Translations under genes and position numbers: made by a program | Notes under the pieces: generated by a model | Database searches by the model: none | Told to the model about the DNA's origin: nothing | The model's input: the letters and a program-made list of their open reading frames with translations, nothing else | Shown: positions 1 to 64,000 of the stretch, one piece after another | Layout of the letters: each line of letters starts with the position of its first letter | Numbering within the stretch: the stretch's first letter is position 1 | Assembly (NCBI RefSeq): GCF_001730525.1 | Contig: NZ_MDFN01000010.1 | Location: 1 to 64,000, forward strand | Direction of reading: 5' to 3' | Length of the DNA: 64,000 nt | Source: Arcticibacter eurypsychrophilus | GTDB lineage: Bacteria; Bacteroidota; Bacteroidia; Sphingobacteriales; Sphingobacteriaceae

Positions 1-100
1 ACTAATCCCGGTTTTACCGGACAACAATATATGCATATATAATTAATTTTAATCTTTGTATCTCTTATATGATTTCTAATTACTAGCAATGCCTGTTTAA

Positions 101-135
101 AAGAATATGAAAAGAAAAATACTTTTCATATTCTT
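101..135. terminator. Hairpin, probable terminator of an off-window gene
   Basis: Perfect 14-bp inverted repeat (arms 101-114 and 122-135, 7-nt loop) followed by a T-rich run. It precedes the TPR gene and probably ends a transcript that enters from the left. The rest of positions 1-213 holds no gene I can support. Confidence 0.55.
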
Positions 136-213
136 GTTCTTTAGATATGATAAGTTACAACCAAAAAAAGTAGCTTTTCTGAATAAATATTTACATTTCC
201 TTTAAGCTCTAGG

Positions 214-1638
214 ATGAAACTTTATTATCTATTAACTATCACCATATATTTTTTATCATTTTTTAACTCATACTCACAAGAGAATGATAGTTTAAAAGTG
301 GATAATCTTAATTCCTTAGGATATAGGATCCGATTAACAGATCCTGGGCAAACTATTCAATATGGGAAAAAAGCCTTAGGGATTGCTAATAAAATTCAAT
401 ATTCTAATGGATCGGCCGAGGCTCAAAGAATATTAGGCATTGGATACTTTTATATTTGGAAAAACGAAAAGGCGTTGAAATTCTTTCTTAACTCTTTAAG
501 TATTTTTGCCAAAAATAATTATGAACCAGGACTTGCTAAAGTCTACAACAATATTGGGAATCTTTATAGAGAGGTTGATCCGGAAATGGGTCTAATGTAT
601 TTTAACAAATCTCTTGTTCTAGCAACTAAACTTAAAATGTCAGACTTAATAGCTGGTTTATATATGAATATCGGAATTATATATTTCAGACAACATAAAT
701 TTAATTTAGCTTTAAATTATCTAGATAAGGGCTATAACATGTTTAGTCTCCTAAAAAATTCAATCGGAATCACTCAGGCGCTGCAAAATAAAGGAGTGAT
801 TTATTTTAACCTAAAACAAACTGATTTAGCAGAAAAACTTTTACTTGAAGCAAATAAAAATGCTAAAGAAAATGAATTAAATAATACGGTAGCAAGTATA
901 AACCTTACTTTGACATCTATTTATATTGACCGTAATGATTTTGTAAAAGCTGAAGCTTCATTGAACGAAGGGAAAGCATATACAGAGCTTGTTAAAGACC
1001 CAAAGCTATCACAAGATTATACCATTACAGCTTATCAACTTGAAAGGAAAAGAAAAAACTATAAACAAGCACTAGTCTATCTTCAGGACGTTTATACACA
1101 GGATAGCATTACATTCTCTAAGCTAGAATCACAAAAAATAGGTCTTCTCCAAGAACAGCAACGCCACCTCGAAAGAGAAAAGCAAACCCTAATTCTATTA
1201 GAGCGTCAAAAAACAGACCGAATAATCTTTTGGGCATCAGCTATTGTACTCTTCCTCTTAACTGCACTTGTTCTTCTCCTTACCTTTAATGTTAAAAAGA
1301 AAAACAAAACGAACAAGCAACTTCAGTCCCTTAATGATGAAATTTTCCTCCAGAAAGAAAACCTCAACAGAATCAATCACCACTTGGAAGAAATAATTAC
1401 AGAACGAACACTTGACCTTCAAATTAAAAACAGCAAGCTTTCTGCGTATTCTTCACATCTATCGCATCAGATACGAAGCCCTATAGCAACCATGAAGGGT
1501 TTAATGTTATTGGAAGAGGACAAGCTTATTGGCAGTGAAGAGTTTATTGAGGAAGTTGGCAAGTGCATAAATGATATTGATGATAAGATTAAAAACATCA
1601 ATATCAACTTACATCGCCTTGATAATAAAGGACTTTAG
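214..1638 (+). CDS. TPR-repeat membrane protein with orphan DHp-like H-box
   Basis: A 474-residue protein with an N-terminal signal/anchor (YYLLTITIYFLSFF), about six tetratricopeptide-type helical repeats over roughly residues 50-300, a coiled coil, one transmembrane helix near residues 330-355 (FWASAIVLFLLTALVLLLTF) and a cytoplasmic coiled coil. It ends in LSHQIRSPIATMKG, which resembles a histidine-kinase H-box, plus one more helix. No HATPase domain follows and the next frame shows none, so it cannot autophosphorylate by itself. The family architecture (TPR sensor, TM, DHp) is familiar from Bacteroidota sensor kinases; the loss of the catalytic domain is what I see. It may be a phosphotransfer partner or a dimeric signalling adaptor. 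The partner kinase is unknown. Confidence 0.75.
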   Translation: MKLYYLLTITIYFLSFFNSYSQENDSLKVDNLNSLGYRIRLTDPGQTIQYGKKALGIANKIQYSNGSAEAQRILGIGYFYIWKNEKALKFFLNSLSIFAKNNYEPGLAKVYNNIGNLYREVDPEMGLMYFNKSLVLATKLKMSDLIAGLYMNIGIIYFRQHKFNLALNYLDKGYNMFSLLKNSIGITQALQNKGVIYFNLKQTDLAEKLLLEANKNAKENELNNTVASINLTLTSIYIDRNDFVKAEASLNEGKAYTELVKDPKLSQDYTITAYQLERKRKNYKQALVYLQDVYTQDSITFSKLESQKIGLLQEQQRHLEREKQTLILLERQKTDRIIFWASAIVLFLLTALVLLLTFNVKKKNKTNKQLQSLNDEIFLQKENLNRINHHLEEIITERTLDLQIKNSKLSAYSSHLSHQIRSPIATMKGLMLLEEDKLIGSEEFIEEVGKCINDIDDKIKNININLHRLDNKGL

Positions 1639-1721
1639 CTTTTTATTAATAAAGATTTATATAGTCAAAGATTCTGCCCTCATTTTTTATAATTTTGCTA
1701 ATTCATAAAAAGGATCAGGTT

Positions 1722-4001
1722 TTGGAATATTTAGAGGGATTGAATCCATCACAAAGAGCAGCAGTAGAGCAGACAAAAGGACCGGTAATGATTGTAGCGG
1801 GTGCCGGATCTGGAAAAACAAGGGTGATCACCTTTCGGGTGGCCCATTTGATAAGATCAGGAGTCGACTCCTTCAATTTACTGGTACTCACCTTTACCAA
1901 TAAGGCGGCAAAGGAAATGCGCAAGCGTATTATTGAGTTAGTCGGCCCGGAAGCTAAAAACATATGGATGGGCACATTCCATTCTGTATTTGCAAAAATA
2001 TTGCGCGTGGAAGCTGCGAAAATAGGTTACCCGACAAACTTTACGATTTACGATACAGACGACAGTAAAAGCCTCATTAGAGCCATACTGAGAGAGCAAC
2101 AGTTGGATGATAAACTATACAATGCTAACTTTGTATACAATCGGATCTCATCTGCAAAAAACAATTTAATTTCTGCTCCTGAATATCTAAAAAATGCGCA
2201 GATCCAGTCCGAGGATACCGCAACAGGCCGGGGTCGCTTAGGTGAAGTTTATCAGATCTATTCTCAGCGCTGCTTCAAAGCTGGTGCAATGGATTTTGAT
2301 GATATTCTTTTCAAAACAAACGTTCTGCTTAGAGAACATCCCGATGCCCTGTATAAATACCAGAATAAATTTAAATATCTGATGGTTGATGAGTACCAGG
2401 ATACGAATTATTCACAATATCTGATCGTCAAGAAATTAGCAGCAATTAATGAAAATATCTGTGTCGTTGGTGATGATGCACAAAGCATCTATGCCTTCCG
2501 CGGAGCAAACATTCAAAACATACTCAATTTCGAAAAGGATTATCCTGATTTAAAGGTATTTAAACTAGAACAAAACTACCGCTCAACTCAAAATATTGTA
2601 AACGTTGCCAATAGCATCATCGCCAACAATAAAAACCAACTGAAGAAAAATGTCTTTTCTAAAAATGAAGAAGGTGATAAAATAAAAGTGGCCAGAGCCT
2701 TTAGCGACAATGAAGAAGGAAAGATCGTTGCCGAAAGTATTCTTCAGGAACGTGGAGTAAAGGGTTTAAAGTACAATGATTTTGCCATTTTATACCGTAC
2801 TAATGCGCAATCGCGTTCCATGGAGGAAGCCCTAAGAAAACTTAATGTTCCCTATAAAATCTATGGCGGTCTGTCATTCTACCAAAGAAAAGAAATTAAG
2901 GATCTTATTTCTTACTTCAGACTCACGTTCAATTCTAATGACGAAGAGGCGTTAAAAAGAGTTATAAATTATCCAAAAAGAGGAATAGGCGATACTTCTA
3001 TGGAAAGAATTATTATCGCTGCTGATCAACATAAAATCACTCCTTGGAAAGTAATTTCTGACGCTGGGAGATTCCTCGAACAACGATCGGCTACAGCTAT
3101 TGGCAACTTCGCCATTATGATTCAAAGCTTTCAAGTAATAGCAAAAAACCAGACCGCTTATGAAGCGGCTCTGCATATCGCTCAACACTCCGGATTGCTG
3201 AAGGATCTATACACCGACAAATCTGTTGAAGGCCTTAACCGATACGAAAACATACAAGAATTATTAAACGGGATTAAAGAGTTTAGTGAACGTGAAGATA
3301 TCGAAGACCGTGGTCTGGATATTTTCATGCAGGATGTAGCTCTTTTAACTAACGATGATAATGACAAAAATCCGGATGCGGATACAGTTTCTCTCATGAC
3401 CATCCACTCCGCTAAAGGGCTGGAATTTCCTCATGTATATGTAGTAGGGCTGGAAGAAAACCTGTTTCCTTCCCAAATGTCAATCAATTCAAGGGCTGAC
3501 CTCGAAGAGGAAAGACGACTGTTCTATGTCGCTATTACCCGTGCTGAAAAGAAACTGACTATTTCTTATGCTACGTCCAGATATCGTTGGGGCACACTTA
3601 CCAGTTGCGAGCCCAGTAGGTTCCTGGATGAGATCGATGCACAATTCCTCGAACTTGAATTTAAAAACCAACAGAAGCCTACTGATAAAAATCCATTTTT
3701 TGACGATACATTAGCCCCTGGCAAATCTGCTGATACATTTTCCAAGATTAAACCCAATTCGGGTATTATCAGAAAGACCACATCTATGCTGCCTAAAGCG
3801 CATATACCGAGCGAAGGTTTTGCCCCTTCTGATATATCCGGGCTACAAGTTGGCATGGAAGTTGAACATGAACGCTTTGGTTATGGCAAAGTAATTAATA
3901 TTGAGGGTAATAAATCTGATATTAAAGCAACTATATTTTTCAAAGAGCTAGGACAGAAACAACTTTTGCTTAAATTTGCTAAACTTCGTATAGTAATCTA
4001 A
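1722..4001 (+). CDS. pcrA: UvrD/PcrA-type superfamily 1 DNA helicase
   Basis: ATP-dependent 3'-5' DNA helicase of the UvrD/PcrA/Rep family, acting in repair and in clearing replication blocks. Visible motifs: Q-motif region LNPSQRAAV, Walker A AGAGSGKT near residue 30, motif Ia TFTNKAAKEM, DEYQDTN Walker B, GDDAQSIYAFRGA, QNYRS, TIHSAKGLEFPHVYV and AITRAEKKL. The C-terminal part (VGMEVEHERFGYGKVINIEG) is the Tudor-like domain known from PcrA. The frame opens at a TTG at 1695, but I prefer the TTG at 1722: an AGGA lies 7 nt upstream and the protein then starts MEYLEGLNP, as usual for the family. Length (about 759 residues) is normal. It is followed closely by the DUF4290 gene. Confidence 0.93.
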   Translation: MEYLEGLNPSQRAAVEQTKGPVMIVAGAGSGKTRVITFRVAHLIRSGVDSFNLLVLTFTNKAAKEMRKRIIELVGPEAKNIWMGTFHSVFAKILRVEAAKIGYPTNFTIYDTDDSKSLIRAILREQQLDDKLYNANFVYNRISSAKNNLISAPEYLKNAQIQSEDTATGRGRLGEVYQIYSQRCFKAGAMDFDDILFKTNVLLREHPDALYKYQNKFKYLMVDEYQDTNYSQYLIVKKLAAINENICVVGDDAQSIYAFRGANIQNILNFEKDYPDLKVFKLEQNYRSTQNIVNVANSIIANNKNQLKKNVFSKNEEGDKIKVARAFSDNEEGKIVAESILQERGVKGLKYNDFAILYRTNAQSRSMEEALRKLNVPYKIYGGLSFYQRKEIKDLISYFRLTFNSNDEEALKRVINYPKRGIGDTSMERIIIAADQHKITPWKVISDAGRFLEQRSATAIGNFAIMIQSFQVIAKNQTAYEAALHIAQHSGLLKDLYTDKSVEGLNRYENIQELLNGIKEFSEREDIEDRGLDIFMQDVALLTNDDNDKNPDADTVSLMTIHSAKGLEFPHVYVVGLEENLFPSQMSINSRADLEEERRLFYVAITRAEKKLTISYATSRYRWGTLTSCEPSRFLDEIDAQFLELEFKNQQKPTDKNPFFDDTLAPGKSADTFSKIKPNSGIIRKTTSMLPKAHIPSEGFAPSDISGLQVGMEVEHERFGYGKVINIEGNKSDIKATIFFKELGQKQLLLKFAKLRIVI

Positions 4002-4064
4002 TATTTATTACTACTATTGAACAGTCTGACTGGGAACCTTCCCTCCAAAAACAAAACGACTAGA

Positions 4065-4742
4065 ATGACATTTGACTATAATAGTACAAGGAGCAAATTA
4101 ATCCTTGCAGAATACGGCAGAAACGTGCAAAATATGGTTGCTCATATTTGTACCCTTCCTACTAAAGACGAAAGAAACCGCCATGCTTTGGCAGTTATTG
4201 ACCTCATGGGGTTTTTAAATCCACATTTAAGGGATGTAGCTGACTTTAAACATAAACTGTGGGATCATCTACAAATCATTTCCGACTTCAAGATAGATGT
4301 GGATTCTCCATACCCTATTCCAACAGCCGACGTTTTAAACGTAAAACCAGAAGCTCTGGCTTATCCACAGAAGAGAATTCGTTATAAGCATTACGGAAAA
4401 ACAGTTGAAGTCCTCATTGCTCAGGCTAAAGAAATTGAAGATCCTGAACGGAAACAACTCATGGTGCAGTCTATTGCGAATTTCATGAAAATGGCTTATG
4501 TCACATGGAATAAAGACTCGGTAACAGATGAAACAATCATTCAAGATTTAAAAGAGCTGTCTAACGGCGAACTTGCTCTTGAAGATAATGTAAACTTGAA
4601 CAAAGTTGATGTCCGCCCCGCTCCTTCAAGCATCCGGCCTAAAGGTATGCAGAAGAACAACCTTCAAAATAACAAAAACAGACAAAACTCGAATAACCGA
4701 AATGGGAGTAACCGTCCTAAAAACCCGGGAAAACGCTATTAA
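4065..4742 (+). CDS. DUF4290 family protein
   Basis: Bacteroidota-restricted DUF4290 protein of unknown function, about 225 residues. The core (YNSTRSKLILAEYGRNVQNMV, then HPHL/DFKHKLWDHL-like helices) is helical. The last 40 residues are a basic Asn/Lys/Arg-rich tail (KNNLQNNKNRQNSNNRNGSN), probably disordered and possibly nucleic-acid binding; that is inference. The frame can be extended back to a TTG at 4017, but the ATG at 4065 begins exactly where family homology should begin. It sits 24 bp before murA, so the two are probably co-transcribed. Confidence 0.88.
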   Translation: MTFDYNSTRSKLILAEYGRNVQNMVAHICTLPTKDERNRHALAVIDLMGFLNPHLRDVADFKHKLWDHLQIISDFKIDVDSPYPIPTADVLNVKPEALAYPQKRIRYKHYGKTVEVLIAQAKEIEDPERKQLMVQSIANFMKMAYVTWNKDSVTDETIIQDLKELSNGELALEDNVNLNKVDVRPAPSSIRPKGMQKNNLQNNKNRQNSNNRNGSNRPKNPGKRY

Positions 4743-4766
4743 CCTGTAAAACTAAATATCCAAGGC

Positions 4767-6092
4767 ATGAATGCATTTGAAATTAACGGAGGCAAGCCTC
4801 TGAAGGGAGAAATTATTCCTCAAGGTGCCAAAAATGAAGCATTACAGGTTATTTCAGCTGTCCTTTTAACTGAAGAGAAAGTTACTATTAGTAATATCCC
4901 TGATATTGTAGACGTCAATAAACTCATTGAACTCTTAGGAGATCTCGGTGTTGCAGTTGAACGTTTAAGTAAAGACACCTATACTTTCGAAGCGAAGAAT
5001 ATCAATCTTGATTTTTTTCAATCCGAACATTTTAAATCCAAAGGCGGTAGCTTAAGAGGCTCTATTATGATAGTAGGTCCTTTATTAGGACGGTTTGGAA
5101 AAGCAGCCATTCCTAAACCCGGTGGAGATAAGATTGGCAGACGCAGATTGGATACCCATTTTCTTGGATTCGAGAAACTTGGTGCAAAGTTCAACTATAA
5201 TGCAGACACCAGTTTTTTCAATGTGGATGCTACAAATTTAAAAGGAGCATACGTCCTGTTGGATGAAGCCTCAGTTACCGGTACTGCCAATATTATCATG
5301 GCTGCTGTTCTGGCTACAGGGACTACAACCATATACAATGCAGCCTGCGAACCCTATATTCAGCAACTATGTAAGATGCTAAATAGAATGGGTGCCAAGA
5401 TCTCAGGAATAAGCTCCAATTTAATCACTATTGAAGGCGTTAAAAAGTTAGGTGGCACTGAACATCGCTTACTGCCCGATATGATTGAGATTGGCTCCTT
5501 TATAGGCCTTGCGGCTATGACAGGCTCAGAGATCACCATCAAAGATGTCCATTATGAAGAATTAGCTATAATCCCTGAAGTCTTTAAGCGATTAGGTATT
5601 CAGTTGGAACGCAGAGGCGATGATATTTACATCCCTGCCCAGTCAAACTATGAAATTGATACCTTTATTGACGGATCTATATTAACAGTTGCCGATGCAC
5701 CATGGCCAGGTTTCACTCCCGACTTACTCAGTATTGTCATTGTTATAGCAACTCAAGCAAAAGGCAACGTTCTTGTACATCAAAAAATGTTTGAAAGCCG
5801 CTTATTCTTCGTGGATAAACTGATTGACATGGGCGCCCAAATAATCCTTTGCGATCCGCATAGGGCAACTATTATTGGCTTAAACAAACAGGTAAAACTA
5901 CGAGGAATTGAAATGACCTCCCCTGATATAAGGGCTGGTGTAGCTTTATTAATAGCCGCCCTTTCCGCCAATGGAAAATCTATCATTCACAATATAGAAC
6001 AGATTGAAAGAGGCTACCAGGATATTGACATTCGTTTGAGAGCTCTGGGAGCTGATATCAAACGAATCAACATCATGCCAAAATCGCATTAA
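4767..6092 (+). CDS. murA: UDP-N-acetylglucosamine 1-carboxyvinyltransferase MurA (Asp variant)
   Basis: Transfers enolpyruvate from PEP to UDP-GlcNAc, the first committed step of peptidoglycan synthesis, in the cytoplasm. The N-terminal KNEALQVISAVLLTEE and the repeated EPSP-synthase inside-out barrel folds are visible over 441 residues, a normal length. The catalytic loop reads GGDKIGRRRLDTHFLGFEKLGA. In E. coli MurA this loop is GGCTIGARPVDLH, so Asp121 replaces the Cys (Cys115) that fosfomycin alkylates. Asp at this place is known to keep enzyme activity and give fosfomycin resistance in other phyla. ATG start at 4767; probable operon with the DUF4290 gene; terminator directly downstream. 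Confidence 0.95.
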   Translation: MNAFEINGGKPLKGEIIPQGAKNEALQVISAVLLTEEKVTISNIPDIVDVNKLIELLGDLGVAVERLSKDTYTFEAKNINLDFFQSEHFKSKGGSLRGSIMIVGPLLGRFGKAAIPKPGGDKIGRRRLDTHFLGFEKLGAKFNYNADTSFFNVDATNLKGAYVLLDEASVTGTANIIMAAVLATGTTTIYNAACEPYIQQLCKMLNRMGAKISGISSNLITIEGVKKLGGTEHRLLPDMIEIGSFIGLAAMTGSEITIKDVHYEELAIIPEVFKRLGIQLERRGDDIYIPAQSNYEIDTFIDGSILTVADAPWPGFTPDLLSIVIVIATQAKGNVLVHQKMFESRLFFVDKLIDMGAQIILCDPHRATIIGLNKQVKLRGIEMTSPDIRAGVALLIAALSANGKSIIHNIEQIERGYQDIDIRLRALGADIKRINIMPKSH

Positions 6093-6112
6093 GCATTTTA
6101 AGGCAATAACGT

Positions 6113-6158
6113 AAATAAAGAAAGGCTACTTCATACTTGAAGTAGCCTTTCTTTATTT
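6113..6158. terminator. Bidirectional rho-independent terminator
   Basis: Perfect 21-bp inverted repeat (6113-6133 and 6138-6158) with a 4-nt loop. A-rich on the left and T-rich on the right, so it can act in both directions between murA (+) and the convergent CBS-domain gene (-). Confidence 0.88.
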
Positions 6159-6281
6159 ATTGAGAATTTCAATGTGGATTATATCGTTGTTAATCAATAT
6201 CTGATGGAAGATATTATGGATGGCCCGCCTTATATTGAATTTAGTGTAAGATCAGAGATAGTCTGAAAACTTGTACTAATC

Positions 6282-7643
6282 CTAAACCGACATCGCACTA
6301 ATAATATCGAATTGCGTTATTATTTCCATTTTACCATTTTCATATTCCAACAGTACCGCCGTATTATCCTTACTAATCAATGACGAAATTTTTTCTATTG
6401 AAGTATTGATATCCACAAAAGGAAAAGGCTTAGTCATCACCTGCGAAATCTTATAAGACTTAGCAGCAGGATTTTCCAATAGCGAATTCAATATATCCGT
6501 CTCCGTTATTTTCCCAACAACCATCCCTTGTTGAGTAACAGGCAACTGCGATATATTCAAAGATTTAATCGTATTAATTGCTTCAAGAACCGATTTATCC
6601 GAATCTATGGTTACAATCTCCTGATTATCTCTATTATGCAATATTGATCTTGCGGTTAGTTTTTCATCTTTAAGAAAACCACGCTCTCTCAGCCAGTCAT
6701 CATTGTACATCTTACCTAAATAACGTGTACCATGATCATGAAAGATAACCACAACCAGATCACCTTCCTTCAACTGATCTTTCATCTGCAACAAACCAGC
6801 CACTACTGATCCACAGGAATTACCAGCAAAAATACCTTCCTTACGGGCAATCTCCCTGGTCATCAGTGCAGCATCCTTATCTGTTACCTTTTCAAAATGA
6901 TCAATTACAGAAAAATCAACATTCTGCGGCAAGAAATCTTCCCCAATTCCCTCTGTAATATAAGGATAGATCTCATTTTTATCAAAGATCCCGGTCTCTT
7001 TATACTTTTTAAATACAGATCCATAAGTATCAATTCCCCAGATCTTAATATTAGGATTTTGCTCTTTCAAATATTTTCCAGCACCCGATAATGTTCCTCC
7101 TGTACCAACCCCGGCAACCAAATGCGTGACCTTTCCATTAGTTTGTTGCCAAATCTCCGGACCAGTTTGTTCGTAATTGGCCATAGAATTTGACAAATTA
7201 TCATATTGATTCGCCTTCCATGAGTTTGGAACCTCCCTTTGTAACCTCGATGAAACGGAATAATAAGACCTTGGATCTTCAGGGTCTACGTTAGTAGGAC
7301 ATACAATCACTTCCGCACCAAATGCACGCAACGCATCCACTTTTTCTTTTGATTGTTTATCTGTAGTAGTAAAAATGCACTTGTATCCCTTTATTACGGC
7401 AGCAATGGCCAAACCCATTCCTGTATTACCTGAAGTTCCCTCAATGATTGTTCCCCCTGGTTTCAATAACCCTGCCTTTTCAGCATCTTCAATCATTTTA
7501 AGCGCCATCCTATCTTTAATTGAATTGCCAGGATTACTGGTTTCAATTTTAGCCAGAACAGTAGCTTTAATACCATCAGTTACCTTATTCAGTTTAACAA
7601 GAGGGGTATTCCCAATAGTTTCCAAAATGTTATTGTACCACAT
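6282..7643 (-). CDS. PLP-dependent cystathionine beta-synthase / cysteine synthase with CBS pair
   Basis: A 453-residue fold-type II PLP enzyme. Residues 1-320 match cysteine synthase/cystathionine beta-synthase: NTPLVKLNKV, the PLP lysine in NPGNSIKDRMA, the substrate loop EGTSGNTGMG, phosphate-binding GVGTGGTLSGAGKYL and GNSCGSVVAG. Residues about 335-453 form two CBS domains (SQLPVTQQGMVVGKITETDIL and ISSLISKDNTAVLL), normally regulatory adenosine-ligand sensors. The domain order equals eukaryotic CBS without the heme domain. It could make cystathionine in transsulfuration or cysteine from O-acetylserine; sequence alone does not decide. Start ATG 7643 lies only 4 nt after a promoter -7 element, so its mRNA may be nearly leaderless. 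Confidence 0.9.
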   Translation of the reverse strand: MWYNNILETIGNTPLVKLNKVTDGIKATVLAKIETSNPGNSIKDRMALKMIEDAEKAGLLKPGGTIIEGTSGNTGMGLAIAAVIKGYKCIFTTTDKQSKEKVDALRAFGAEVIVCPTNVDPEDPRSYYSVSSRLQREVPNSWKANQYDNLSNSMANYEQTGPEIWQQTNGKVTHLVAGVGTGGTLSGAGKYLKEQNPNIKIWGIDTYGSVFKKYKETGIFDKNEIYPYITEGIGEDFLPQNVDFSVIDHFEKVTDKDAALMTREIARKEGIFAGNSCGSVVAGLLQMKDQLKEGDLVVVIFHDHGTRYLGKMYNDDWLRERGFLKDEKLTARSILHNRDNQEIVTIDSDKSVLEAINTIKSLNISQLPVTQQGMVVGKITETDILNSLLENPAAKSYKISQVMTKPFPFVDINTSIEKISSLISKDNTAVLLEYENGKMEIITQFDIISAMSV

Positions 7644-7647
7644 AGAG

Positions 7648-7675
7648 CAAAAGTAATAATTATCTATTAAATCAA
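7648..7675 (-). promoter_or_regulatory. Bacteroidota-type promoter of the CBS-domain gene
   Basis: On the minus strand TTG (7675-7673), a 17-nt spacer and TACTTTTG (7655-7648) fit the known Bacteroidota TTG-N(17-23)-TAnnTTTG consensus. The ATG follows after 4 nt, so transcription should begin at or inside the start codon. Confidence 0.65.
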
Positions 7676-7767
7676 TAGGCTAAGCAAAATTTACAACAAA
7701 TAGATGACTTACCAGGGAAAAGACCTCTGAGCTTCTTATTCAATCAATCTGGTTTTATAAAATACCC

Positions 7768-8631
7768 TTAAAACTTCAGATGCTTAACAGTTAACCCATT
7801 ATTAATCAACTGCCTTAAAGAATCTATTCCAATCTTTAAATGTGACTCAACAAATTTCTCTGTCACTTTTGAGTCACTCTCTGTAGTCTTCACTCCTTCC
7901 GGAATCATCGGCTGATCCGAAACCAGCAATAAAGCACCCGTAGGAATCTTATTGGCAAAACCGGTTGTAAACACAGTAGCTGTTTCCATATCCACTGCCA
8001 TAGCACGCAAAGTTTTTAAATACTTCTTAAAATTCTTGTCGTGTTCCCAAACTCTTCTATTTGTCGTGTAGACAGTACCGGTCCAGTAGTCGCGGGAATG
8101 ATCCCTGATAGTAGTAGAAATCGCCTTTTGAAGCGCAAAAGCAGGGAGTGCAGGAACTTCTGCCGGCATATAATCGTTCGATGTACCTTCTCCTCTAATA
8201 GCAGCGATCGGAAGTATAAGATCTCCGATACTATTGTTTTTCTTTAAGCCACCGCATTTTCCTAAAAACAAAACTGCCTTAGGCTTAATTGCACTCAACA
8301 AATCCATCATCGTTGCCGCCAATGGGCTTCCCATTCCGAAATTAATAATGGTAATACCATCCGCTGTAACGCTCTGCATAGGTTTATCCAGACCCATTAT
8401 AGGAGCGTTATCGTGCCATTCAGAAAATAACTGCAAATATTTAGAAAAATTAGTTAAAAGAATAAATTGAGAAAAATCACCCAAAGGACGTCCTGTATAT
8501 CTTGGAAGCCAATTGTTCACAATCTGCTCCTTAGTTTTAAGTCCCTTCCGAATAGGGCTTTCTACTTCCTTAATTTTCTTGGCTTGTTCTACCAGTTCAC
8601 TATCCTTTTTTACCTCTTTTTCTTCATTCAT
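7768..8631 (-). CDS. amn: AMP nucleosidase (short form)
   Basis: Hydrolyses the N-glycosidic bond of AMP to adenine and ribose 5-phosphate; nucleoside-phosphorylase fold. Seen: INFGMGSPLAATMMDLL, FLGKCGGLKKNNSIGDLILPIAAIRGEGTSNDY, and the ribose/phosphate-binding end AVDMETATVFTTGFANKIPTGALLLVSDQPMIPEG. At 287 residues it lacks the extra N-terminal regulatory domain of the E. coli enzyme (about 480 residues) and matches the short form common in Bacteroidota. It begins with a charged stretch rich in Lys/Glu. It lies after the clpX terminator on the same strand. Confidence 0.9.
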   Translation of the reverse strand: MNEEKEVKKDSELVEQAKKIKEVESPIRKGLKTKEQIVNNWLPRYTGRPLGDFSQFILLTNFSKYLQLFSEWHDNAPIMGLDKPMQSVTADGITIINFGMGSPLAATMMDLLSAIKPKAVLFLGKCGGLKKNNSIGDLILPIAAIRGEGTSNDYMPAEVPALPAFALQKAISTTIRDHSRDYWTGTVYTTNRRVWEHDKNFKKYLKTLRAMAVDMETATVFTTGFANKIPTGALLLVSDQPMIPEGVKTTESDSKVTEKFVESHLKIGIDSLRQLINNGLTVKHLKF

Positions 8632-8647
8632 AATTTTAGGTTTATGA

Positions 8648-8676
8648 TAAAAAAACCCCGAATCTCTTCGGGGTTT
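8648..8676 (-). terminator. clpX terminator
   Basis: 10-bp stem (8653-8662 with 8667-8676, core CCCCGAA/TTCGGGG) followed on the minus strand by a run of Ts. It ends the clpP-clpX transcript just after the clpX stop. Confidence 0.88.
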
Positions 8677-8679
8677 CTC

Positions 8680-9924
8680 TTATGCTACTTTAAGCTTTTT
8701 TATATCCGTTTTAGCAAACTTTTCAAGAGCATAGCTCAACGTGATCTCCAGCCCCTTGCCTTGCCGCTTTTCGGATGGAACTTCAAACATCGCATCAATC
8801 ATGATCGATTCACAAATAGACCTGAGCCCCCTTGCTCCTAGTTTAAATTCCATTGCCTTATCTACAATAAATTCCAGCACCTCTTTGTCAAACTCAAGCT
8901 TAATATCTTCATATTCAAAAAGCTTTTTGTACTGCTTAACCAGCGAATTCCTGGGTTCTGTTAATATACTTAACAATGCCCCTCTGTTCAAAGGATTAAG
9001 ATGCGTAATTACCGGAAGCCTTCCAATCAATTCAGGAATCAAACCAAACGAACGAAGATCCTGGGGAGTGATATACTTATATAAATTAGTTAAATCTATA
9101 TTATCATCATCCACATCATTGATCTTGTAACCTACTGTCTGAGTCCGTAAACGATTTGCAATTTTCCTGTCAATGCCATCAAAAGCGCCACCACAGATAA
9201 ATAGAATATTATTCGTATTCACAGCAATCATTTTCTGATCCGGATGTTTACGCCCACCTTGAGGAGGAACATTCACAACTGTACCTTCAAGAATTTTCAA
9301 CAACGCTTGTTGTACCCCTTCACCAGAAACATCCCTGGTAATCGATGGATTATCACTCTTACGGGCAATTTTATCCACCTCATCAATATAAACAATCCCC
9401 CGTTCTGCAGATGCGACATCATAATCTGCCGCTTGCAACAAGCGTGTTAAAATGCTTTCTACATCTTCACCTACATAACCGGCCTCTGTCAACACCGTTG
9501 CATCACAGATACAAAATGGTACATGTAAGATTTTCGCAATAGTTTTTGCCAGCAAGGTCTTTCCGGTTCCTGTTTCAGCAACCATAATGATATTGGACTT
9601 TTCTATCTCTATTTCATCCTTCTCCACCTTTTGGTTGAGCCGTTTATAATGATTATAAACCGCTACTGCTAACACTTTCTTGGCTTCATCCTGACCGATA
9701 ACATACTGATCCAGATGCTCTTTTATTTCCATAGGCTTCATCAGCGTAACGGAAGATCCTGTACCCTTTGTTTTACGAACCGACAATTCCTCTGCCAAAA
9801 TCTGGTTAGCCTGGGCAACACATTTATCACAAATGTGTGCATCCAGACCAGCTATTAGCATTAATGTATCCTGCTTACCAGATCCGCAGAAGGAACACTT
9901 AATATCCTTTGAGCTCTTACTCAT
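8680..9924 (-). CDS. clpX: ATP-dependent protease ATPase subunit ClpX
   Basis: AAA+ unfoldase that recognises substrates, unfolds them and feeds them to ClpP. N-terminal zinc-binding domain CSFCGSG...HICDKC (residues about 10-36), Walker [12 protein letters not shown], pore loop GYVG, RKH loop GGRKHPDQ, sensor 2 [10 protein letters not shown]. The ClpP-contact loop, IGF in E. coli, reads VGY in QTVGYKIND. The P-loop reads AETGTGKT instead of G-x4-GKT: Ala116 replaces the first glycine (codon GCT at 9579-9577). ATPases with altered first glycines can work, so I treat it as functional. Length 414 is normal. It overlaps clpP by 8 bp. Confidence 0.95.
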
Positions 9925-10621
9925 TATTTACTTTGTTTTCTCCCAGCACTTCATCAATCATTCCGAACTCTTTTGCTTCACTTGCGATCATCCAGTAATC
10001 CCGGTCTGATGCATCATGCACTTTTTGATAATCCTGGCCTGAATGAAGGGCAATGATTTCATATAACTCTCTCTTTAATTTCAGGATCTCACGGGCAGTA
10101 ATCTCAATATCGGATGCCTGACCCTGCACACCACCTAATGGTTGATGGATCATGATACGTGAATGCGCTAAAGCAGCGCGTTTGCCTGCAGCACCTGCAC
10201 ACATCAAAACTGCACCCATAGATGCCGCCATACCTGTACAAATAGTGGCCACATCAGGAGTAATATACTGCATCGTATCGTAAATACCTAGTCCGGCATA
10301 TACTGAGCCTCCAGGTGAGTTGATGTAAATCTGTATATCTCTTTTTGCGTCAGTAGATTGTAAAAATAAAAGTTGTGCCTGTATAATGTTTGCGTTTGTA
10401 TCATAGATGGCATCTCCCAGAAAAATAATACGATCCATCATCAACCGCGAAAACACATCCATCTGTGCCACATTTAATTGGCGCTCTTCTATAATATATG
10501 GTGTCATAGACATTGGAAGAGCACTTTTCTCTACCCTACCAATGAAACTGTCTACGTGCTGACTACCAATGCGATGATGTTTTACCGCGTATTTACGAAA
10601 CTCATTTTTGTCAATATTCAT
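9917..10621 (-). CDS. clpP: ATP-dependent Clp protease proteolytic subunit ClpP
   Basis: Serine protease that forms the tetradecameric chamber of ClpXP. Catalytic triad visible: Ser in [10 protein letters not shown], His in [10 protein letters not shown], Asp in ASDRDYWM. Oxyanion region [19 protein letters not shown]. At 234 residues it has a roughly 30-residue N-terminal extension compared with E. coli mature ClpP, usual in Bacteroidota and probably processed. Upstream tig and overlapping downstream clpX give the conserved order tig-clpP-clpX. Confidence 0.96.
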
Positions 10622-10722
10622 TGGATTAAAGTTAATGGTCTGAATTTATATATAAAAGTATTTATGCTAATATAAGTTTTGATTAAGATTGATGGCATAA
10701 GCACTCTCACAACCATAAAAAC

Positions 10723-12066
10723 TTAATCCAATAACAAGAACTTATTGTATTCAATGTCCTGGCTATCTAAAGTAATAACACTTTTCAGGTAATCAAATAC
10801 TTTTCGTGTTTTTACTTCGTCAAAAGATTTACTTGCACTTTCCTGATTCTGTAAAAACTGTACCGTATAATCTGATAATGTCTCATCTGTAATAGCTTGC
10901 GGACTGTACATGCTCAGTTGAGCGCCTAACTTTATTTTTGCAGATTCAAATACATCTTCATATTTGATCTCTATTTGATTTTCTTTAACAACTTTGTCTG
11001 CCACCAGTGTCCATCTTAAGTTATTCGCAAAATCAGCATACCCCTTTTGCAAGTCCTCATCCGACAAATCCTTATTGGTCACTTTCAACCAACGCATCAG
11101 AAATTCATCAGGAAGCTGCATCTCGTATTTGCCAATAGTGTATTTCACAAGATCACTCTGAAATTTAGTTTCACTATTCTGCACCATCATCGCTTCCAGC
11201 TCTCCGGTAATCTTTTCACGAAACTGCTCCTCTGTAGTTACAATTCCTTCACCAAACACCTTATCAAAGAACTCCTGGTTCAAATCCGACTCATCCAGAC
11301 GATTCACATTTTTAACAGTCATCTGAAAGTTAGATGTCAGATCCTTTGCATCCACTTCGTCGATCTTAAGGATCTTAGAAACCTGGAAAGAATCATGATC
11401 AAACGCCTTCTGAATATCAAACTCAATCACGTCTCCAATCTTTAAACCGATCAAACTCTTTTTAACCTCATCATTACTGACAAGGTCAATTCGTACCGAA
11501 TTAGTTGCACGTATAGCATCGTCAAAAACAGAGCCATCGGCAGAAAGCTGTGTCAACTCTGCATAAAGCACATCATTCTCTGACGAAACTTCAGGGTTTG
11601 TCATTTTGCCATAACTCTTCCTGATATTTTTGATTCTGGACTCCAGTGTTTCATTATCAATTTTAATCGTATAGTAGGGAATAGAATCCTTATCCGAAAA
11701 ATCCAATTCAAATGAAGGAGCCAGACCTACTTCATACTTGAACTCAAATTCATCTGATAAATCCCAGTTGTGTTTTTCCGTATCTGCATGTGGCAATGGC
11801 TGACCTAATATATTTAATTTACTGTCTGTAATATATTGTTTGATGGAATCATTCAAAAGCGTATTCACCTGATCAACAAGGATACTTTTACCATATACTT
11901 TCTTGATATGAGAAGCAGGTACCAGTCCTTCTCTGAATCCTGGAAGTTTCGCTTTTTTTGCCTGAGCTTTAATCGCTTTCTCTACACTTTGAAGATAGTC
12001 TTCAGGTTTAATGCTTATTTTAACTAATGAGTTTAAGTTATCAATTTTTTCTTCTGTGATATTCAT
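10723..12066 (-). CDS. tig: Trigger factor
   Basis: Ribosome-bound chaperone for nascent chains. The N-terminal ribosome-binding domain (MNITEEKIDNL...) carries the signature GFREGLVPASHIKKVYG, a variant of GFRxGKxP. A reduced middle PPIase-like domain and a helical C-terminal domain follow; 447 residues in all. The open frame extends 30 codons upstream to a start at 12156, but that extension would translate the 3' end of a tRNA and its terminator hairpin. The ATG at 12066, where family homology begins, is therefore the real start. About 100 bp separate it from clpP. Confidence 0.93.
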   Translation of the reverse strand: MNITEEKIDNLNSLVKISIKPEDYLQSVEKAIKAQAKKAKLPGFREGLVPASHIKKVYGKSILVDQVNTLLNDSIKQYITDSKLNILGQPLPHADTEKHNWDLSDEFEFKYEVGLAPSFELDFSDKDSIPYYTIKIDNETLESRIKNIRKSYGKMTNPEVSSENDVLYAELTQLSADGSVFDDAIRATNSVRIDLVSNDEVKKSLIGLKIGDVIEFDIQKAFDHDSFQVSKILKIDEVDAKDLTSNFQMTVKNVNRLDESDLNQEFFDKVFGEGIVTTEEQFREKITGELEAMMVQNSETKFQSDLVKYTIGKYEMQLPDEFLMRWLKVTNKDLSDEDLQKGYADFANNLRWTLVADKVVKENQIEIKYEDVFESAKIKLGAQLSMYSPQAITDETLSDYTVQFLQNQESASKSFDEVKTRKVFDYLKSVITLDSQDIEYNKFLLLD

Positions 12067-12092
12067 ATTATGATAATTACTTTTAGTGTTAT

Positions 12093-12126
12093 ACAAAAAA
12101 TTCCCCTCGTGTAAGCGAGGGGAATT
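12093..12126 (-). terminator. tRNA-Leu terminator
   Basis: 11-bp perfect stem (12099-12109 with 12116-12126) immediately after the tRNA 3' end, followed on the minus strand by seven Ts. It separates the tRNA transcript from tig. Confidence 0.85.
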
Positions 12127-12129
12127 ATG

Positions 12130-12211
12130 TGCGGAAGAAGGGACTCGAACCCCCACGCCTTACAGCGCCAGATCCTAAGTCTGGTGCGGCTACCAATTAC
12201 GCCACTTCCGC
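12130..12211 (-). tRNA. tRNA-Leu (anticodon UAG)
   Basis: 82-nt class II tRNA on the minus strand. Acceptor stem GCGGAAG pairs with CTTCCGC, discriminator A. Anticodon stem CCAGA/TCTGG encloses loop CTTAGGA with anticodon TAG, reading CUA/CUN leucine codons. A long variable arm (CGC...GCG) and T-arm GGGGGTTCGAGTCCC are present. CCA is not encoded. Confidence 0.96.
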
Positions 12212-12237
12212 ATTAGGATTGTTATAAATTTGGAATG

Positions 12238-12245
12238 CAAAACTA
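12238..12245 (-). promoter_or_regulatory. -7 element of the tRNA-Leu promoter
   Basis: TAGTTTTG on the minus strand, matching TAnnTTTG, 26 nt upstream of the mature tRNA 5' end. No clear -33 TTG at ideal spacing. Confidence 0.45.
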
Positions 12246-12285
12246 GCTTTTATTTTCAATAAAACAAGTACTATTTAAAATAAAT

Positions 12286-13887
12286 TTAATCTTTTTTTAA
12301 CACCTTACGCGTCCATTTTTTAATCTTATGATGTAAGACACTAAGGTCAAATGGTTTAGTGATAATATCATTCGCTCCAGCATCTAAAGCACGTTGTTGT
12401 TCTTCATCAAGAACAGCTGCCGATAAGGAAATAATAGGGATCGTGCTGATAGATGCACTTATATCCGCACGAATTTTCCGAATAGCCTCAAACCCGCCCA
12501 TTACCGGCATGTTTGAATCAATCAGGAGCAAATCGTATGTTTTGGTTTTTAATCGTTCCAATACCAACGCCCCATTCTCAACCATCTCCACTTCTATTTT
12601 CCAGCGTTCTAAGACCTTCTTGATCATAAACTGATTTACCAGGTTATCCTCTGCAACCAATACTTCCAAGCCCTCCAGAAAGGGCAATTCAGAAAGATCT
12701 ACTGAAGCATTAATCTCTGGATCAGAAACAACCTGATACCAATTTGTAAATACAAAACTCGCACCTTTACCAAACTCCGAAAAAACAGTAATTTCCCCTC
12801 CCTTTAATTCAGCCAGCCTTTTTGCAATTGATAAACCCAAACCAGTTCCACCGTAAAGCTGCTGTGTATTATCATCCGCCTGTTCAAAACTATCAAATAT
12901 AGTATCCAGTTTATCGCTTTCAATTCCGATACCGGTATCCTGTACCACAAATCGAATCTGAGCCTGATTCCCCTTTGTTGCTATCAGTTTAACAAAGAGC
13001 GTAACCGATCCCTTGTCCGTAAATTTAACAGCATTACCAATCAGGTTCATTAAAATCTGATTAATCCGCAACGAATCGACAATGATCATTGCAGGCACTG
13101 CTTTTTCAATATCAACCTTTAATTCTATCCCCTTTTCTACCGCTTTATATTGGAGTAAGCCAATGATTGCATGAGCCTGATTAATGATATTACTCTCCGC
13201 GCGGACAATCTTAAATTTCCCTGCTTCAATTTTTGATATATCTAAAATATCATTGATGATACCTAACAAGGCGCCTGAGGAAATTTTAAGAAGATCCAGC
13301 AATTTTATCTGCTCTTCATCCAGATTCGTATACTGCAGTAAATGAATTAAACCCTGAATACCATTTACAGGAGTCCTTATCTCGTGACTCATACTAGCCA
13401 AAAAATTTTCCTTGATACGCTTGCCTTGTTCCGCCTGCTCTTTAGCTATAATCAACTCCTTTTGGTACTGAAGCAGCTCTGCGTTCTTTCTTTTAACCTC
13501 GCGTTGAGAACATGCCAATTGAATAAATGAATCCACTTTTGCCGATGTCACATACGGATCGAGGGGTTTGTACAGATAATCAATAGCTCCGGTTGAGTAA
13601 CCTTTTACCGCATACTTCGTCTCCATTGAAATGGCAGTAACGAAGATAACCAGTATTTCACGTGTCCTGGGATTACCTTTTAAGATCTCTACCAGCTCAA
13701 AACCATCCATTTGAGGCATTTGAACATCTACAAGAGCAATGGAAATATCCTGCTCCCAACATAACCGCAAAGCCTCGTTTGGCGAGGTTGTAGTCACTAA
13801 TTCAATATCGTCACGATCCAAAAGAGCCTCCAGAGCGACAATATTCTCCGGTTTATCATCAACGATTAAAATCTTAAGCACTTCCAT
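12286..13887 (-). CDS. Cytoplasmic hybrid histidine kinase, REC-HK-REC
   Basis: A 533-residue soluble signalling protein. N-terminal receiver (LIVDDKPENIVAL, phospho-acceptor Asp in ALVDVQMPQMDGFE, Lys in YLYKPLDP), short coiled coil, HisKA with H-box FLASMSHEIRTPVNG, HATPase with N box NLIGNAVKFT, G1 DTGIGI and G2 GGTGLGLSIAKRL, then a C-terminal receiver (LVAEDNLVNQFM, Asp in LLLIDSNMPVMGGFE, Lys in IITKPFD). No transmembrane segment, so it is probably driven by another kinase through its first receiver; the large hybrid kinase of the same operon is the obvious candidate. Last gene of the four-gene operon, 2 bp after the truncated cheB. Confidence 0.9.
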   Translation of the reverse strand: MEVLKILIVDDKPENIVALEALLDRDDIELVTTTSPNEALRLCWEQDISIALVDVQMPQMDGFELVEILKGNPRTREILVIFVTAISMETKYAVKGYSTGAIDYLYKPLDPYVTSAKVDSFIQLACSQREVKRKNAELLQYQKELIIAKEQAEQGKRIKENFLASMSHEIRTPVNGIQGLIHLLQYTNLDEEQIKLLDLLKISSGALLGIINDILDISKIEAGKFKIVRAESNIINQAHAIIGLLQYKAVEKGIELKVDIEKAVPAMIIVDSLRINQILMNLIGNAVKFTDKGSVTLFVKLIATKGNQAQIRFVVQDTGIGIESDKLDTIFDSFEQADDNTQQLYGGTGLGLSIAKRLAELKGGEITVFSEFGKGASFVFTNWYQVVSDPEINASVDLSELPFLEGLEVLVAEDNLVNQFMIKKVLERWKIEVEMVENGALVLERLKTKTYDLLLIDSNMPVMGGFEAIRKIRADISASISTIPIISLSAAVLDEEQQRALDAGANDIITKPFDLSVLHHKIKKWTRKVLKKD

Positions 13888-13889
13888 TT

Positions 13890-14186
13890 TTACCTTAAAA
13901 ATAATTTTTTACTTAATACTGTCAATAAAAGCAAGATCCCTTCATTAGTCAACACCAACACATCAGCCAGCGCAACTTTTAAATCTGAGTTTCTATCCAA
14001 TATCTCTTCTATAAAAGAAGAGTATTTTCTACTTCTGTGAATCACAACAACAACAGATAAAGGAAAATTCAAAGACTTTTTTTTGACTAGTTCAAATACC
14101 AGATTAAAGCTCCCTGCAGAACATCCCTGAAGCAAAACTTTTGCCACTCTTGCTTTTCTGATTTTACTTTCTCTACAGCTACTCAA
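13890..14186 (-). pseudogene. Truncated CheB-type methylesterase
   Basis: 98 residues that match only the N-terminal half of the CheB methylesterase domain: VLLQGCSAGSFNLVFELVKKKS, FPLSVVVVIHRSRKYSSFIEEIL, then DLKVALADV. Ser23 and His50 sit where the catalytic Ser and His belong. A complete domain is about 190 residues and has its third catalytic residue, an Asp, in the lost part. The tail TNEGILLLLTVLSKKLFLR is hydrophobic and does not look like CheB. The reading frame runs to within 2 bp of the next gene, so a deletion or frameshift removed the rest. It overlaps cheR by 8 bp, keeping operon structure. Either a pseudogene or a small remnant with a non-enzymatic role. Confidence 0.7.
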
Positions 14187-15012
14187 TTTTTTGATATATA
14201 TTTCCTATTCTGTCAATCACCCTAAATCTATCCCTGATCTCCGCGCCTCGTAACGTTTCCTTAGACCCCAGACAAAGGAATCCAAAAGGACATAAACTAT
14301 CATAGAACAGTTTAATTACGCGGGCTTGCAACTCCAAATTAAAATAAATCAGTACATTTCTACAGGAAATAACCTGAAATTCATTAAATACCGCATCTGA
14401 AACTAAATTATGCACTGAAAATAGCGTATTTTTTTTTAGCTCATTAGAAATAGCTGCAGCATCATACTGAGCAACATAAAAGTCGGCCAATGAACCTGGA
14501 AAACCAACACTATGATAATTTTCCGAATAACTTTTCATGTCGGAGAGATTATATATTGCTTTTTTTGCCTGCTCCAAAACCTGGGGATTAATATCGGTCC
14601 CATACAAAAAGGACCTATCTAAAAACCCCTCCAACTTTAACAATATAGCAAAGGAATAAAGCTCTTCTCCGGTGGAACACCCTGCATTCCAAACTTTAAC
14701 TCTTTGATAGGAAGCCAGATAAGGAACAACTTTTTCCCTTAAAGCTTCATAAAAAAGAGGATCCCTAAACATCTCCGTAACATTAACGGTAATTTGCACT
14801 ATAAATTCTTCAAAGAAATCATGATCATTTACAAGTAATGCCTTCAGATCATATAAAGACAAGTGATAAAAATGCAGCATTCTTGTCACCCTTCTTTTCA
14901 ATGATGCTCTCGAATATCCGCTGAAATCGAAACCATGGATCCAATTTACCCATTGAATCAATTCCTCCAATTCCGGATAGGAAATTTGCTCAGTTACATC
15001 TTTTGACATCAT
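14179..15012 (-). CDS. CheR-type SAM-dependent methyltransferase
   Basis: 277 residues. The N-terminal helical CheR domain (FSGYSRASLKRRVTRMLHF...LVNDHDFFEEFIVQITVNVTEMFRDP) is followed by the SAM-binding Rossmann domain: motif I VWNAGCSTGEELYS, acidic residue in YGTDINPQVLEQA, ISCRNVLIYF. Classical CheR methylates glutamates of chemoreceptors, but no receptor or CheW gene is nearby. Here it sits between a large hybrid kinase and a cheB remnant, an arrangement known from Bacteroidota non-chemotactic signalling operons, so the substrate may be the kinase itself (inference). Start ATG overlaps the upstream stop as TGATG. Confidence 0.9.
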   Translation of the reverse strand: MMSKDVTEQISYPELEELIQWVNWIHGFDFSGYSRASLKRRVTRMLHFYHLSLYDLKALLVNDHDFFEEFIVQITVNVTEMFRDPLFYEALREKVVPYLASYQRVKVWNAGCSTGEELYSFAILLKLEGFLDRSFLYGTDINPQVLEQAKKAIYNLSDMKSYSENYHSVGFPGSLADFYVAQYDAAAISNELKKNTLFSVHNLVSDAVFNEFQVISCRNVLIYFNLELQARVIKLFYDSLCPFGFLCLGSKETLRGAEIRDRFRVIDRIGNIYQKIE

Positions 15013-18000
15013 CAGCTTAACCAGACCCGCATCATGGACAATAATTTATCCATGTCAACCGGCTTCGATATATAATCGTTAGCCCCTGCTTCCAGACATT
15101 TCTCCCGATCATTCTTCATCGCTTTAGCCGTTAAAGCAATAATAGGAAGTTTATTGAACCGCTTTTGTTTTCTAATCTCGCGCATGGCCTCATAACCATC
15201 CATTTCAGGCATCATAATATCCATCAGAACAATATTTAGTTCAGGAAATTCATCCAGCTTCTTTAAAGCCTCTATTCCGTTATTGGCAATCTCCACCTTC
15301 ACCTCATACTCATGTAAAGCAGATGACAGGGCATAGATATTTCGCATGTCATCATCCACAAGCAACACAGTCTTATTTTGCATCGCCTTTTCCAACGTGG
15401 AATTATTTTTAACCGAATGTCCCGATGAAGCTACTTTTACATTGTTACTTCCTGATTTAATCTTATTCATAAACAAATTTACTTCATCAAGCAACCTGTC
15501 ATTGGATTTATTACTCTTAAGCACCATCGCATTCGTATGCTTAATTACATCTGCCAGGATGTCTTTATCCAATTCCATTGCTGTATTGATCACAACAGGA
15601 ATATCCAACAACCTTTCATCCGACTTTATTCTTTCCAAAAGATCAACACCTGAGATATCAGGAAGCTTCATATCCAAAATAAGACAGTCAAAGTCACTAT
15701 CCTCTTCTAAAATAGCCAACGCTTCTTTCCCATTAAAAGCTTGTTTTACTTTTATATTTTTCGACTTGAATTGAGCAACAAGCGCATCACTTTGTATTTC
15801 ATTGTCCTCTATCAAGAGCACTCTTTTTGTTTTTTCCTTCCCGCTATTATCAATCAGAATATCAAAGGCATGATCGAGCTGGCCCTTTTCAACTGGTTTT
15901 TTAAGGAAACCAACGGCCCCCTCCTTCTTTGCTTTTGAATTCGTTTCATCACGGGCCGACATCAAATGTACCGGAATATCACGCGTTAATGGATCAGCCT
16001 TTAATTTTTTAAGAACAGCCCAGCCATCTAAAATCGGAAGCATGATGTCCAGCACAATGGCATCCGGTTTATGTTCAAGCGCCATTTGAAATCCAGTATC
16101 GCCTTGAAAGGCTAGAATAGGACTAAATCCCCTATCAATAGCATATTCCTTTAAGATATCAGCAAATACCACATCATCTTCAATAATGAGCAAAGTATGC
16201 AACTTGTCATCACTGAAATTTTTCTTTTTTACAGGAGAAGAAGCAATACTAATGGGCTGAATTTCCGTTATTACCTCTAAAGCCGTTGTGGTATAATCGT
16301 TAGAAACCTCTTCTACTGGCAAATAAAGCGTAAAGGAACTTCCTAAATTATACTCACTTTCGATTTGAATTTCGCCACCCAATAGATTACATAATTCCCT
16401 GCATATAGACAATCCTAACCCTGTACCGCCGTATTTTCTACTGGTAGAACCATCTGCTTGCTGAAATGCTTCAAAAATCAGTTGTTGTTTATCCTTACTG
16501 ATTCCAATACCAGAGTCTTTAACCCGGATGGACAGAATCTTTCCATTATACTCTTTTAATTGATCTTTTATAAACACCACTCTTTTTTCCGCCAACCCAA
16601 CGCTAACCCCAACACTTCCATTTTCAGGTGTAAACTTAAAAGCATTAGACAATAGGTTCTTCACAATCTGCTCAATCCGCTGTTTGTCCGTATAAATACT
16701 TTTAGGCGTTCCTTTTTCAATCTGAATGCTGAAACTAATCTTTTTATTCTGTGCAACTTCATCAAACAATTGCTGCAGATCTGAGACAATGGTATTTAAA
16801 TCAATATCTTCCAATTCAATATCCATCTTTCCGGATTCTATTTTAGATAAATCCAGAATATCATTGATCAAATTAAGCAAATCACTCCCAGCATTATGTA
16901 TTACACCTGCATATTTGATCTGATCCATGTTCAGTGTTTTAAACTTATCATCTTTGAGAATTTTCGCCAGGATCAGGATACTATTTAAAGGAGTTCGAAG
17001 TTCATGACTCATGTTAGCCAAAAATTCCGACTTATATTTACTAGATTGTTCCAGTTCTTTTGCTTTAACCCCTATTGCCTTACGAGCCTCCTCCACAGCA
17101 AGATTACGCTCTTCCAGCATTTCTGCTTTTTCTTCCAGTTCTGAATTCGATTGTCGTAATTCCTCTTGTTGAACCGTTAATTCTTCTTCCGAAGCCTGTA
17201 ACTGATGTGTCTTTTGGCGAAGTTCTTCATTAGTCGCGCTCAATTCTTCGTGCTGAGCCGCTAATGTTTCAGCCTGTTGCTGGGTTTGATTAACCAATTT
17301 TTCAAGCTTAGCCCTTACATCAGCAGAATTCAGCGAAGCCCCTATTCCATCTATCTTTTGCGTAATAAATTCAAGCTTCGTTACCGTTATTTCTTTAACA
17401 AAACCCAATTCAATCACACCAATCAGTTTATCCTCAAAAAATACAGGATGAACTAAAAGTGAGTTTAATTTAATATCACCAAATCCAGAGCTCAGCTTAA
17501 TGTAATAATCGGGTATTTCCTGAATTAGTATTTGCTTTTTATCAACCGCTACCTGTCCAACCAAACCCTCTCCAGGCCCAAACGTCCTTTTTGTACTTTC
17601 TTCATCAGGGTAGGCATAAGCTCCAGAAATTTTTAATTTATTACCTTCAAACAAGTAAAAGGCACCAATCTGAGCCTTCACATATTCCGCTAAAGATCCA
17701 ATTATATTCTCCGACAACTCTTTCAAGTTTTGCTCCCCCCGCATCACGACCTCCACCTTTTTCGCTCCTGTTAGAAACCAATTCTTCCTCTCATTTTCAT
17801 TAGCAAGCTTATTTAACTGAACATTGACGTCACGAATAGCTCCTTCTGTAACTTTCTGTCTTCTAAATGTCCTTTTGATATAAATAAAGAGGACTATCAA
17901 AAGGCAAGAGAGGAGAAAACAGCCTCCTAATATAATAGATATGGTCCTGCTAGTTCCAAATTCACTTTTTCTCTCCCGAATGGACAATAATTTGCGTTCC

Positions 18001-18497
18001 ATATCATAGATACTCCTATTATATGATCTGATATAATCCCGGTAAAGAACAGCTTTTTTATACTTCAGCAGCATGGAAGGATCTTTAAAATCCTTACCTT
18101 CAGTATATTCCTGAATGAAATTACCCATCATCTCAACTTTCAAGGAGGTATAATAATTCAGTGAATCAATATTCCTGATTTGTTTTTCATTATCAGCTAC
18201 AAGTGCTCTCAGCTTCAGAAAGCCTGGACTGATCAGCAAGACTTCTTTCTTATAATCATCCAGATAATATTTGAAGCCCGTGATCATGTACCCACGCTGG
18301 TCAGCTTCTGCTGTAATTAGGTGCAGTTCAATTTCATTATTTAATAATACAATTTGTTTAGTATGATCTACCCAACTGGCATCATTAACTTGATCCTTGA
18401 TGCTGTAATAAGAAACAATTCCTACTATAAAAACGATGAGAAATGTTAAAATGAAACCAGCAAGAACCTGATTTTGGAAGGAAAATTTTTTGAACAT
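15012..18497 (-). CDS. Membrane hybrid histidine kinase, CHASE3-GAF-HK-REC-REC-REC
   Basis: 1161 residues. TM helix at about 12-30 (VLAGFILTFLIVFIVGIVSYY), a periplasmic CHASE3-type four-helix sensor containing ADQRGYMITG, second TM near 185-207, GAF domain (about 245-390), long coiled coil rich in Glu/Gln, HisKA (FLANMSHELRTPLNS), HATPase (NLLSNAFKFT, DSGIGIS, GGTGLGLSICREL) and three receivers with phospho-acceptor Asp in IVLDIMLPILDGW, CLILDMKLPDISG and IVLMDIMMPEMDGYE. This is the top of a branched phosphorelay. First gene of the operon with cheR, the cheB remnant and the REC-HK-REC kinase. Ligand unknown. Confidence 0.93.
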   Translation of the reverse strand: MFKKFSFQNQVLAGFILTFLIVFIVGIVSYYSIKDQVNDASWVDHTKQIVLLNNEIELHLITAEADQRGYMITGFKYYLDDYKKEVLLISPGFLKLRALVADNEKQIRNIDSLNYYTSLKVEMMGNFIQEYTEGKDFKDPSMLLKYKKAVLYRDYIRSYNRSIYDMERKLLSIRERKSEFGTSRTISIILGGCFLLSCLLIVLFIYIKRTFRRQKVTEGAIRDVNVQLNKLANENERKNWFLTGAKKVEVVMRGEQNLKELSENIIGSLAEYVKAQIGAFYLFEGNKLKISGAYAYPDEESTKRTFGPGEGLVGQVAVDKKQILIQEIPDYYIKLSSGFGDIKLNSLLVHPVFFEDKLIGVIELGFVKEITVTKLEFITQKIDGIGASLNSADVRAKLEKLVNQTQQQAETLAAQHEELSATNEELRQKTHQLQASEEELTVQQEELRQSNSELEEKAEMLEERNLAVEEARKAIGVKAKELEQSSKYKSEFLANMSHELRTPLNSILILAKILKDDKFKTLNMDQIKYAGVIHNAGSDLLNLINDILDLSKIESGKMDIELEDIDLNTIVSDLQQLFDEVAQNKKISFSIQIEKGTPKSIYTDKQRIEQIVKNLLSNAFKFTPENGSVGVSVGLAEKRVVFIKDQLKEYNGKILSIRVKDSGIGISKDKQQLIFEAFQQADGSTSRKYGGTGLGLSICRELCNLLGGEIQIESEYNLGSSFTLYLPVEEVSNDYTTTALEVITEIQPISIASSPVKKKNFSDDKLHTLLIIEDDVVFADILKEYAIDRGFSPILAFQGDTGFQMALEHKPDAIVLDIMLPILDGWAVLKKLKADPLTRDIPVHLMSARDETNSKAKKEGAVGFLKKPVEKGQLDHAFDILIDNSGKEKTKRVLLIEDNEIQSDALVAQFKSKNIKVKQAFNGKEALAILEEDSDFDCLILDMKLPDISGVDLLERIKSDERLLDIPVVINTAMELDKDILADVIKHTNAMVLKSNKSNDRLLDEVNLFMNKIKSGSNNVKVASSGHSVKNNSTLEKAMQNKTVLLVDDDMRNIYALSSALHEYEVKVEIANNGIEALKKLDEFPELNIVLMDIMMPEMDGYEAMREIRKQKRFNKLPIIALTAKAMKNDREKCLEAGANDYISKPVDMDKLLSMMRVWLS

Positions 18498-18624
18498 TTA
18501 ATGCATTGAATATATTAATAAAGGTAGCATTAAATAACATTTCTCCTTCATATTATAAAACTCTTTAATCCTCATGCTGTTGTGCTACTAGAACTAAATC
18601 TATTACACATCACAAAACTCAATA

Positions 18625-19083
18625 ATGGGAAATTTTAATGAAAAATCAATTGACAATTTAATGCATTTACTCTCCATATGTAATGATGGAAAACAGGGAT
18701 ATAAAACTGCAGCAGAGGACGTCGATTCCACAGAACTTAAAACTCTTTTTTCCATGTATTCCATTCAGCGTGCTGAGTTTGAAATGCAACTTAAAAAGGC
18801 TATTCATCAACTTGGAGGCAATCCTGACAATGAAACAGGTGGATCTATTGGAACCCTTCACCGGGTATGGATGGATATCAAAACAACTTTTACTAAAAAC
18901 GATGATGCGGCAATTCTAGAGGCTTGCGTCACCGGCGAAAAGTCCGCCCTGGAAGCATACGACAAAGGGTTAACAGATTTAGGTCTCGATGCCGAAATTG
19001 CGACTGCATTAGCTGATCAGCGTACAGGCATAGCGGATTGCCTTAAAAATATTCAAATACTGAAAGATCAATATGCAAATTGA
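18625..19083 (+). CDS. PA2169/DUF2383 family four-helix-bundle protein
   Basis: 152-residue soluble protein: NLMHLLSICNDGKQGYKTAAEDV, then GGNPDNETGGSIGTLHRVWMDIKTTF and ILEACVTGEKSALEAYDKGL. Members form ferritin-like helical bundles and are often stress-linked, but their biochemistry is unresolved. It stands alone between the divergent hybrid-kinase operon and the sigma-54 regulator. ATG start. Confidence 0.85.
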   Translation: MGNFNEKSIDNLMHLLSICNDGKQGYKTAAEDVDSTELKTLFSMYSIQRAEFEMQLKKAIHQLGGNPDNETGGSIGTLHRVWMDIKTTFTKNDDAAILEACVTGEKSALEAYDKGLTDLGLDAEIATALADQRTGIADCLKNIQILKDQYAN

Positions 19084-19103
19084 TCTTTCAACAAGTTTTA
19101 CGA

Positions 19104-19133
19104 GCGGGTTGTCTATGTGGCACCCGTTTTTTT
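19104..19133 (+). terminator. Probable terminator
   Basis: Short GC stem (CGGGT 19105-19109 with ACCCG 19122-19126, imperfect inner pairing) followed by seven Ts, just after the DUF2383 gene. Confidence 0.55.
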
Positions 19134-19211
19134 ATCGTTCAAACCAATGAAAAGTACAAATATCTAACCAATTACCTATTTTTGTAAATAGCTTATCATA
19201 AAGCTCTCACT

Positions 19212-20540
19212 ATGGCGAATATATTATTGGTGGAAGATGATACCACTTTTTCACTTATATTAGACAATTTCCTTCAAAAAAAAGGCCATAAGGTTCATGT
19301 AACACATACGTTAAAAGCCAGCTTAAAATCTCTGGAACAAAACAAATACGATCTACTGTTGCTTGATTATCGCCTTCCTGATGGTAATGGTCTTGAAGTA
19401 ATGGCTGCTGCACGAAATAATAATCCCAATATCCCTTCTATTATCATGACCAGCTTTCATGATGTAAGGACAGCTGTAAGAGCGATAAGATTAGGAGCAC
19501 ATGACTTTATCACTAAACCTGTAAACCCGGATGAACTTGAGATGATCCTCAATGATGCCTTAAACAGGAAACAACTAGCTCCTGAAATCAAACAAAATGA
19601 ACCTTCTACATTTATTGAGGGGGAAAGCACGGAATCAAAAAAACTACATAACTACATTGAACTGGTCGGCCCTACTGATATGTCTATCATTATTCAGGGT
19701 GAAAGTGGAACAGGGAAAGAATATGTAGCTAATTCCATTCATAAATCCAGTAAACGCGCTCAACGTCCTTTTGTAGCGATAGATTGCGGCTCCATATCGA
19801 AAGACCTCGCTTCCAGTGAATTATTTGGTCATGTTAAAGGTGCTTTTACAGGTGCGTTATCTGATAAAAAAGGACAATTTGAGGTCGCTGACGGCGGAAC
19901 CCTTTTTCTGGACGAAGTAGGCAATCTTAGCTATGAAGTTCAGGTCCAGTTATTAAGGGCCATTCAAGAACGTGTTATACAACCATTAGGAAGTAACAAG
20001 CAGATTAAAATAGATGTGCGAATTGTTGCAGCGACTAACGATGACCTGTTGAACAGTGTAGCCAAAGGGGAGTTCCGCGAAGACCTCTATCACCGCTTAA
20101 ATGAATTTAAAATCCATGTTCCCGCTTTAAGAAGTCGTAATGGCGATTTTAAAGTATTTCTTTATCATTTTATTACGCTAGCTAATGCCGAACTGGACAG
20201 GAATGTAAAGAACTTATCGCCTGAAGTGACCCATGTTTTTGAACAGTATGACTGGCCTGGAAATTTAAGGGAATTAAAAAATGTAATCAGGCGCATGGTA
20301 TTACTAACCCGGGGCGAAGAAGCTGGAATTGAATCATTACCCGATGAAATGATTGACTCTCTTCACCAGGCTCCCAAACCAACAGGCACTGACCTTAAAG
20401 CACTCAATGAAGCAAACGAAAGAGAACTCATACAGGAAACACTTCGCAAAGTAAAGTACAATAAAACTCAGGCGGCAAAATTATTAAACATAGACCGCAC
20501 AACGCTTTATAATAAAATGGAAAAATATCAGATTGAATAA
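19212..20540 (+). CDS. Sigma-54-dependent response regulator, NtrC family
   Basis: 442 residues in three domains: receiver ([14 protein letters not shown], Asp in [13 protein letters not shown], Lys in FITKPVNP), AAA+ sigma-54 activator (Walker [15 protein letters not shown] loop in [13 protein letters not shown], Walker [14 protein letters not shown]-finger region [12 protein letters not shown]) and a Fis-type helix-turn-helix ([18 protein letters not shown]). It should bind enhancers and activate RpoN promoters when phosphorylated. Its gene ends inside the end of a convergent HPt-bearing hybrid kinase (13-bp overlap), which suggests they are a pair. A TATTTTTG element at 19177-19184 may be its own promoter. 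Confidence 0.94.
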
Positions 20541-23014
20541 ACTTCTGTCGTTAACTGTTCCAGCTCATCAATCAATCCATTTATTCTTTCTTTCTGTGCA
20601 TCTTCTACTACAGGGTGTGCATAAAGAAGAAGTTCCTCCTCTCTAAATTTTCTTCCCAGATCTTTTGCACCTACCTGAGCCGTGCGCCCTGCAATACGAT
20701 GCAACAACAAAGCAACCGTTTCATTTTCTTTGCTCTCCACACTCGCTTTTAATTCTTTTACGTCATCACGCGAATCATCACAAAAGCGCTCCAAAATCTT
20801 CTTTACGACAGATTCATCACCCATTGCCATTTTCCCAATCGCCGTCAAATCCAGCCCTTCATGCGGAATCACTAACGACACATCTACTTTCGCAACAGGC
20901 TGGCTATACAATACATCTACCAGATCACTTTCTTTGAACGGCTTCATTAATAACGCGTCAAATCCTTGATTGAGGATTGAAACACGTTCTTCAGGAAGCG
21001 CCTGTGCCGTTAAAGCAATTATCTTTACAGCAGCCGGCAATATTTCCCTCATACGGCGGCAAAGCTCCAACCCAGTCATTTCAGGCATCCTGATATCCAT
21101 CATGATCATCTCCAGATCATCAGGTACAGATTCCGCCAGCATTAGCGATGGCAGATTAAAAGACTTATATCGAATGCCATGTTTATCCAATAAAGTACAG
21201 CACAGCTGAAGAATAAAAGCATCATCATCAACTAACCAAACCAGCCCCGGAAACCCCTCCGTGCTTTCTGGTAAAGCTTTTATGATCTTCATATTTTCCC
21301 TTGGCACCGTATACTTCAGATGAAGGGTAAAACAGGTCCCTATTGCCGGTTTACTTTGAACCTCTATGCGTCCACCCTGCCCTTCCACTAGTGCCTTTAC
21401 TATACTTAAACCTAAACCCGTACCGTTTTCATTGCTAAAAGCATTGTTGCCGGCTTGTTCGAATTCAGCGAATATGCGGAGAAGATCTTCTTCCGAGATC
21501 CCAGCTCCCGAATCAATCACTTCAATAGTCAGGTACGATTTCCTCTTGATAATACGGCTTTTTACATTCACGATGATCTCTCCTGATTCCGTGAACTTAA
21601 TCGCATTACCAATCAAATTGAATAAAATCTGCTTCAGCCTAAATGGGTCTCCTATTAATAAAGAGGAGCCTGTAATCAGATTATTGAACCTTAAACCAAG
21701 AGATTTCTTCTCTGCCTGTGGGGTCATTATGGTCACAACTTCTTCCATAACTCCCGAAACATCAAACAAACTCCTGGTAAACTTAAATTTACCGGATACA
21801 ATGCGGCTATAGTCCAGCACCTCATTCACAATATGCAATAAATGGATCGATGAACCATATATTGCATCCACGTTTTTCTTATCAATCTTTTCCTGGTCCT
21901 TCAGTTGTTCTGCATAACCAATGATAGATTGAAGTGGCGTTCGGATCTCATGACTCATGCTGGATAAAAACCGTTGTTTTGCTTGTCCATGATACTCCGC
22001 TTCATCTCTGGCGGCTTCCAGTTCTTCCCGATACGTATTACTTCTACTGATATCCGTTAATATTAAGTAAGCAAGAAACGCAGTAATAAACATGAATGTC
22101 AGCATAATCAGCTGGATCCGGTCTGCACTATGATTCACCACTCCTCTCGCTTTACTCGTATTCACTTCAACCTGTTTCAACACGTCCTTCTCTACTTGCT
22201 GAAGCACGTCAAGAATCTGATTAATCAGAATATTTCCAGCATTAGCAAGCTCTATTTCCTGATTAATAAACCGATTACTTCTTTGCTTTTGCCTGATTGC
22301 TAAACCCTTAACCGCATCTTCCATCTCCTGAATCACACTATCGGTGTTAGCACGGGCTACAGTATCAATCGTAATATTAATTTCTTTCTTTATTTCAGGA
22401 GAAACGGTATTCCCTTTCTTTTTTCCAAACAATCGATTGAAAAAACCACGGTCCCTCACTACTTTCTCTGAAGGTGTAGTGGTGGTGGATTGTGTTTGTT
22501 CCGTTTTCACAATCGTACTGTCCATCTCAGATGAACTCCGGTTGATCAAACCGGTAAGCGAATTGATCTGACTCGAAAAAACACGGTCATTAATCAACCC
22601 TTCCCGAACGCGCAGATAACTTAGAAATAAGCTATCCCGTTTCTTCAGGAGGTCCTGCATCTTATCTACCTGTCCGATCTGAAATTTTTGATGACGATAA
22701 AGTTTTTTTAATATATTCATCTTCCAGCGGATCGAATCAGATTCCCTGATAAAGGACTTGTAAGATACAGGGGTCTTCTGCATATTCTGGCTGCGCTGAA
22801 ATTGATCCAGTTTGGTGATATCGCGGAATAACTGATTGACAATAAGCAATTTTTTATCAGGAGCAGCTATAGTCACAACTGTCGTAAGCATTTTCTTGAA
22901 GGCAACTTTACTAACCGTCCAGGCTAAAATAAAGGCAATAAATCCGATTGAAAAAGCAATAATTACCTTTCCCTTTAATGAATTTGTAAAGGAACTTTTC
23001 CTTAAATAGCTCAT
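20528..23014 (-). CDS. Hybrid histidine kinase with REC and HPt domains
   Basis: 828 residues. N-terminal TM (VIIAFSIGFIAFILAWTV), a roughly 260-residue periplasmic helical sensor, second TM (IQLIMLTFMFITAFLAYLIL), HisKA with FLSSMSHEIRTPLQS, HATPase (NLIGNAIKFTESG, DSGAGIS, NGTGLGLSIVKAL), receiver with Asp in MIMMDIRMPEMTGLE and Lys in LLMKPFKESD, and a C-terminal HPt with LLHRIAGRTAQVGA (His in the H-R-I-A-G position). Such HPt outputs need a separate receiver; the convergent sigma-54 regulator is the natural partner (inference). The periplasmic domain is not recognised. Confidence 0.92.
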   Translation of the reverse strand: MSYLRKSSFTNSLKGKVIIAFSIGFIAFILAWTVSKVAFKKMLTTVVTIAAPDKKLLIVNQLFRDITKLDQFQRSQNMQKTPVSYKSFIRESDSIRWKMNILKKLYRHQKFQIGQVDKMQDLLKKRDSLFLSYLRVREGLINDRVFSSQINSLTGLINRSSSEMDSTIVKTEQTQSTTTTPSEKVVRDRGFFNRLFGKKKGNTVSPEIKKEINITIDTVARANTDSVIQEMEDAVKGLAIRQKQRSNRFINQEIELANAGNILINQILDVLQQVEKDVLKQVEVNTSKARGVVNHSADRIQLIMLTFMFITAFLAYLILTDISRSNTYREELEAARDEAEYHGQAKQRFLSSMSHEIRTPLQSIIGYAEQLKDQEKIDKKNVDAIYGSSIHLLHIVNEVLDYSRIVSGKFKFTRSLFDVSGVMEEVVTIMTPQAEKKSLGLRFNNLITGSSLLIGDPFRLKQILFNLIGNAIKFTESGEIIVNVKSRIIKRKSYLTIEVIDSGAGISEEDLLRIFAEFEQAGNNAFSNENGTGLGLSIVKALVEGQGGRIEVQSKPAIGTCFTLHLKYTVPRENMKIIKALPESTEGFPGLVWLVDDDAFILQLCCTLLDKHGIRYKSFNLPSLMLAESVPDDLEMIMMDIRMPEMTGLELCRRMREILPAAVKIIALTAQALPEERVSILNQGFDALLMKPFKESDLVDVLYSQPVAKVDVSLVIPHEGLDLTAIGKMAMGDESVVKKILERFCDDSRDDVKELKASVESKENETVALLLHRIAGRTAQVGAKDLGRKFREEELLLYAHPVVEDAQKERINGLIDELEQLTTEVYSI

Positions 23015-23022
23015 GTATTTGT

Positions 23023-24396
23023 TTAAAATCCAGCAGACACACGCTCAGGATATTTTGAAGCATGGTTCATGATGATATTCCTAATATAATCATTGGAGGG
23101 GTATAACTCCAAATATGGTTTTATAGTAGCAAGATTTGAGAAGTCCATTTTGTTGGAAACATATCCCATTCCGTGTAGGTTTCCCTGCTCCATCATGATA
23201 ATACTTTTTTCTTCATCCGTGCGTCCTTTACCTATAAGCAAAAAAGAAGGCAGTATTGTTTTTAAATCTGAAACTGCATGATTTACCCTGATATTATAAA
23301 ATCCAGCATCCTCTTTTCCACAACAAGCACCATGGCATCCCGTATCGGAAGAATGTATCTCACACACCTTACCTGTTTTTTGAACAAAACAGAGGCGCGG
23401 GCATAACTCGAACTTTTTGATAAGGTTATGAAGCAGACTATAACCTTCAGAAATAGTATTAAAACTATGAAGCGGGGATGAATTTTTTCGCTTTTTATCA
23501 ATGACCAAGCGCAGATAACCTTTTTGATCCTCATAGGTATATAAGCCATAAGCGGCTTCAAACCGTTTCATGGAGCGGTTATTTGCAGGCCATAACCGTT
23601 TTATTTCAACAGCTTCCAGGATGAAGGCCATAAGCTCTGTTCCGCAGGTTCTATGACTGATGAAGCATACATTTTTTAAAAACTCCTGACGCTGTTTCCC
23701 TGCATTATTACCTGTAAAATGAGAACACACCCTCTTTTTGATATTGATCGCTTTACCTACATAGATCACTTTTCCTCGATTATCATGAAAATAATAAACA
23801 CCAGGATGTTTTGGTAATTGATCAATGTCTGATTTTTGCAGATGAGGAGGAAGCTGCTGCTCGCTCGTTTTTTTATTAATAAACTGCTCTACGTGACCAT
23901 TGAGGTCATTTTTTAACAACATAGAAAATAGCACTGCAGTAGCTTCTGCATCTCCTGAAGCACGATGACGGTCTGTATTTGGAATATTTAAACTGTGGCA
24001 TAGTTTTCCCAGACTGTATGAAGGAAGACCAGGAAATATCCTTCTTCCCAGGCGAATGGTACACAGCTTTTTACAATTCAGTTCGTACCCGGATGCAGCT
24101 AAATGATGTTTTAAAAAGGAATAATCGAAGTTGACGTTATGCGCCACAAAAACAGTTGAACTGATCAAACTAAAAACTTCTCCTGCTATTTCATTAAAAG
24201 AAGGAGCATCCTTAACCATTTCATCATTAATACCGGTTAAAGATTGAATAAAATAAGGGATAGAAGTACCTGGATTTACAAGTGAGTGAAACCTTTTGGT
24301 TATAGAGCTTCCGTCATGAATGAGAATCGCAATATCGGTAATACCATTTGAAGAAGCATGGCCACCTGTAGTTTCGATATCGACAATAGCATACAT
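23023..24396 (-). CDS. DEDDh exonuclease fused to GIY-YIG nuclease domain
   Basis: 457 residues. Residues 1-165 form a DnaQ-like 3'-5' exonuclease: IVDIETTGG with acidic residues 6 and 8, HNVNFDYSFL, HRASGDAEATA. Residues about 195-280 form a UvrC-like GIY-YIG domain: GVYYFHDNRGKVIYVGKAINIKKRVCSHF. A C-terminal Cys-rich part follows (KLCTIRLG earlier; CPRLCFVQKTGKVCEIHSSDTGCHGACCG). The same fusion is known in Actinobacteria and Bacteroidota as a Cho/UvrC-like repair nuclease; the role in repair is inference. Starts 9 bp before the hybrid kinase start on the same strand, so they may share a transcript. Confidence 0.88.
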   Translation of the reverse strand: MYAIVDIETTGGHASSNGITDIAILIHDGSSITKRFHSLVNPGTSIPYFIQSLTGINDEMVKDAPSFNEIAGEVFSLISSTVFVAHNVNFDYSFLKHHLAASGYELNCKKLCTIRLGRRIFPGLPSYSLGKLCHSLNIPNTDRHRASGDAEATAVLFSMLLKNDLNGHVEQFINKKTSEQQLPPHLQKSDIDQLPKHPGVYYFHDNRGKVIYVGKAINIKKRVCSHFTGNNAGKQRQEFLKNVCFISHRTCGTELMAFILEAVEIKRLWPANNRSMKRFEAAYGLYTYEDQKGYLRLVIDKKRKNSSPLHSFNTISEGYSLLHNLIKKFELCPRLCFVQKTGKVCEIHSSDTGCHGACCGKEDAGFYNIRVNHAVSDLKTILPSFLLIGKGRTDEEKSIIMMEQGNLHGMGYVSNKMDFSNLATIKPYLELYPSNDYIRNIIMNHASKYPERVSAGF

Positions 24397-24448
24397 AGTA
24401 CAAACTTACTAAATACTAACATATTTAGCTACAAGAAAATACAATAAG

Positions 24449-24482
24449 GATGCAGCTCTTACTAGAAAGTAAAAGATGCATC
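24449..24482 (-). terminator. Possible terminator of the RRM gene
   Basis: Bulged hairpin: GATGCA/TGCATC with inner TCTT/AAGA pairing, followed on the minus strand by a moderately T-rich run. Lies just after the RRM gene. Confidence 0.35.
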
Positions 24483-24495
24483 TTTATTATGTAAC

Positions 24496-24834
24496 TTAGT
24501 AAGATCCTGAATCGCGACCGCCTTTCTGGTATCCACCTTTATTGTATGAACCGCGATCACCTCCGCCAAAGCCACCTTTACGTCCACCATTCGGTTTTTC
24601 TTCCGCCTGGGTAACGGCAATTGCTCTGCCAAAAATCTCAAGTCCATTTAAATCTAAAATTGCTTTCTTTGCCTGTTCGTCATCAGGCATTTCCACAAAT
24701 CCAAAGCCTTTCTTTCTTCCCGTTTCTTTGTCCAGGACAAGTTTTACAGAAGATACTTCACCATATTCTTCAAATGTTTCCTTGATATCACTTTCTTCAA
24801 GTTTGAAGGGTAGGCTTGCCACAAAAATTTTCAT
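24496..24834 (-). CDS. RNA-binding protein with one RRM domain
   Basis: 112 residues. RRM fold with RNP2 IFVASL at the N-terminus and RNP1 KGFGFVEM near residue 43, then a Gly/Arg/Tyr-rich tail (GGRKGGFGGGDRGSY). This is the bacterial RRM/glycine-rich type, thought to act as an RNA chaperone, often under cold or stress; the exact role here is unknown. The 209-bp upstream gap (24835-25043) is AT-rich with an 11-T run and no gene, and may hold a long 5' leader. Confidence 0.9.
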   Translation of the reverse strand: MKIFVASLPFKLEESDIKETFEEYGEVSSVKLVLDKETGRKKGFGFVEMPDDEQAKKAILDLNGLEIFGRAIAVTQAEEKPNGGRKGGFGGGDRGSYNKGGYQKGGRDSGSY

Positions 24835-25043
24835 CGTAATTTAGTATTTGAGTTAACTGGAGTAGGTAATTTGTTAATTAGTATAAGGGGTTTTGTTAAT
24901 TTAATGCTCTTCTATTTTTACTTGTTTTCGTGTTACAATATAGGGAGAATTTTAATTAAACGAATTTTTTTTTTAAATTTGTCCATTTATTTCACAAAAA
25001 GGTAACTATTAGCAGATTAATACGTTAAAGTGAGAAAAATAGA

Positions 25044-25748
25044 CTAAAAATTAGGTTTCAATACATATTTTTCATAAAATTTGAATATATGCTCAGCTGC
25101 TTCTTCTGCTGTATCCACCAATCTGTACAAATTTAAATCGTCGGAACTAATATTTTTTGCTTCCAGCATGTGATTTTCAAACCAACTCATCAGGGGCTCC
25201 CAATAATCCTTGCCTACCAACACAATTGGAAACCGGGCTATCTTTCCGGTCTGAATTAAAGTAATCGCTTCAAACAGCTCATCCATAGTACCAAAGCCTC
25301 CCGGCAGAACAATGTATCCTTGCGAATACTTCATGAACATCACCTTGCGGACAAAGAAATAATCAAACTCCAGCAGTTTGTCCCGGTCGATATACTTATT
25401 ATGAAACTGTTCAAAAGGCAGATCAATATTCAATCCAACGGACTTCCCCCCTGCTTCATAAGCGCCTTTATTTGCCGCTTCCATAATTCCAGGTCCACCC
25501 CCGGAAATCACGCCGTATCCCCTTTCGGTGAGCAAACGTCCTATCGTTTCTGCTAATTTATAATATTTACTATCCTGCGAGGTCCTTGCCGATCCAAACA
25601 CAGAAACACATGGACCTATTTTTGCCAGTTTATCAAAGCCATCTACAAACTCAGCCATGATTTTAAATATCTGCCAGGAATCAGTCACTTTGATATCCTG
25701 CCAGTTCTTATTCTCGAATGCACTTCTAATCTTATCGTCGCTAATCAT
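25044..25748 (-). CDS. LOG/TIGR00730-family Rossmann protein
   Basis: 234 residues with the two family signatures GGGPGIMEAANKGAYEAGGKSVGLNI and LPGGFGTMDELFEAITLIQTGK. These proteins (often mislabelled lysine decarboxylase) hydrolyse nucleoside 5'-monophosphates, in plants and some bacteria cytokinin riboside monophosphates. The physiological substrate in this organism is unknown. Divergent from recR with a 72-bp gap. Confidence 0.88.
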   Translation of the reverse strand: MISDDKIRSAFENKNWQDIKVTDSWQIFKIMAEFVDGFDKLAKIGPCVSVFGSARTSQDSKYYKLAETIGRLLTERGYGVISGGGPGIMEAANKGAYEAGGKSVGLNIDLPFEQFHNKYIDRDKLLEFDYFFVRKVMFMKYSQGYIVLPGGFGTMDELFEAITLIQTGKIARFPIVLVGKDYWEPLMSWFENHMLEAKNISSDDLNLYRLVDTAEEAAEHIFKFYEKYVLKPNF

Positions 25749-25808
25749 ATTAGAATATAATATTAAAGTCTAAATATACATCCATTCTTATTAATTCATA
25801 ACCATCAT

Positions 25809-25816
25809 TAACTTTG
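25809..25816 (+). promoter_or_regulatory. -7 element upstream of recR
   Basis: TAACTTTG matches TAnnTTTG and ends 4 nt before the recR ATG, so the transcript would be nearly leaderless. No good -33 TTG was found. Confidence 0.45.
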
Positions 25817-25820
25817 CAAA

Positions 25821-26426
25821 ATGAATTTTTCATCACGTCTACTGGAAAATGCGGTTAATGAATTTTCTAAGCTTCCCGGTATAGGTCAAAAAACTGCATT
25901 ACGACTCGTTCTGCATCTGCTCAGTCAGCCATCCGAAGATGTCGGTCGTTTCAGTGAATCCATCATCCGCTTAAAGAAAGAAATTCGCTTCTGCAAAATC
26001 TGTGGTAATATTTCCGATGCGGAGGTATGCGAAATATGCACTTCTCCTAAAAGAGATAAAACCCTGATTTGTATTGTGGAAGATACCCGTGATGTGATGG
26101 CTATTGAAAACACAAACCAGTATTTTGGAGTCTACCATGTTTTAGGAGGATTAATTTCTCCTATGGATGGAGTAGGTCCATCGGAGCTAAATATTGAACC
26201 ATTGGTGGAACGGGCGCGGACATCCCCGGTACAGGAAGTAATCCTTGCCTTGAGTGCGACCATGGAGGGCGATACCACGATCTTTTATATCTATAAAAAG
26301 CTAAAAGATTTCCCATGTAAAATCAGTACCATTGCTCGTGGAATAGCCTTTGGCGGAGAAATAGAGTATGCTGATGAGATTACCCTGGCCCGTTCCATTG
26401 CCACACGCGTCCCTTATGGGGTTTAA
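25821..26426 (+). CDS. recR: Recombination mediator RecR
   Basis: 201 residues. RecR works with RecO (and RecF) to load RecA at gapped DNA. N-terminal helix-hairpin-helix ([20 protein letters not shown]), zinc finger [16 protein letters not shown], and Toprim domain ([27 protein letters not shown], then [13 protein letters not shown] and [21 protein letters not shown]). Length normal. Stands alone, divergent from the LOG-family gene. Confidence 0.96.
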
Positions 26427-26510
26427 CCATTCGGCTGTTAAGTTTAATCTTCTGGAATATCAATTTTTAATTTTAGGAGTCTGAATTTAAAATATATGGA
26501 ACATGAGTTC

Positions 26511-26577
26511 AACACCTTTAGAATATCAATTTACCACCTGTAAAACAATAATTTAACACCTTTGGAATATAAATTTA
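26511..26577. repeat. Two 23-bp imperfect direct repeats
   Basis: Copies at 26511-26533 and 26555-26577 (AACACCTTT(a/g)GAATAT(c/a)AATTTA), two mismatches, 44 bp apart, with a partial third copy near 26451-26465. Between recR and the SDR gene; function unknown. Confidence 0.6.
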
Positions 26578-26589
26578 AAGAATCTTGCT

Positions 26590-27405
26590 TTGAGTCTTAA
26601 AAACAAAACGGTCATTATAACCGGAGCTTCATCCGGAATAGGCAAATCATGTGCGGAAGAATTCGCACGACAAGGAGCCAACCTCGTGTTAGGCGCCCGG
26701 CAGTATGTCACACTTTGCGAAATTGCCCAGGAGATTGAAAAAAAATATGCAGTAAACGCCATCGCTGTACAATGTGACGTATCTCGGGAAGAGGACTGCA
26801 AACAGCTAATCCAACAAGGTTTGATCACCTTCGGAAGTATTGACATACTGATTAACAACGCAGGAATTAGTATGCGGGCATTGTTTAAAGACCTGGACCT
26901 GGTCGTGATCAGAAACCTGATGGACGTTAATTTCTGGGGAACGGTATATTGCACCAAATATGCCATGCCTGAATTGCTAAAAGCCCGGGGCTCAGTAGTG
27001 GGCATATCTTCCATTGCCGGCTATAGGGGACTCCCCGGCCGAACAGGATATTCGGCTTCGAAGTTTGCCATGAATGGCTTTCTGGAAGCACTAAGGGTGG
27101 AGAACTTAAAAACAGGTCTGCACGTAATGATTGCTGCGCCAGGTTTTACAGCATCGAATATCAGGAACACAGCACTGGCAAAAGATGGCCGCCAACAGGG
27201 AGAAACGAGTATGGATGAGGAAAAGATGATGTCATCTGATGAAGTGGCAAGACATATTGTACAGGCGGTTATCAATAAAAAACGGACTTTAATTTTAACC
27301 CGTCAGGGTAAACTGGCTGTATTATTGAATAAACTGATTCCTGCCTGGGTAGATAAAAAGGTATATGAGCTGTTTACCAGAGAGAAGGATGCCTTAATTA
27401 AGTAA
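26590..27405 (+). CDS. Short-chain dehydrogenase/reductase
   Basis: 271 residues, classical SDR. Cofactor motif TGASSGIGKS at residues about 11-20, NNAGIS, catalytic Ser in VGISSIAGYRG and YxxxK in GYSASKFAMNG. An unusual hydrophobic C-terminal extension (LAVLLNKLIPAWVDKKVYELF) is typical of the DHRS7/membrane-associated SDR group. Substrate unknown. Start is TTG at 26590; no ATG occurs before the Rossmann motif, so I accept TTG. Confidence 0.87.
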   Translation: MSLKNKTVIITGASSGIGKSCAEEFARQGANLVLGARQYVTLCEIAQEIEKKYAVNAIAVQCDVSREEDCKQLIQQGLITFGSIDILINNAGISMRALFKDLDLVVIRNLMDVNFWGTVYCTKYAMPELLKARGSVVGISSIAGYRGLPGRTGYSASKFAMNGFLEALRVENLKTGLHVMIAAPGFTASNIRNTALAKDGRQQGETSMDEEKMMSSDEVARHIVQAVINKKRTLILTRQGKLAVLLNKLIPAWVDKKVYELFTREKDALIK

Positions 27406-27487
27406 GGGTTGATTGGTTAATTTTCTTTGATTTACTGGGGATTGATGGTAACGTTTGAGTTAATGATGGCATAATGTTGCTATAATA

Positions 27488-27539
27488 AGTCCGACATAAG
27501 TCCATGTATTACTGTCAAAACATGGACTTATGTCGGACT
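27488..27539. repeat. 20-bp perfect inverted repeat with four AAGTCC half-sites
   Basis: Arms 27488-27507 and 27520-27539, 12-nt loop, no U-tract on either strand. Each arm holds two AAGTCC copies; on the left arm the ATAAGTCC copies are 11 bp apart (27485 and 27496). Lies 126 bp before the DUF1003 ATG. Could be an operator, a mobile-element remnant or an mRNA hairpin. Confidence 0.75.
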
Positions 27540-27665
27540 CAACATAGATTCAATTTGGAATCATTTATATCAGTGTTACTCTTGTCATAGGATTATATTA
27601 AGTTTAACAGACAATTCAGGCTATTGCACCCTATTCTAATTAAATTTATCAGGCATAAAATATCA

Positions 27666-28385
27666 ATGGGAAAAGAAAAATGTTTTATCACAGGAAAAGA
27701 ATTTGAAAAAAAAGATCTGGTCCACGCTGATACCATTAGGAGAAATCTGTTGGACTTCATCAAAAAAGACTATCCTAAAATTACCAGCGAGGTTCTTATC
27801 AGTCAGGAAGCGCTAAAAATTTACCGTCAGAAATATCTTGAAAGTATTATCATTGATGAATCAGGAGACCTTGATAAAATGGAACAGGAAGTGATACAGG
27901 CTATAGCTGGGCAGGAACTGGTGTCGGAGAATCTAGCTAAAGGTGATTCTAAAAATCCCAACTTCGGACAGCGACTTGCAGACAGGGTAGCTACTTTTGG
28001 CGGAAGCTGGACTTTTATTATTTTCTTCTTTACCTTACTGCTTCTATGGATTTTATTAAACTCTATTATCCTTGCGACCAAAGCTTTTGATCCCTATCCC
28101 TATATTCTTATGAACCTGATTCTATCCTGTATTGCAGCTTTGCAGGCTCCGGTAATTATGATGAGTCAGAACAGGCAGGAGACCAAGGATCGCCAGAGAA
28201 GTGAATATGATTATAAAGTAAATCTCAAGGCTGAGCTTGAAATCAGGATGCTTCATGAGAAAATTGATCATCTGATGATGCACCAGACCCAGAAACTATT
28301 GGAATTGCAGCAGATGCAGATGGATCTTCTAGAAGATATGGCTGATAAGAAAGACCGGGATAATCTTTCGAAACATGAAAACTAA
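27666..28385 (+). CDS. DUF1003 membrane protein
   Basis: 239 residues from the ATG at 27666; the frame is open back to a TTG at 27624 but MGKEKCFITGKEFEKKD looks like the natural N-terminus, with a CxxxG element. The DUF1003 core follows: LADRVATFGGSWTFIIFFFTLLLLWILLNS and YILMNLILSCIAALQAPVIMMSQNRQETKDRQR with two TM helices, then a coiled C-terminal tail. Function of the family is unknown. It may be co-transcribed with the VirJ-like gene 32 bp downstream. Confidence 0.88.
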   Translation: MGKEKCFITGKEFEKKDLVHADTIRRNLLDFIKKDYPKITSEVLISQEALKIYRQKYLESIIIDESGDLDKMEQEVIQAIAGQELVSENLAKGDSKNPNFGQRLADRVATFGGSWTFIIFFFTLLLLWILLNSIILATKAFDPYPYILMNLILSCIAALQAPVIMMSQNRQETKDRQRSEYDYKVNLKAELEIRMLHEKIDHLMMHQTQKLLELQQMQMDLLEDMADKKDRDNLSKHEN

Positions 28386-28417
28386 ATGATAATACCCTTT
28401 ATTTATTACCAGCAGAT

Positions 28418-29878
28418 ATGTTTATGAACTTCCAGCAGATCAGTCTCCGCATCACTGAGGTACTCATTCTTTTTATATCAACTGTGGTCACTGTAAAAGC
28501 TGAAAAAAGGCTAGACTCTTTAAAATACGGGCCGTTTGAACAGATCCAACTCTATCATCCTGAAGGAAAGCCTGAATCACTGGTCCTCTTTGTTTCGGGA
28601 GACGGAGGATGGAATGAAGGAGTAATACAAATGGCTAAAAGCCTTGCTACTGAAGGAGCAATGGTAGCTGGCATCGACATTCGGCATTACTTAAAATCAC
28701 TATATCGTCAAAAATTGTCCTGCTTTTATCCAGCTGCAGACTTCGAGCGGCTTAGCCTGATGCTTCAGAAGAAATTCCATTTCCCGGCCTATCAGAAACC
28801 GGTTCTTGTTGGTTATTCTTCAGGGGCTACACTGGTTTACGCAATGCTTGTACAGGCGCCGGCCAACACATTTAAAGGGGCTTTGTCACTTGGTTTTTGC
28901 CCTGATCTTAAAACATGGAAACAATTATGCGAAGGAGCAGGACTTAAATCGCATAAGATGAAGGCTGCCGGAACATTTTTCATTGAAAAAGCTGCAAAGC
29001 TTAGTGCTCCCTTTATCGTCCTGAATGGGATAACCGACCAGGTGTGCCCCTACGAGGCCACCAAAGAGTTTCTCTCAGGCATGGTAGAAGCAGAACTGAT
29101 TACTCTTTCCAAAGTCGGGCATGGTTTCTCTGTACACAGCAACTGGATGCCCCAGTTTATGGATGCCTATAAGAAAATTCTGCAGGCTCCTTCCTTCACG
29201 CAGGTGCAGGAATCAAAGAATGAAGTACTAAAACGAAAAAGACTGGACCCTCTGCCAGGCGACATGCCACTGTCGGTAATCCCTACTGTTGTAAAAAGCG
29301 ATGCTCCCCTGGTTTTTATGATTTCAGGTGACGGGGGATGGACCAGCTTTGACCAGTCATTGGCTGAAGCTTTAGCCGGAAAAAAATTGACCGTGATCGG
29401 GCTGGACGCACAAAAGTATTTTTGGAATGAAAAAACTCCGAGGGAAACAAGTTCAGATGTGAGCAAGGCTGTTTTACATTACCTTCAACAATATCAAAAA
29501 GAATCATTTATACTAGCTGGGTATTCTTTCGGAGCTAGTGTGGTGCCCTTTATTGCTTCCAGGCTAAACGAACAACTGAAGCAGAAACTCATTGGAGTGG
29601 TATCGTTATCACCGGAGGTAACTGCCGATTTTGAAATCCATGTTGCCGACATGCTGGGCGTGGCTGGTAGCGGCGAAGATTATGATGTGCTCAGAGAGGA
29701 ACAGAAAATAAAAGCCTTTCATCCTATTTGTTATTTCGGGCAGCAGGAGGACGCTGAAACAGCAGAACTGTTTAAAAAGGCAGGTATCAAAGTTGGAATG
29801 ATACCGGGGAGTCATCATTTTGATAATAATTATTCGCTTATTGCATCCCGAATTTCTGATTTCCTGGACGTAAAATAG
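28418..29878 (+). CDS. AcvB/VirJ-family hydrolase with two tandem domains
   Basis: 486 residues with an N-terminal signal sequence. Two alpha/beta-hydrolase domains each begin with the family block: VSGDGGWNEG near residue 58 and ISGDGGWTSF near 301. Nucleophile elbows GYSSGAT (Ser134) and GYSFGAS (Ser370), and a VirJ-like end DFEIHVADMLG...HHFDNNYSLIA. The proteobacterial AcvB/VirJ enzymes act in the periplasm on lysyl-phosphatidylglycerol. The tandem layout resembles AcvB. No lysyl-PG synthase gene lies in this window, so the lipid substrate is inferred only by family. Confidence 0.85.
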   Translation: MFMNFQQISLRITEVLILFISTVVTVKAEKRLDSLKYGPFEQIQLYHPEGKPESLVLFVSGDGGWNEGVIQMAKSLATEGAMVAGIDIRHYLKSLYRQKLSCFYPAADFERLSLMLQKKFHFPAYQKPVLVGYSSGATLVYAMLVQAPANTFKGALSLGFCPDLKTWKQLCEGAGLKSHKMKAAGTFFIEKAAKLSAPFIVLNGITDQVCPYEATKEFLSGMVEAELITLSKVGHGFSVHSNWMPQFMDAYKKILQAPSFTQVQESKNEVLKRKRLDPLPGDMPLSVIPTVVKSDAPLVFMISGDGGWTSFDQSLAEALAGKKLTVIGLDAQKYFWNEKTPRETSSDVSKAVLHYLQQYQKESFILAGYSFGASVVPFIASRLNEQLKQKLIGVVSLSPEVTADFEIHVADMLGVAGSGEDYDVLREEQKIKAFHPICYFGQQEDAETAELFKKAGIKVGMIPGSHHFDNNYSLIASRISDFLDVK

Positions 29879-29906
29879 CTTATTGTTCAAAATTCTTTAT
29901 GTCATA

Positions 29907-29967
29907 ATACGGGTTGTTTCATCATTCATTTTTCGATTTTAGCCTGTATCATGAGACAGTCCCGTAT
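29907..29967. repeat. Imperfect inverted repeat between VirJ-like and permease genes
   Basis: Outer stem ATACGGG/CCCGTAT and inner stem TGTTTCAT/ATGAGACA (one G-T pair) separated by a small internal loop; arms 29907-29922 and 29951-29967. No strong U-tract. The remaining 29968-30169 contains no gene I can support. Confidence 0.5.
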
Positions 29968-30169
29968 CTTTATGCAATGAGGAATCAAACTTCATAGCAA
30001 ATATTGAATTATGGAGGGAAGTTGTATCATTAACGAACACAAGGTGTGACGATTACGAACAATCGGGTGGCTGGCCTATTAACTAATTAGCTATCAATTA
30101 GCGATTTACGTTATTGGCATATATTTTAGATGTATGTCAATGAACTATTGAAGAAAATTGAACCTCATT

Positions 30170-32536
30170 ATGATAAAAAGCTACTTCATAATTGCCTGGC
30201 GTACCTTATTTAAAAACAGGTTGTATAGCCTTATTAATATTGGTGGGCTTGCCGTTGGCATGGCCGTAAGCTTTATGCTGCTTTTATACGTTTATAATGA
30301 GTTTAGCTTCGATAAATTCAACACGAATGCCGGTCGCTTATATACCGTTTTGCGCAATAAGGAATCCAACGGTATCATCAATACAGGTAGGCCTACGCCT
30401 GTAAAACTTGCTGGGGTTATGTTAAAGGATTATCCGGAAATAGAACAGGTAGCGCGCACCAACTGGGGCTATCCTAATCTGGTGAATTACAACAACAAGG
30501 CATTGAAAATAACCACCATGGCGGCCGACCCTTCGTTGCTTAATATGTTCAGCTTTGATTTTATATCTGGCAATAAACAGAGTGCTTTATCTGACCCTTC
30601 ATCAATTGTGCTCACACAGTCGGGAGCAAAAGCCATATTTGGCAATGAAAACCCAGTTGGACGGGTAATAAAATTCAACGATAAGACCCCCTTAACAGTT
30701 AGCGCGATCATAAAGGATCTCCCAGGTAATTCAACTTTTAACTTCGAGGCGCTTATTCCATGGAGCGGTCTGGAGCAACAGCAACCTTGGATAAAAACTG
30801 CCGGTTGGGGAAACTACTCCTATTTCACTTATGCCTTGCTCCGTGATGGAACCTCGGTTGGCACTTTAAATAAAAAACTAAAAGGCCTGATTGGTCGCTA
30901 TGATCCTGATAACAAAGAGAACAGCATCTTTCTGTATGATTTTACCAGGATGCACTTGTATAGTGATTTTAAAAATGGGGTAAACACTGGTGGTGCTATT
31001 GACTATGTAAGACTATTCCTTTTTTTGGCCATTGGCATCTTAGCGATTGCCTGTATTAATTTCATGAATCTCTCCACAGCTCGCTCCGCTCGTAGAGCTC
31101 GTGAGGTTGGTGTTCGCAAAGTTATGGGTGCTGACCGGTTCACACTCATTCAGCAATTTATGGGTGAGTCTCTTATCATGGCCTTGGTCTCGTTTGTACT
31201 GGCAATCCTGTTCATGATGGTGCTTTTGCCTTATTTCAATTCGCTGATCCATCTACAGCTCTCTATCCCTTATAAAAATCCATTAGCCTGGTTCGCTGCT
31301 TTAGGAGTAACTATTGCAACAGGCTTATTAGCAGGAAGCTATCCAGCCATTTTCCTATCATCGTTTAAGCCGGTCAAAGTTCTTAAAGGACAGGTTATAT
31401 TAACAACAGGAACCATAAAACCCAGACAGGTACTGGTTGTTGTACAATTTTCATTTGCTATTTGCCTTATAGTTTCAAGTATATTTATTTACAAACAAAT
31501 CAGTTACATTAAGGACCAGCCCGTGGGTTATGATCGCAATGGTTTAGTTGAGCTAACATCCGAGGGGGACATGCTTACTGAATTCGAGTCTTTCCGGCAG
31601 GAGGCAGTAAACGCTGGTGCCATAATGGATGGAGCGTTAACTTCCGGTCCAATTACTGAAAACCAAAGCAGCACATGGGGAGTTGAATGGCATGGACAAT
31701 TACCCGGTGAGGATAAAACAACTATTGACCAGATAGCAGTTTCGTGGCATTTTATCAGCACCTATGGTTTAAAGCTTATTGCGGGAAGGGATTTTGATAT
31801 AAGCCGCCCATCCGATTCTAACGGGGTCATTCTTAATCTTGCAGCCGTGAAAATGATGAGGCTTAAAGAACCAATAGGTCAGCAAATTAAATGGCAGGAA
31901 TCCCAGCGTACAGTTGTGGGCGTAGTGGATAATTTCAAATGGGGATCGCCTTATGAACCGGTAAAGCCTGCCATAATCGGCTTTATGAAAGATTGGCAAG
32001 GCAATATTGGATTACGGCTTAACCCTAAACAATCTGTATCAAAAAGCCTGGCGTTATTAAAGGGTATTTATAAAAAACATAATCCTAATTTCCCCTTCGA
32101 ATATAAGTTCACTGATGAGAAATTCAGTCAGAAATTCGCACAAGAGGAGCTATTGGGTACCATGTCTGCCGGGTTTACCTGTCTGGCTGTGGTCATATCA
32201 TGTTTAGGTCTTTTCGGTTTAGCTTCTTTCTCTGCAGAACAACGTCGTAAAGAAATAGGCATCCGTAAAGTTTTGGGTGCTTCAGCCGGTAACCTGTGGT
32301 TAAATTTATCAAAGGAGTTTTTGGGACTGGTTTGTCTCTCTTTTATTATAGGGTCAACTATCAGCTGGTATTATATGGGCCAATGGCTGGCAAAATATAC
32401 GTATCATACTTCAATAAGTATTTGGGTATTCGCAGTTACACTGCTATTGAGCCTGCTTATTTGTCTTATTACGGTAAGTTGGCAGGCAATACGTGCTGTG
32501 TTGACTAATCCGGTGAAGAGTTTAAGGAGTGAATAA
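30170..32536 (+). CDS. MacB/FtsX-type ABC transporter permease
   Basis: 788 residues from the ATG at 30170 (an in-frame TTG at 30158 is less likely). N-terminal TM (RLYSLINIGGLAVGMAVSFMLLLYVYNEF), a MacB-like periplasmic domain, FtsX core (FLAIGILAIACINFMNLSTARSARRAREVGVRKVMGA), then a second periplasmic part and a second FtsX unit (GLFGLASFSAEQRRKEIGIRKVLGASAGNLW). This duplicated form is greatly expanded in Bacteroidota and is annotated as a putative antimicrobial-peptide or lipoprotein permease. No ATPase gene is adjacent; it probably shares one encoded elsewhere. Confidence 0.9.
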   Translation: MIKSYFIIAWRTLFKNRLYSLINIGGLAVGMAVSFMLLLYVYNEFSFDKFNTNAGRLYTVLRNKESNGIINTGRPTPVKLAGVMLKDYPEIEQVARTNWGYPNLVNYNNKALKITTMAADPSLLNMFSFDFISGNKQSALSDPSSIVLTQSGAKAIFGNENPVGRVIKFNDKTPLTVSAIIKDLPGNSTFNFEALIPWSGLEQQQPWIKTAGWGNYSYFTYALLRDGTSVGTLNKKLKGLIGRYDPDNKENSIFLYDFTRMHLYSDFKNGVNTGGAIDYVRLFLFLAIGILAIACINFMNLSTARSARRAREVGVRKVMGADRFTLIQQFMGESLIMALVSFVLAILFMMVLLPYFNSLIHLQLSIPYKNPLAWFAALGVTIATGLLAGSYPAIFLSSFKPVKVLKGQVILTTGTIKPRQVLVVVQFSFAICLIVSSIFIYKQISYIKDQPVGYDRNGLVELTSEGDMLTEFESFRQEAVNAGAIMDGALTSGPITENQSSTWGVEWHGQLPGEDKTTIDQIAVSWHFISTYGLKLIAGRDFDISRPSDSNGVILNLAAVKMMRLKEPIGQQIKWQESQRTVVGVVDNFKWGSPYEPVKPAIIGFMKDWQGNIGLRLNPKQSVSKSLALLKGIYKKHNPNFPFEYKFTDEKFSQKFAQEELLGTMSAGFTCLAVVISCLGLFGLASFSAEQRRKEIGIRKVLGASAGNLWLNLSKEFLGLVCLSFIIGSTISWYYMGQWLAKYTYHTSISIWVFAVTLLLSLLICLITVSWQAIRAVLTNPVKSLRSE

Positions 32537-32568
32537 ATTATGGCTAAAACAGTTGCAGACTATTAATC

Positions 32569-32576
32569 TATATTTG
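32569..32576 (+). promoter_or_regulatory. Possible trp operon promoter -7 element
   Basis: TATATTTG, an exact TAnnTTTG match, 50 nt before the leader-peptide ATG. A weaker CATATTTG lies at 32609-32616. The nearest TTG is only 13 nt upstream, short for a -33 box. Confidence 0.4.
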
Positions 32577-32626
32577 AAATTAATTTTACTTATTAACAAA
32601 GAAATGCTCATATTTGTAACCAAATC

Positions 32627-32680
32627 ATGAACACAAACAATGTACAAATTCTTTGGTTATGGCAATGCGAGCGATCGTAG
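32627..32680 (+). CDS. trpL: trp leader peptide
   Basis: Short frame ATG...TAG encoding MNTNNVQILWLWQCERS, 17 residues, with two Trp codons (32654-32656 and 32660-32662) separated by one Leu. It lies 95 bp before trpD and just before a strong terminator hairpin. Trp is a rare residue, so W-x-W here, right before trp genes, fits a leader peptide for transcription attenuation. Inferred from position and composition, not from homology. Confidence 0.78.
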   Translation: MNTNNVQILWLWQCERS

Positions 32681-32681
32681 A

Positions 32682-32760
32682 GGCTAACCGTAAATGTATA
32701 TTTTCAAATAACATACAAAAGGTTGTCCGGCAGACAACCTTTTTTTTTGTCCTGCCGGGC
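32682..32760 (+). promoter_or_regulatory. trp attenuator (terminator and competing structures)
   Basis: The terminator is an 11-bp perfect stem (32717-32727 with 32733-32743) plus a T run. Upstream GGCTAACC (32682-32689) can pair with GGTTGTCC of the terminator's left arm (32721-32728; 7 of 8 pairs, one G-U), or with GGTTA (32655-32659) that overlaps the leader Trp codons. These give the 1:2, 2:3 and 3:4 pairings of a classical attenuator. A further 9-bp hairpin (32725-32733 with 32752-32760) would also exclude the terminator. Confidence 0.72.
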
Positions 32761-32774
32761 AAAGAAATGATCAA

Positions 32775-33767
32775 ATGAAAGAGATATTAAACCGATTATT
32801 CGAACGCAAGACCTTTAATTCTGAAGAAGCTAAAGGAATTTTGAAAAACATTACGAAGGGAAAATACACCCAATCTCAAATGGCCGCTTTTATGACTGCC
32901 TATTGCATGAGAAGTATCACTTTGGAGGAACTGGAAGGGTTTCGCGACGCGATGCTGGAGCTTTGTCTGGATCCTGGACTTGAACAATATAGTTTGATAG
33001 ATTTATGTGGTACAGGCGGAGATGGAAAAGATACCTTTAATATCTCTACCCTTGCGTCTTTTGTAGTGGCAGGTGCGGGTTACCTGGTCGCCAAACATGG
33101 AAATTATGGAGTATCATCTGGTTGTGGTTCATCCAACGTGATGGAACATTTGGGATATCAGTTCACCAATGACCCTGGCTTACTTCAAAAAAGCGTGGAG
33201 CAAGCAGGAATATGCTTTCTGCATGCGCCGCTATTTCATTCCGCAATGAAGAATGTTGCTCCCGTCCGTAAGGAGCTGGGCGTTAAAACGTTCTTTAATA
33301 TGCTTGGGCCAATGGTTAATCCGGCTAAACCTAAATACCAGGTTGTAGGGGTATTTAGTTTGGAGCTGGCACGGTTATATGGATACCTCTATCAGAAAAC
33401 GGATAAAAATTACACCATTGTACATGCTTTAGATGGTTACGATGAAATTTCACTAACCGGGAGCTTTAAGACGTACTCCAATTATGGGGAAAAGTTGTAT
33501 ACATTGGATCAACTGGGCTTTGAAAAAGTAAATCCTCAGGAGATTACAGGGGGAAGTACAGTAGAACAATCGGCAAATATATTTAAAGATGTTTTGCAGG
33601 GGAATGCGACGACAGCGCAAAATAATGTAGTGCTGACAAATGCGGCATTAGCGATTAAGACGATTCATCCTGATAAATCATTTTCAGACTGTTTTTATGA
33701 GGCAGAGGAATCACTTCTTTCGAAAAAGGCACTCAAAAGTTTCAGTAATTTATTGGCTGTTAAATAA
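32775..33767 (+). CDS. trpD: Anthranilate phosphoribosyltransferase
   Basis: Second step of tryptophan synthesis: anthranilate + PRPP to phosphoribosyl-anthranilate. 330 residues, normal length. Signature glycine loop GTGGDGKDTFNISTLASFVVAGAG, then VAKHGNYGVSSGCGSSNVMEHLG, APLFHSAMKNVAPVRKELGVKTFFNMLGPMVNPA and HALDGYDEISLTG. The N-terminal helical domain begins LNRLFERKTFNSEEA. First structural gene after the attenuator. trpE, trpG and trpC, usually adjacent in Bacteroidota, are absent here. Confidence 0.95.
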   Translation: MKEILNRLFERKTFNSEEAKGILKNITKGKYTQSQMAAFMTAYCMRSITLEELEGFRDAMLELCLDPGLEQYSLIDLCGTGGDGKDTFNISTLASFVVAGAGYLVAKHGNYGVSSGCGSSNVMEHLGYQFTNDPGLLQKSVEQAGICFLHAPLFHSAMKNVAPVRKELGVKTFFNMLGPMVNPAKPKYQVVGVFSLELARLYGYLYQKTDKNYTIVHALDGYDEISLTGSFKTYSNYGEKLYTLDQLGFEKVNPQEITGGSTVEQSANIFKDVLQGNATTAQNNVVLTNAALAIKTIHPDKSFSDCFYEAEESLLSKKALKSFSNLLAVK

Positions 33768-33919
33768 AAAAGGTCAGTCAATCAAAGGTTAAAGCATGAT
33801 TTTGCGTAAATATATTAGAAGCGACGGGTAAGGATTTAAGAGCGGTGGCTTTAACAAAATAAGTAAGGAAAATTTAAGCTTATAAATATTAGCTGAAAGG
33901 CTACAAAAAAATAGGGTTT

Positions 33920-34552
33920 GTGGATATATTAACGAATAGAGCTAGGAAAATTAAGGTTTGCGGAATGAGAGACACTGCAAATATTCTGGAGATTGCTGCA
34001 CTGGAACCAGATTATATGGGCTTTATTTTCTATCCTTTATCTTCCAGATATGCAGGAGAAGTAGATGCGGAAATAGTTAGGCAACTCCCTTCTTCTATAA
34101 AAAAAACCGGCGTATTTGTCAATGCTGATCTTGCTACGATAGCTAAGTGGGGTACTGAGCTACAATTGGATGCTGTACAACTCCATGGAAATGAATCGCC
34201 TGAATTCTGCCTCAAAATAAAAGAAAAGGGTATTGAAGTTATTAAAGCGTTTGGCATTCATGCAAACTTTGACTTTAAATCACTTGAAAATTACCTGGAT
34301 GCGGTAGATTATTTTTTATTCGATACCAGTACTGCTCAACATGGTGGATCAGGTAAAGTTTTCGATTGGGAGTTACTTCGTCAAAACAATACGAATAAAC
34401 CATTCTTTTTAAGTGGGGGGATCGATCTGGATCAATTGGATACTATTGCCCAAATAAATGACAGCCGGTTATATGCGGTTGATTTGAACAGCAAGTTTGA
34501 ATTATCTCCCGGCATAAAGGATTATAGTAAGTTAAAAAAGATTTTTAAATGA
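33920..34552 (+). CDS. trpF: Phosphoribosylanthranilate isomerase
   Basis: Third step of the pathway, an Amadori rearrangement in a TIM barrel. 210 residues. Catalytic Cys in KVCGMRD and Asp in FLFDTST; phosphate site [10 protein letters not shown] and FLSGGID. Start GTG at 33920; no other start lies before KIKVCGM. The 152-bp gap after trpD holds no recognisable trpC fragment. Overlaps trpB by 4 bp (ATGA). Confidence 0.93.
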
Positions 34553-35739
34553 AGGTTATGAATTATCAAGTAGATGAAAAAGGATATTACGGAGTTTTCG
34601 GGGGTGCTTATATTCCGGAGATGTTGTATCCCAACATCAAAGAACTAAGAGAAAAATACCTCGAGTTTATAGAGGATCCTAAATTTCAGGAAGAATATGT
34701 GATGCTGCTTAAAGATTATGTGGGACGTCCTTCGCCCTTGTTTCTGGCAGAACGTCTTTCTAAAAAATACGGCGCTAAGATTTATTTGAAGCGTGAAGAT
34801 TTAAACCATACTGGAGCGCACAAGATAAATAATACGGTAGGACAAATTCTGGTAGCAGAGCGTTTGGGTAAAAAGAGGATTATAGCAGAGACGGGAGCTG
34901 GTCAGCATGGTGTGGCTACGGCTACGGTTTGCGCATTGAAGGGCCTTGAATGTATTGTTTATATGGGTGCCGTTGATATCGAACGTCAGGCTCCTAACGT
35001 AGCCCGTATGAAAATGATGGGCGCTACCGTTATTCCGGCTACTTCAGGAAGTCAGACTTTAAAAGATGCGACAAATGAAGCGCTGCGCGACTGGATTAAC
35101 CACCCTACTGATACGCATTATATTTTAGGATCGGTGGTTGGACCTCACCCCTATCCTGATATGGTTGCCCGTTTTCAATCGATCATTTCTGAGGAAACTA
35201 AATGGCAGTTGCAGGAGAAGACAGGCAAGTCGACTCCTGATTATGTACTGGCTTGTGTAGGTGGCGGAAGTAATGCCATGGGCATGTTTTATCATTTTCT
35301 GGCTGATGAGGATGTGAAGTTAATTGCTGTAGAAGCAGCTGGAAAGGGTGTGGATTCGGGTGAATCGGCAGCGACTACACTATTGGGAAAAGAAGGAGTG
35401 CTTCATGGAAGCCGCTCTTTGGTGATGCAAACGGAGGATGGACAGGTTGTTGAGCCTTATTCTATTTCTGCTGGTTTGGATTACCCTGGAATTGGTCCCC
35501 AACATGCCCATCTGTTTACATCCAGAAGAGCTTTATATGTGAGTATCACTGATGATGAGGCTATGTTGGCAGGAATGGAGCTTTCTAAACTGGAAGGAAT
35601 TATTCCGGCTATTGAAACAGCTCATGCTTTAGCTTATCTGGGTAAGATGAAGTTTAAAGAAGATGATACCGTTGTAGTTTGTCTTTCAGGACGTGGAGAC
35701 AAAGATTTGGATACCTACATGAAATATTTCGGACTATAA
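34549..35739 (+). CDS. trpB: Tryptophan synthase beta chain
   Basis: PLP enzyme joining indole and serine to form tryptophan. 396 residues, normal. [15 protein letters not shown] lysine in [42 protein letters not shown], phosphate loop [12 protein letters not shown] and the C-terminal [13 protein letters not shown]. Four-bp overlap with trpF and TAATG overlap with trpA show translational coupling. Confidence 0.97.
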
Positions 35740-36509
35740 TGAACAGAATTAATCAACTTTTTGAACAGAAGAAAGAATCGTTACTCTCTATATATTTTAC
35801 TGCCGGGTATCCGGATTTGAATAGCACTGTGGATATTGCTGAAGCGCTTGAAAAGGCAGGTGCAGATTTTCTTGAGATCGGCATCCCTTACTCCGATCCA
35901 TTGGCAGATGGACCGGTTATTCAGCACAGTTCACTTACAGCAATCAATAATGGAATGACCATTAAGGTGCTGTTTGAGCAATTGAAAGAACTGAGAAGCA
36001 GGGTAACGATACCTGTACTTTTAATGGGTTATTTTAACCCTTTATTGCAATATGGAGTGGAACATTTTTGTTCCTCTTGTAAGGAAGTAGGTGTAGATGG
36101 GATGATTATCCCTGATCTTCCGATGTATGAATATGAGGATTTGTACCAGGAATATTTTAGCATGAATGAAATTAGCAATGTATTTCTGATTACACCTCAA
36201 ACATCTGATGAGCGCATTCAAAAGATTGATGAGCTGAGTAATGGGTTCATATATCTTTTATCTTCTTCATCTACAACTGGAAAGGATTTAAATGTTTCTG
36301 ATCAGACGGAAAACTATTTTTCAAGGATCAAGAACATGCAGCTCAAGAACCCAACGATGATTGGCTTTGGTATTTCAGATCATACTAGTTTTGCTAAGGC
36401 AAGTGAATATGCGAATGGGGCTATTGTAGGAACGGCTTTTGTGAAAATATTAGAAAAGGATCATTATATGGAGCAGATTCCGAAATTCATAAAGGAGTTA
36501 AAAGGGTAA
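35739..36509 (+). CDS. trpA: Tryptophan synthase alpha chain
   Basis: Cleaves indole-3-glycerol phosphate to indole and glyceraldehyde 3-phosphate. 256 residues. Catalytic Glu in FLEIGIPYSDPLADGP and Asp in GMIIPDLPMYE; phosphate site GFGISDHTSF and GAIVGTAFVKI. The frame is open back to 35679 within trpB, but the ATG at 35739, overlapping the trpB stop by one base, gives the standard N-terminus [25 protein letters not shown]. Confidence 0.96.
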   Translation: MNRINQLFEQKKESLLSIYFTAGYPDLNSTVDIAEALEKAGADFLEIGIPYSDPLADGPVIQHSSLTAINNGMTIKVLFEQLKELRSRVTIPVLLMGYFNPLLQYGVEHFCSSCKEVGVDGMIIPDLPMYEYEDLYQEYFSMNEISNVFLITPQTSDERIQKIDELSNGFIYLLSSSSTTGKDLNVSDQTENYFSRIKNMQLKNPTMIGFGISDHTSFAKASEYANGAIVGTAFVKILEKDHYMEQIPKFIKELKG

Positions 36510-36579
36510 TTACCTGCAAAGCTATGTATATATGATTAAATGAAATATGCTACAGTCAGCATAGAACGGTATCCGATAG

Positions 36580-36603
36580 AATCTTAAGCTAATCTTAAGA
36601 TTC
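36580..36603 (+). promoter_or_regulatory. Direct-repeat operator, copy 1
   Basis: CTTAAG at 36583-36588 and 36594-36599, 11 bp apart, in the context CTTAAGCTAATCTTAAGA. An 11-bp tandem repeat is typical of OmpR-family binding. Fifty-five bp before the first DUF2231 ATG; nearly identical to the copy at 39199. Confidence 0.65.
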
Positions 36604-36654
36604 TATTAAAGTGTTCTGAATAGAAACGTACGATCTTTACGGTAAATTATCGTT

Positions 36655-37116
36655 ATGATATCAGCAACACACTTTCATGCAATGTCCGTTCACTTTCCAA
36701 TCGCCTTATTAATTTTCGGCTTTATGTCGGAGATTATTGCTTTTTTTTACAATAAAGATTTTTTCCATCAATCTGCGTTTTACCTAATAATTTCAGGTAC
36801 CCTAGGCACAGTTGTTGCCTATCTGGCAGGTCATGTAGCAGGAGAAGGAATGGAAGAAGGCTCATTGAATACTGCACTTTTGCTGCATGAACAAGCTGCA
36901 ACGTTATCTCTTTGGGTAACTATTTTCACCGCTGTGGTTTATCTGGTCATCTATTTTCTTAAATACGATAGGCCTTTATTTAGGATTCTGAGCATACTAC
37001 TCTTTGCTGGTGTTATCGGATTAATTTCTAGGACAGGATATCTTGGCGGCGAGTTGGTTTATAAACATGGAGCAGGTGTTACGTTGGCATTACCTGATTT
37101 TTCTTCTCCGGATTAA
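36655..37116 (+). CDS. DUF2231-like four-TM membrane protein, first copy
   Basis: 153 residues, four TM helices. Conserved polar residues in membrane context: FHAMSVHFPIALL at the N-terminus, GHVAGEGMEEG after helix 2, LLHEQAATLSLW before helix 3 and LISRTGYLGGELVYKHG at the end. Repeated His in helices is consistent with heme or metal ligation, a suggestion only. It resembles the 163-residue protein at 40029 in the same positions (HxxP, GEG-E, LH-A, RTGYLGG), so they are paralogues. First gene of the redox-looking cluster. Confidence 0.8.
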   Translation: MISATHFHAMSVHFPIALLIFGFMSEIIAFFYNKDFFHQSAFYLIISGTLGTVVAYLAGHVAGEGMEEGSLNTALLLHEQAATLSLWVTIFTAVVYLVIYFLKYDRPLFRILSILLFAGVIGLISRTGYLGGELVYKHGAGVTLALPDFSSPD

Positions 37117-37155
37117 ATTGGACAAGATAGTAGATATTTTATCTAACTTAACCCT

Positions 37156-37833
37156 ATGAGAATTTTATTGGCAGAAGATGAAACAGCTATTGCCGGTTTC
37201 TTAAAAGAAGGATTGGAAGAAGAAGGATTTGCAGTTGATGTGGCAATAAATGGCCGACTTGGGCTTAACATGGCCATAGAAAATATCAACGAATATGATA
37301 TTATACTACTGGACTGGATGCTGCCTGGCCTGAGTGGTATAGAAATATGTAGAAATATCAGAAAAATAAACAAAATAGTACCTGTAATATTTTTAACGGC
37401 TAAAGACACCGTTGATGATACTATTTTCGGTTTGGAAGCCGGTGCAAATGATTACCTTAAAAAACCATTTGCTTTTGAAGAACTATTGGCCAGGATCAAG
37501 GTGCTGCTGCGGAACAAAGAAGGTGAGCAAACTGTATTTGAAACAAATAGCATCGTACTGAACACCGACACCCATCAGGTGACAAAAAACAACCTTTCTA
37601 TAGAGCTAACACAAAAGGAGTTTGCATTGTTAGAGCATCTGCTTCGCAATAAAGGTAAAGTATGCAGACGCACCCGCATCATTGAAAAAATCTGGGATAT
37701 CCATTTTGATAAAGATACCTCTGTAATTGACGTATTCATTAATGCGCTTCGAAAAAAGCTGGATGATGGGGGCAAAGTGTCATTTATTCAAACTATTCGT
37801 GGCATAGGTTATCGGGTAAATCCTCATTTATGA
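37156..37833 (+). CDS. OmpR/PhoB-family response regulator
   Basis: 225 residues. Receiver (ILLAEDETAIAGFL, Asp in IILLDWMLPGLSG, Lys in YLKKPFAFEE) and winged-helix DNA-binding domain (LTQKEFALLEHLLRNKGKVCRRTRIIEKIWD...VIDVFINALRKKLD...IRGIGYRV). It overlaps the downstream kinase by 4 bp. I infer that it binds the 11-bp CTTAAG direct repeats at 36580 and 39198. Confidence 0.95.
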   Translation: MRILLAEDETAIAGFLKEGLEEEGFAVDVAINGRLGLNMAIENINEYDIILLDWMLPGLSGIEICRNIRKINKIVPVIFLTAKDTVDDTIFGLEAGANDYLKKPFAFEELLARIKVLLRNKEGEQTVFETNSIVLNTDTHQVTKNNLSIELTQKEFALLEHLLRNKGKVCRRTRIIEKIWDIHFDKDTSVIDVFINALRKKLDDGGKVSFIQTIRGIGYRVNPHL

Positions 37834-39197
37834 AAGTAAGCTTTAAAAAACGAATTGCTTTGTTTAATACGCTTGCCGTTGCAATAACAACAGCAATTGT
37901 TTTTATTGTGATATATGGGGTAGTACATTTCAGTTCTTACCGGCATTTGGATAATGATATTACGCAGGAAAAAGAAGAGATTTTAAATACACTCGACTGG
38001 AAAGGAGACCTTATAATCATCAATAAAATGCCTGAGTGGGAAGAGGCTGAACATAATAAAGTAGAAATCAACCCAACGTTTATTCAGATAGTGGATAATA
38101 AAGACCGGATGGTATTTAAATCAGCTAATCTACAAAAGATCACTTTTCTATTCAACCCCTCTACTAAAAAAGAAATCTTTTTTAATTCTCAAATTGATAA
38201 ACAACGGTTGAGATTGGGTCAATTTCCCGTAATTAATGATGATGGAAAAACTATAGGACAATTAACAATAGGCATTTCTCAACAAGAGTCGCACAATGTA
38301 TTGAATAATTTGCTTTTCACCCTTTGCATTGCCTTCCCTATTCTTTTATTTGTGCTCTATATTGTTATTTATATAGCCGCTTCAAAAGCGATTGCTCCTG
38401 TGCATCAATTAATCAGGACAGCATCAAGTATTAACGATTCGAATATCAATACAAGACTACCATTACCGGAAAATGAAGATGAATTATATCAGCTTGCAAA
38501 CACCATAAACGAATTACTAAGCAGAATAGAGATCAGCATTCAACAACAGAAACAATTCACTGCTGATGCCTCACATGAAATACGAACTCCCCTTGCAGGC
38601 ATAAGAGGCACATTGGAGATACTCATTCGTAAAGAAAGAGATCCTGGACAATATGAAGAAAAAATAAAAAATGTGATCGGGCAAACAGACAGATTAAATC
38701 AATTATTAGATCAATTATTGCAATTGGCACGATTGGAATCAGGATCAAGTAAGAGGGAAATGGTATCGCTGGATCTAATAATGGCAGAAGCTGCACTTAA
38801 ATGGGAAAAAGAAATAACAAATAGGTCCATACAGTTGTCAATCGATATTCCGGAGGAAACAATTGTTTTCTCAGATAAGTTCTTCCTTGCCATGATTGCA
38901 GATAACCTCTTCAGTAATGCCTTAAAATATGGTTTAGACCGTGGTAAAATATACTGTAATTGGGATAAAAAAAGCAACACCATGTGCATAATAAATGATG
39001 GTCCCGGTATCACACCAGAGCAAATACTTTTTTTATTTAACCGCTTTTACAGAACAGATGAATCAAGAAACTCAAAGGTTTCAGGAAGTGGTTTGGGCTT
39101 GGCAATAGTAAAAAAATTGACCGATTTACTTCATATTGATATTTCAGTCGTAAGTATTGCAGGAGAAACGACCTTTTCATTGAGATTTCCAAGGTAA
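37830..39197 (+). CDS. Membrane sensor histidine kinase with HAMP
   Basis: 455 residues. TM1 about 12-33, a periplasmic domain of about 130 residues, TM2 (LLFTLCIAFPILLFVLYIVIYIA), HAMP (ASKAIAPVHQLIRTASSIND), HisKA with FTADASHEIRTPLAG, HATPase with NLFSNALKYG, NDGPGI and GSGLGLAIVKKL. Domain order and H-box match the CusS/heavy-metal type sensor kinases, but no metal-binding signature is obvious in the sensor domain. Pairs with the overlapping response regulator. Confidence 0.94.
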   Translation: MKVSFKKRIALFNTLAVAITTAIVFIVIYGVVHFSSYRHLDNDITQEKEEILNTLDWKGDLIIINKMPEWEEAEHNKVEINPTFIQIVDNKDRMVFKSANLQKITFLFNPSTKKEIFFNSQIDKQRLRLGQFPVINDDGKTIGQLTIGISQQESHNVLNNLLFTLCIAFPILLFVLYIVIYIAASKAIAPVHQLIRTASSINDSNINTRLPLPENEDELYQLANTINELLSRIEISIQQQKQFTADASHEIRTPLAGIRGTLEILIRKERDPGQYEEKIKNVIGQTDRLNQLLDQLLQLARLESGSSKREMVSLDLIMAEAALKWEKEITNRSIQLSIDIPEETIVFSDKFFLAMIADNLFSNALKYGLDRGKIYCNWDKKSNTMCIINDGPGITPEQILFLFNRFYRTDESRNSKVSGSGLGLAIVKKLTDLLHIDISVVSIAGETTFSLRFPR

Positions 39198-39217
39198 ACT
39201 TAAGCCAATCTTAAGAA
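39198..39217 (+). promoter_or_regulatory. Direct-repeat operator, copy 2
   Basis: CTTAAG at 39199-39204 and 39210-39215, 11 bp apart, context CTTAAGCCAATCTTAAGA: 17 of 18 bases equal the copy at 36583. It begins 2 bp after the kinase stop and lies about 70 bp before the rubrerythrin-like lipoprotein ATG. Confidence 0.65.
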
Positions 39218-39284
39218 ATCATACAGTTATCCTGAAGGATTGCAGATGCATTTTTGTGGTATCATTTATTCAAAAACTATAAAA

Positions 39285-40019
39285 ATGAAAAAGCTATTAA
39301 TTATTACGGTATTAATCTCATTAAGCGGCATGATACTTACTTCTTGTGGAAATTCGGGTAAGAATACTGCTATGAAATCACCGGAACAAAATGAAAGTAA
39401 ATCTGAGGAAAATGAAGGCAAGGAAAATGAGGGAAACGAATCATTGGTAAAACAAGGCACAGATGTAAAGGCTAAAACCACTGAAAATATGCTGGCTGCA
39501 TTTAAAGGTGAAACCACTGCAAGTGCAAAATATGCTGCATACTCCAAAAAGGCAGAGCAAGAGGGTTATCATCAAATCGCTTTACTTTTCAAGGCAGCTT
39601 CTACATCTGAAAACATTCATGCGAACAACCATAAAGCCGTGTTGCAAGAATCAGGTACTGTCCTGCCTACGATAAAACCTGAATTTACTATAAAATCAAC
39701 CAAAGAAAACTTAGAAGATGCCATTAAAGGAGAAACATATGAGGTAACCACTATGTATCCTGACTTTATTACAACTGCAAATACTGCAAATAATCAAATG
39801 GCCCTTATAAGCTTGAATTATGCCTATAAAACAGAAAAAAAACATAAAGTAATGTACACAACAGCTTTAATAGCACTGAATAATAAAACGGATAAAAATT
39901 TACCGTCTGTTTTTTATATCTGTTCAACTTGTGGCAATACATATGAAACTACTGCTCCAGCACGCTGTGGAATTTCAATGACTAGTTCAGATAAATTTTT
40001 AAAATTAACCTCTGTTTAA
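39285..40019 (+). CDS. Rubrerythrin-like lipoprotein
   Basis: 244 residues from the ATG at 39285 (the frame is open from 39240, but a signal peptide starts at MKKLLIITVL). Lipobox LTSC puts the mature protein on a membrane. A Glu/Lys/Asn-rich linker precedes a ferritin-like rubrerythrin domain with di-iron-type residues (FKGETTASAKY, SENIHANNHK, AIKGETYE, TEKKHKVMY). The C-terminal rubredoxin-like site reads YICSTCGNTYE...ARCGISM. The expected fourth ligand, the second Cys of the CxxC, is Ser231. Family role: peroxide reduction or iron handling, normally cytoplasmic; an exported lipid-anchored form is typical of some Bacteroidota. Confidence 0.85.
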   Translation: MKKLLIITVLISLSGMILTSCGNSGKNTAMKSPEQNESKSEENEGKENEGNESLVKQGTDVKAKTTENMLAAFKGETTASAKYAAYSKKAEQEGYHQIALLFKAASTSENIHANNHKAVLQESGTVLPTIKPEFTIKSTKENLEDAIKGETYEVTTMYPDFITTANTANNQMALISLNYAYKTEKKHKVMYTTALIALNNKTDKNLPSVFYICSTCGNTYETTAPARCGISMTSSDKFLKLTSV

Positions 40020-40028
40020 ATTACGGAT

Positions 40029-40520
40029 ATGAGTCAAGTTCATTTGCATTTAATCATCACCCATCTTCCAATTTTTGGTTCGTTGCTAGGAGCCATCGTA
40101 TTAGGTTACGGATTATGGAGCAAAAGCAATCAAACAAAAATAGCAGCCTATATCCTTTTTATAATTTCAGCCTTTGGTGCTGGAATTGCTTACCTGACAG
40201 GCGAAGGCACTGAAGAATCAATTGAAAGGTTACAAGGGGTTTCGGAAAACATAATTGAACTGCATGCAGATTCAGCCATGGTTGCTTTAGTTAGTTTAAT
40301 CATTTTAGGCGCACTATCCTTCCCTGCTGCTTTTATCACTTATAAAAACAGCTCACTGGTAAAGAATGCATCAATAATGATGCTTGTTGTTTCTTTAATA
40401 AGCTTTGGGATAGTGGCGAGAACGGGATATCTTGGAGGACAAATCAGGCACATTGAGATTAGCTCTAACACTGTACAAGATTTGAATGGTGTAAAAGCCG
40501 GAGATAAAGATGATGATTAA
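40029..40520 (+). CDS. DUF2231-like four-TM membrane protein, second copy
   Basis: 163 residues, four TM helices. Features shared with the protein at 36655: N-terminal VHLHLIITHLPIFGS, YLTGEGTEESIE, ELHADSAMVAL and IVARTGYLGGQIRHIE. It starts 10 bp after the rubrerythrin gene, so they are one transcript. The conserved His pattern suggests a cofactor-binding membrane protein, perhaps an electron donor for the lipoprotein; this is inference. Confidence 0.8.
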   Translation: MSQVHLHLIITHLPIFGSLLGAIVLGYGLWSKSNQTKIAAYILFIISAFGAGIAYLTGEGTEESIERLQGVSENIIELHADSAMVALVSLIILGALSFPAAFITYKNSSLVKNASIMMLVVSLISFGIVARTGYLGGQIRHIEISSNTVQDLNGVKAGDKDDD

Positions 40521-40540
40521 CTAGCTGAACAATCATCTTT

Positions 40541-40606
40541 AAAACTATTCCTTTAAGAATCTCTTATCTTGATAAAACCTTTTTAAGGAATAGTTTTCAT
40601 TTTTAA
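40541..40606 (+). terminator. Terminator of the redox cluster
   Basis: 13-bp perfect stem (40541-40553 with 40585-40597) around a 31-nt loop, followed by T-rich sequence. Separates the cluster from the P-type ATPase gene. Confidence 0.6.
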
Positions 40607-40710
40607 GCAGCAACTGTTTTAAGCCTCTGTTTTTCTTTTATTCCTTTTCTTGCAAAACAAAATGAAGAATAATGGATTGACTTAGTATAGTACATCCTTG
40701 AAATAGTATA

Positions 40711-43278
40711 ATGTCAGTCTGGTATCAGCTCAGTAAAGAAGAAGTTTTAAAACAACTTAAATCATCAACGTCATCCGGGTTAAAGAATGCGGACATCGCA
40801 GACCTTCGTAAAGAATTTGGAGATAACAGCTTAAAGGCTGCTAAGCAAAAAAGTAAATTCATTATTTTACTGAATCAGTTTAAGGATGTGATGATCATCA
40901 TCCTGATTGTTGCTGCGATAATTTCCTTTCTTGTAGGGGAACATACGGACGCCTATGTTATTCTTGCCATCATTATCGGAAATGCAATAATTGGTTATAC
41001 GCAGGAGAATAATGCGGAGGAATCGGTACGTATGTTGCAAAAGATGTCTTCACAACATGCATTGGTGCTGCGGGAAGGACATCCTGTTAAGGTGGAGACA
41101 ACGGAACTTGTTCCTGGAGATCTGCTCTTACTGGAGGCTGGAGATATTGTACCTGCCGATGCTCGGTTATTGGAAGTAAGTTCATTTAAAACAGAGGAAG
41201 CTGCTTTAACGGGAGAAAGCCATACGATTGATAAAATAATAGCTGCGATTAAAAAGCCTGATTTGCTTCCCGGTGATCAGCATAATATGATTTTTAAGGG
41301 TACTATTATCAGTAATGGTACTGCAAAAGCAGTGGTAACGACTACTGGAATGAATACTGAGCTGGGTAAAATTGCAGGTTTGCTCGATGTTAACGATCAG
41401 AAAACTCCACTTCAAAAACGGCTGGAAGTATTCAGTAAACAACTTGCGGTAATTGTGGTCGTGATTTGTCTGGTTGTATTTGGCTTTGGACTTTGGCGCG
41501 GTGAGCCTCCTTTCACGATGTTTTTAACGGCACTTTCCCTGGCAGTAGCAGCTTTGCCCGAAGCCTTGCCTGCTGTTATTACTATTGCGCTTGCTGGAGG
41601 TGCCCGCAGAATGGTGAGGCAAAAAGCTTTGGTACGCATGTTGCCTGCCGTAGAAACTTTGGGTTCTGTTACATATATCTGCAGTGATAAAACTGGAACG
41701 CTGACACAAAATGTGATGACGGTTGAAAATACATGGGCTGTTCCTGGAAAGGAAGAGTTACTTCGACATGCCATGATTTTAAATAATGAGGTGCGGCTTT
41801 CGGAAGATGAGGAGCTTCTGGGAGATTCGACAGAAACTGCCATGGTAAGCCATGCCATGGAAAAGGGCCATTCGGTAGAAAGTTCTGAAGATAAATATCC
41901 ACTTATAGCAAAAGTACCATTTGATTCGGTACGTATGCGGATGAGTACTTTACATGAGCATCAGAATAAGTGGTTGCTTTTTGTTAAGGGTGCGCCGGTG
42001 AAGATTGTAGAGGTTTTGGATGAAAAATATAAAGAGCAAATTCCTGAATGGCTGGAGATGAATCACAAATGGGCGGCTGAAGGCTTACGTGTGTTGTTTT
42101 TCGCCTATAGGGTTTTCGATCAGAAACCAGAGATGACTGAAGAACTGGAAAAGGATTTAGAATTTCTGGGGATGATTGCGATGATTGATCCGCCCCGGGA
42201 AGAGGTTATTGCGGCTATCCAGGAATGTAAAACGGCAGGAATTAAGTCTGTAATGATTACCGGAGATCAGCCTCTCACTGCTTCTGCGATTGCGGAACGT
42301 TTGCAGATTATTGAGAAAGGTGCTGAAAGTAAAACTGGTGCTGATTTAACTCATCTCTCTCAAGAGGAACTAATTCGGGAAATTGAACATATCGCTGTTT
42401 TTGCACGCGTGTCTCCGGAGCAGAAATTAAACATTGTAAAGGCTTTACAGGCAAACGGCGAATTTGTAGCCATGACTGGTGATGGGGTGAATGATGCGCC
42501 TTCATTAAAACAGGCCGACATTGGTGTGGCGATGGGCATTACAGGTACGGATGTATCTAAAGAGGCGGCTGATATGATTTTGCTTGATGATAATTTCGCG
42601 ACCATTGTTAAAGCAGTTAAAGAAGGAAGAAGAATTTATGATAATATCAGAAAGTTCGTTTTGTATATTTTGTCCTGCAACTTAGGGGAGATCTTAACCA
42701 TTTTCCTTGCGCCTTTTTTAGGCTTGGCCATTCCCCTGCTTCCTATTCATATTCTTTGGATTAACCTGGTTACGGATGGATTGCCGGGTCTTGCTCTTGC
42801 GGCTGAACCTGCAGAGAAAGATATTATGAAACGGCCTCCCCGTCCTCCTAAGGAAAACTTATTTGCTGGTGGTCTTACTGTTAAAATTATAACTACCGGG
42901 ATTGTACTGGCAATAGCGGCTTTATTTACTCAATATTTTGCGGTACATCATGGATATGATACCCGAACACAGCAAACTATGGTTTTTACTGTTCTTTGTT
43001 TTGTGCAGATGGTGAATGCCTTATCGGTTCGCTTTGTACATCATTCTATGTTTTCGTCCCGCATTTTCTCTAACCCAGGTATGTGGGGGGCTATCCTGCT
43101 TACTATCGTATTGCAACTGGTAGTGGTCTATGTTCCTGTTTTCAATTCAATCTTTAAGACGCGCGTTCTGGATTGGAATGCGATGGAGATTGTACTACTG
43201 GTTACCTTGGGATCTGCTGTTGCTATTGAATTGATTAAATACCTGATAAAGGTGAAGACAACCATAAATCATAAATAA
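40711..43278 (+). CDS. P2-type cation-transporting ATPase (Ca2+-type)
   Basis: 855 residues. Complete P-type ATPase: actuator TGES, phosphorylation site CSDKTGTLTQN, KGAP nucleotide site and MTGDGVNDAPSLKQADIGVAMG hinge. Ten TM helices. Ca2+-site residues of the SERCA/PMR1 kind: M4 LPEALPAV, M5 SCNLGE and M6 NLVTDGLPGLALA, with six C-terminal helices. It most likely exports Ca2+ (or Mn2+) from the cytoplasm. Its gene overlaps the end of the convergent recQ by 10 bp. Confidence 0.93.
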   Translation: MSVWYQLSKEEVLKQLKSSTSSGLKNADIADLRKEFGDNSLKAAKQKSKFIILLNQFKDVMIIILIVAAIISFLVGEHTDAYVILAIIIGNAIIGYTQENNAEESVRMLQKMSSQHALVLREGHPVKVETTELVPGDLLLLEAGDIVPADARLLEVSSFKTEEAALTGESHTIDKIIAAIKKPDLLPGDQHNMIFKGTIISNGTAKAVVTTTGMNTELGKIAGLLDVNDQKTPLQKRLEVFSKQLAVIVVVICLVVFGFGLWRGEPPFTMFLTALSLAVAALPEALPAVITIALAGGARRMVRQKALVRMLPAVETLGSVTYICSDKTGTLTQNVMTVENTWAVPGKEELLRHAMILNNEVRLSEDEELLGDSTETAMVSHAMEKGHSVESSEDKYPLIAKVPFDSVRMRMSTLHEHQNKWLLFVKGAPVKIVEVLDEKYKEQIPEWLEMNHKWAAEGLRVLFFAYRVFDQKPEMTEELEKDLEFLGMIAMIDPPREEVIAAIQECKTAGIKSVMITGDQPLTASAIAERLQIIEKGAESKTGADLTHLSQEELIREIEHIAVFARVSPEQKLNIVKALQANGEFVAMTGDGVNDAPSLKQADIGVAMGITGTDVSKEAADMILLDDNFATIVKAVKEGRRIYDNIRKFVLYILSCNLGEILTIFLAPFLGLAIPLLPIHILWINLVTDGLPGLALAAEPAEKDIMKRPPRPPKENLFAGGLTVKIITTGIVLAIAALFTQYFAVHHGYDTRTQQTMVFTVLCFVQMVNALSVRFVHHSMFSSRIFSNPGMWGAILLTIVLQLVVVYVPVFNSIFKTRVLDWNAMEIVLLVTLGSAVAIELIKYLIKVKTTINHK

Positions 43279-45173
43279 TACTTATCACTATCGGTTTTAA
43301 CCTTGCCTGCATCCATCAGATTCCGAAGTACTTCTATGCGTTCTTTTTCGTTACCGGACTGAACGGAAGATATTAAGTCTTCCAGGTTGAGATGCTGACC
43401 GGCCAGCACATCAATCAGCTCATAGGTGATGCGGTCTGTTAGACCTGCTGAATTAGCCTGTCTTTTTTCTTCCAGGCATACATCGCAAATTCCACATTTA
43501 GCCGCATTCGGCTCATTGAAATAGTGTAGTAACATGATATTGCGACAGATCTTTGCTTCAGCATAATGCAGTATAGACCGAATGTGCTCTTCCATGATGA
43601 CTTTTCGCTCATTCATGTACTTTACATCGAGGTACATGTTATCAGTAACCACCCTTGCTTTGATAAACTGAAGCTGAGGTTTATCGGTTTGAGGAAGGTA
43701 ACTTATTAACTTATAATCCTGAAGCTTATTGAGAATATCTGCTACTTCCTGACGGGTTTTTCCTACTCGCTTAGCTACATCATACTCCTGAATAGAAGTA
43801 AATATATCAAACATGCCCCCATAGGAACGGAGTAAAATCTTAATAAACGAATCATAGAAAGCATTTTGTATTTGAAAGCGATAAAGATCTTCAGGAGGGA
43901 CAATAATCTGAACTCTGGAAGGGAGATAAACACTTTCTGAGACCGTTACATACTCATCGTGCTCGAGATACTTCAACGCATTGATGGTTTTTATGGCATC
44001 CAGCTTAAACCGGGAACAAAAGTCACCTATATCAAATTCAAGCACAAGTCCTTCCCCTGAACCATGTGCGATCTGATAATAATTACCGAGACACTGGTAT
44101 ACATTCCTGATTTCCTGAACGGTTGGAAAGCTAAGTTCTAGTCTTTTTTCCAGTAGATCGCGGTCGCTTACATGATATAACATGACCGCATACGCTTTTT
44201 TATCATCCCTTCCTGCTCTTCCTGCCTCCTGATAATAGGCCTCCATACTTTCAGGAATATCCATGTGCACCACAAAACGGACATCCGGTTTATCTATCCC
44301 CATCCCAAAAGCATTGGTGGCAACGATAACCCGTTTCTGGTTTTTCATCCATGCTTTTTGTTTTAAACTCCTTTCGGGAGTTTCCAGGCCTGCGTGGTAG
44401 TAATCAGATTCAATACCGGCACTGTTTAGTATTTTAGATATTTCCTGCGTTTGACGGCGGTTGCGAACGTATACGATTCCTGTCCCCTCTATATTCTTGG
44501 CGACTGAAAGCAATTTGCGGATCTTATTTTCTTCATGAGACACCACATAACTCAGGTTGTTCCTTTTGAAGCTTTTTGAAAATACATGATGTACTCTAAA
44601 GGCAAGCTTGTTTTGAATATCCTCAATAACGCGTACTGTTGCGGTGGCTGTGAGTGCAAGAATGGGTACGAGTGGATGTAATTCCCTTAGTTCAGTTATT
44701 CTTAAGTAAGGCGGACGGAAATCATACCCCCATTGCGAAATACAGTGTGCTTCATCGACAGCGATGAGATTCACGTTCATGTGACTGATGCGTTCTTTTA
44801 CTATTGGTGATAAAAGGCGTTCAGGAGAAAGGTATAGAAATTTAATTTTCCCATATATGCAATTATCCAAGAGGATATCTACTTCGCGCTTAGACATTCC
44901 GGATACTATTGATACGGCATTTATTCCTCTTGCTTTTAAATTCTCTACCTGATCTTTCATCAGTGCAATAAGCGGCGATACTACAATACAGATCCCGGAT
45001 TGCAACATTGCTGGTACCTGGAAACAGATAGACTTCCCTCCTCCTGTTGGCATTAATGCCAAAGAATCTTTTTTTTCGAGAACAGATTGGATAATATCTT
45101 CCTGTAACGGCCTGAAAGAGTCGTAGTTCCAATATTTTTTCAGGATCTCGTATATCGTCATCGAATCAAACAT
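43269..45173 (-). CDS. recQ: ATP-dependent DNA helicase RecQ
   Basis: 634 residues. 3'-5' helicase of superfamily 2 used in recombination and repair. Q-motif FRPLQEDII, Walker A PTGGGKS, DEAHCISQWGYDFRP, SAT-like motif ALTATATVRV, ATNAFGMGIDKPDVRFVVH and QEAGRAGRD. Zinc-binding RecQ-C part with C(x)n CGICDVC, then an RQC winged helix. No clear HRDC domain, a common short form in Bacteroidota; other RecQ copies may exist outside the window. Confidence 0.94.
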   Translation of the reverse strand: MFDSMTIYEILKKYWNYDSFRPLQEDIIQSVLEKKDSLALMPTGGGKSICFQVPAMLQSGICIVVSPLIALMKDQVENLKARGINAVSIVSGMSKREVDILLDNCIYGKIKFLYLSPERLLSPIVKERISHMNVNLIAVDEAHCISQWGYDFRPPYLRITELRELHPLVPILALTATATVRVIEDIQNKLAFRVHHVFSKSFKRNNLSYVVSHEENKIRKLLSVAKNIEGTGIVYVRNRRQTQEISKILNSAGIESDYYHAGLETPERSLKQKAWMKNQKRVIVATNAFGMGIDKPDVRFVVHMDIPESMEAYYQEAGRAGRDDKKAYAVMLYHVSDRDLLEKRLELSFPTVQEIRNVYQCLGNYYQIAHGSGEGLVLEFDIGDFCSRFKLDAIKTINALKYLEHDEYVTVSESVYLPSRVQIIVPPEDLYRFQIQNAFYDSFIKILLRSYGGMFDIFTSIQEYDVAKRVGKTRQEVADILNKLQDYKLISYLPQTDKPQLQFIKARVVTDNMYLDVKYMNERKVIMEEHIRSILHYAEAKICRNIMLLHYFNEPNAAKCGICDVCLEEKRQANSAGLTDRITYELIDVLAGQHLNLEDLISSVQSGNEKERIEVLRNLMDAGKVKTDSDKYYL

Positions 45174-45295
45174 ACATTAATATCTTTCAGAATTTATGAA
45201 AATAACAATTATTGCCGCGTAATCGTTACCATTTGTATTAGTTTTTTAACGACTTTCTGATCAGAAGGTCTATTTTTGCGTACCTTTAAATTGAT

Positions 45296-48200
45296 ATGAT
45301 GAAGATACACACACTCATTTTATTAGCTTTAATGCTATGTCAACAGACCTTTGCTCAGCAAAAAACAGATACAAAAGCATGGAATGTTGAAAAACCAGGT
45401 AGCCCCTCTAAGGTAGTTTCATTCAGTACAAATGAAGGTACGTGGATGAATCTGGACCTGAGTCCTGATGGTAAAGAAATAGTTTTTGATCTTTTAGGTG
45501 ATATATATAAAATGCCTTTTGAAGGAGGAACAGCCACTTTACTTTCCGGTGGACTGGCTTTTGATGTGCAGCCTAGATTTAGTCCTGATGGAAAATTCAT
45601 TTCTTATACCAGTGATCGTGAAGGAGGTGACAATATATGGATCATGAAAAATGATGGTACCAATAAACATTCGATTACCAAAGAAACTTTTCGCTTGCTG
45701 AATAATGCAGTGTGGACTTCTGATAGCCAGTACTTGATTGCCCGTAAGCATTTTACAAATACGCGTTCATTGGGTGCTGGTGAAATGTGGATGTATCATA
45801 TTTCTGGAGGTGAGGGTGTTCAGCTGACTAAACGCAAGAATGATCAGCAGGATGCAGGGGAACCTGAAGTATCACCTGATGGAAAATACCTATATTACAG
45901 TGAAGATGTAAGTCCTGGTCCCTATTTTCAGTACAATAAAGATCCGAATAAAGAAATATACGCAATTAAGTGCCTAGACAGGGAAACCGGGGAAACGACA
46001 CAAATTGCAGGTGGACCAGGTGGTGCGGTAAGACCACAAATCTCTCCGGATGGTAAAATGCTTGCGTTTGTAAAAAGGGTAAGGTTAAAGTCGGTTCTCT
46101 ATTTGCATGATCTCTCTACGGGCGAAGAATGGCCTGTTTATACTGAATTATCACGCGATCAGCAGGAGACCTGGGCTATATTTGGTGTTTATCCAAACTT
46201 TGCATGGAGCCCTGACAGTCGGAACATTGTATTCTATGCAAAAGGAAAAATCAGGAATCTGGATATACTTTCGCAAACCGTAACCGAGATCCCATTTGAA
46301 GTTAGATCTACTCAGACTATTGCAGAGGCTTTAAACTTCGAACATCAGGTATTCAGTGATGAGTTTGATTCGAAGACGATCAGAGAATTGACTACATCGG
46401 CAGATGGGAAAACAGTAGCCTTTAATTCGGGTGGGTTCATATACCTAAAGAGTCTTCCTGATGGAAAACCTAAGAGGATTACCAAGGGGCTTGACTTTGA
46501 ATATGATCCTGAATTTAGTACGGATGGCAAATGGCTGGTATATGTGAATTGGAATGATGAGAATAAGGGTTCTATAAAACGTTTAGATCTGAAAAATTCA
46601 CAATCTACCATCGTAACAACGGAGAAAGGTTATTATTATACCCCTCACTTTTCAAATAGAAGTGATAAAATAGTTTATACAAAAGGAGTGGGAAATGCGA
46701 TGCTGGGTTATACTTTTGGCACTGGTGCCGGCATTTATATTACAGGAGTAAATGGAGGAACACCTGTGAAGATTTCCTCCAAAGGCGTTAGCCCTTCATT
46801 CAATGCCAATGATACCCGGGTTTTCTTTCAGAGCAGCAAAGATGATAAAAAGGCATACATGAGTGTAGACCTGAATGGTGGTAACGAACGCGTTCATTAC
46901 GTGTCTACTTATGTTAGTCAATTTGTACCGAGTCCTGATGGTAAATGGCTAGCCTTTACTGAATTATTCAATGCCTACATTACTCCTTTGATCAATACGG
47001 CGAACGCAATCGATCTTTCTGCTACAAATAAATCTTTGCCCTTAACAAGGGTGACAAGGGATGCGGGAATTTACATTCACTGGAGCAGGGACAGTAAAAA
47101 GCTGAACTGGACATTAGGCTCTCAGTATTTCAGCAGAGAGCTAAAGAACTCATTTAGCTTTGCTGAAGGTGCCCCGGCTACTTTACCTCCCATTGATACT
47201 TCGGGTATTGAGATCGGATTAAGGATAAAATCTGATGTCCCTGTAGGTAAGATCGCGATTACAAATGCCCGGATCATTACGATGAAAGGGGACGAGGTGA
47301 TCGAGAATGGAACTATCGTAATTGATCAAAATCGTATACTTGCTGTGGGTCCTGCTGATCAGGTTCAAATACCTGATGACGCAAAAGTAATAAGTGCAGA
47401 CAATCAAACCATCATGCCAGGGATAGTAGATGTACATGCGCATTTACCAACTAGTCCGGATGGAATATCTCCACAACAAGATTGGAGTTATTTTGCAAAT
47501 CTGGCTTATGGCGTAACCACATCTCATGATCCATCAAGTAATACTGAAATGGTATTTAGTCAGGCAGAAATGGTTCGGGCAGGTACCATTATAGGCCCCC
47601 GGATATTTTCTACAGGAACGATATTATATGGTGCTGACGGTGACTTCAAGGCGGTTATTAACAGTCTGGATGATGCCCGTTCCAACTTACGAAGGTTAAA
47701 AATGGCAGGGGCTATTTCTGTAAAATCATACAATCAACCAAGAAGAGAACAAAGACAGCAAATTATACAGGCAGCACGTGAATTAAAAATGGACGTTTTT
47801 CCAGAGGGGGGATCTACCTTTTTTACTAATATGTCTATGATTCTGGATGGACATACTGGTGTAGAACATAACATTCCGGTAGTTCCGGTTTATAAGGATG
47901 TAAAATCACTATGGAATGCAAGTAAGACTGGATACACCCCTACCCTTATTGTGAGTTATGGCGCGCAATCAGGAGAGAACTTTTGGTATGACCGCACTAA
48001 CGTATGGGAAAATGAGAAGCTCTTAACTTTTACTCCAAGGTCAATAATTGATGTTAAATCCAGAAGAAGGACAACATCAGAATTTGGAGACTATGGACAT
48101 ATTGAGGTTTCGAAGGCTGTTAAATACATTTCAGATGGAGGAACTAAAATAAACCTGGGTTCTCATGGTCAGATACAAGGTATTGGAGCGCATTGGGAAA

Positions 48201-48547
48201 TGTGGATGTTGGCACAGGGCGGAATGAGCTCTTTGGAAGCGATACGAGCTGCAACTATAAACGGGGCTAACTATTTAGGCATGTCCAAAGAAATCGGATC
48301 ACTTGAACCCGGCAAATTAGCTGACCTGATTGTATTGGATGCTAACCCTCTTATAGACATTAGAAATTCAGAAAAAATTAAATCTGTTATGATTAATGGA
48401 AGGCTTTATGATGCTCAAACCATGAATGAGGAAGGAAATCGTCCCAAGGAACATCCTAAATTCTGGTGGCAATACTTAAAAGGAGATACAATGGGTGCAG
48501 AAGGAACCTCCGATACGTTTATTTTCACCCATCCTGAATGTGATTAA
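45296..48547 (+). CDS. Secreted PD40-repeat amidohydrolase
   Basis: 1083 residues with a signal peptide (TLILLALMLCQQTFAQQ). Residues about 45-650 form a TolB-like beta-propeller with repeated D(G)K-W/I motifs (LSPDGKEIVF, FSPDGKFISY, VSPDGKYLYY, ISPDGKMLAF, WSPDSRNIVF). Residues about 660-1083 form a metal-dependent amidohydrolase: MPGIVDVHAHL (metal-binding HxH), HDPSSNTE, NLGSHGQIQGIGAHWEMWML and LEPGKLADLIVLDANPL. This fusion is frequent in Bacteroidota and occurs in the periplasm or outside the cell; the substrate is unknown. TATTTTTG at 45271-45278 is a possible -7 element. Confidence 0.9.
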   Translation: MMKIHTLILLALMLCQQTFAQQKTDTKAWNVEKPGSPSKVVSFSTNEGTWMNLDLSPDGKEIVFDLLGDIYKMPFEGGTATLLSGGLAFDVQPRFSPDGKFISYTSDREGGDNIWIMKNDGTNKHSITKETFRLLNNAVWTSDSQYLIARKHFTNTRSLGAGEMWMYHISGGEGVQLTKRKNDQQDAGEPEVSPDGKYLYYSEDVSPGPYFQYNKDPNKEIYAIKCLDRETGETTQIAGGPGGAVRPQISPDGKMLAFVKRVRLKSVLYLHDLSTGEEWPVYTELSRDQQETWAIFGVYPNFAWSPDSRNIVFYAKGKIRNLDILSQTVTEIPFEVRSTQTIAEALNFEHQVFSDEFDSKTIRELTTSADGKTVAFNSGGFIYLKSLPDGKPKRITKGLDFEYDPEFSTDGKWLVYVNWNDENKGSIKRLDLKNSQSTIVTTEKGYYYTPHFSNRSDKIVYTKGVGNAMLGYTFGTGAGIYITGVNGGTPVKISSKGVSPSFNANDTRVFFQSSKDDKKAYMSVDLNGGNERVHYVSTYVSQFVPSPDGKWLAFTELFNAYITPLINTANAIDLSATNKSLPLTRVTRDAGIYIHWSRDSKKLNWTLGSQYFSRELKNSFSFAEGAPATLPPIDTSGIEIGLRIKSDVPVGKIAITNARIITMKGDEVIENGTIVIDQNRILAVGPADQVQIPDDAKVISADNQTIMPGIVDVHAHLPTSPDGISPQQDWSYFANLAYGVTTSHDPSSNTEMVFSQAEMVRAGTIIGPRIFSTGTILYGADGDFKAVINSLDDARSNLRRLKMAGAISVKSYNQPRREQRQQIIQAARELKMDVFPEGGSTFFTNMSMILDGHTGVEHNIPVVPVYKDVKSLWNASKTGYTPTLIVSYGAQSGENFWYDRTNVWENEKLLTFTPRSIIDVKSRRRTTSEFGDYGHIEVSKAVKYISDGGTKINLGSHGQIQGIGAHWEMWMLAQGGMSSLEAIRAATINGANYLGMSKEIGSLEPGKLADLIVLDANPLIDIRNSEKIKSVMINGRLYDAQTMNEEGNRPKEHPKFWWQYLKGDTMGAEGTSDTFIFTHPECD

Positions 48548-48675
48548 TAATTTAATTTCAGTATTGACTGCCTTTTTAAGGATAGATCGCCTATTTTTAC
48601 GATCTTACAAGAGAGATGCGGTTTATTATCTCTTATTTTTGAAATTTTATCCCATATAATTACTTTAACAAACTA

Positions 48676-49863
48676 ATGAAGTACAAATTCTCTATTTTAG
48701 TTACTGTTTTATTTGCAGCGACAAACTTAAGCTTTGCTCAGGATAATCTAGTAAAATCATTAGACTCCAATCAAAGCATTAACAGTAAAGAAAAATTTAA
48801 ATTCACAGAAATCATTAATTTAGAAAACACTTCGATCAAAAGCCAGGGATCATCAGGTACCTGCTGGAGTTATTCTACCAACTCATTCCTTGAATCGGAA
48901 ATGATTAAGCAAGGACGTAAGCCTGTTGAACTGTCTCCAATTTTTACTGCGCGCTATGTTTATGTTGAAAAGGGTAAGAATTATGTAAGGATGCATGGTT
49001 CAGTTGGGCTAGGTGATGGAGGTGCATTGCATGACGTAATCAATATGTACCGTAAATATGGTACTGTTCCACAAAGCGTTTATACTGGTTTAAACTATGG
49101 CACAAAGAAGAATAAGTTTGCTGAAATGGCAAGTATTACGACCGGCATTCTAGAAGCAGTAGTTAAAAACGCAAATGAGACCTTAACGCCAAACTGGATT
49201 AATGCTTATAGCGGAGCAATTGACGCTTATTTAGGAAAGGTACCTCAGTCTTTTACCTATGAAGGTAAAACGTATACACCTCAAAGCTTTGCAAAAGAAA
49301 GAGTTGGTATAAACCCGGATGATTATGTGGAAATTTCCTCTTTTACGGATTACCCTTATTACAAAAAATTCACCTTATTAGTTCCCGACAACTGGTCATT
49401 TGACCAGGTTTATAATGTTAAAATCGATGATATTACGACAATCATTGATAATGCATTGAAAAAGGGATTTACAGTAGCTTGGGCAACTGATGTAAGTGAA
49501 AAAAGTTTCAGCTGGAAGAATGGTGTTGCTTACGTACCGGAAATTAAATATGACGACATGACGGATCAGCAGAAGAATGAACTATTTGATGGTCCGAAAC
49601 CGGAAATGACAATCACTCCTGAAATGAGACAGCAGAATTTTGATAATTACAATACGACTGATGATCACGGCATGCACATTGTTGGTTTAGCTAAAGACCA
49701 AAATGGCAAAGAATACTATATTGTAAAGAATTCATGGGGTTTAACCAACGATTACAAAGGGTATTTATATGTAACTAAAAACTTTGTTAGGTTTAAATCT
49801 ACAGCGTTCTTGCTTAATAAAAATGGTATTCCTTCAGCTATCAGGAAAGAAATAGGAGAATAA
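48676..49863 (+). CDS. Secreted C1-family peptidase (bleomycin hydrolase/PepC-like)
   Basis: 395 residues with a signal peptide (SILVTVLFAATNLSFA). Papain-fold catalytic residues: Cys in GSSGTCWSYSTNSFLESE, His in DDHGMHIVGLAKD and Asn in YIVKNSWG. The order and spacing fit bleomycin hydrolase/aminopeptidase C, which is usually cytoplasmic; an exported version is common in Bacteroidota. The fold begins after about 35 residues. Followed by a strong terminator. TATTTTTG at 48634-48641 may be its -7 element. Confidence 0.92.
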   Translation: MKYKFSILVTVLFAATNLSFAQDNLVKSLDSNQSINSKEKFKFTEIINLENTSIKSQGSSGTCWSYSTNSFLESEMIKQGRKPVELSPIFTARYVYVEKGKNYVRMHGSVGLGDGGALHDVINMYRKYGTVPQSVYTGLNYGTKKNKFAEMASITTGILEAVVKNANETLTPNWINAYSGAIDAYLGKVPQSFTYEGKTYTPQSFAKERVGINPDDYVEISSFTDYPYYKKFTLLVPDNWSFDQVYNVKIDDITTIIDNALKKGFTVAWATDVSEKSFSWKNGVAYVPEIKYDDMTDQQKNELFDGPKPEMTITPEMRQQNFDNYNTTDDHGMHIVGLAKDQNGKEYYIVKNSWGLTNDYKGYLYVTKNFVRFKSTAFLLNKNGIPSAIRKEIGE

Positions 49864-49992
49864 ACCATGTAAGATAAATATGATTATTGCCTCATTTTAC
49901 CTAAGGTAATTTCTTTCCACATACCCGATTTATAGTAAATTCCTCTTACTTTGAGCTATTCACTATAAATTTCCCAAAACATAATAGTCAAA

Positions 49993-50040
49993 ACAAAGGG
50001 CTGCAGGCGAATAATCGCTTACAGCCCTTTGTTTGTTTAT
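49993..50040 (+). terminator. Rho-independent terminator after the C1 peptidase
   Basis: 11-bp perfect stem (49993-50003 with 50022-50032) with partial inner pairing (GCGA/TCGC) and T-rich flank. Confidence 0.8.
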
Positions 50041-50159
50041 GGTACGTACAGTCAAGATAGTACGTATAAAGTTAAATAGTCGGCAGTGTACAATTTCAAC
50101 TAAGCTGGTCACCTAATTAGTATGTTGATTTTACTTATTTTTGCTTAAACTATATTTCT

Positions 50160-50966
50160 ATGCCTCAAAACATCATTCCCACAGAGGGAAATAACCCTGC
50201 ATCCGCATTTGAACGCCTTTTAACTATCATGAATACGCTTCGTGAGCAATGTCCATGGGATAAAAAACAAACGATTGAAAGTTTAAGGCATCTTACTATT
50301 GAAGAAACATATGAATTATCAGATGCTATTCTTGAAGGTGACCATCAGGAAATAAAGAAAGAATTGGGTGACATCATGCTTCATTTAGTTTTCTATGCAA
50401 AGATTGCATCTGAGAAAGGTGATTTTGATATCGTTGATGTATTGAATAGCATTTGTGAAAAGCTCATCATCAGGCATCCACATATTTACGGTGATGTAGT
50501 AGTTGAAAATGAGGAAGATGTAAAGCGCAACTGGGAACAAATCAAATTAAGAGAGGGTAATAAGTCAGTACTTGGCGGAGTTCCTCCTTCCCTACCGGCA
50601 CTTGTTAAAGCCTCACGTATTCAGGAAAAAGCAAAAGGTGTGGGCTTTGATTGGGAAAAGAAATCTCAGGTATGGGAAAAAGTGGAAGAGGAGATGGAGG
50701 AATTTAAGCAGGAGTTCAATACCACCGATGACACTCCTATTGACATGGATAAAGCGGAGGGAGAGTTTGGTGATCTGTTGTTCTCATTAATTAATTATGC
50801 CCGTTTTATCAAGATCAACCCTGAAAATGCACTTGAGAAAACCAATAGAAAGTTTATTAAGCGGTTTCAGTACCTGGAACTTAAGGCTGCCGAAAAAGGC
50901 AAGGCACTCCAGGATATGACTCTTGCAGAAATGGATATTTTTTGGAATGAAGCTAAAACCATATAA
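50160..50966 (+). CDS. mazG: Nucleoside triphosphate pyrophosphohydrolase MazG
   Basis: 268 residues. Hydrolyses NTPs/dNTPs to the monophosphate and PPi, cleaning the nucleotide pool. Two MazG helical units: EETYELSDAILEG with KKELGDIMLHLVFYAK, and EEMEEFKQEF with EGEFGDLLFSLINYARF. Full-length two-domain form. TATTTTTG at 50136-50143 is a possible -7 element. Alone on its strand before the sigma factor gene. Confidence 0.95.
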   Translation: MPQNIIPTEGNNPASAFERLLTIMNTLREQCPWDKKQTIESLRHLTIEETYELSDAILEGDHQEIKKELGDIMLHLVFYAKIASEKGDFDIVDVLNSICEKLIIRHPHIYGDVVVENEEDVKRNWEQIKLREGNKSVLGGVPPSLPALVKASRIQEKAKGVGFDWEKKSQVWEKVEEEMEEFKQEFNTTDDTPIDMDKAEGEFGDLLFSLINYARFIKINPENALEKTNRKFIKRFQYLELKAAEKGKALQDMTLAEMDIFWNEAKTI

Positions 50967-51093
50967 TTTTAAAAAATAACTCTTTTGTTGTCGCAATATT
51001 AAAAAGGTCTGCGTATACATTATAAAGCACAGCAGATCGTTTTATATCATCACAGTATTTAAATATTTATTGATTAAAAACGAATCCAACTCC

Positions 51094-51651
51094 ATGCATG
51101 TTACTCAGAGCTTTTCTGAAGATGAACTGATTTCGAAATGCAAGTCGGGAGAATTAAAGTTTCAGGAAAAGCTTTATAAACATTTCTATGGATATGCCAT
51201 GGGAGTTGGAATGAGATACTTAAAGAATAGGGATGATGTTTTAGAAGTTGTTAATGATTCATTTATTAAGGTATTTAAGTCAATTCAATCTTACAATGAA
51301 CATCAGCCTTTTAAAGCTTGGTTACGACGAATTATTGTGAACACATCAATAGATCACAGAAGAAGAAATTTGAAACATATGAATCAGGCAGATATAGATG
51401 AAGCTATTTATATTGGAAAAGCACCTGATATTATTGAAAACATTAATGCGAAGGACATTTTAAAATTATTAGATATTTTACCTGAAACACAAAAGCTGGT
51501 GTTTAACTTATATGAAATAGATGGTTACAGTCACGACGAAATTGGCGAAATGCTATCTATACCGGTAAGCTCTTCGAGGGTGTATTTAAGCAGGGCTAAA
51601 GAGAAGCTTAGGAAACACTGGATTCAACAGGAGGGTAATTATGCAGGATAA
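51094..51651 (+). CDS. ECF-type RNA polymerase sigma factor
   Basis: 185 residues from the ATG at 51094 (a TTG at 51070 would add eight residues). Sigma-2 region: FYGYAMGVGMRYLKNRDDVLEVVNDSFIKVFKSI and PFKAWLRRIIVNTSIDHRRR. Sigma-4: ILPETQKLVFNLYEIDGYSHDEIGEML followed by SSSRVYLSRAKEKLRKHW. Belongs to the group of ECF factors abundant in Bacteroidota. It overlaps the next gene by 11 bp, so that gene is probably its regulatory partner. Confidence 0.93.
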   Translation: MHVTQSFSEDELISKCKSGELKFQEKLYKHFYGYAMGVGMRYLKNRDDVLEVVNDSFIKVFKSIQSYNEHQPFKAWLRRIIVNTSIDHRRRNLKHMNQADIDEAIYIGKAPDIIENINAKDILKLLDILPETQKLVFNLYEIDGYSHDEIGEMLSIPVSSSRVYLSRAKEKLRKHWIQQEGNYAG

Positions 51652-52984
51652 CTTTGACAAAAAGCTTTTGAAAAGAATCCAGCATGTTTTTAATCTTTAC
51701 GAAGATGATTCTGCTGATTTAGGTTGGAAGGAGTTGCGTAAAAAATTCCCTGAAAACAAGGTACGTTCTCCGTTTATTTACTGGTTAGGGTCGGTTGCTG
51801 CTGCATTATTACTTGTTGCGGGCACATGGATATTCTTTAACCAAAGCATTAACGATCAGAATATTAATAAGGATAAGATTCATACTATTTCTAAAAATAG
51901 TGTGGATCAAACTTTAAATAACAATACATTAGAAACGACAAGTGATTCTAATGTACATGCTAAAAAAACAGTTCACCAACCTGTTAGGGCAACTTATTCA
52001 AGTATAAAGCAACCTGAATTTATCAAATCAGGTGTTACTGAATCTGTAGTTCTTCATACAAATTCAAAAAATATACCTGAATCAATTCCTAAGGAATACG
52101 CTATTTTGGATAATGCAGATACGGGTACAACTACCAGTATCCCTCTGAATAAAGAGCTCACTACATTGCGAGAACACACAGAAGAGACTGAAATACAAGC
52201 TTATAAGGAGCTAAATAGACCGTTATCTGCTGTAGCAGACAATTATGATAAATTACAACAAGCAAAAATTGCGGTGCTGACTAACGATAAGGCGCCAATT
52301 GTAAAGGTTAAAAAAGACTCCAAATTTTCATTTAGTCTTTTCGCTGGCAGTCATGTTTCTTATGCTGAGGGTAGTAAATCTAGCATGAATACTGGTGTGG
52401 GAGTTTCATCTGAATTAGGCATAACACGCAACCTGAAGTTTACAACTGGTTTATCTCTCGCTCAGAACACCCTTAAATACAATAAAAGAATACCTGAACA
52501 AGTAGCAGCATCTTTTATAACCTCTTCCACGTCGAGAGTTAGTAATTTAATGGTTTCCAGTGCTGAAACAAAAACATCAGCTATTAACTACTCCATAAAT
52601 GGATATGACGCATCTTTACTTGGATTGGATGTCCCGATCAATTTAAAATACACCGTGTTTCGGAAAGAGAATGAGCTCTATATTGTTGCAGGTTTAAGTT
52701 CTAACTTCTTTTTTGATGAAACGTATACATATGCTTATGGTTACAATTCTTTAGAATCAAACGCATTTCAGGAACATCCTGATGAAACAACTACTACCAA
52801 CTCAAGTACATTTGACTTTGCAAGAATGCTTAACCTATCAGTAGGATACGGATACCCAATTGGCAAACAGAGCAAGTTATCTCTTGAACCATTTTTAAAA
52901 TATCCATTAGGTGGCTTGGGAGCTCAAAATTTACGTTTTGGTGCTGCAGGTCTTAACCTCAAATGGAGCTTTACCACGCGATAA
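51641..52984 (+). CDS. Inner-membrane-anchored protein with C-terminal beta-barrel-like domain
   Basis: 447 residues. N-terminal cytoplasmic segment of about 45 residues (FDKKLLKRIQHVFNLYEDDSADLGWKELRK), one TM helix (FIYWLGSVAAALLLVAGTWIFF), a long Ser/Thr/Asn-rich linker and a C-terminal domain from about 225 with alternating strands (FSFSLFAGSHVSYAEG, GVSSELGITRNLKFTTGLSLAQNTLKY, LNLSVGYGYPIGKQSKLSLEPFLKYPLGGLG), like porin-type outer-membrane barrels. Overlap with the ECF factor suggests an anti-sigma role for the N-terminus (inference). An inner-membrane helix joined to a barrel-like domain is topologically odd. Ends exactly where a convergent gene ends. Confidence 0.7.
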   Translation: MQDNFDKKLLKRIQHVFNLYEDDSADLGWKELRKKFPENKVRSPFIYWLGSVAAALLLVAGTWIFFNQSINDQNINKDKIHTISKNSVDQTLNNNTLETTSDSNVHAKKTVHQPVRATYSSIKQPEFIKSGVTESVVLHTNSKNIPESIPKEYAILDNADTGTTTSIPLNKELTTLREHTEETEIQAYKELNRPLSAVADNYDKLQQAKIAVLTNDKAPIVKVKKDSKFSFSLFAGSHVSYAEGSKSSMNTGVGVSSELGITRNLKFTTGLSLAQNTLKYNKRIPEQVAASFITSSTSRVSNLMVSSAETKTSAINYSINGYDASLLGLDVPINLKYTVFRKENELYIVAGLSSNFFFDETYTYAYGYNSLESNAFQEHPDETTTTNSSTFDFARMLNLSVGYGYPIGKQSKLSLEPFLKYPLGGLGAQNLRFGAAGLNLKWSFTTR

Positions 52985-54205
52985 TTATTTGAAGGTGATC
53001 GCTTTTGTTGGTGAAATCTTACTCACTAATGTAGAAGGAATAATTAGTACAAGTAAACAGATCAAGAGGGTACCTAAATTTAATAATATTATATCAGGTA
53101 AGTCAAGTTCAACAGGGACAAATGACATATAATATGAGGCTTGATCCAACTTAAAAAAATGAGTATAGGATTGAAATAACCCTAATCCTATGCCTACTAT
53201 ATTTCCTAGTAATAATCCTATGCCAATCAGGTAGGCGGCATTCCTTAAAAAAATCTTCTGTATTCCCCAATTGGTACAGCCTAGGGCCTTTAAAATACCA
53301 ATCATATTGGTTCGTTCCAGAATGATGATCAGTAATGCTGAAATCATATTGATTGTGGCTACAGCAAGCATTAGAACCAGAATTACCTGTGTGTTGACGT
53401 CTAATAAGGACAACCACTGGAATATTGTGGTATAATACTCTTTAATGGAAAAGGCCTGCAAGCCAAAGCTGAGTGCATCACTTACATTTAATGAGGTTTG
53501 ATCTACCCGATCAAAATTTTTAACTCTTAACTCATACCCACCTACCTCATTTTGCTTCCAATTATTCAATCTTTGTATCACAGAGAGGTCTCCAATGACA
53601 TAGGTCCTGTCTACTTCTTCTATCCCCAGATTGTAAATTCCAACAATACTAAATTTCCTTTTACGAAGGGGTTCCTGTACAAAATACATCAGGAAATCAT
53701 CACCTGTTTTTAATTGTAATCTATCCGCAATGACCTTTGAGATCAGGATCTGTCCTTTTGCTTTAACACTGTCGCTAAAGTCAATCACATGTCCGGATAT
53801 TAAAATATTTTTAAAATAATCCCAATGAAAGTTTTTGTCTACCCCTTTTAACACCACCCCCTCCATTTCATTATTGGCATTAATAATACCTGGCTTTAAA
53901 GCATAAGCCTGGTAATAGTCCACATTAGGTACTTTACTAAGAATTTGTAGTGAATCAGCTTTGATAATGAAAGGTGAGTTTTCGTATGATGCATTTAAAT
54001 CATACTTCATGACGATGATATCTCCGGAAAAGCCTCTTACTTTTTCTCTTATTTCAGATTTAAACCCTTTAACCACAGCTACAGAAAGTATCATGACTGC
54101 CAAACCCAGTATAATACCAATGATGGCAATACGCACACTTAACTTTGAAAAAGTTCGCTGTGACTGAAAGGTTATCCTGTTAGCAACAAAAGATGAAAAA
54201 TTCAA
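52985..54205 (-). CDS. LolC/E-family (FtsX-fold) ABC permease
   Basis: 406 residues with four TM helices: one near the N-terminus (IAIIGIILGLAVMILSVAVVKGFKS), a periplasmic MacB-like domain of about 220 residues and three at the C-terminus, including VILVLMLAVATINMISALLIIILERTNMIGILKALGC. Matches the lipoprotein-releasing LolC/E pattern, which needs LolD (not seen here). It probably moves outer-membrane lipoproteins from the inner membrane. Convergent with the preceding gene with no gap. Confidence 0.86.
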   Translation of the reverse strand: MNFSSFVANRITFQSQRTFSKLSVRIAIIGIILGLAVMILSVAVVKGFKSEIREKVRGFSGDIIVMKYDLNASYENSPFIIKADSLQILSKVPNVDYYQAYALKPGIINANNEMEGVVLKGVDKNFHWDYFKNILISGHVIDFSDSVKAKGQILISKVIADRLQLKTGDDFLMYFVQEPLRKRKFSIVGIYNLGIEEVDRTYVIGDLSVIQRLNNWKQNEVGGYELRVKNFDRVDQTSLNVSDALSFGLQAFSIKEYYTTIFQWLSLLDVNTQVILVLMLAVATINMISALLIIILERTNMIGILKALGCTNWGIQKIFLRNAAYLIGIGLLLGNIVGIGLGLFQSYTHFFKLDQASYYMSFVPVELDLPDIILLNLGTLLICLLVLIIPSTLVSKISPTKAITFK

Positions 54206-54343
54206 GCTTTAAATAATTTTTGTATTTTAGCAAAGATGCACATTTTTCTGAGTCATAGATAAGCAGAATATCTTTAATCTTGCATTTAGTATCCGTCCAT
54301 ATTTAACATATGTCACAAGGGCCTAATTAATAATAACCGTGTA

Positions 54344-55273
54344 ATGAAGATAATTTTTATGGGTACGCCCGATTTTGCAGTTGCATCATTAGATGCTTTA
54401 CTTAAGGATGGTCAGAACATAGTAGCAGTGGTGACAGCACCGGATAAGCCTGCAGGAAGAGGCCAGAAGCTTCAGGAATCTGCTGTAAAGCGTTATGCCG
54501 TTGAACATGATTTACCGGTACTCCAGCCTTTGAAACTGAAAGATGAAGCTTTTTTGGAAGAGTTAAAAACATTTAATGCCGATCTTCAGATTGTTGTTGC
54601 ATTCCGAATGCTTCCAGTAGTGGTTTGGGATATGCCCGCAAAAGGAACGATTAATCTCCATGGTTCTTTACTCCCTCAATACCGGGGAGCCGCTCCTATA
54701 AATTGGGCTATTATCAATGGCGAAAAACAAACTGGTGTGTCTACCTTTTTTCTACAGCATGAAATTGATACCGGAAATATTTTATTCTCTCAAAGTGTAG
54801 AGATCCTGGAAGATGAAACAGCGGGTGAATTGCACGATAAATTAATGGTTGTTGGTGCTAACCTTTTAGTAAAAACAGTGAAAGCGGTGGAAGAAAATAA
54901 GTATGATGAAATTTCACAGCAGGAAGTTATTGCTCAAAATGGATTAGCAGAAGAACCTAAACATGCACCAAAAATCTTTAAAGACACCTGTTCAATCAAC
55001 TGGAACAAGCCTGTAAAAGATGTGTACAACCTAATAAGAGGATTGAGTCCCTACCCTACCGCCTTCACTTCATTAGACGGGAAGACGGTAAAGATTTTTG
55101 CCGCTAAATATGAATTAACAAACCACGAAGTGCAGCCTGGAAATCATTTAAGTGATGGAAAAACATACTTAAAATTTGCTTGTCCAGATGGTTTTATCTT
55201 ATTAGAAAACATCCAGATGGAAGGCAAAAAGAGAATTAATATCACTGATTTTTTAAGGGGCTATCGGTTATAG
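54344..55273 (+). CDS. fmt: Methionyl-tRNA formyltransferase
   Basis: 309 residues. Formylates initiator Met-tRNA. Formyl-transferase core: IIFMGTPDFAVASLDALL, TAPDKPAGRGQ, NLHGSLLPQYRGAAPINWAI with the catalytic Asn/His pair, and HEIDTGNILF carrying the catalytic Asp. C-terminal OB-type domain (NLIRGLSPYPTAFT). Usual length. It overlaps the convergent MutS-like gene by 6 bp. Confidence 0.96.
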   Translation: MKIIFMGTPDFAVASLDALLKDGQNIVAVVTAPDKPAGRGQKLQESAVKRYAVEHDLPVLQPLKLKDEAFLEELKTFNADLQIVVAFRMLPVVVWDMPAKGTINLHGSLLPQYRGAAPINWAIINGEKQTGVSTFFLQHEIDTGNILFSQSVEILEDETAGELHDKLMVVGANLLVKTVKAVEENKYDEISQQEVIAQNGLAEEPKHAPKIFKDTCSINWNKPVKDVYNLIRGLSPYPTAFTSLDGKTVKIFAAKYELTNHEVQPGNHLSDGKTYLKFACPDGFILLENIQMEGKKRINITDFLRGYRL

Positions 55274-57097
55274 CTCCTCTTTATGCACCAGAATTCCTAA
55301 TTTTCTTAATAACAAGGAAGCATTAAACGTTTTGCAGGCGCCTTTTTTTAACTTGTAGTCGAACATCATCTCTTCATCGATTACTTTTATGTCAAAGTAA
55401 AAGTTTCTGATATATGCAGGATATTCATCTTCTAGGTTAGCGATCTGGAGATCATGTGTGGCTACAATACCTACAGATTTTTGTTCAATTAACCGTTCAA
55501 TGATTGCTTTGGAACCTAAATATTTATCAACTGAGTTCGTGCCCCTTAGCATTTCGTCAATAAGGAAGTACACTTTTTCACCGCTGTTTAATACATCCAG
55601 AAGAAGCTGAAGCCTGTTTAATTCCGCTTTGAAGGTAGAGATGCTTTCATTCAGCGAATCTTTTATCCGCATATAGGTAAAGATTTTCATGTTTGTAAGT
55701 CGCATTTCATGTGCGCAAACTGGCGCTCCACAGAAAGCTAAAACTGCGTTAATACCTAAGGTTCGTAAAAATGTACTTTTACCAGCCATATTCGATCCGG
55801 TTATAATATCTATTTTCAGTTCATCCTGAAGGTGAAAATTATTTAAAATCCGAACATTCTCCTGAATTAGCGGATGGCCTATATTTTGAGCAGTGAGGGT
55901 ATAGTACTCATCTTCCTGAATAGCAGGAAAGCACCAATCCGGATAATTGATATGTAAACCAGCAATACTCAACAGGCATTCAAATGATCCTACACTGTGG
56001 AAGGCGTTTTTGATATGTTCTTTATTGTTGATCTTCCATTCTTGAATCTGCAGGTATTGTTTCACATCCCATGCCATACTGATATTCAGAATTGGGCCTA
56101 CAAACATATTGAGCCGATACTCCAGCCTCCCTAAGATCTCTGCTAACTTTTTAACCTGATGGGATAAAGTATACTGGGCAGAGCCGGAGGGATTTAATGT
56201 TTTAGATAGCGTAATACACAAAGGAGATTCCCATTTTTCATCTTCTATCATTCTAAACGCATCAGAGTACTTTGACAAGATCTGGCCAGCCTTTCCTGTC
56301 ATATTCAGCGCTTGATTTACTTTACCACTATAAGCTAAAACAAGAGTAATATTTGCAAGTCCGGACAGGAACATCAGCAATAGAAAAGGCGGATAGAAAT
56401 AAGCACCAATTGCGGCACCATAAAAGACATAGGGAACAAATTTAACATAATATGCTATCCAGGATTTATGCAGGTCAACACTTGTTTCCAGATAATTAAA
56501 CAATCCATTGATATTAGATTTACCTTGTTCTTCATGTGCAAACAATAGGTTGGCTTGAAAGTGCATCTTCCAGTTCTTCTTTGTAGCCAATTCAATAGCT
56601 GCCTTTTGTCTTAATCCTACATCCACTTTAGAACTACTGTCCTTGAGCCATTCTGCCATTTCCAGCTTACCAAATGAGGTTGCACAGCGATTTACCAAAC
56701 TATACAAGGATAACTTCCCAAAGATATCAAGGTCAGAGGTATAGCTATGATTATCATCAATCCATTGCGTACCATCATCATAAATAGTGCTTCTATCTTT
56801 CAGACTTCCTAATTCATTTTGGTTTACCTTTTTTAAAGACAAATTAAATTGTTTCTGTGCTGAAAATTTACTTTGCTTATTTACTAAATAAGCAAACGCC
56901 AGTATCCCTAAAAAAATAGAAAAATAAACAGTCCAGATGATCTCAAGCTTAACACTCTGCCACATTAATAATGTAGCAGCTACAAGAACCAAAACACGCA
57001 AAAAAGAATAAAAATTAATGCGTTTATCTAGTCTGACAATCTCCTTTTCCGCCAAATCCACCTTCTCACTATAATAAGCTGCGACATCTTTGTTCAT
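55268..57097 (-). CDS. Membrane-anchored MutS-like ATPase
   Basis: 609 residues. Two N-terminal TM helices (about 30-48 and 52-70) and another hydrophobic pair near 215-255, then a helical lever region and a MutS-type C-terminal ATPase: Walker A ITGSNMAGKSTFLRTLG, STFKAELNRLQLLL and Walker B VYFLIDEMLRGTNSVDKYLGSKAI, then VGIVATHDLQIANL. The mismatch-recognition domain I and the MutS2 Smr nuclease domain are absent. This membrane form is known from Bacteroidota but has no established role; mismatch repair should not be assumed. Confidence 0.85.
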   Translation of the reverse strand: MNKDVAAYYSEKVDLAEKEIVRLDKRINFYSFLRVLVLVAATLLMWQSVKLEIIWTVYFSIFLGILAFAYLVNKQSKFSAQKQFNLSLKKVNQNELGSLKDRSTIYDDGTQWIDDNHSYTSDLDIFGKLSLYSLVNRCATSFGKLEMAEWLKDSSSKVDVGLRQKAAIELATKKNWKMHFQANLLFAHEEQGKSNINGLFNYLETSVDLHKSWIAYYVKFVPYVFYGAAIGAYFYPPFLLLMFLSGLANITLVLAYSGKVNQALNMTGKAGQILSKYSDAFRMIEDEKWESPLCITLSKTLNPSGSAQYTLSHQVKKLAEILGRLEYRLNMFVGPILNISMAWDVKQYLQIQEWKINNKEHIKNAFHSVGSFECLLSIAGLHINYPDWCFPAIQEDEYYTLTAQNIGHPLIQENVRILNNFHLQDELKIDIITGSNMAGKSTFLRTLGINAVLAFCGAPVCAHEMRLTNMKIFTYMRIKDSLNESISTFKAELNRLQLLLDVLNSGEKVYFLIDEMLRGTNSVDKYLGSKAIIERLIEQKSVGIVATHDLQIANLEDEYPAYIRNFYFDIKVIDEEMMFDYKLKKGACKTFNASLLLRKLGILVHKEEL

Positions 57098-57502
57098 GTT
57101 TTAAGTATACCAATAAGATTTCAATAATGGTCAAATATTATAATTGAACAGAAAAATAAAGAAGTTCAAAATCTGTTTCAGCTTCTAAATTCGATATCCT
57201 GTTTCATGAAAAGAAAAACAACAAAGAATGAGCAGAACAAAAAACTTATAATTGCATGTTGTTTTAAACTGAAGATCGGTAAGTACAACTTTAAAATGGA
57301 ATAGATTTAATTCTGGTCTAATTTCCACCTTATTTTCATCCAGAGCGGAAAAGGTGCGGAGAAGGTGGGTAGGATGTGAAAGGAAGGTGCTGTTTAATTA
57401 TAAGTTAGATTTGAGTGCCCTTATTTCTCTATTAAAATCTAAAATATTAGAATAATTACAACCTAATTAACTATTTTGTGTTGAATTTATAAATTGAAAA
57501 AC
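57098..57502. other. Gene-free interval with purine-rich repeats
   Basis: About 400 bp without a convincing gene. A 32-codon frame starting near 57207 (MKRKTTKNEQNKKLIIACC...) lacks any support. From about 57340 to 57395 the + strand is purine-rich with four copies of AAGGTG (AAAAGGTG, GAAGGTGG, GAAGGTG and related), and CCACCTT at about 57328 can pair with one of them. No TAnnTTTG element was found just before the next gene. Confidence 0.5.
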
Positions 57503-58654
57503 ATGAAGGAAATGCCTATAACAGTTAAAAGATCAATTGAACTACTAGGGGTCTTTTTAATTGTAGCCCTTATTATTCTTGCCAATAATATTATAATGCC
57601 CTTAGTTATGGCATTTTTTATCAGCATTGTATTGCTTCCCCTTTATCGTTTTTTCAAAAGATTAAAATTCCCCAATTCGCTGGCCATCTTCCTTCCAATT
57701 TTAATTATGGCAACGCTGGTGGCACTGATAGGCTGGTTTTTCTCTTCGCAGGTTGGCCGATTAGTATCTGATTTCCCTCAAATTCAAAAGAACGTTTCCT
57801 TGCATCTTAAGTCTATAAGCCTATGGATTAATTCCATAAGTCACTTTTCAACTACCGAGCAACTCACTTTCATTAACGAACAAAGCAATAAACTCCTTAC
57901 CTATGCCGGTGCCTTATTAACAGGTGCAGCAACATCATTATCTTCCACACTTGTCTTTATTGCCCTATTGCCCATTTATGTATTTTTGATGCTTACCTAC
58001 AAAAACCTCCTTCTACGCTTTGTTTTCATGTGGTTCCCTCAAGATGAACATGGTAAAGTTGAGGATGTACTTGGAGAAAGCGAATCAATTATTAAGAGTT
58101 ATTTGATGGGATTATTGATACAGATTACCTATATGACCATTATGTTAGGAGGGATATTGTTGCTTTTAGGCATAAAACATGCACTTTTAATTGGCGTATT
58201 ATTTGCTTTTTTAAATCTGATACCATACGTAGGTGCGTTAATAGGTAATTTAGTTGGCGTAATTTTAACACTAGCTTCATCTCGAGAGCTAACCCCGGTT
58301 CTGATTGTACTCTTTGTTATTGCTTTTGTTCAGTTTTTAGATAACAATATATTGATGCCTAGAATTGTCGGTTCAAAAGTTAAAATTAATGCAATGGCTA
58401 CTATTGTTGGGGTATTGTCAGGAGGAGCAATTGCCGGCATATCCGGCATGTTTCTTTCGCTCCCAATTATTGCTGTGATGAAGATAATATTTGACCGATC
58501 AGAGATATTTAAACCCTGGGGTGTTTTATTGGGGGATGAAAACCCTAAAGAAAGCCCGATGAATAATTCTCGATTGCGAATGAGGTCAGATAATGTACGT
58601 AACGAATTGGAAGTTGAAAATCATACTGTTCCTGGGGATGGACATACTAATTAA
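57503..58654 (+). CDS. AI-2E family transporter (TqsA/YdiK-like permease)
   Basis: 383 residues from the ATG at 57503 (a TTG at 57494 is possible). Eight or so TM helices: early hairpin FLIVALIILANNIIMPLVMAFFISIVLLPLYRFF, a hydrophilic middle, then GLLIQITYMTIMLGGILLLLGIKHALLIGVLFAFLNLIPYVGALIGNLVG, the family signature, and DNNILMPRIVGSKVKINAMATIVGVLSGG. Some members export autoinducer-2; others are Na+/H+ antiporters, so the substrate is open. Polar 40-residue C-terminal tail. Confidence 0.9.
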   Translation: MKEMPITVKRSIELLGVFLIVALIILANNIIMPLVMAFFISIVLLPLYRFFKRLKFPNSLAIFLPILIMATLVALIGWFFSSQVGRLVSDFPQIQKNVSLHLKSISLWINSISHFSTTEQLTFINEQSNKLLTYAGALLTGAATSLSSTLVFIALLPIYVFLMLTYKNLLLRFVFMWFPQDEHGKVEDVLGESESIIKSYLMGLLIQITYMTIMLGGILLLLGIKHALLIGVLFAFLNLIPYVGALIGNLVGVILTLASSRELTPVLIVLFVIAFVQFLDNNILMPRIVGSKVKINAMATIVGVLSGGAIAGISGMFLSLPIIAVMKIIFDRSEIFKPWGVLLGDENPKESPMNNSRLRMRSDNVRNELEVENHTVPGDGHTN

Positions 58655-58744
58655 GGTAGAAGTACAAAAAAAATTAACCTTTCATTATCCAATAACCCAT
58701 ACTGTAAAAACAAAACCTATTAAATGTAGAGGTATGTTTTAATA

Positions 58745-58771
58745 TTGTCTTTCCTTTAATACTTACCTTTG
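58745..58771 (+). promoter_or_regulatory. Promoter upstream of the KAS III gene
   Basis: TTG at 58745-58747, 16-nt spacer and TACCTTTG at 58764-58771, 12 nt before the ATG. Good match to TTG/TAnnTTTG, spacer slightly short. Confidence 0.55.
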
Positions 58772-58783
58772 CCTTTTCAAAAT

Positions 58784-59755
58784 ATGATAAAAGCAAAGAT
58801 TAGTTCCTTCAGTTCTTATGCTCCGGATAATATTGTACACAATAACTATTTTGAAACCATTGTGGACACTTCTGATGAATGGATTCAATCAAGAACCGGA
58901 GTTATTCAAAGACGCTTTGCTTCTGCAGATGAGTTTACCAGCGACTTATGTGTTAAAGCTGCACTCAATTTAATTAAGGAAAATCCATCCATTACGCTAA
59001 TTGATGTGGATTTCATCATTGTATCCACCACAACACCTGATCATACCATACCCAGCGTAGCCAGCAAATTGCAACATCAGCTCCAAATTAATGATGCTGG
59101 TGCAATAGACCTTTCATCCGCTTGCGCAGGTTTCGTTTACGGATTAATAGTCGCAAAAAGTTTAATTAGTTCAGGTACCTGCAGCAAAGTCCTGGTATTT
59201 GGAGCAGACACCCTATCAAAAATAATTGATTTTAAAGACCGGAGCACCTGTATTCTATTCGGCGATGGTGCAGGAGTAGCTCTTGTTGAAGCCTCAACAG
59301 AAGAAAACATAAAGGAATCTATATTCGGAACTGATGGAAGTGGAGGGCAACACCTGTATCGATCTACCCTTTCCTCCATGATCAATGAAACGCCAATTTT
59401 AGCGGACAGCAAAAGTCATCAAAGTGGCAGAATTGTATTTAAATGGGCCGTTCAGACTGCCTCAAATACCATCTTAAGGTTACTAATTAAGAACAAGATA
59501 ACACTAGCACAAATAGATCGCATCATTCTTCATAGTGCAAATCTACGCATCATAGAGGCCGTATCCAGACAGATCGGTTATCCCCTTGAGAAGATGCCAC
59601 AAAGCATTGAATACTTTGGTAACACCTCTTCAGCCTCGATACCCATTGCTATGCACCAAGCGTATTTGAAAGGTGTAATAAAAAAAGGGGATTGCATTTT
59701 ACTTGTAGGTTTTGGAGGAGGCTTTAGTTTTGCAGGCACATTAATAACACTCTAA
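58784..59755 (+). CDS. 3-oxoacyl-ACP synthase III (FabH-like)
   Basis: 323 residues. Thiolase-fold KAS III with catalytic Cys in DLSSACAGFVYGL, His in RIILHSANLRII and Asn in YFGNTSSASIP. Start-type motif TSDEWIQSRTGVIQRRFA and GDGAGVALVEA are typical of FabH. ATG at 58784 preferred over a TTG at 58769. Stands alone rather than beside fabD, plsX or acpP, so it may be a second, specialised KAS III (for example for branched or secondary-metabolite lipids) instead of the housekeeping enzyme; that is inference. Confidence 0.9.
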   Translation: MIKAKISSFSSYAPDNIVHNNYFETIVDTSDEWIQSRTGVIQRRFASADEFTSDLCVKAALNLIKENPSITLIDVDFIIVSTTTPDHTIPSVASKLQHQLQINDAGAIDLSSACAGFVYGLIVAKSLISSGTCSKVLVFGADTLSKIIDFKDRSTCILFGDGAGVALVEASTEENIKESIFGTDGSGGQHLYRSTLSSMINETPILADSKSHQSGRIVFKWAVQTASNTILRLLIKNKITLAQIDRIILHSANLRIIEAVSRQIGYPLEKMPQSIEYFGNTSSASIPIAMHQAYLKGVIKKGDCILLVGFGGGFSFAGTLITL

Positions 59756-60021
59756 AAGAAAGACAGAGAAAGCCTGGCGGTATTGTCTGTCTGCCCGTAA
59801 TAACAATGCTTTAATTAATCACAAATCTTTATTTAATCACAAATAAAAAATCAGAATCAGCTTCAACCTCTTCGGTTACTATCTGATCTTCTACCAAAAA
59901 AGGAGTAACCCTTAAACTCATCAACGCCAGCTGTAAGACTCGAATTAATATCTGTTATTATGAGGCAAATTCGGCCCAATTACCATCGCAATAAATAAAC
60001 GATCATACGCTACTGTTGCTT

Positions 60022-61677
60022 TTAAAGTTTACTAAAATATAATGATTTCAATGTTTTATCATGATCATATATATCTTCAAAAAAACGTACCCGACCATTT
60101 GCATCAGCTGAAGCTGTAAAATACACCAGGTAAACGGGTAACTTCTCGTTCAAAGGCACATATCGTTCCTTTTTCTTTTTTATCTGCTCCTCAATTCTAG
60201 CCTTATCCCAACCTTTAACATTCCGCAATAGGTAAACAGCCAGATCCATTGGCCGCTCTACCCGCACACAGCCATGACTAAAGTCGCGCTTTGATTGATT
60301 AAACAGCTCATCACCAGGTGTATCATGAAGATAAATGTTCAGGGAATTTGGAAAGATGAATTTTACATTACCCAAGTCATTTTGAGGACCAGGTTTACGA
60401 CGAACCAAATATTTAAAGCTTGATGTACCTGCAGAAGACCAGTTTACATTTTTAGGATCTACTACTGTATTGCTCCCTCTAATTACCACTTCCATATCCT
60501 TTGATGCCAGATAACCGGGATTTCTTGCTGCTTGAGGAGCCACTTCCTTCTTAAGAATTCCAGGAGGAATATTCCAATAGGGAGCAATTACGACATCTTC
60601 CATTTTATCATTGAATATAGGCGTTGAATGAAGCGTTTTGCCTACAATTACTTTCATGGTCATCTTATCCTGCCCCTTTTCATATACATGAAGCCTAAAC
60701 TCAGGTATATTAACAATAAGATAATCAGGCTCAAAGCTTTGAGGAATCCATCTCCATCGCTCCATATTAATAACAATCTGTTTAATCCGGTCTTCAACGG
60801 GAATATTTAAAGTCTCTATAGTCTTTTTATCTAATCTTCCACTAACAACTAGTCCATTCAAACTTTGAAATTGCTTTAACGCTGACTTTAAATTTTTTGA
60901 AAAAGTGGTACTATCACTGGCCAGCATGGTACTATCCTTTACTAAATAACCCGCAAGCCTTCGATTTAAAAGAGGAACAACTGCAGAAGATTTTCCTTCC
61001 TGAACAGTTGAGCCAACAGGTATTTTTGGCCATCCACCCGCACTTTGTACCTCACGGTAATTAGCAAGAGCCTTTTTTAAATTAGCATATTCAACATGAT
61101 TCGGCTTAAAATACAAATCATCATCTCTGTTCTCCTCTAACATGGATTTTAGGGAAAGATCAAGTTTCATTTTGTTTAGCTTAATGTCCCAATCCGCCTT
61201 CCGGCTTTCCCTAGGTGCAAGCAAACCACGATAATAATCAGCAGCCCAATTAAAGTAAGTAGCAGACAAAGCAAGATCGATTTGCTTTTCCAATGAGTCT
61301 CTTAACTCCTTATCTTTCAAAGATCCCTTAAATTGGTTTATTAATCCGCGCAGGTCTACTACCTGATAATCTTTAGGATCAAGTCCTTCCTCAGCAGATT
61401 TATCTATAATTTGAATTAATTTAGATGCTTGAGGCACCAATTCATCATTTTTAAACCAACCAAGCTGATATGACCTCGCTTTATAAAATGACTTAGCCCA
61501 ACCTAATTGATTTTTAAACTTGGGTTCTGCATTCATATAGGTAACAATATAGGTGCTATCCAGAGCAGTCTTTTCAGCAGACTTACGTTTATTACACCCT
61601 GTTGCCAAAAAGAAAAGCAATAACGATGAAGCCAAATAAAAAACATTAGATCTTGATATAAAAGAAATTTTTATCAT
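60022..61677 (-). CDS. L,D-transpeptidase lipoprotein (YcbB/LdtD-like)
   Basis: 551 residues from the ATG at 61677; in-frame starts further upstream give a non-signal extension, while MIKISFISRSNVFYLASS leads to a lipobox (LATGC). A large N-terminal scaffold of LdtD/YcbB type, a peptidoglycan-binding helix set (LKSALKQFQSLNGLVVSGRLDKKTIETLN), and the YkuD catalytic domain: YLIVNIPEFRLHVYEKG, HDTPGDELFNQSKRDFSHGCVRVE with catalytic Cys and His. It makes 3-3 peptidoglycan cross-links or anchors proteins to the wall. Downstream in the same direction from ccmB. Confidence 0.92.
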   Translation of the reverse strand: MIKISFISRSNVFYLASSLLLFFLATGCNKRKSAEKTALDSTYIVTYMNAEPKFKNQLGWAKSFYKARSYQLGWFKNDELVPQASKLIQIIDKSAEEGLDPKDYQVVDLRGLINQFKGSLKDKELRDSLEKQIDLALSATYFNWAADYYRGLLAPRESRKADWDIKLNKMKLDLSLKSMLEENRDDDLYFKPNHVEYANLKKALANYREVQSAGGWPKIPVGSTVQEGKSSAVVPLLNRRLAGYLVKDSTMLASDSTTFSKNLKSALKQFQSLNGLVVSGRLDKKTIETLNIPVEDRIKQIVINMERWRWIPQSFEPDYLIVNIPEFRLHVYEKGQDKMTMKVIVGKTLHSTPIFNDKMEDVVIAPYWNIPPGILKKEVAPQAARNPGYLASKDMEVVIRGSNTVVDPKNVNWSSAGTSSFKYLVRRKPGPQNDLGNVKFIFPNSLNIYLHDTPGDELFNQSKRDFSHGCVRVERPMDLAVYLLRNVKGWDKARIEEQIKKKKERYVPLNEKLPVYLVYFTASADANGRVRFFEDIYDHDKTLKSLYFSKL

Positions 61678-61748
61678 TGTATGTGTTTTACTAGTAACCA
61701 TAAAAGCAATGCTTAGTTTGATATCCTGCAAGGAATTCTAGGCGCTTA

Positions 61749-62408
61749 TTAGTCCTTCCAAAGGAAAGGAAAAAGCAACAAGGAGACCGTAATTATAATA
61801 ATATTTATAGCAGCTAGAACACCCATTTCATTATAACTCACACTCCTATCCAATCCATCCATCGCATTCTTTGAAAACTTAATTAATACCATCAGCAATG
61901 GTATAATTATGGGGAAACTCAATATGGCCATTAATGCGCTGCTATTACCTGTTTTAGAGGATATCCCCGATATCATAGTAAAAACTGATGCAAAACTGAT
62001 GCTGCCAATTACAACGGACAAGAGATAATACCAGGGATCACCAATAGGATTACTAAAAACCAAGGTATAAAAGATGATAGCAATCAACGACAGCAACAAC
62101 ATCAGTAAGATATTATAGATTATTTTGGATAAGATTACTGCCCTGGCACTCGTTATGGTATAATAATACAATTGCCTGCCTGAATTCTCCTGTGAAAAAC
62201 TTTTTGAAATAGCATTTACCGAAGCAAACAACATAATGATCCAGAATAAAGCATTCCACGTTACCGGATTAATCTGCTTGAATGACAGGTAACATACAAA
62301 TATGGTTGATACTACATATAACAGTATGCCATTCAATGCATATTTCGAACGCCATTCCAATACGATCTCTTTCCTGATAAGAAATCCCACATGTCCCAGT
62401 AAATCCAT
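61749..62408 (-). CDS. ccmB: Heme exporter protein CcmB
   Basis: 219 residues, six TM helices. Channel partner of the CcmA ATPase in cytochrome c maturation. Family-typical N-terminus GFLIRKEIVLEWRSKYALNGILLYV and FSQENSGRQLYYYTITSARAVILSKIIYN. ccmA, ccmC and ccmD are not in the window. Divergent from the alkyltransferase gene by 45 bp. Confidence 0.92.
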   Translation of the reverse strand: MDLLGHVGFLIRKEIVLEWRSKYALNGILLYVVSTIFVCYLSFKQINPVTWNALFWIIMLFASVNAISKSFSQENSGRQLYYYTITSARAVILSKIIYNILLMLLLSLIAIIFYTLVFSNPIGDPWYYLLSVVIGSISFASVFTMISGISSKTGNSSALMAILSFPIIIPLLMVLIKFSKNAMDGLDRSVSYNEMGVLAAINIIIITVSLLLFPFLWKD

Positions 62409-62453
62409 AACACAAAGATAACCTTCTTCCTTCTGAAATACTTATATTCGTGT

Positions 62454-63248
62454 ATGGAGCCACAGTTTTCATCCACAATAAAAAGTCCACTTGGAGATAT
62501 CGCTATTTATGCTACAGAAACGGCTGTTTATGAAATTAAATTTTTAGAAGACAGGAAAATAATTCTTGAAAACAGCACTAAAATTGGTTCTCTTCAAAAC
62601 GGTATAGCAGCACAAGAAAACAAAAAAGATGATGTAAATATTCTGGATAATAGTAAGGCAATACCTAAAAAGGCTACTGATGAAATTCGTTTTCTTGAAG
62701 ATCATACAGGAGTAGCAGAACGTTCTACAAAAAGAATAGGTTCCATTGATGACAGGCAAGCAGGATCAAAAAACATCAATAATGAAATAAGTATCCTGGA
62801 GGATAATAATCCAATACTTGAAATATTTAACAGTAAAGGTGGTGCATCAACGGATCGTAACCCAATTCCAGAAAACACCAATACAGTAATAGAACTTTGC
62901 AAATCACAGTTAAACGCCTATTTCAATGGCGACAGCTTATCATTTGACTTTCCTATGTTACCTCAGGGCACTCCCTTTCAACAACGGGTTTGGACTAATC
63001 TTTGCGAGATACCTGCAGGAACTCCTATCAGCTATGCCCGACTATCAACACTCATGAAACAACCATTAGCCATCAGGGCGATAGCAAATGCAAATGCAAG
63101 GAATAAACTAGCTATAGTCATTCCTTGCCATCGTGTTATTGGAAGTTCAGGTGATCTTGTTGGTTATGCCGGTGGACTTTGGCGTAAGAAGTGGCTCCTT
63201 GAACATGAAGCTAAAGTCACCAAACAAGGACAAACTCTGTTATTTTAA
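62454..63248 (+). CDS. ogt: O6-alkylguanine-DNA alkyltransferase with 34-residue repeat insertion
   Basis: 264 residues where a normal Ogt has about 165-180. Catalytic part intact: PQGTPFQQRVWTNLCEIPAGTPISYARLSTLM, IVIPCHRVIGSSGDLVGYAGGLWRKKWLLEHE with acceptor Cys in PCHR. The N-terminal strand SSTIKSPLGDIAIYATETAVYEI is followed by residues 27-143, an insertion of four related units: 27-60, 61-76 (short), 77-110 and 111-143. They share EI(K/R/S)(F)LED, (E)(N/R)STK and (I)GS. Suicide repair of O6-alkylguanine is expected to persist; the insertion is predicted to be a surface loop. Probably an in-frame repeat expansion. Confidence 0.9.
   Translation: MEPQFSSTIKSPLGDIAIYATETAVYEIKFLEDRKIILENSTKIGSLQNGIAAQENKKDDVNILDNSKAIPKKATDEIRFLEDHTGVAERSTKRIGSIDDRQAGSKNINNEISILEDNNPILEIFNSKGGASTDRNPIPENTNTVIELCKSQLNAYFNGDSLSFDFPMLPQGTPFQQRVWTNLCEIPAGTPISYARLSTLMKQPLAIRAIANANARNKLAIVIPCHRVIGSSGDLVGYAGGLWRKKWLLEHEAKVTKQGQTLLF
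62532..62882 (+). repeat. 34-codon degenerate tandem repeat inside ogt
   Basis: Units start at 62532, 62634 (short, 16 codons), 62682 and 62784; unit length about 34 codons (102 bp). Repeat core EI-(x)2-LED-(x)n-STK. Similarity is visible in both DNA and protein, and more diverged in the third unit. Lengths are multiples of three, so the frame is kept. Confidence 0.7.
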
Positions 63249-63649
63249 ATTTTCTTCTTTCTTGATGAACCAGAGGCGATCATTACAACAGAACCGAGGG
63301 CTAATAGTGCCCATCCCAACCATTTATAATGAACAAGGCCTACGGCTACCCGGCTTAGGCTTTTAAGGGGAATAAAACTAAATGAGTCATTTACTTTAAA
63401 ATATACAGCGGAAAGGGTTAAAAGCACCAGAACCAATTCTGCCCAACCTGCAAACTTCAATAATCCATTACGCCCGGATAAAGAAGCAAATACCCCAATA
63501 GCCGCAATAATTAATACGACGGTTGCTAAACCAGAATGCAGATCCAGGTAATTCCAGTTACCTATTACTGGAATATGAACTAAAGGGCTCAATGCTCCTG
63601 CAATAACAAGGAATGAACCACAAAGACCGAAATAATTTTTAGATTTCAT
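63245..63649 (-). CDS. Small four-TM membrane protein
   Basis: 134 residues: TM1 YFGLCGSFLVIAGALSPLVH, TM2 ATVVLIIAAIGVFASL, TM3 FAGWAELVLVLLTLSAVYF, TM4 WLGWALLALGSVVMIASG, and a basic C-terminus SSRKKKI. No family recognised. It overlaps the end of ogt by 4 bp (convergent). Twenty-four bp separate it from gldC upstream, so it may share a transcript with gldC. Confidence 0.75.
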   Translation of the reverse strand: MKSKNYFGLCGSFLVIAGALSPLVHIPVIGNWNYLDLHSGLATVVLIIAAIGVFASLSGRNGLLKFAGWAELVLVLLTLSAVYFKVNDSFSFIPLKSLSRVAVGLVHYKWLGWALLALGSVVMIASGSSRKKKI

Positions 63650-63673
63650 GATAACGTTTAAAACTCAACAAAC

Positions 63674-64000
63674 CTATTGTTTAATCTCCATTTTCTCTGC
63701 AAAATGTGCACAGTAATCCCGGAGATCTTCAACAATATTCGTCTCTCCTGTAGCCCTGAGAAAGCTATCGGCCATCGTCTGCAATGTCTCATAGAAAAAG
63801 CGTTTCATCTCATCTACGGGCATCTCTTTGGTCCATAAATCAATCCGCAATGCATTTTTGTAATTATGATCCCACAAGGAAAGCATCATCGCTTTTGCTG
63901 CTAACCGTTCCTGAGTTTCTGCATCTGTAGATTCCCAGGTTATATTTTCAGGCACATTATTGTCGTCTAACTCTACCGTGATTTTAATTTCTGCTTTTTT
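63674..64000 (-). CDS. gldC: Gliding motility protein GldC (5' end cut by window edge)
   Basis: The ORF reads without a stop to the right edge and begins there as KKAEIKITVELDDNNVPENITW. A shorter GTG start at 63955 is not right because the family N-terminus lies upstream of it; the true start codon is probably one codon beyond position 64000. The recognised body follows: ESTDAETQERLAAKAMMLSLWDHNYKNALRIDLWTKEMPVDEMKRFF. GldC is a small cytoplasmic accessory protein of the Bacteroidota gliding/type IX secretion system. Its presence supports the phylum assignment. Confidence 0.93.
   Translation of the reverse strand, partial: KKAEIKITVELDDNNVPENITWESTDAETQERLAAKAMMLSLWDHNYKNALRIDLWTKEMPVDEMKRFFYETLQTMADSFLRATGETNIVEDLRDYCAHFAEKMEIKQ

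Follow-up and report, generated by a model that had tools for sequence, protein, structure and literature searches.

A predicted tryptophan attenuator ahead of trpD-F-B-A, and a second before trpE, in Sphingobacteriaceae

Genes and leader features at the trpD locus

The stretch of DNA analysed here (the window, 64 kb) carries trpD, trpF, trpB and trpA in a row, 3' of a permease gene with FtsX and MacB domains (Pfam). A putative attenuator leader sits between the permease gene and trpD, and the features of the locus are as follows:

32609..32616, + strand: -7 promoter box CATATTTG, agreeing at 5 of the 6 fixed positions with the Bacteroidota consensus TAnnTTTG
about 32621, + strand: predicted transcription start, placed from the position of the -7 box
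32627..32680, + strand: leader peptide ORF MNTNNVQILWLWQCERS, 17 codons, with TGG (Trp) codons at 32654 and 32660
32639..32702, + strand: 1:2 hairpin (protector), AATGTACA with TGTATATT, from the predicted fold and pairing probabilities
32682..32689, + strand: region 2, GGCTAACC, 1 nt past the leader stop codon
32717..32748, + strand: intrinsic terminator, an 11-bp stem (32717-32727 with 32733-32743) and T9 (32740-32748)
32721..32728, + strand: region 3, GGTTGTCC, common to the antiterminator 2:3 and the terminator 3:4
32742..32767, + strand: local hairpin formed by the U-tract and the purines 3' of it, in the region claimed earlier for a third hairpin; present in 6 of 6 same-genus genomes
32775..33767, + strand: trpD (anthranilate phosphoribosyltransferase; Pfam PF00591, PF02885)
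33920..34552, + strand: trpF (Pfam PF00697)
34549..35739, + strand: trpB (Pfam PF00291, PALP family, and its position ahead of trpA)
35679..36509 as the listed ORF, + strand: trpA (Pfam PF00290), with an ATG at about 35739 as the likelier start

The gap between trpD and trpF (152 nt, 33768-33919) is long for an operon.

An earlier note on this DNA had proposed a complete trp attenuator, and the leader ORF, the 1:2 hairpin, the antiterminator and the terminator were all confirmed before trpD. The 17-residue leader with two Trp codons was found at 32627-32680, the start claimed for the element (32569) lying well upstream of this ORF. Within the predicted fold, the proposed pairing of GGTTA (32655-32659) with TAACC (32685-32689) forms inside a longer 1:2 stem, in which TGGTTA pairs with the TAACC region and a small apical hairpin lies ahead of the stop codon. 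The pairing of region 2 with region 3 also held, as GGCTAACC can pair with GGTTGTCC at 7 of 8 positions, one of them a G-U, and so did the 11-bp terminator stem (32717-32743). The locus thus has the short ORF with clustered Trp codons 5' of trp genes that belongs to ribosome-mediated trp attenuators.

The fold of region 32600-32775 had a z-score of -3.64, none of 200 shuffles being equally good. In dinucleotide shuffles of the stretch ahead of trpD, a W(x)W leader arose by chance in 23 of 3000, and a leader followed by a terminator in one of 3000. A scan of both strands of the whole 64-kb window for leaders with an ATG start and 8-30 codons yielded a single leader-plus-terminator unit. A strong terminator is indeed present between the permease gene and trpD, and it could be a constitutive intergenic terminator beside a coincidental W-L-W ORF; however, this reading is extremely improbable in view of the shuffles and because 85 of 90 trpD loci have such a leader upstream (see below), with a promoter box just 5' of it.

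Conservation of the leader in relatives

The comparison covered 151 genomes of the family, by which we mean inferred Sphingobacteriaceae. A trpD match was found in 135 of these (in G036 as a 52-residue piece only) and a trpE match in 134. Upstream DNA was read for a subset of those found, i.e., 91 trpD and 70 trpE loci; two loci, L089 and L072, were left out (upstream DNA cut, or match beginning within a gene fragment where the contig starts), leaving 90 trpD and 69 trpE loci. Script scoring took in 84 trpD and 66 trpE leaders, and two more were added by hand: L077, with a leader 457 nt upstream of trpD, and L169, with a trpE leader lacking a good promoter box.

A short leader ORF with clustered Trp codons was present at 85 of the 90 trpD loci and 67 of the 69 trpE loci; the proposed check of whether relatives keep the Trp codons was therefore passed. 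Within the genus, the leader stands before trpD in all five other genomes. Script-scored leaders were followed by a terminator in 84/84 trpD and 65/66 trpE cases. Among genomes read at both places, 54 of 57, in 19 of 20 genera, had both attenuators. In a set of named genomes, which overlaps the family set, 78 of 80 trpD loci had leader and terminator (77 with the promoter box as well, one without), the remaining two being cut by contig ends. The leader ORF extends through region 2 in some relatives, so that the position of its stop codon is not conserved.

At the 90 trpD loci, a clustered-Trp leader was lacking in G007, G031 and G047, which belong to one genus, and in G013, while G143 has a leader with one Trp codon; at the 69 trpE loci it was lacking in G007 and G047, where the leader has two Trp codons that are scattered. 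The genus of G047, G007 and G031 is a natural loss of the switch. At its trpD loci L118, L119 and L126 and its trpE loci L161 and L165, the Trp-rich leader is gone or the Trp codons are scattered, and by eye a promoter-like box and a terminator remain before trpD at L118 and L119. In the closest relative (L008 and L009, G004:C77), trpD appears as two overlapping pieces with one TAA, which is either an assembly error or a broken gene.

Competing pairings and covariation

In 82 of 84 trpD and 65 of 65 trpE leaders, region 2 was more complementary to region 3 than its own shuffles were on average; for region 1 with region 2 this held in 55 of 84 and 57 of 65, respectively. When 60 of these 84 trpD leaders were aligned, the register of the 1:2 stem varied (by eye), and we therefore relied on pairwise duplex tests. 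Own 1:2 pairs were better than pairs swapped between genomes in 63/84 trpD (p = 1.1e-8) and 55/65 trpE leaders (p = 1.1e-9), as were own 2:3 pairs in 52/65 trpE leaders (p = 4.0e-8). Own 2:3 pairs of trpD showed no clear gain over swapped ones (43/84, p = 0.09). All four p-values are uncorrected for kinship. The controls 1:3 and 2:4, which share the kinship of the tested pairs, gave nothing against swapped pairs.

The consensus fold of the 60-leader alignment contained the terminator only, with 6 of its 9 consensus pairs changed on both sides. As to the covariation check suggested earlier, the competing pairings of regions 1-4 are thus kept in relatives, and covariation is seen for the terminator. 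Sequence and comparison together establish the parts of the predicted element, their conservation and the competing pairings.

The structured leader might instead be read by a ligand or a protein, i.e., a metabolite-binding riboswitch or a TRAP-like, protein-controlled terminator might act in place of ribosome stalling, and such a reader would be compatible with the measurements made. We nevertheless regard this as very unlikely, since the best conserved columns of the 60 aligned leaders include the start codon and the Trp codons in frame with it, and apart from these and the switch arms no conserved core was seen by eye.

Promoter boxes and short predicted 5' UTRs

A position of -12 to -5 is reported for the -7 box of Flavobacterium psychrophilum (PMC9723704), and by this rule we predicted the 5' UTR as the distance from box to start less 4. 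The trpD leaders had a median predicted 5' UTR of 6 nt (8 nt or less in 73/84) and the trpE leaders one of 2 nt (8 nt or less in 66/66). A search of the 2-20 nt ahead of the leader ATG found, for the 84 trpD leaders scored by script, a box matching at least 5 of 6 positions at distances of 5-17 nt. When strict scanning was extended to 120 nt, the 84 trpD leaders had 64 boxes at 4-12 nt and another 13 at 13-20 nt, and the 66 trpE leaders had 53 and none, respectively; any other distance bin held three boxes at most, and 7 trpD and 12 trpE leaders had no strict box within the 120 nt.

As both leader ORFs begin a few nucleotides past the -7 box, leaderless or nearly leaderless messages are predicted for them. 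The same strict scan of 36 window genes gave four boxes at 4-12 nt and two at 13-20 nt. With this non-zero baseline, the trp leaders are not alone in having short 5' UTRs and differ only in being much more uniform; at some of the class-wide loci, the distance from box to leader is larger (by eye). For comparison, published genome-wide rates are low, with 5.5% leaderless transcripts in F. psychrophilum (PMC9723704) and, for Bacteroides thetaiotaomicron, about 3.7% of 5' UTRs shorter than 10 nt. We considered leaderlessness as a new principle and rejected it, given the non-zero baseline and the leaderless leader peptides reported for Sinorhizobium and Streptomyces.

F. psychrophilum is described as lacking Shine-Dalgarno sequences (PMC9723704). 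The short predicted 5' UTRs offer a way to test ribosome loading for attenuation without such sequences. To our knowledge, the rest of the phylum Bacteroidota also does without them.

Predicted switching

To model the switch, the transcript was folded at growing lengths with the bases under a ribosome held unpaired, with an assumed footprint that extends 15 nt 5' and 12 nt 3' of the codon. When the ribosome was placed on W10 or W12, the model gave the antiterminator 2:3 a probability of 0.99-1.00 at 3' ends 32730-32734; at 32738 it was still 0.88 or 0.98 for the two Trp codons, with the terminator 3:4 at 0.18 and 0.03. Moving the ribosome to the stop codon lowered 2:3 to 0.00 and raised 3:4 to 1.00 from 32738 on. 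Without a ribosome, the predicted 1:2 pairing predominated at 32730-32734 (0.82-0.84, against 0.16-0.18 for 2:3), and the terminator reached 0.99 at 32738. The comparison of folding with and without a stalled ribosome, which had been put forward as a check, thus gave model folds that depend on ribosome position, and the idea that stalling at the Trp codons frees region 2 to block the terminator was borne out in them. The mutually exclusive antiterminator and terminator set by ribosome position that mark ribosome-mediated trp attenuators are accordingly present as predicted folds with comparative support. From 3' end 32743 onward, the terminator was the favoured fold in every modelled state, that with a stalled ribosome included, and antitermination would therefore have to be kinetic, i.e., a matter of timing.

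In the mechanism that we propose, RNA polymerase would start about 6 nt 5' of the leader ATG, and a ribosome would load on the nearly 5'-terminal AUG. With enough tryptophan, it would reach the stop codon and cover region 2, leaving region 3 free to form the terminator 3:4, and transcription would end ahead of trpD. With little tryptophan, it would stall on the W-L-W codons and block region 1, so that region 2 could pair with region 3; once 2:3 had formed, transcription would continue into trpD-F-B-A. Without translation, 1:2 would form and the terminator would win. We infer three elements of this scheme, i.e., the start site, the ribosome positions and the response to tryptophan. Taken together, the sequence and the model folds point with high confidence to ribosome-mediated transcription attenuation by charged tRNA-Trp before trpD-F-B-A, and the attenuator very probably switches on trpD, trpF, trpB and trpA when tryptophan runs short.

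The region 3' of the terminator

The earlier note had also drawn a third, 9-bp hairpin (32725-32733 with 32752-32760) and suggested that it provides a second regulatory input on termination. The complementarity itself is present, and in five of six same-genus genomes the whole post-terminator stretch does better than its shuffles (fraction as good 0.000-0.026; 0.20 in the sixth). The second input, however, did not stand and is most unlikely. The hairpin lies 3' of the U-tract and can therefore form only in read-through RNA, once polymerase has passed. Moreover, its complementarity was not found in three genomes of one other genus (fraction as good 0.70-0.93), nor did a family-wide search find pairing of region 3 with the post-terminator segment (p = 0.10 for trpD, 0.51 for trpE). 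In all six same-genus genomes, the same bases instead fold as the local U-tract hairpin (z -1.5 to -4.4), and 10 of 78 other trpD leaders have a z below -2 at the post-terminator position. A local hairpin of the read-through RNA is the better reading of this third hairpin.

A split pathway with a second attenuator before trpE

The window's genome carries trpE as a neighbour of trpG (identified by eye from the protein) and trpC, on a contig other than that of trpD; G000:C26 rather than C33 was taken as trpE on the grounds of its neighbours. In the 15 family genomes listed as a single contig (G012, G021, G033, G055, G060, G066, G083, G100, G107, G110, G112, G126, G141, G146 and G150), trpE and trpD were in every case at least about 390 kb apart.

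The trpE gene of the window's genome has its own leader, MLKNKYTQLWWWQEHVPRDIVYLY (L002 / L044), with a terminator different from that of trpD. In this leader AATAAATATA is present on both sides of TATATTTATA, so that the TATATTTATA segment can pair either way. At full length, the model put the probability of its antiterminator at 0.63-0.71 when the ribosome was stalled, against 0.00-0.01 in the other states; before region 4 was complete it gave 0.97-1.00 in all states, with no separation between them.

The attenuator is ordinary in kind, a known type of switch. Less ordinary is the division of the pathway into two halves, each under a predicted attenuator of its own. The signal would be charged tRNA-Trp at both places, the attenuator before trpE following the same logic in another sequence, and both halves of the split pathway would respond to it. 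They would form a natural paired system of one signal, two operons and two leaders. We lean modestly towards a general arrangement in Sphingobacteriaceae that combines a split pathway, an attenuator for each half, two sequence types and leaderless or nearly leaderless leaders, with ribosome loading at the 5' end coupling the ribosome to RNA polymerase where Shine-Dalgarno pairing is unused.

Comparison with known systems

The closest known element is Bacteroid-trp (Rfam RF01692), which appears in a row of Table 1 of PMC2864571 as a probable cis-regulatory RNA and is described for F. psychrophilum as similar to the E. coli Trp leader (PMC6414381); leader-peptide attenuation upstream of amino-acid operons is also reported for that species (PMC9723704). 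Like the window element, Bacteroid-trp has a Trp-codon leader and a terminator ahead of trp genes in Bacteroidota. The RF01692 covariance model (cut-off 49 bits) found no match in the window or its genome, and trpD leaders of four same-genus genomes scored 31-38 bits, i.e., below the cut-off. It passed the cut-off in 8 of 151 family genomes, in seven of them directly before trpD; the eighth match (G020:C41) lies on a different contig from that genome's trpD, whose upstream DNA is cut by the contig end. The window element thus occupies a position orthologous to that of elements which pass, and it is an orthologue of Bacteroid-trp, though unmatched by the Rfam model.

At E 0.1 or better, RF01692 matched 67 of 151 family genomes, and none of these matches (stricter filters, 20 candidates scored per genome) was at a trpE place found in the family; it also gave no match to the window genome's own trpE leader at E up to 5. 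In a class-wide sample it was over the cut-off in 9 of 247. The next gene at 11 class-wide loci, read by eye, was trpB in four, trpE in four and unread in three, but never trpD, which the window element precedes.

The best RF01692 score in its genome and in the family sample scored, 41.0 bits, fell at L036, about 1480-1670 (G011:C4:29348-29468), where an attenuator-like leader without Trp codons and a terminator stand before an aminotransferase-like gene; its ORF, read by eye, is MSTKKVNTIYVAAVAKTTVEG, and a TATATTTG box precedes the ATG by 8 nt. A weak RF01692 match is therefore not always a Trp leader.

A literature search found no paper on trp attenuators in Sphingobacteriaceae, which is weak evidence of absence as most subscription papers lay outside the search. 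The present analysis extends Bacteroid-trp to a family mostly missed by Rfam (8 of 151 genomes over the cut-off, against 85 of 90 trpD loci by direct reading) and adds a second, predicted type of Trp attenuator, before trpE.

With the E. coli trp operon leader (RF00513, Trp_leader) the window element shares the logic of a Trp-codon leader peptide and regions 1-4. The RF00513 model (cut-off 41 bits) found none in the window, its best score in a relative being 36.9 bits, and we regard the E. coli leader as a functional analogue. The trpL-trpE(G) attenuator of Sinorhizobium meliloti resembles the predicted one here in that its leader ORF is leaderless and precedes one part of a split trp pathway; the other operon there, trpDC, is reportedly controlled in trans by the leader RNA rnTrpL (PMC7298713). 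In contrast, each operon here has its own predicted cis attenuator.
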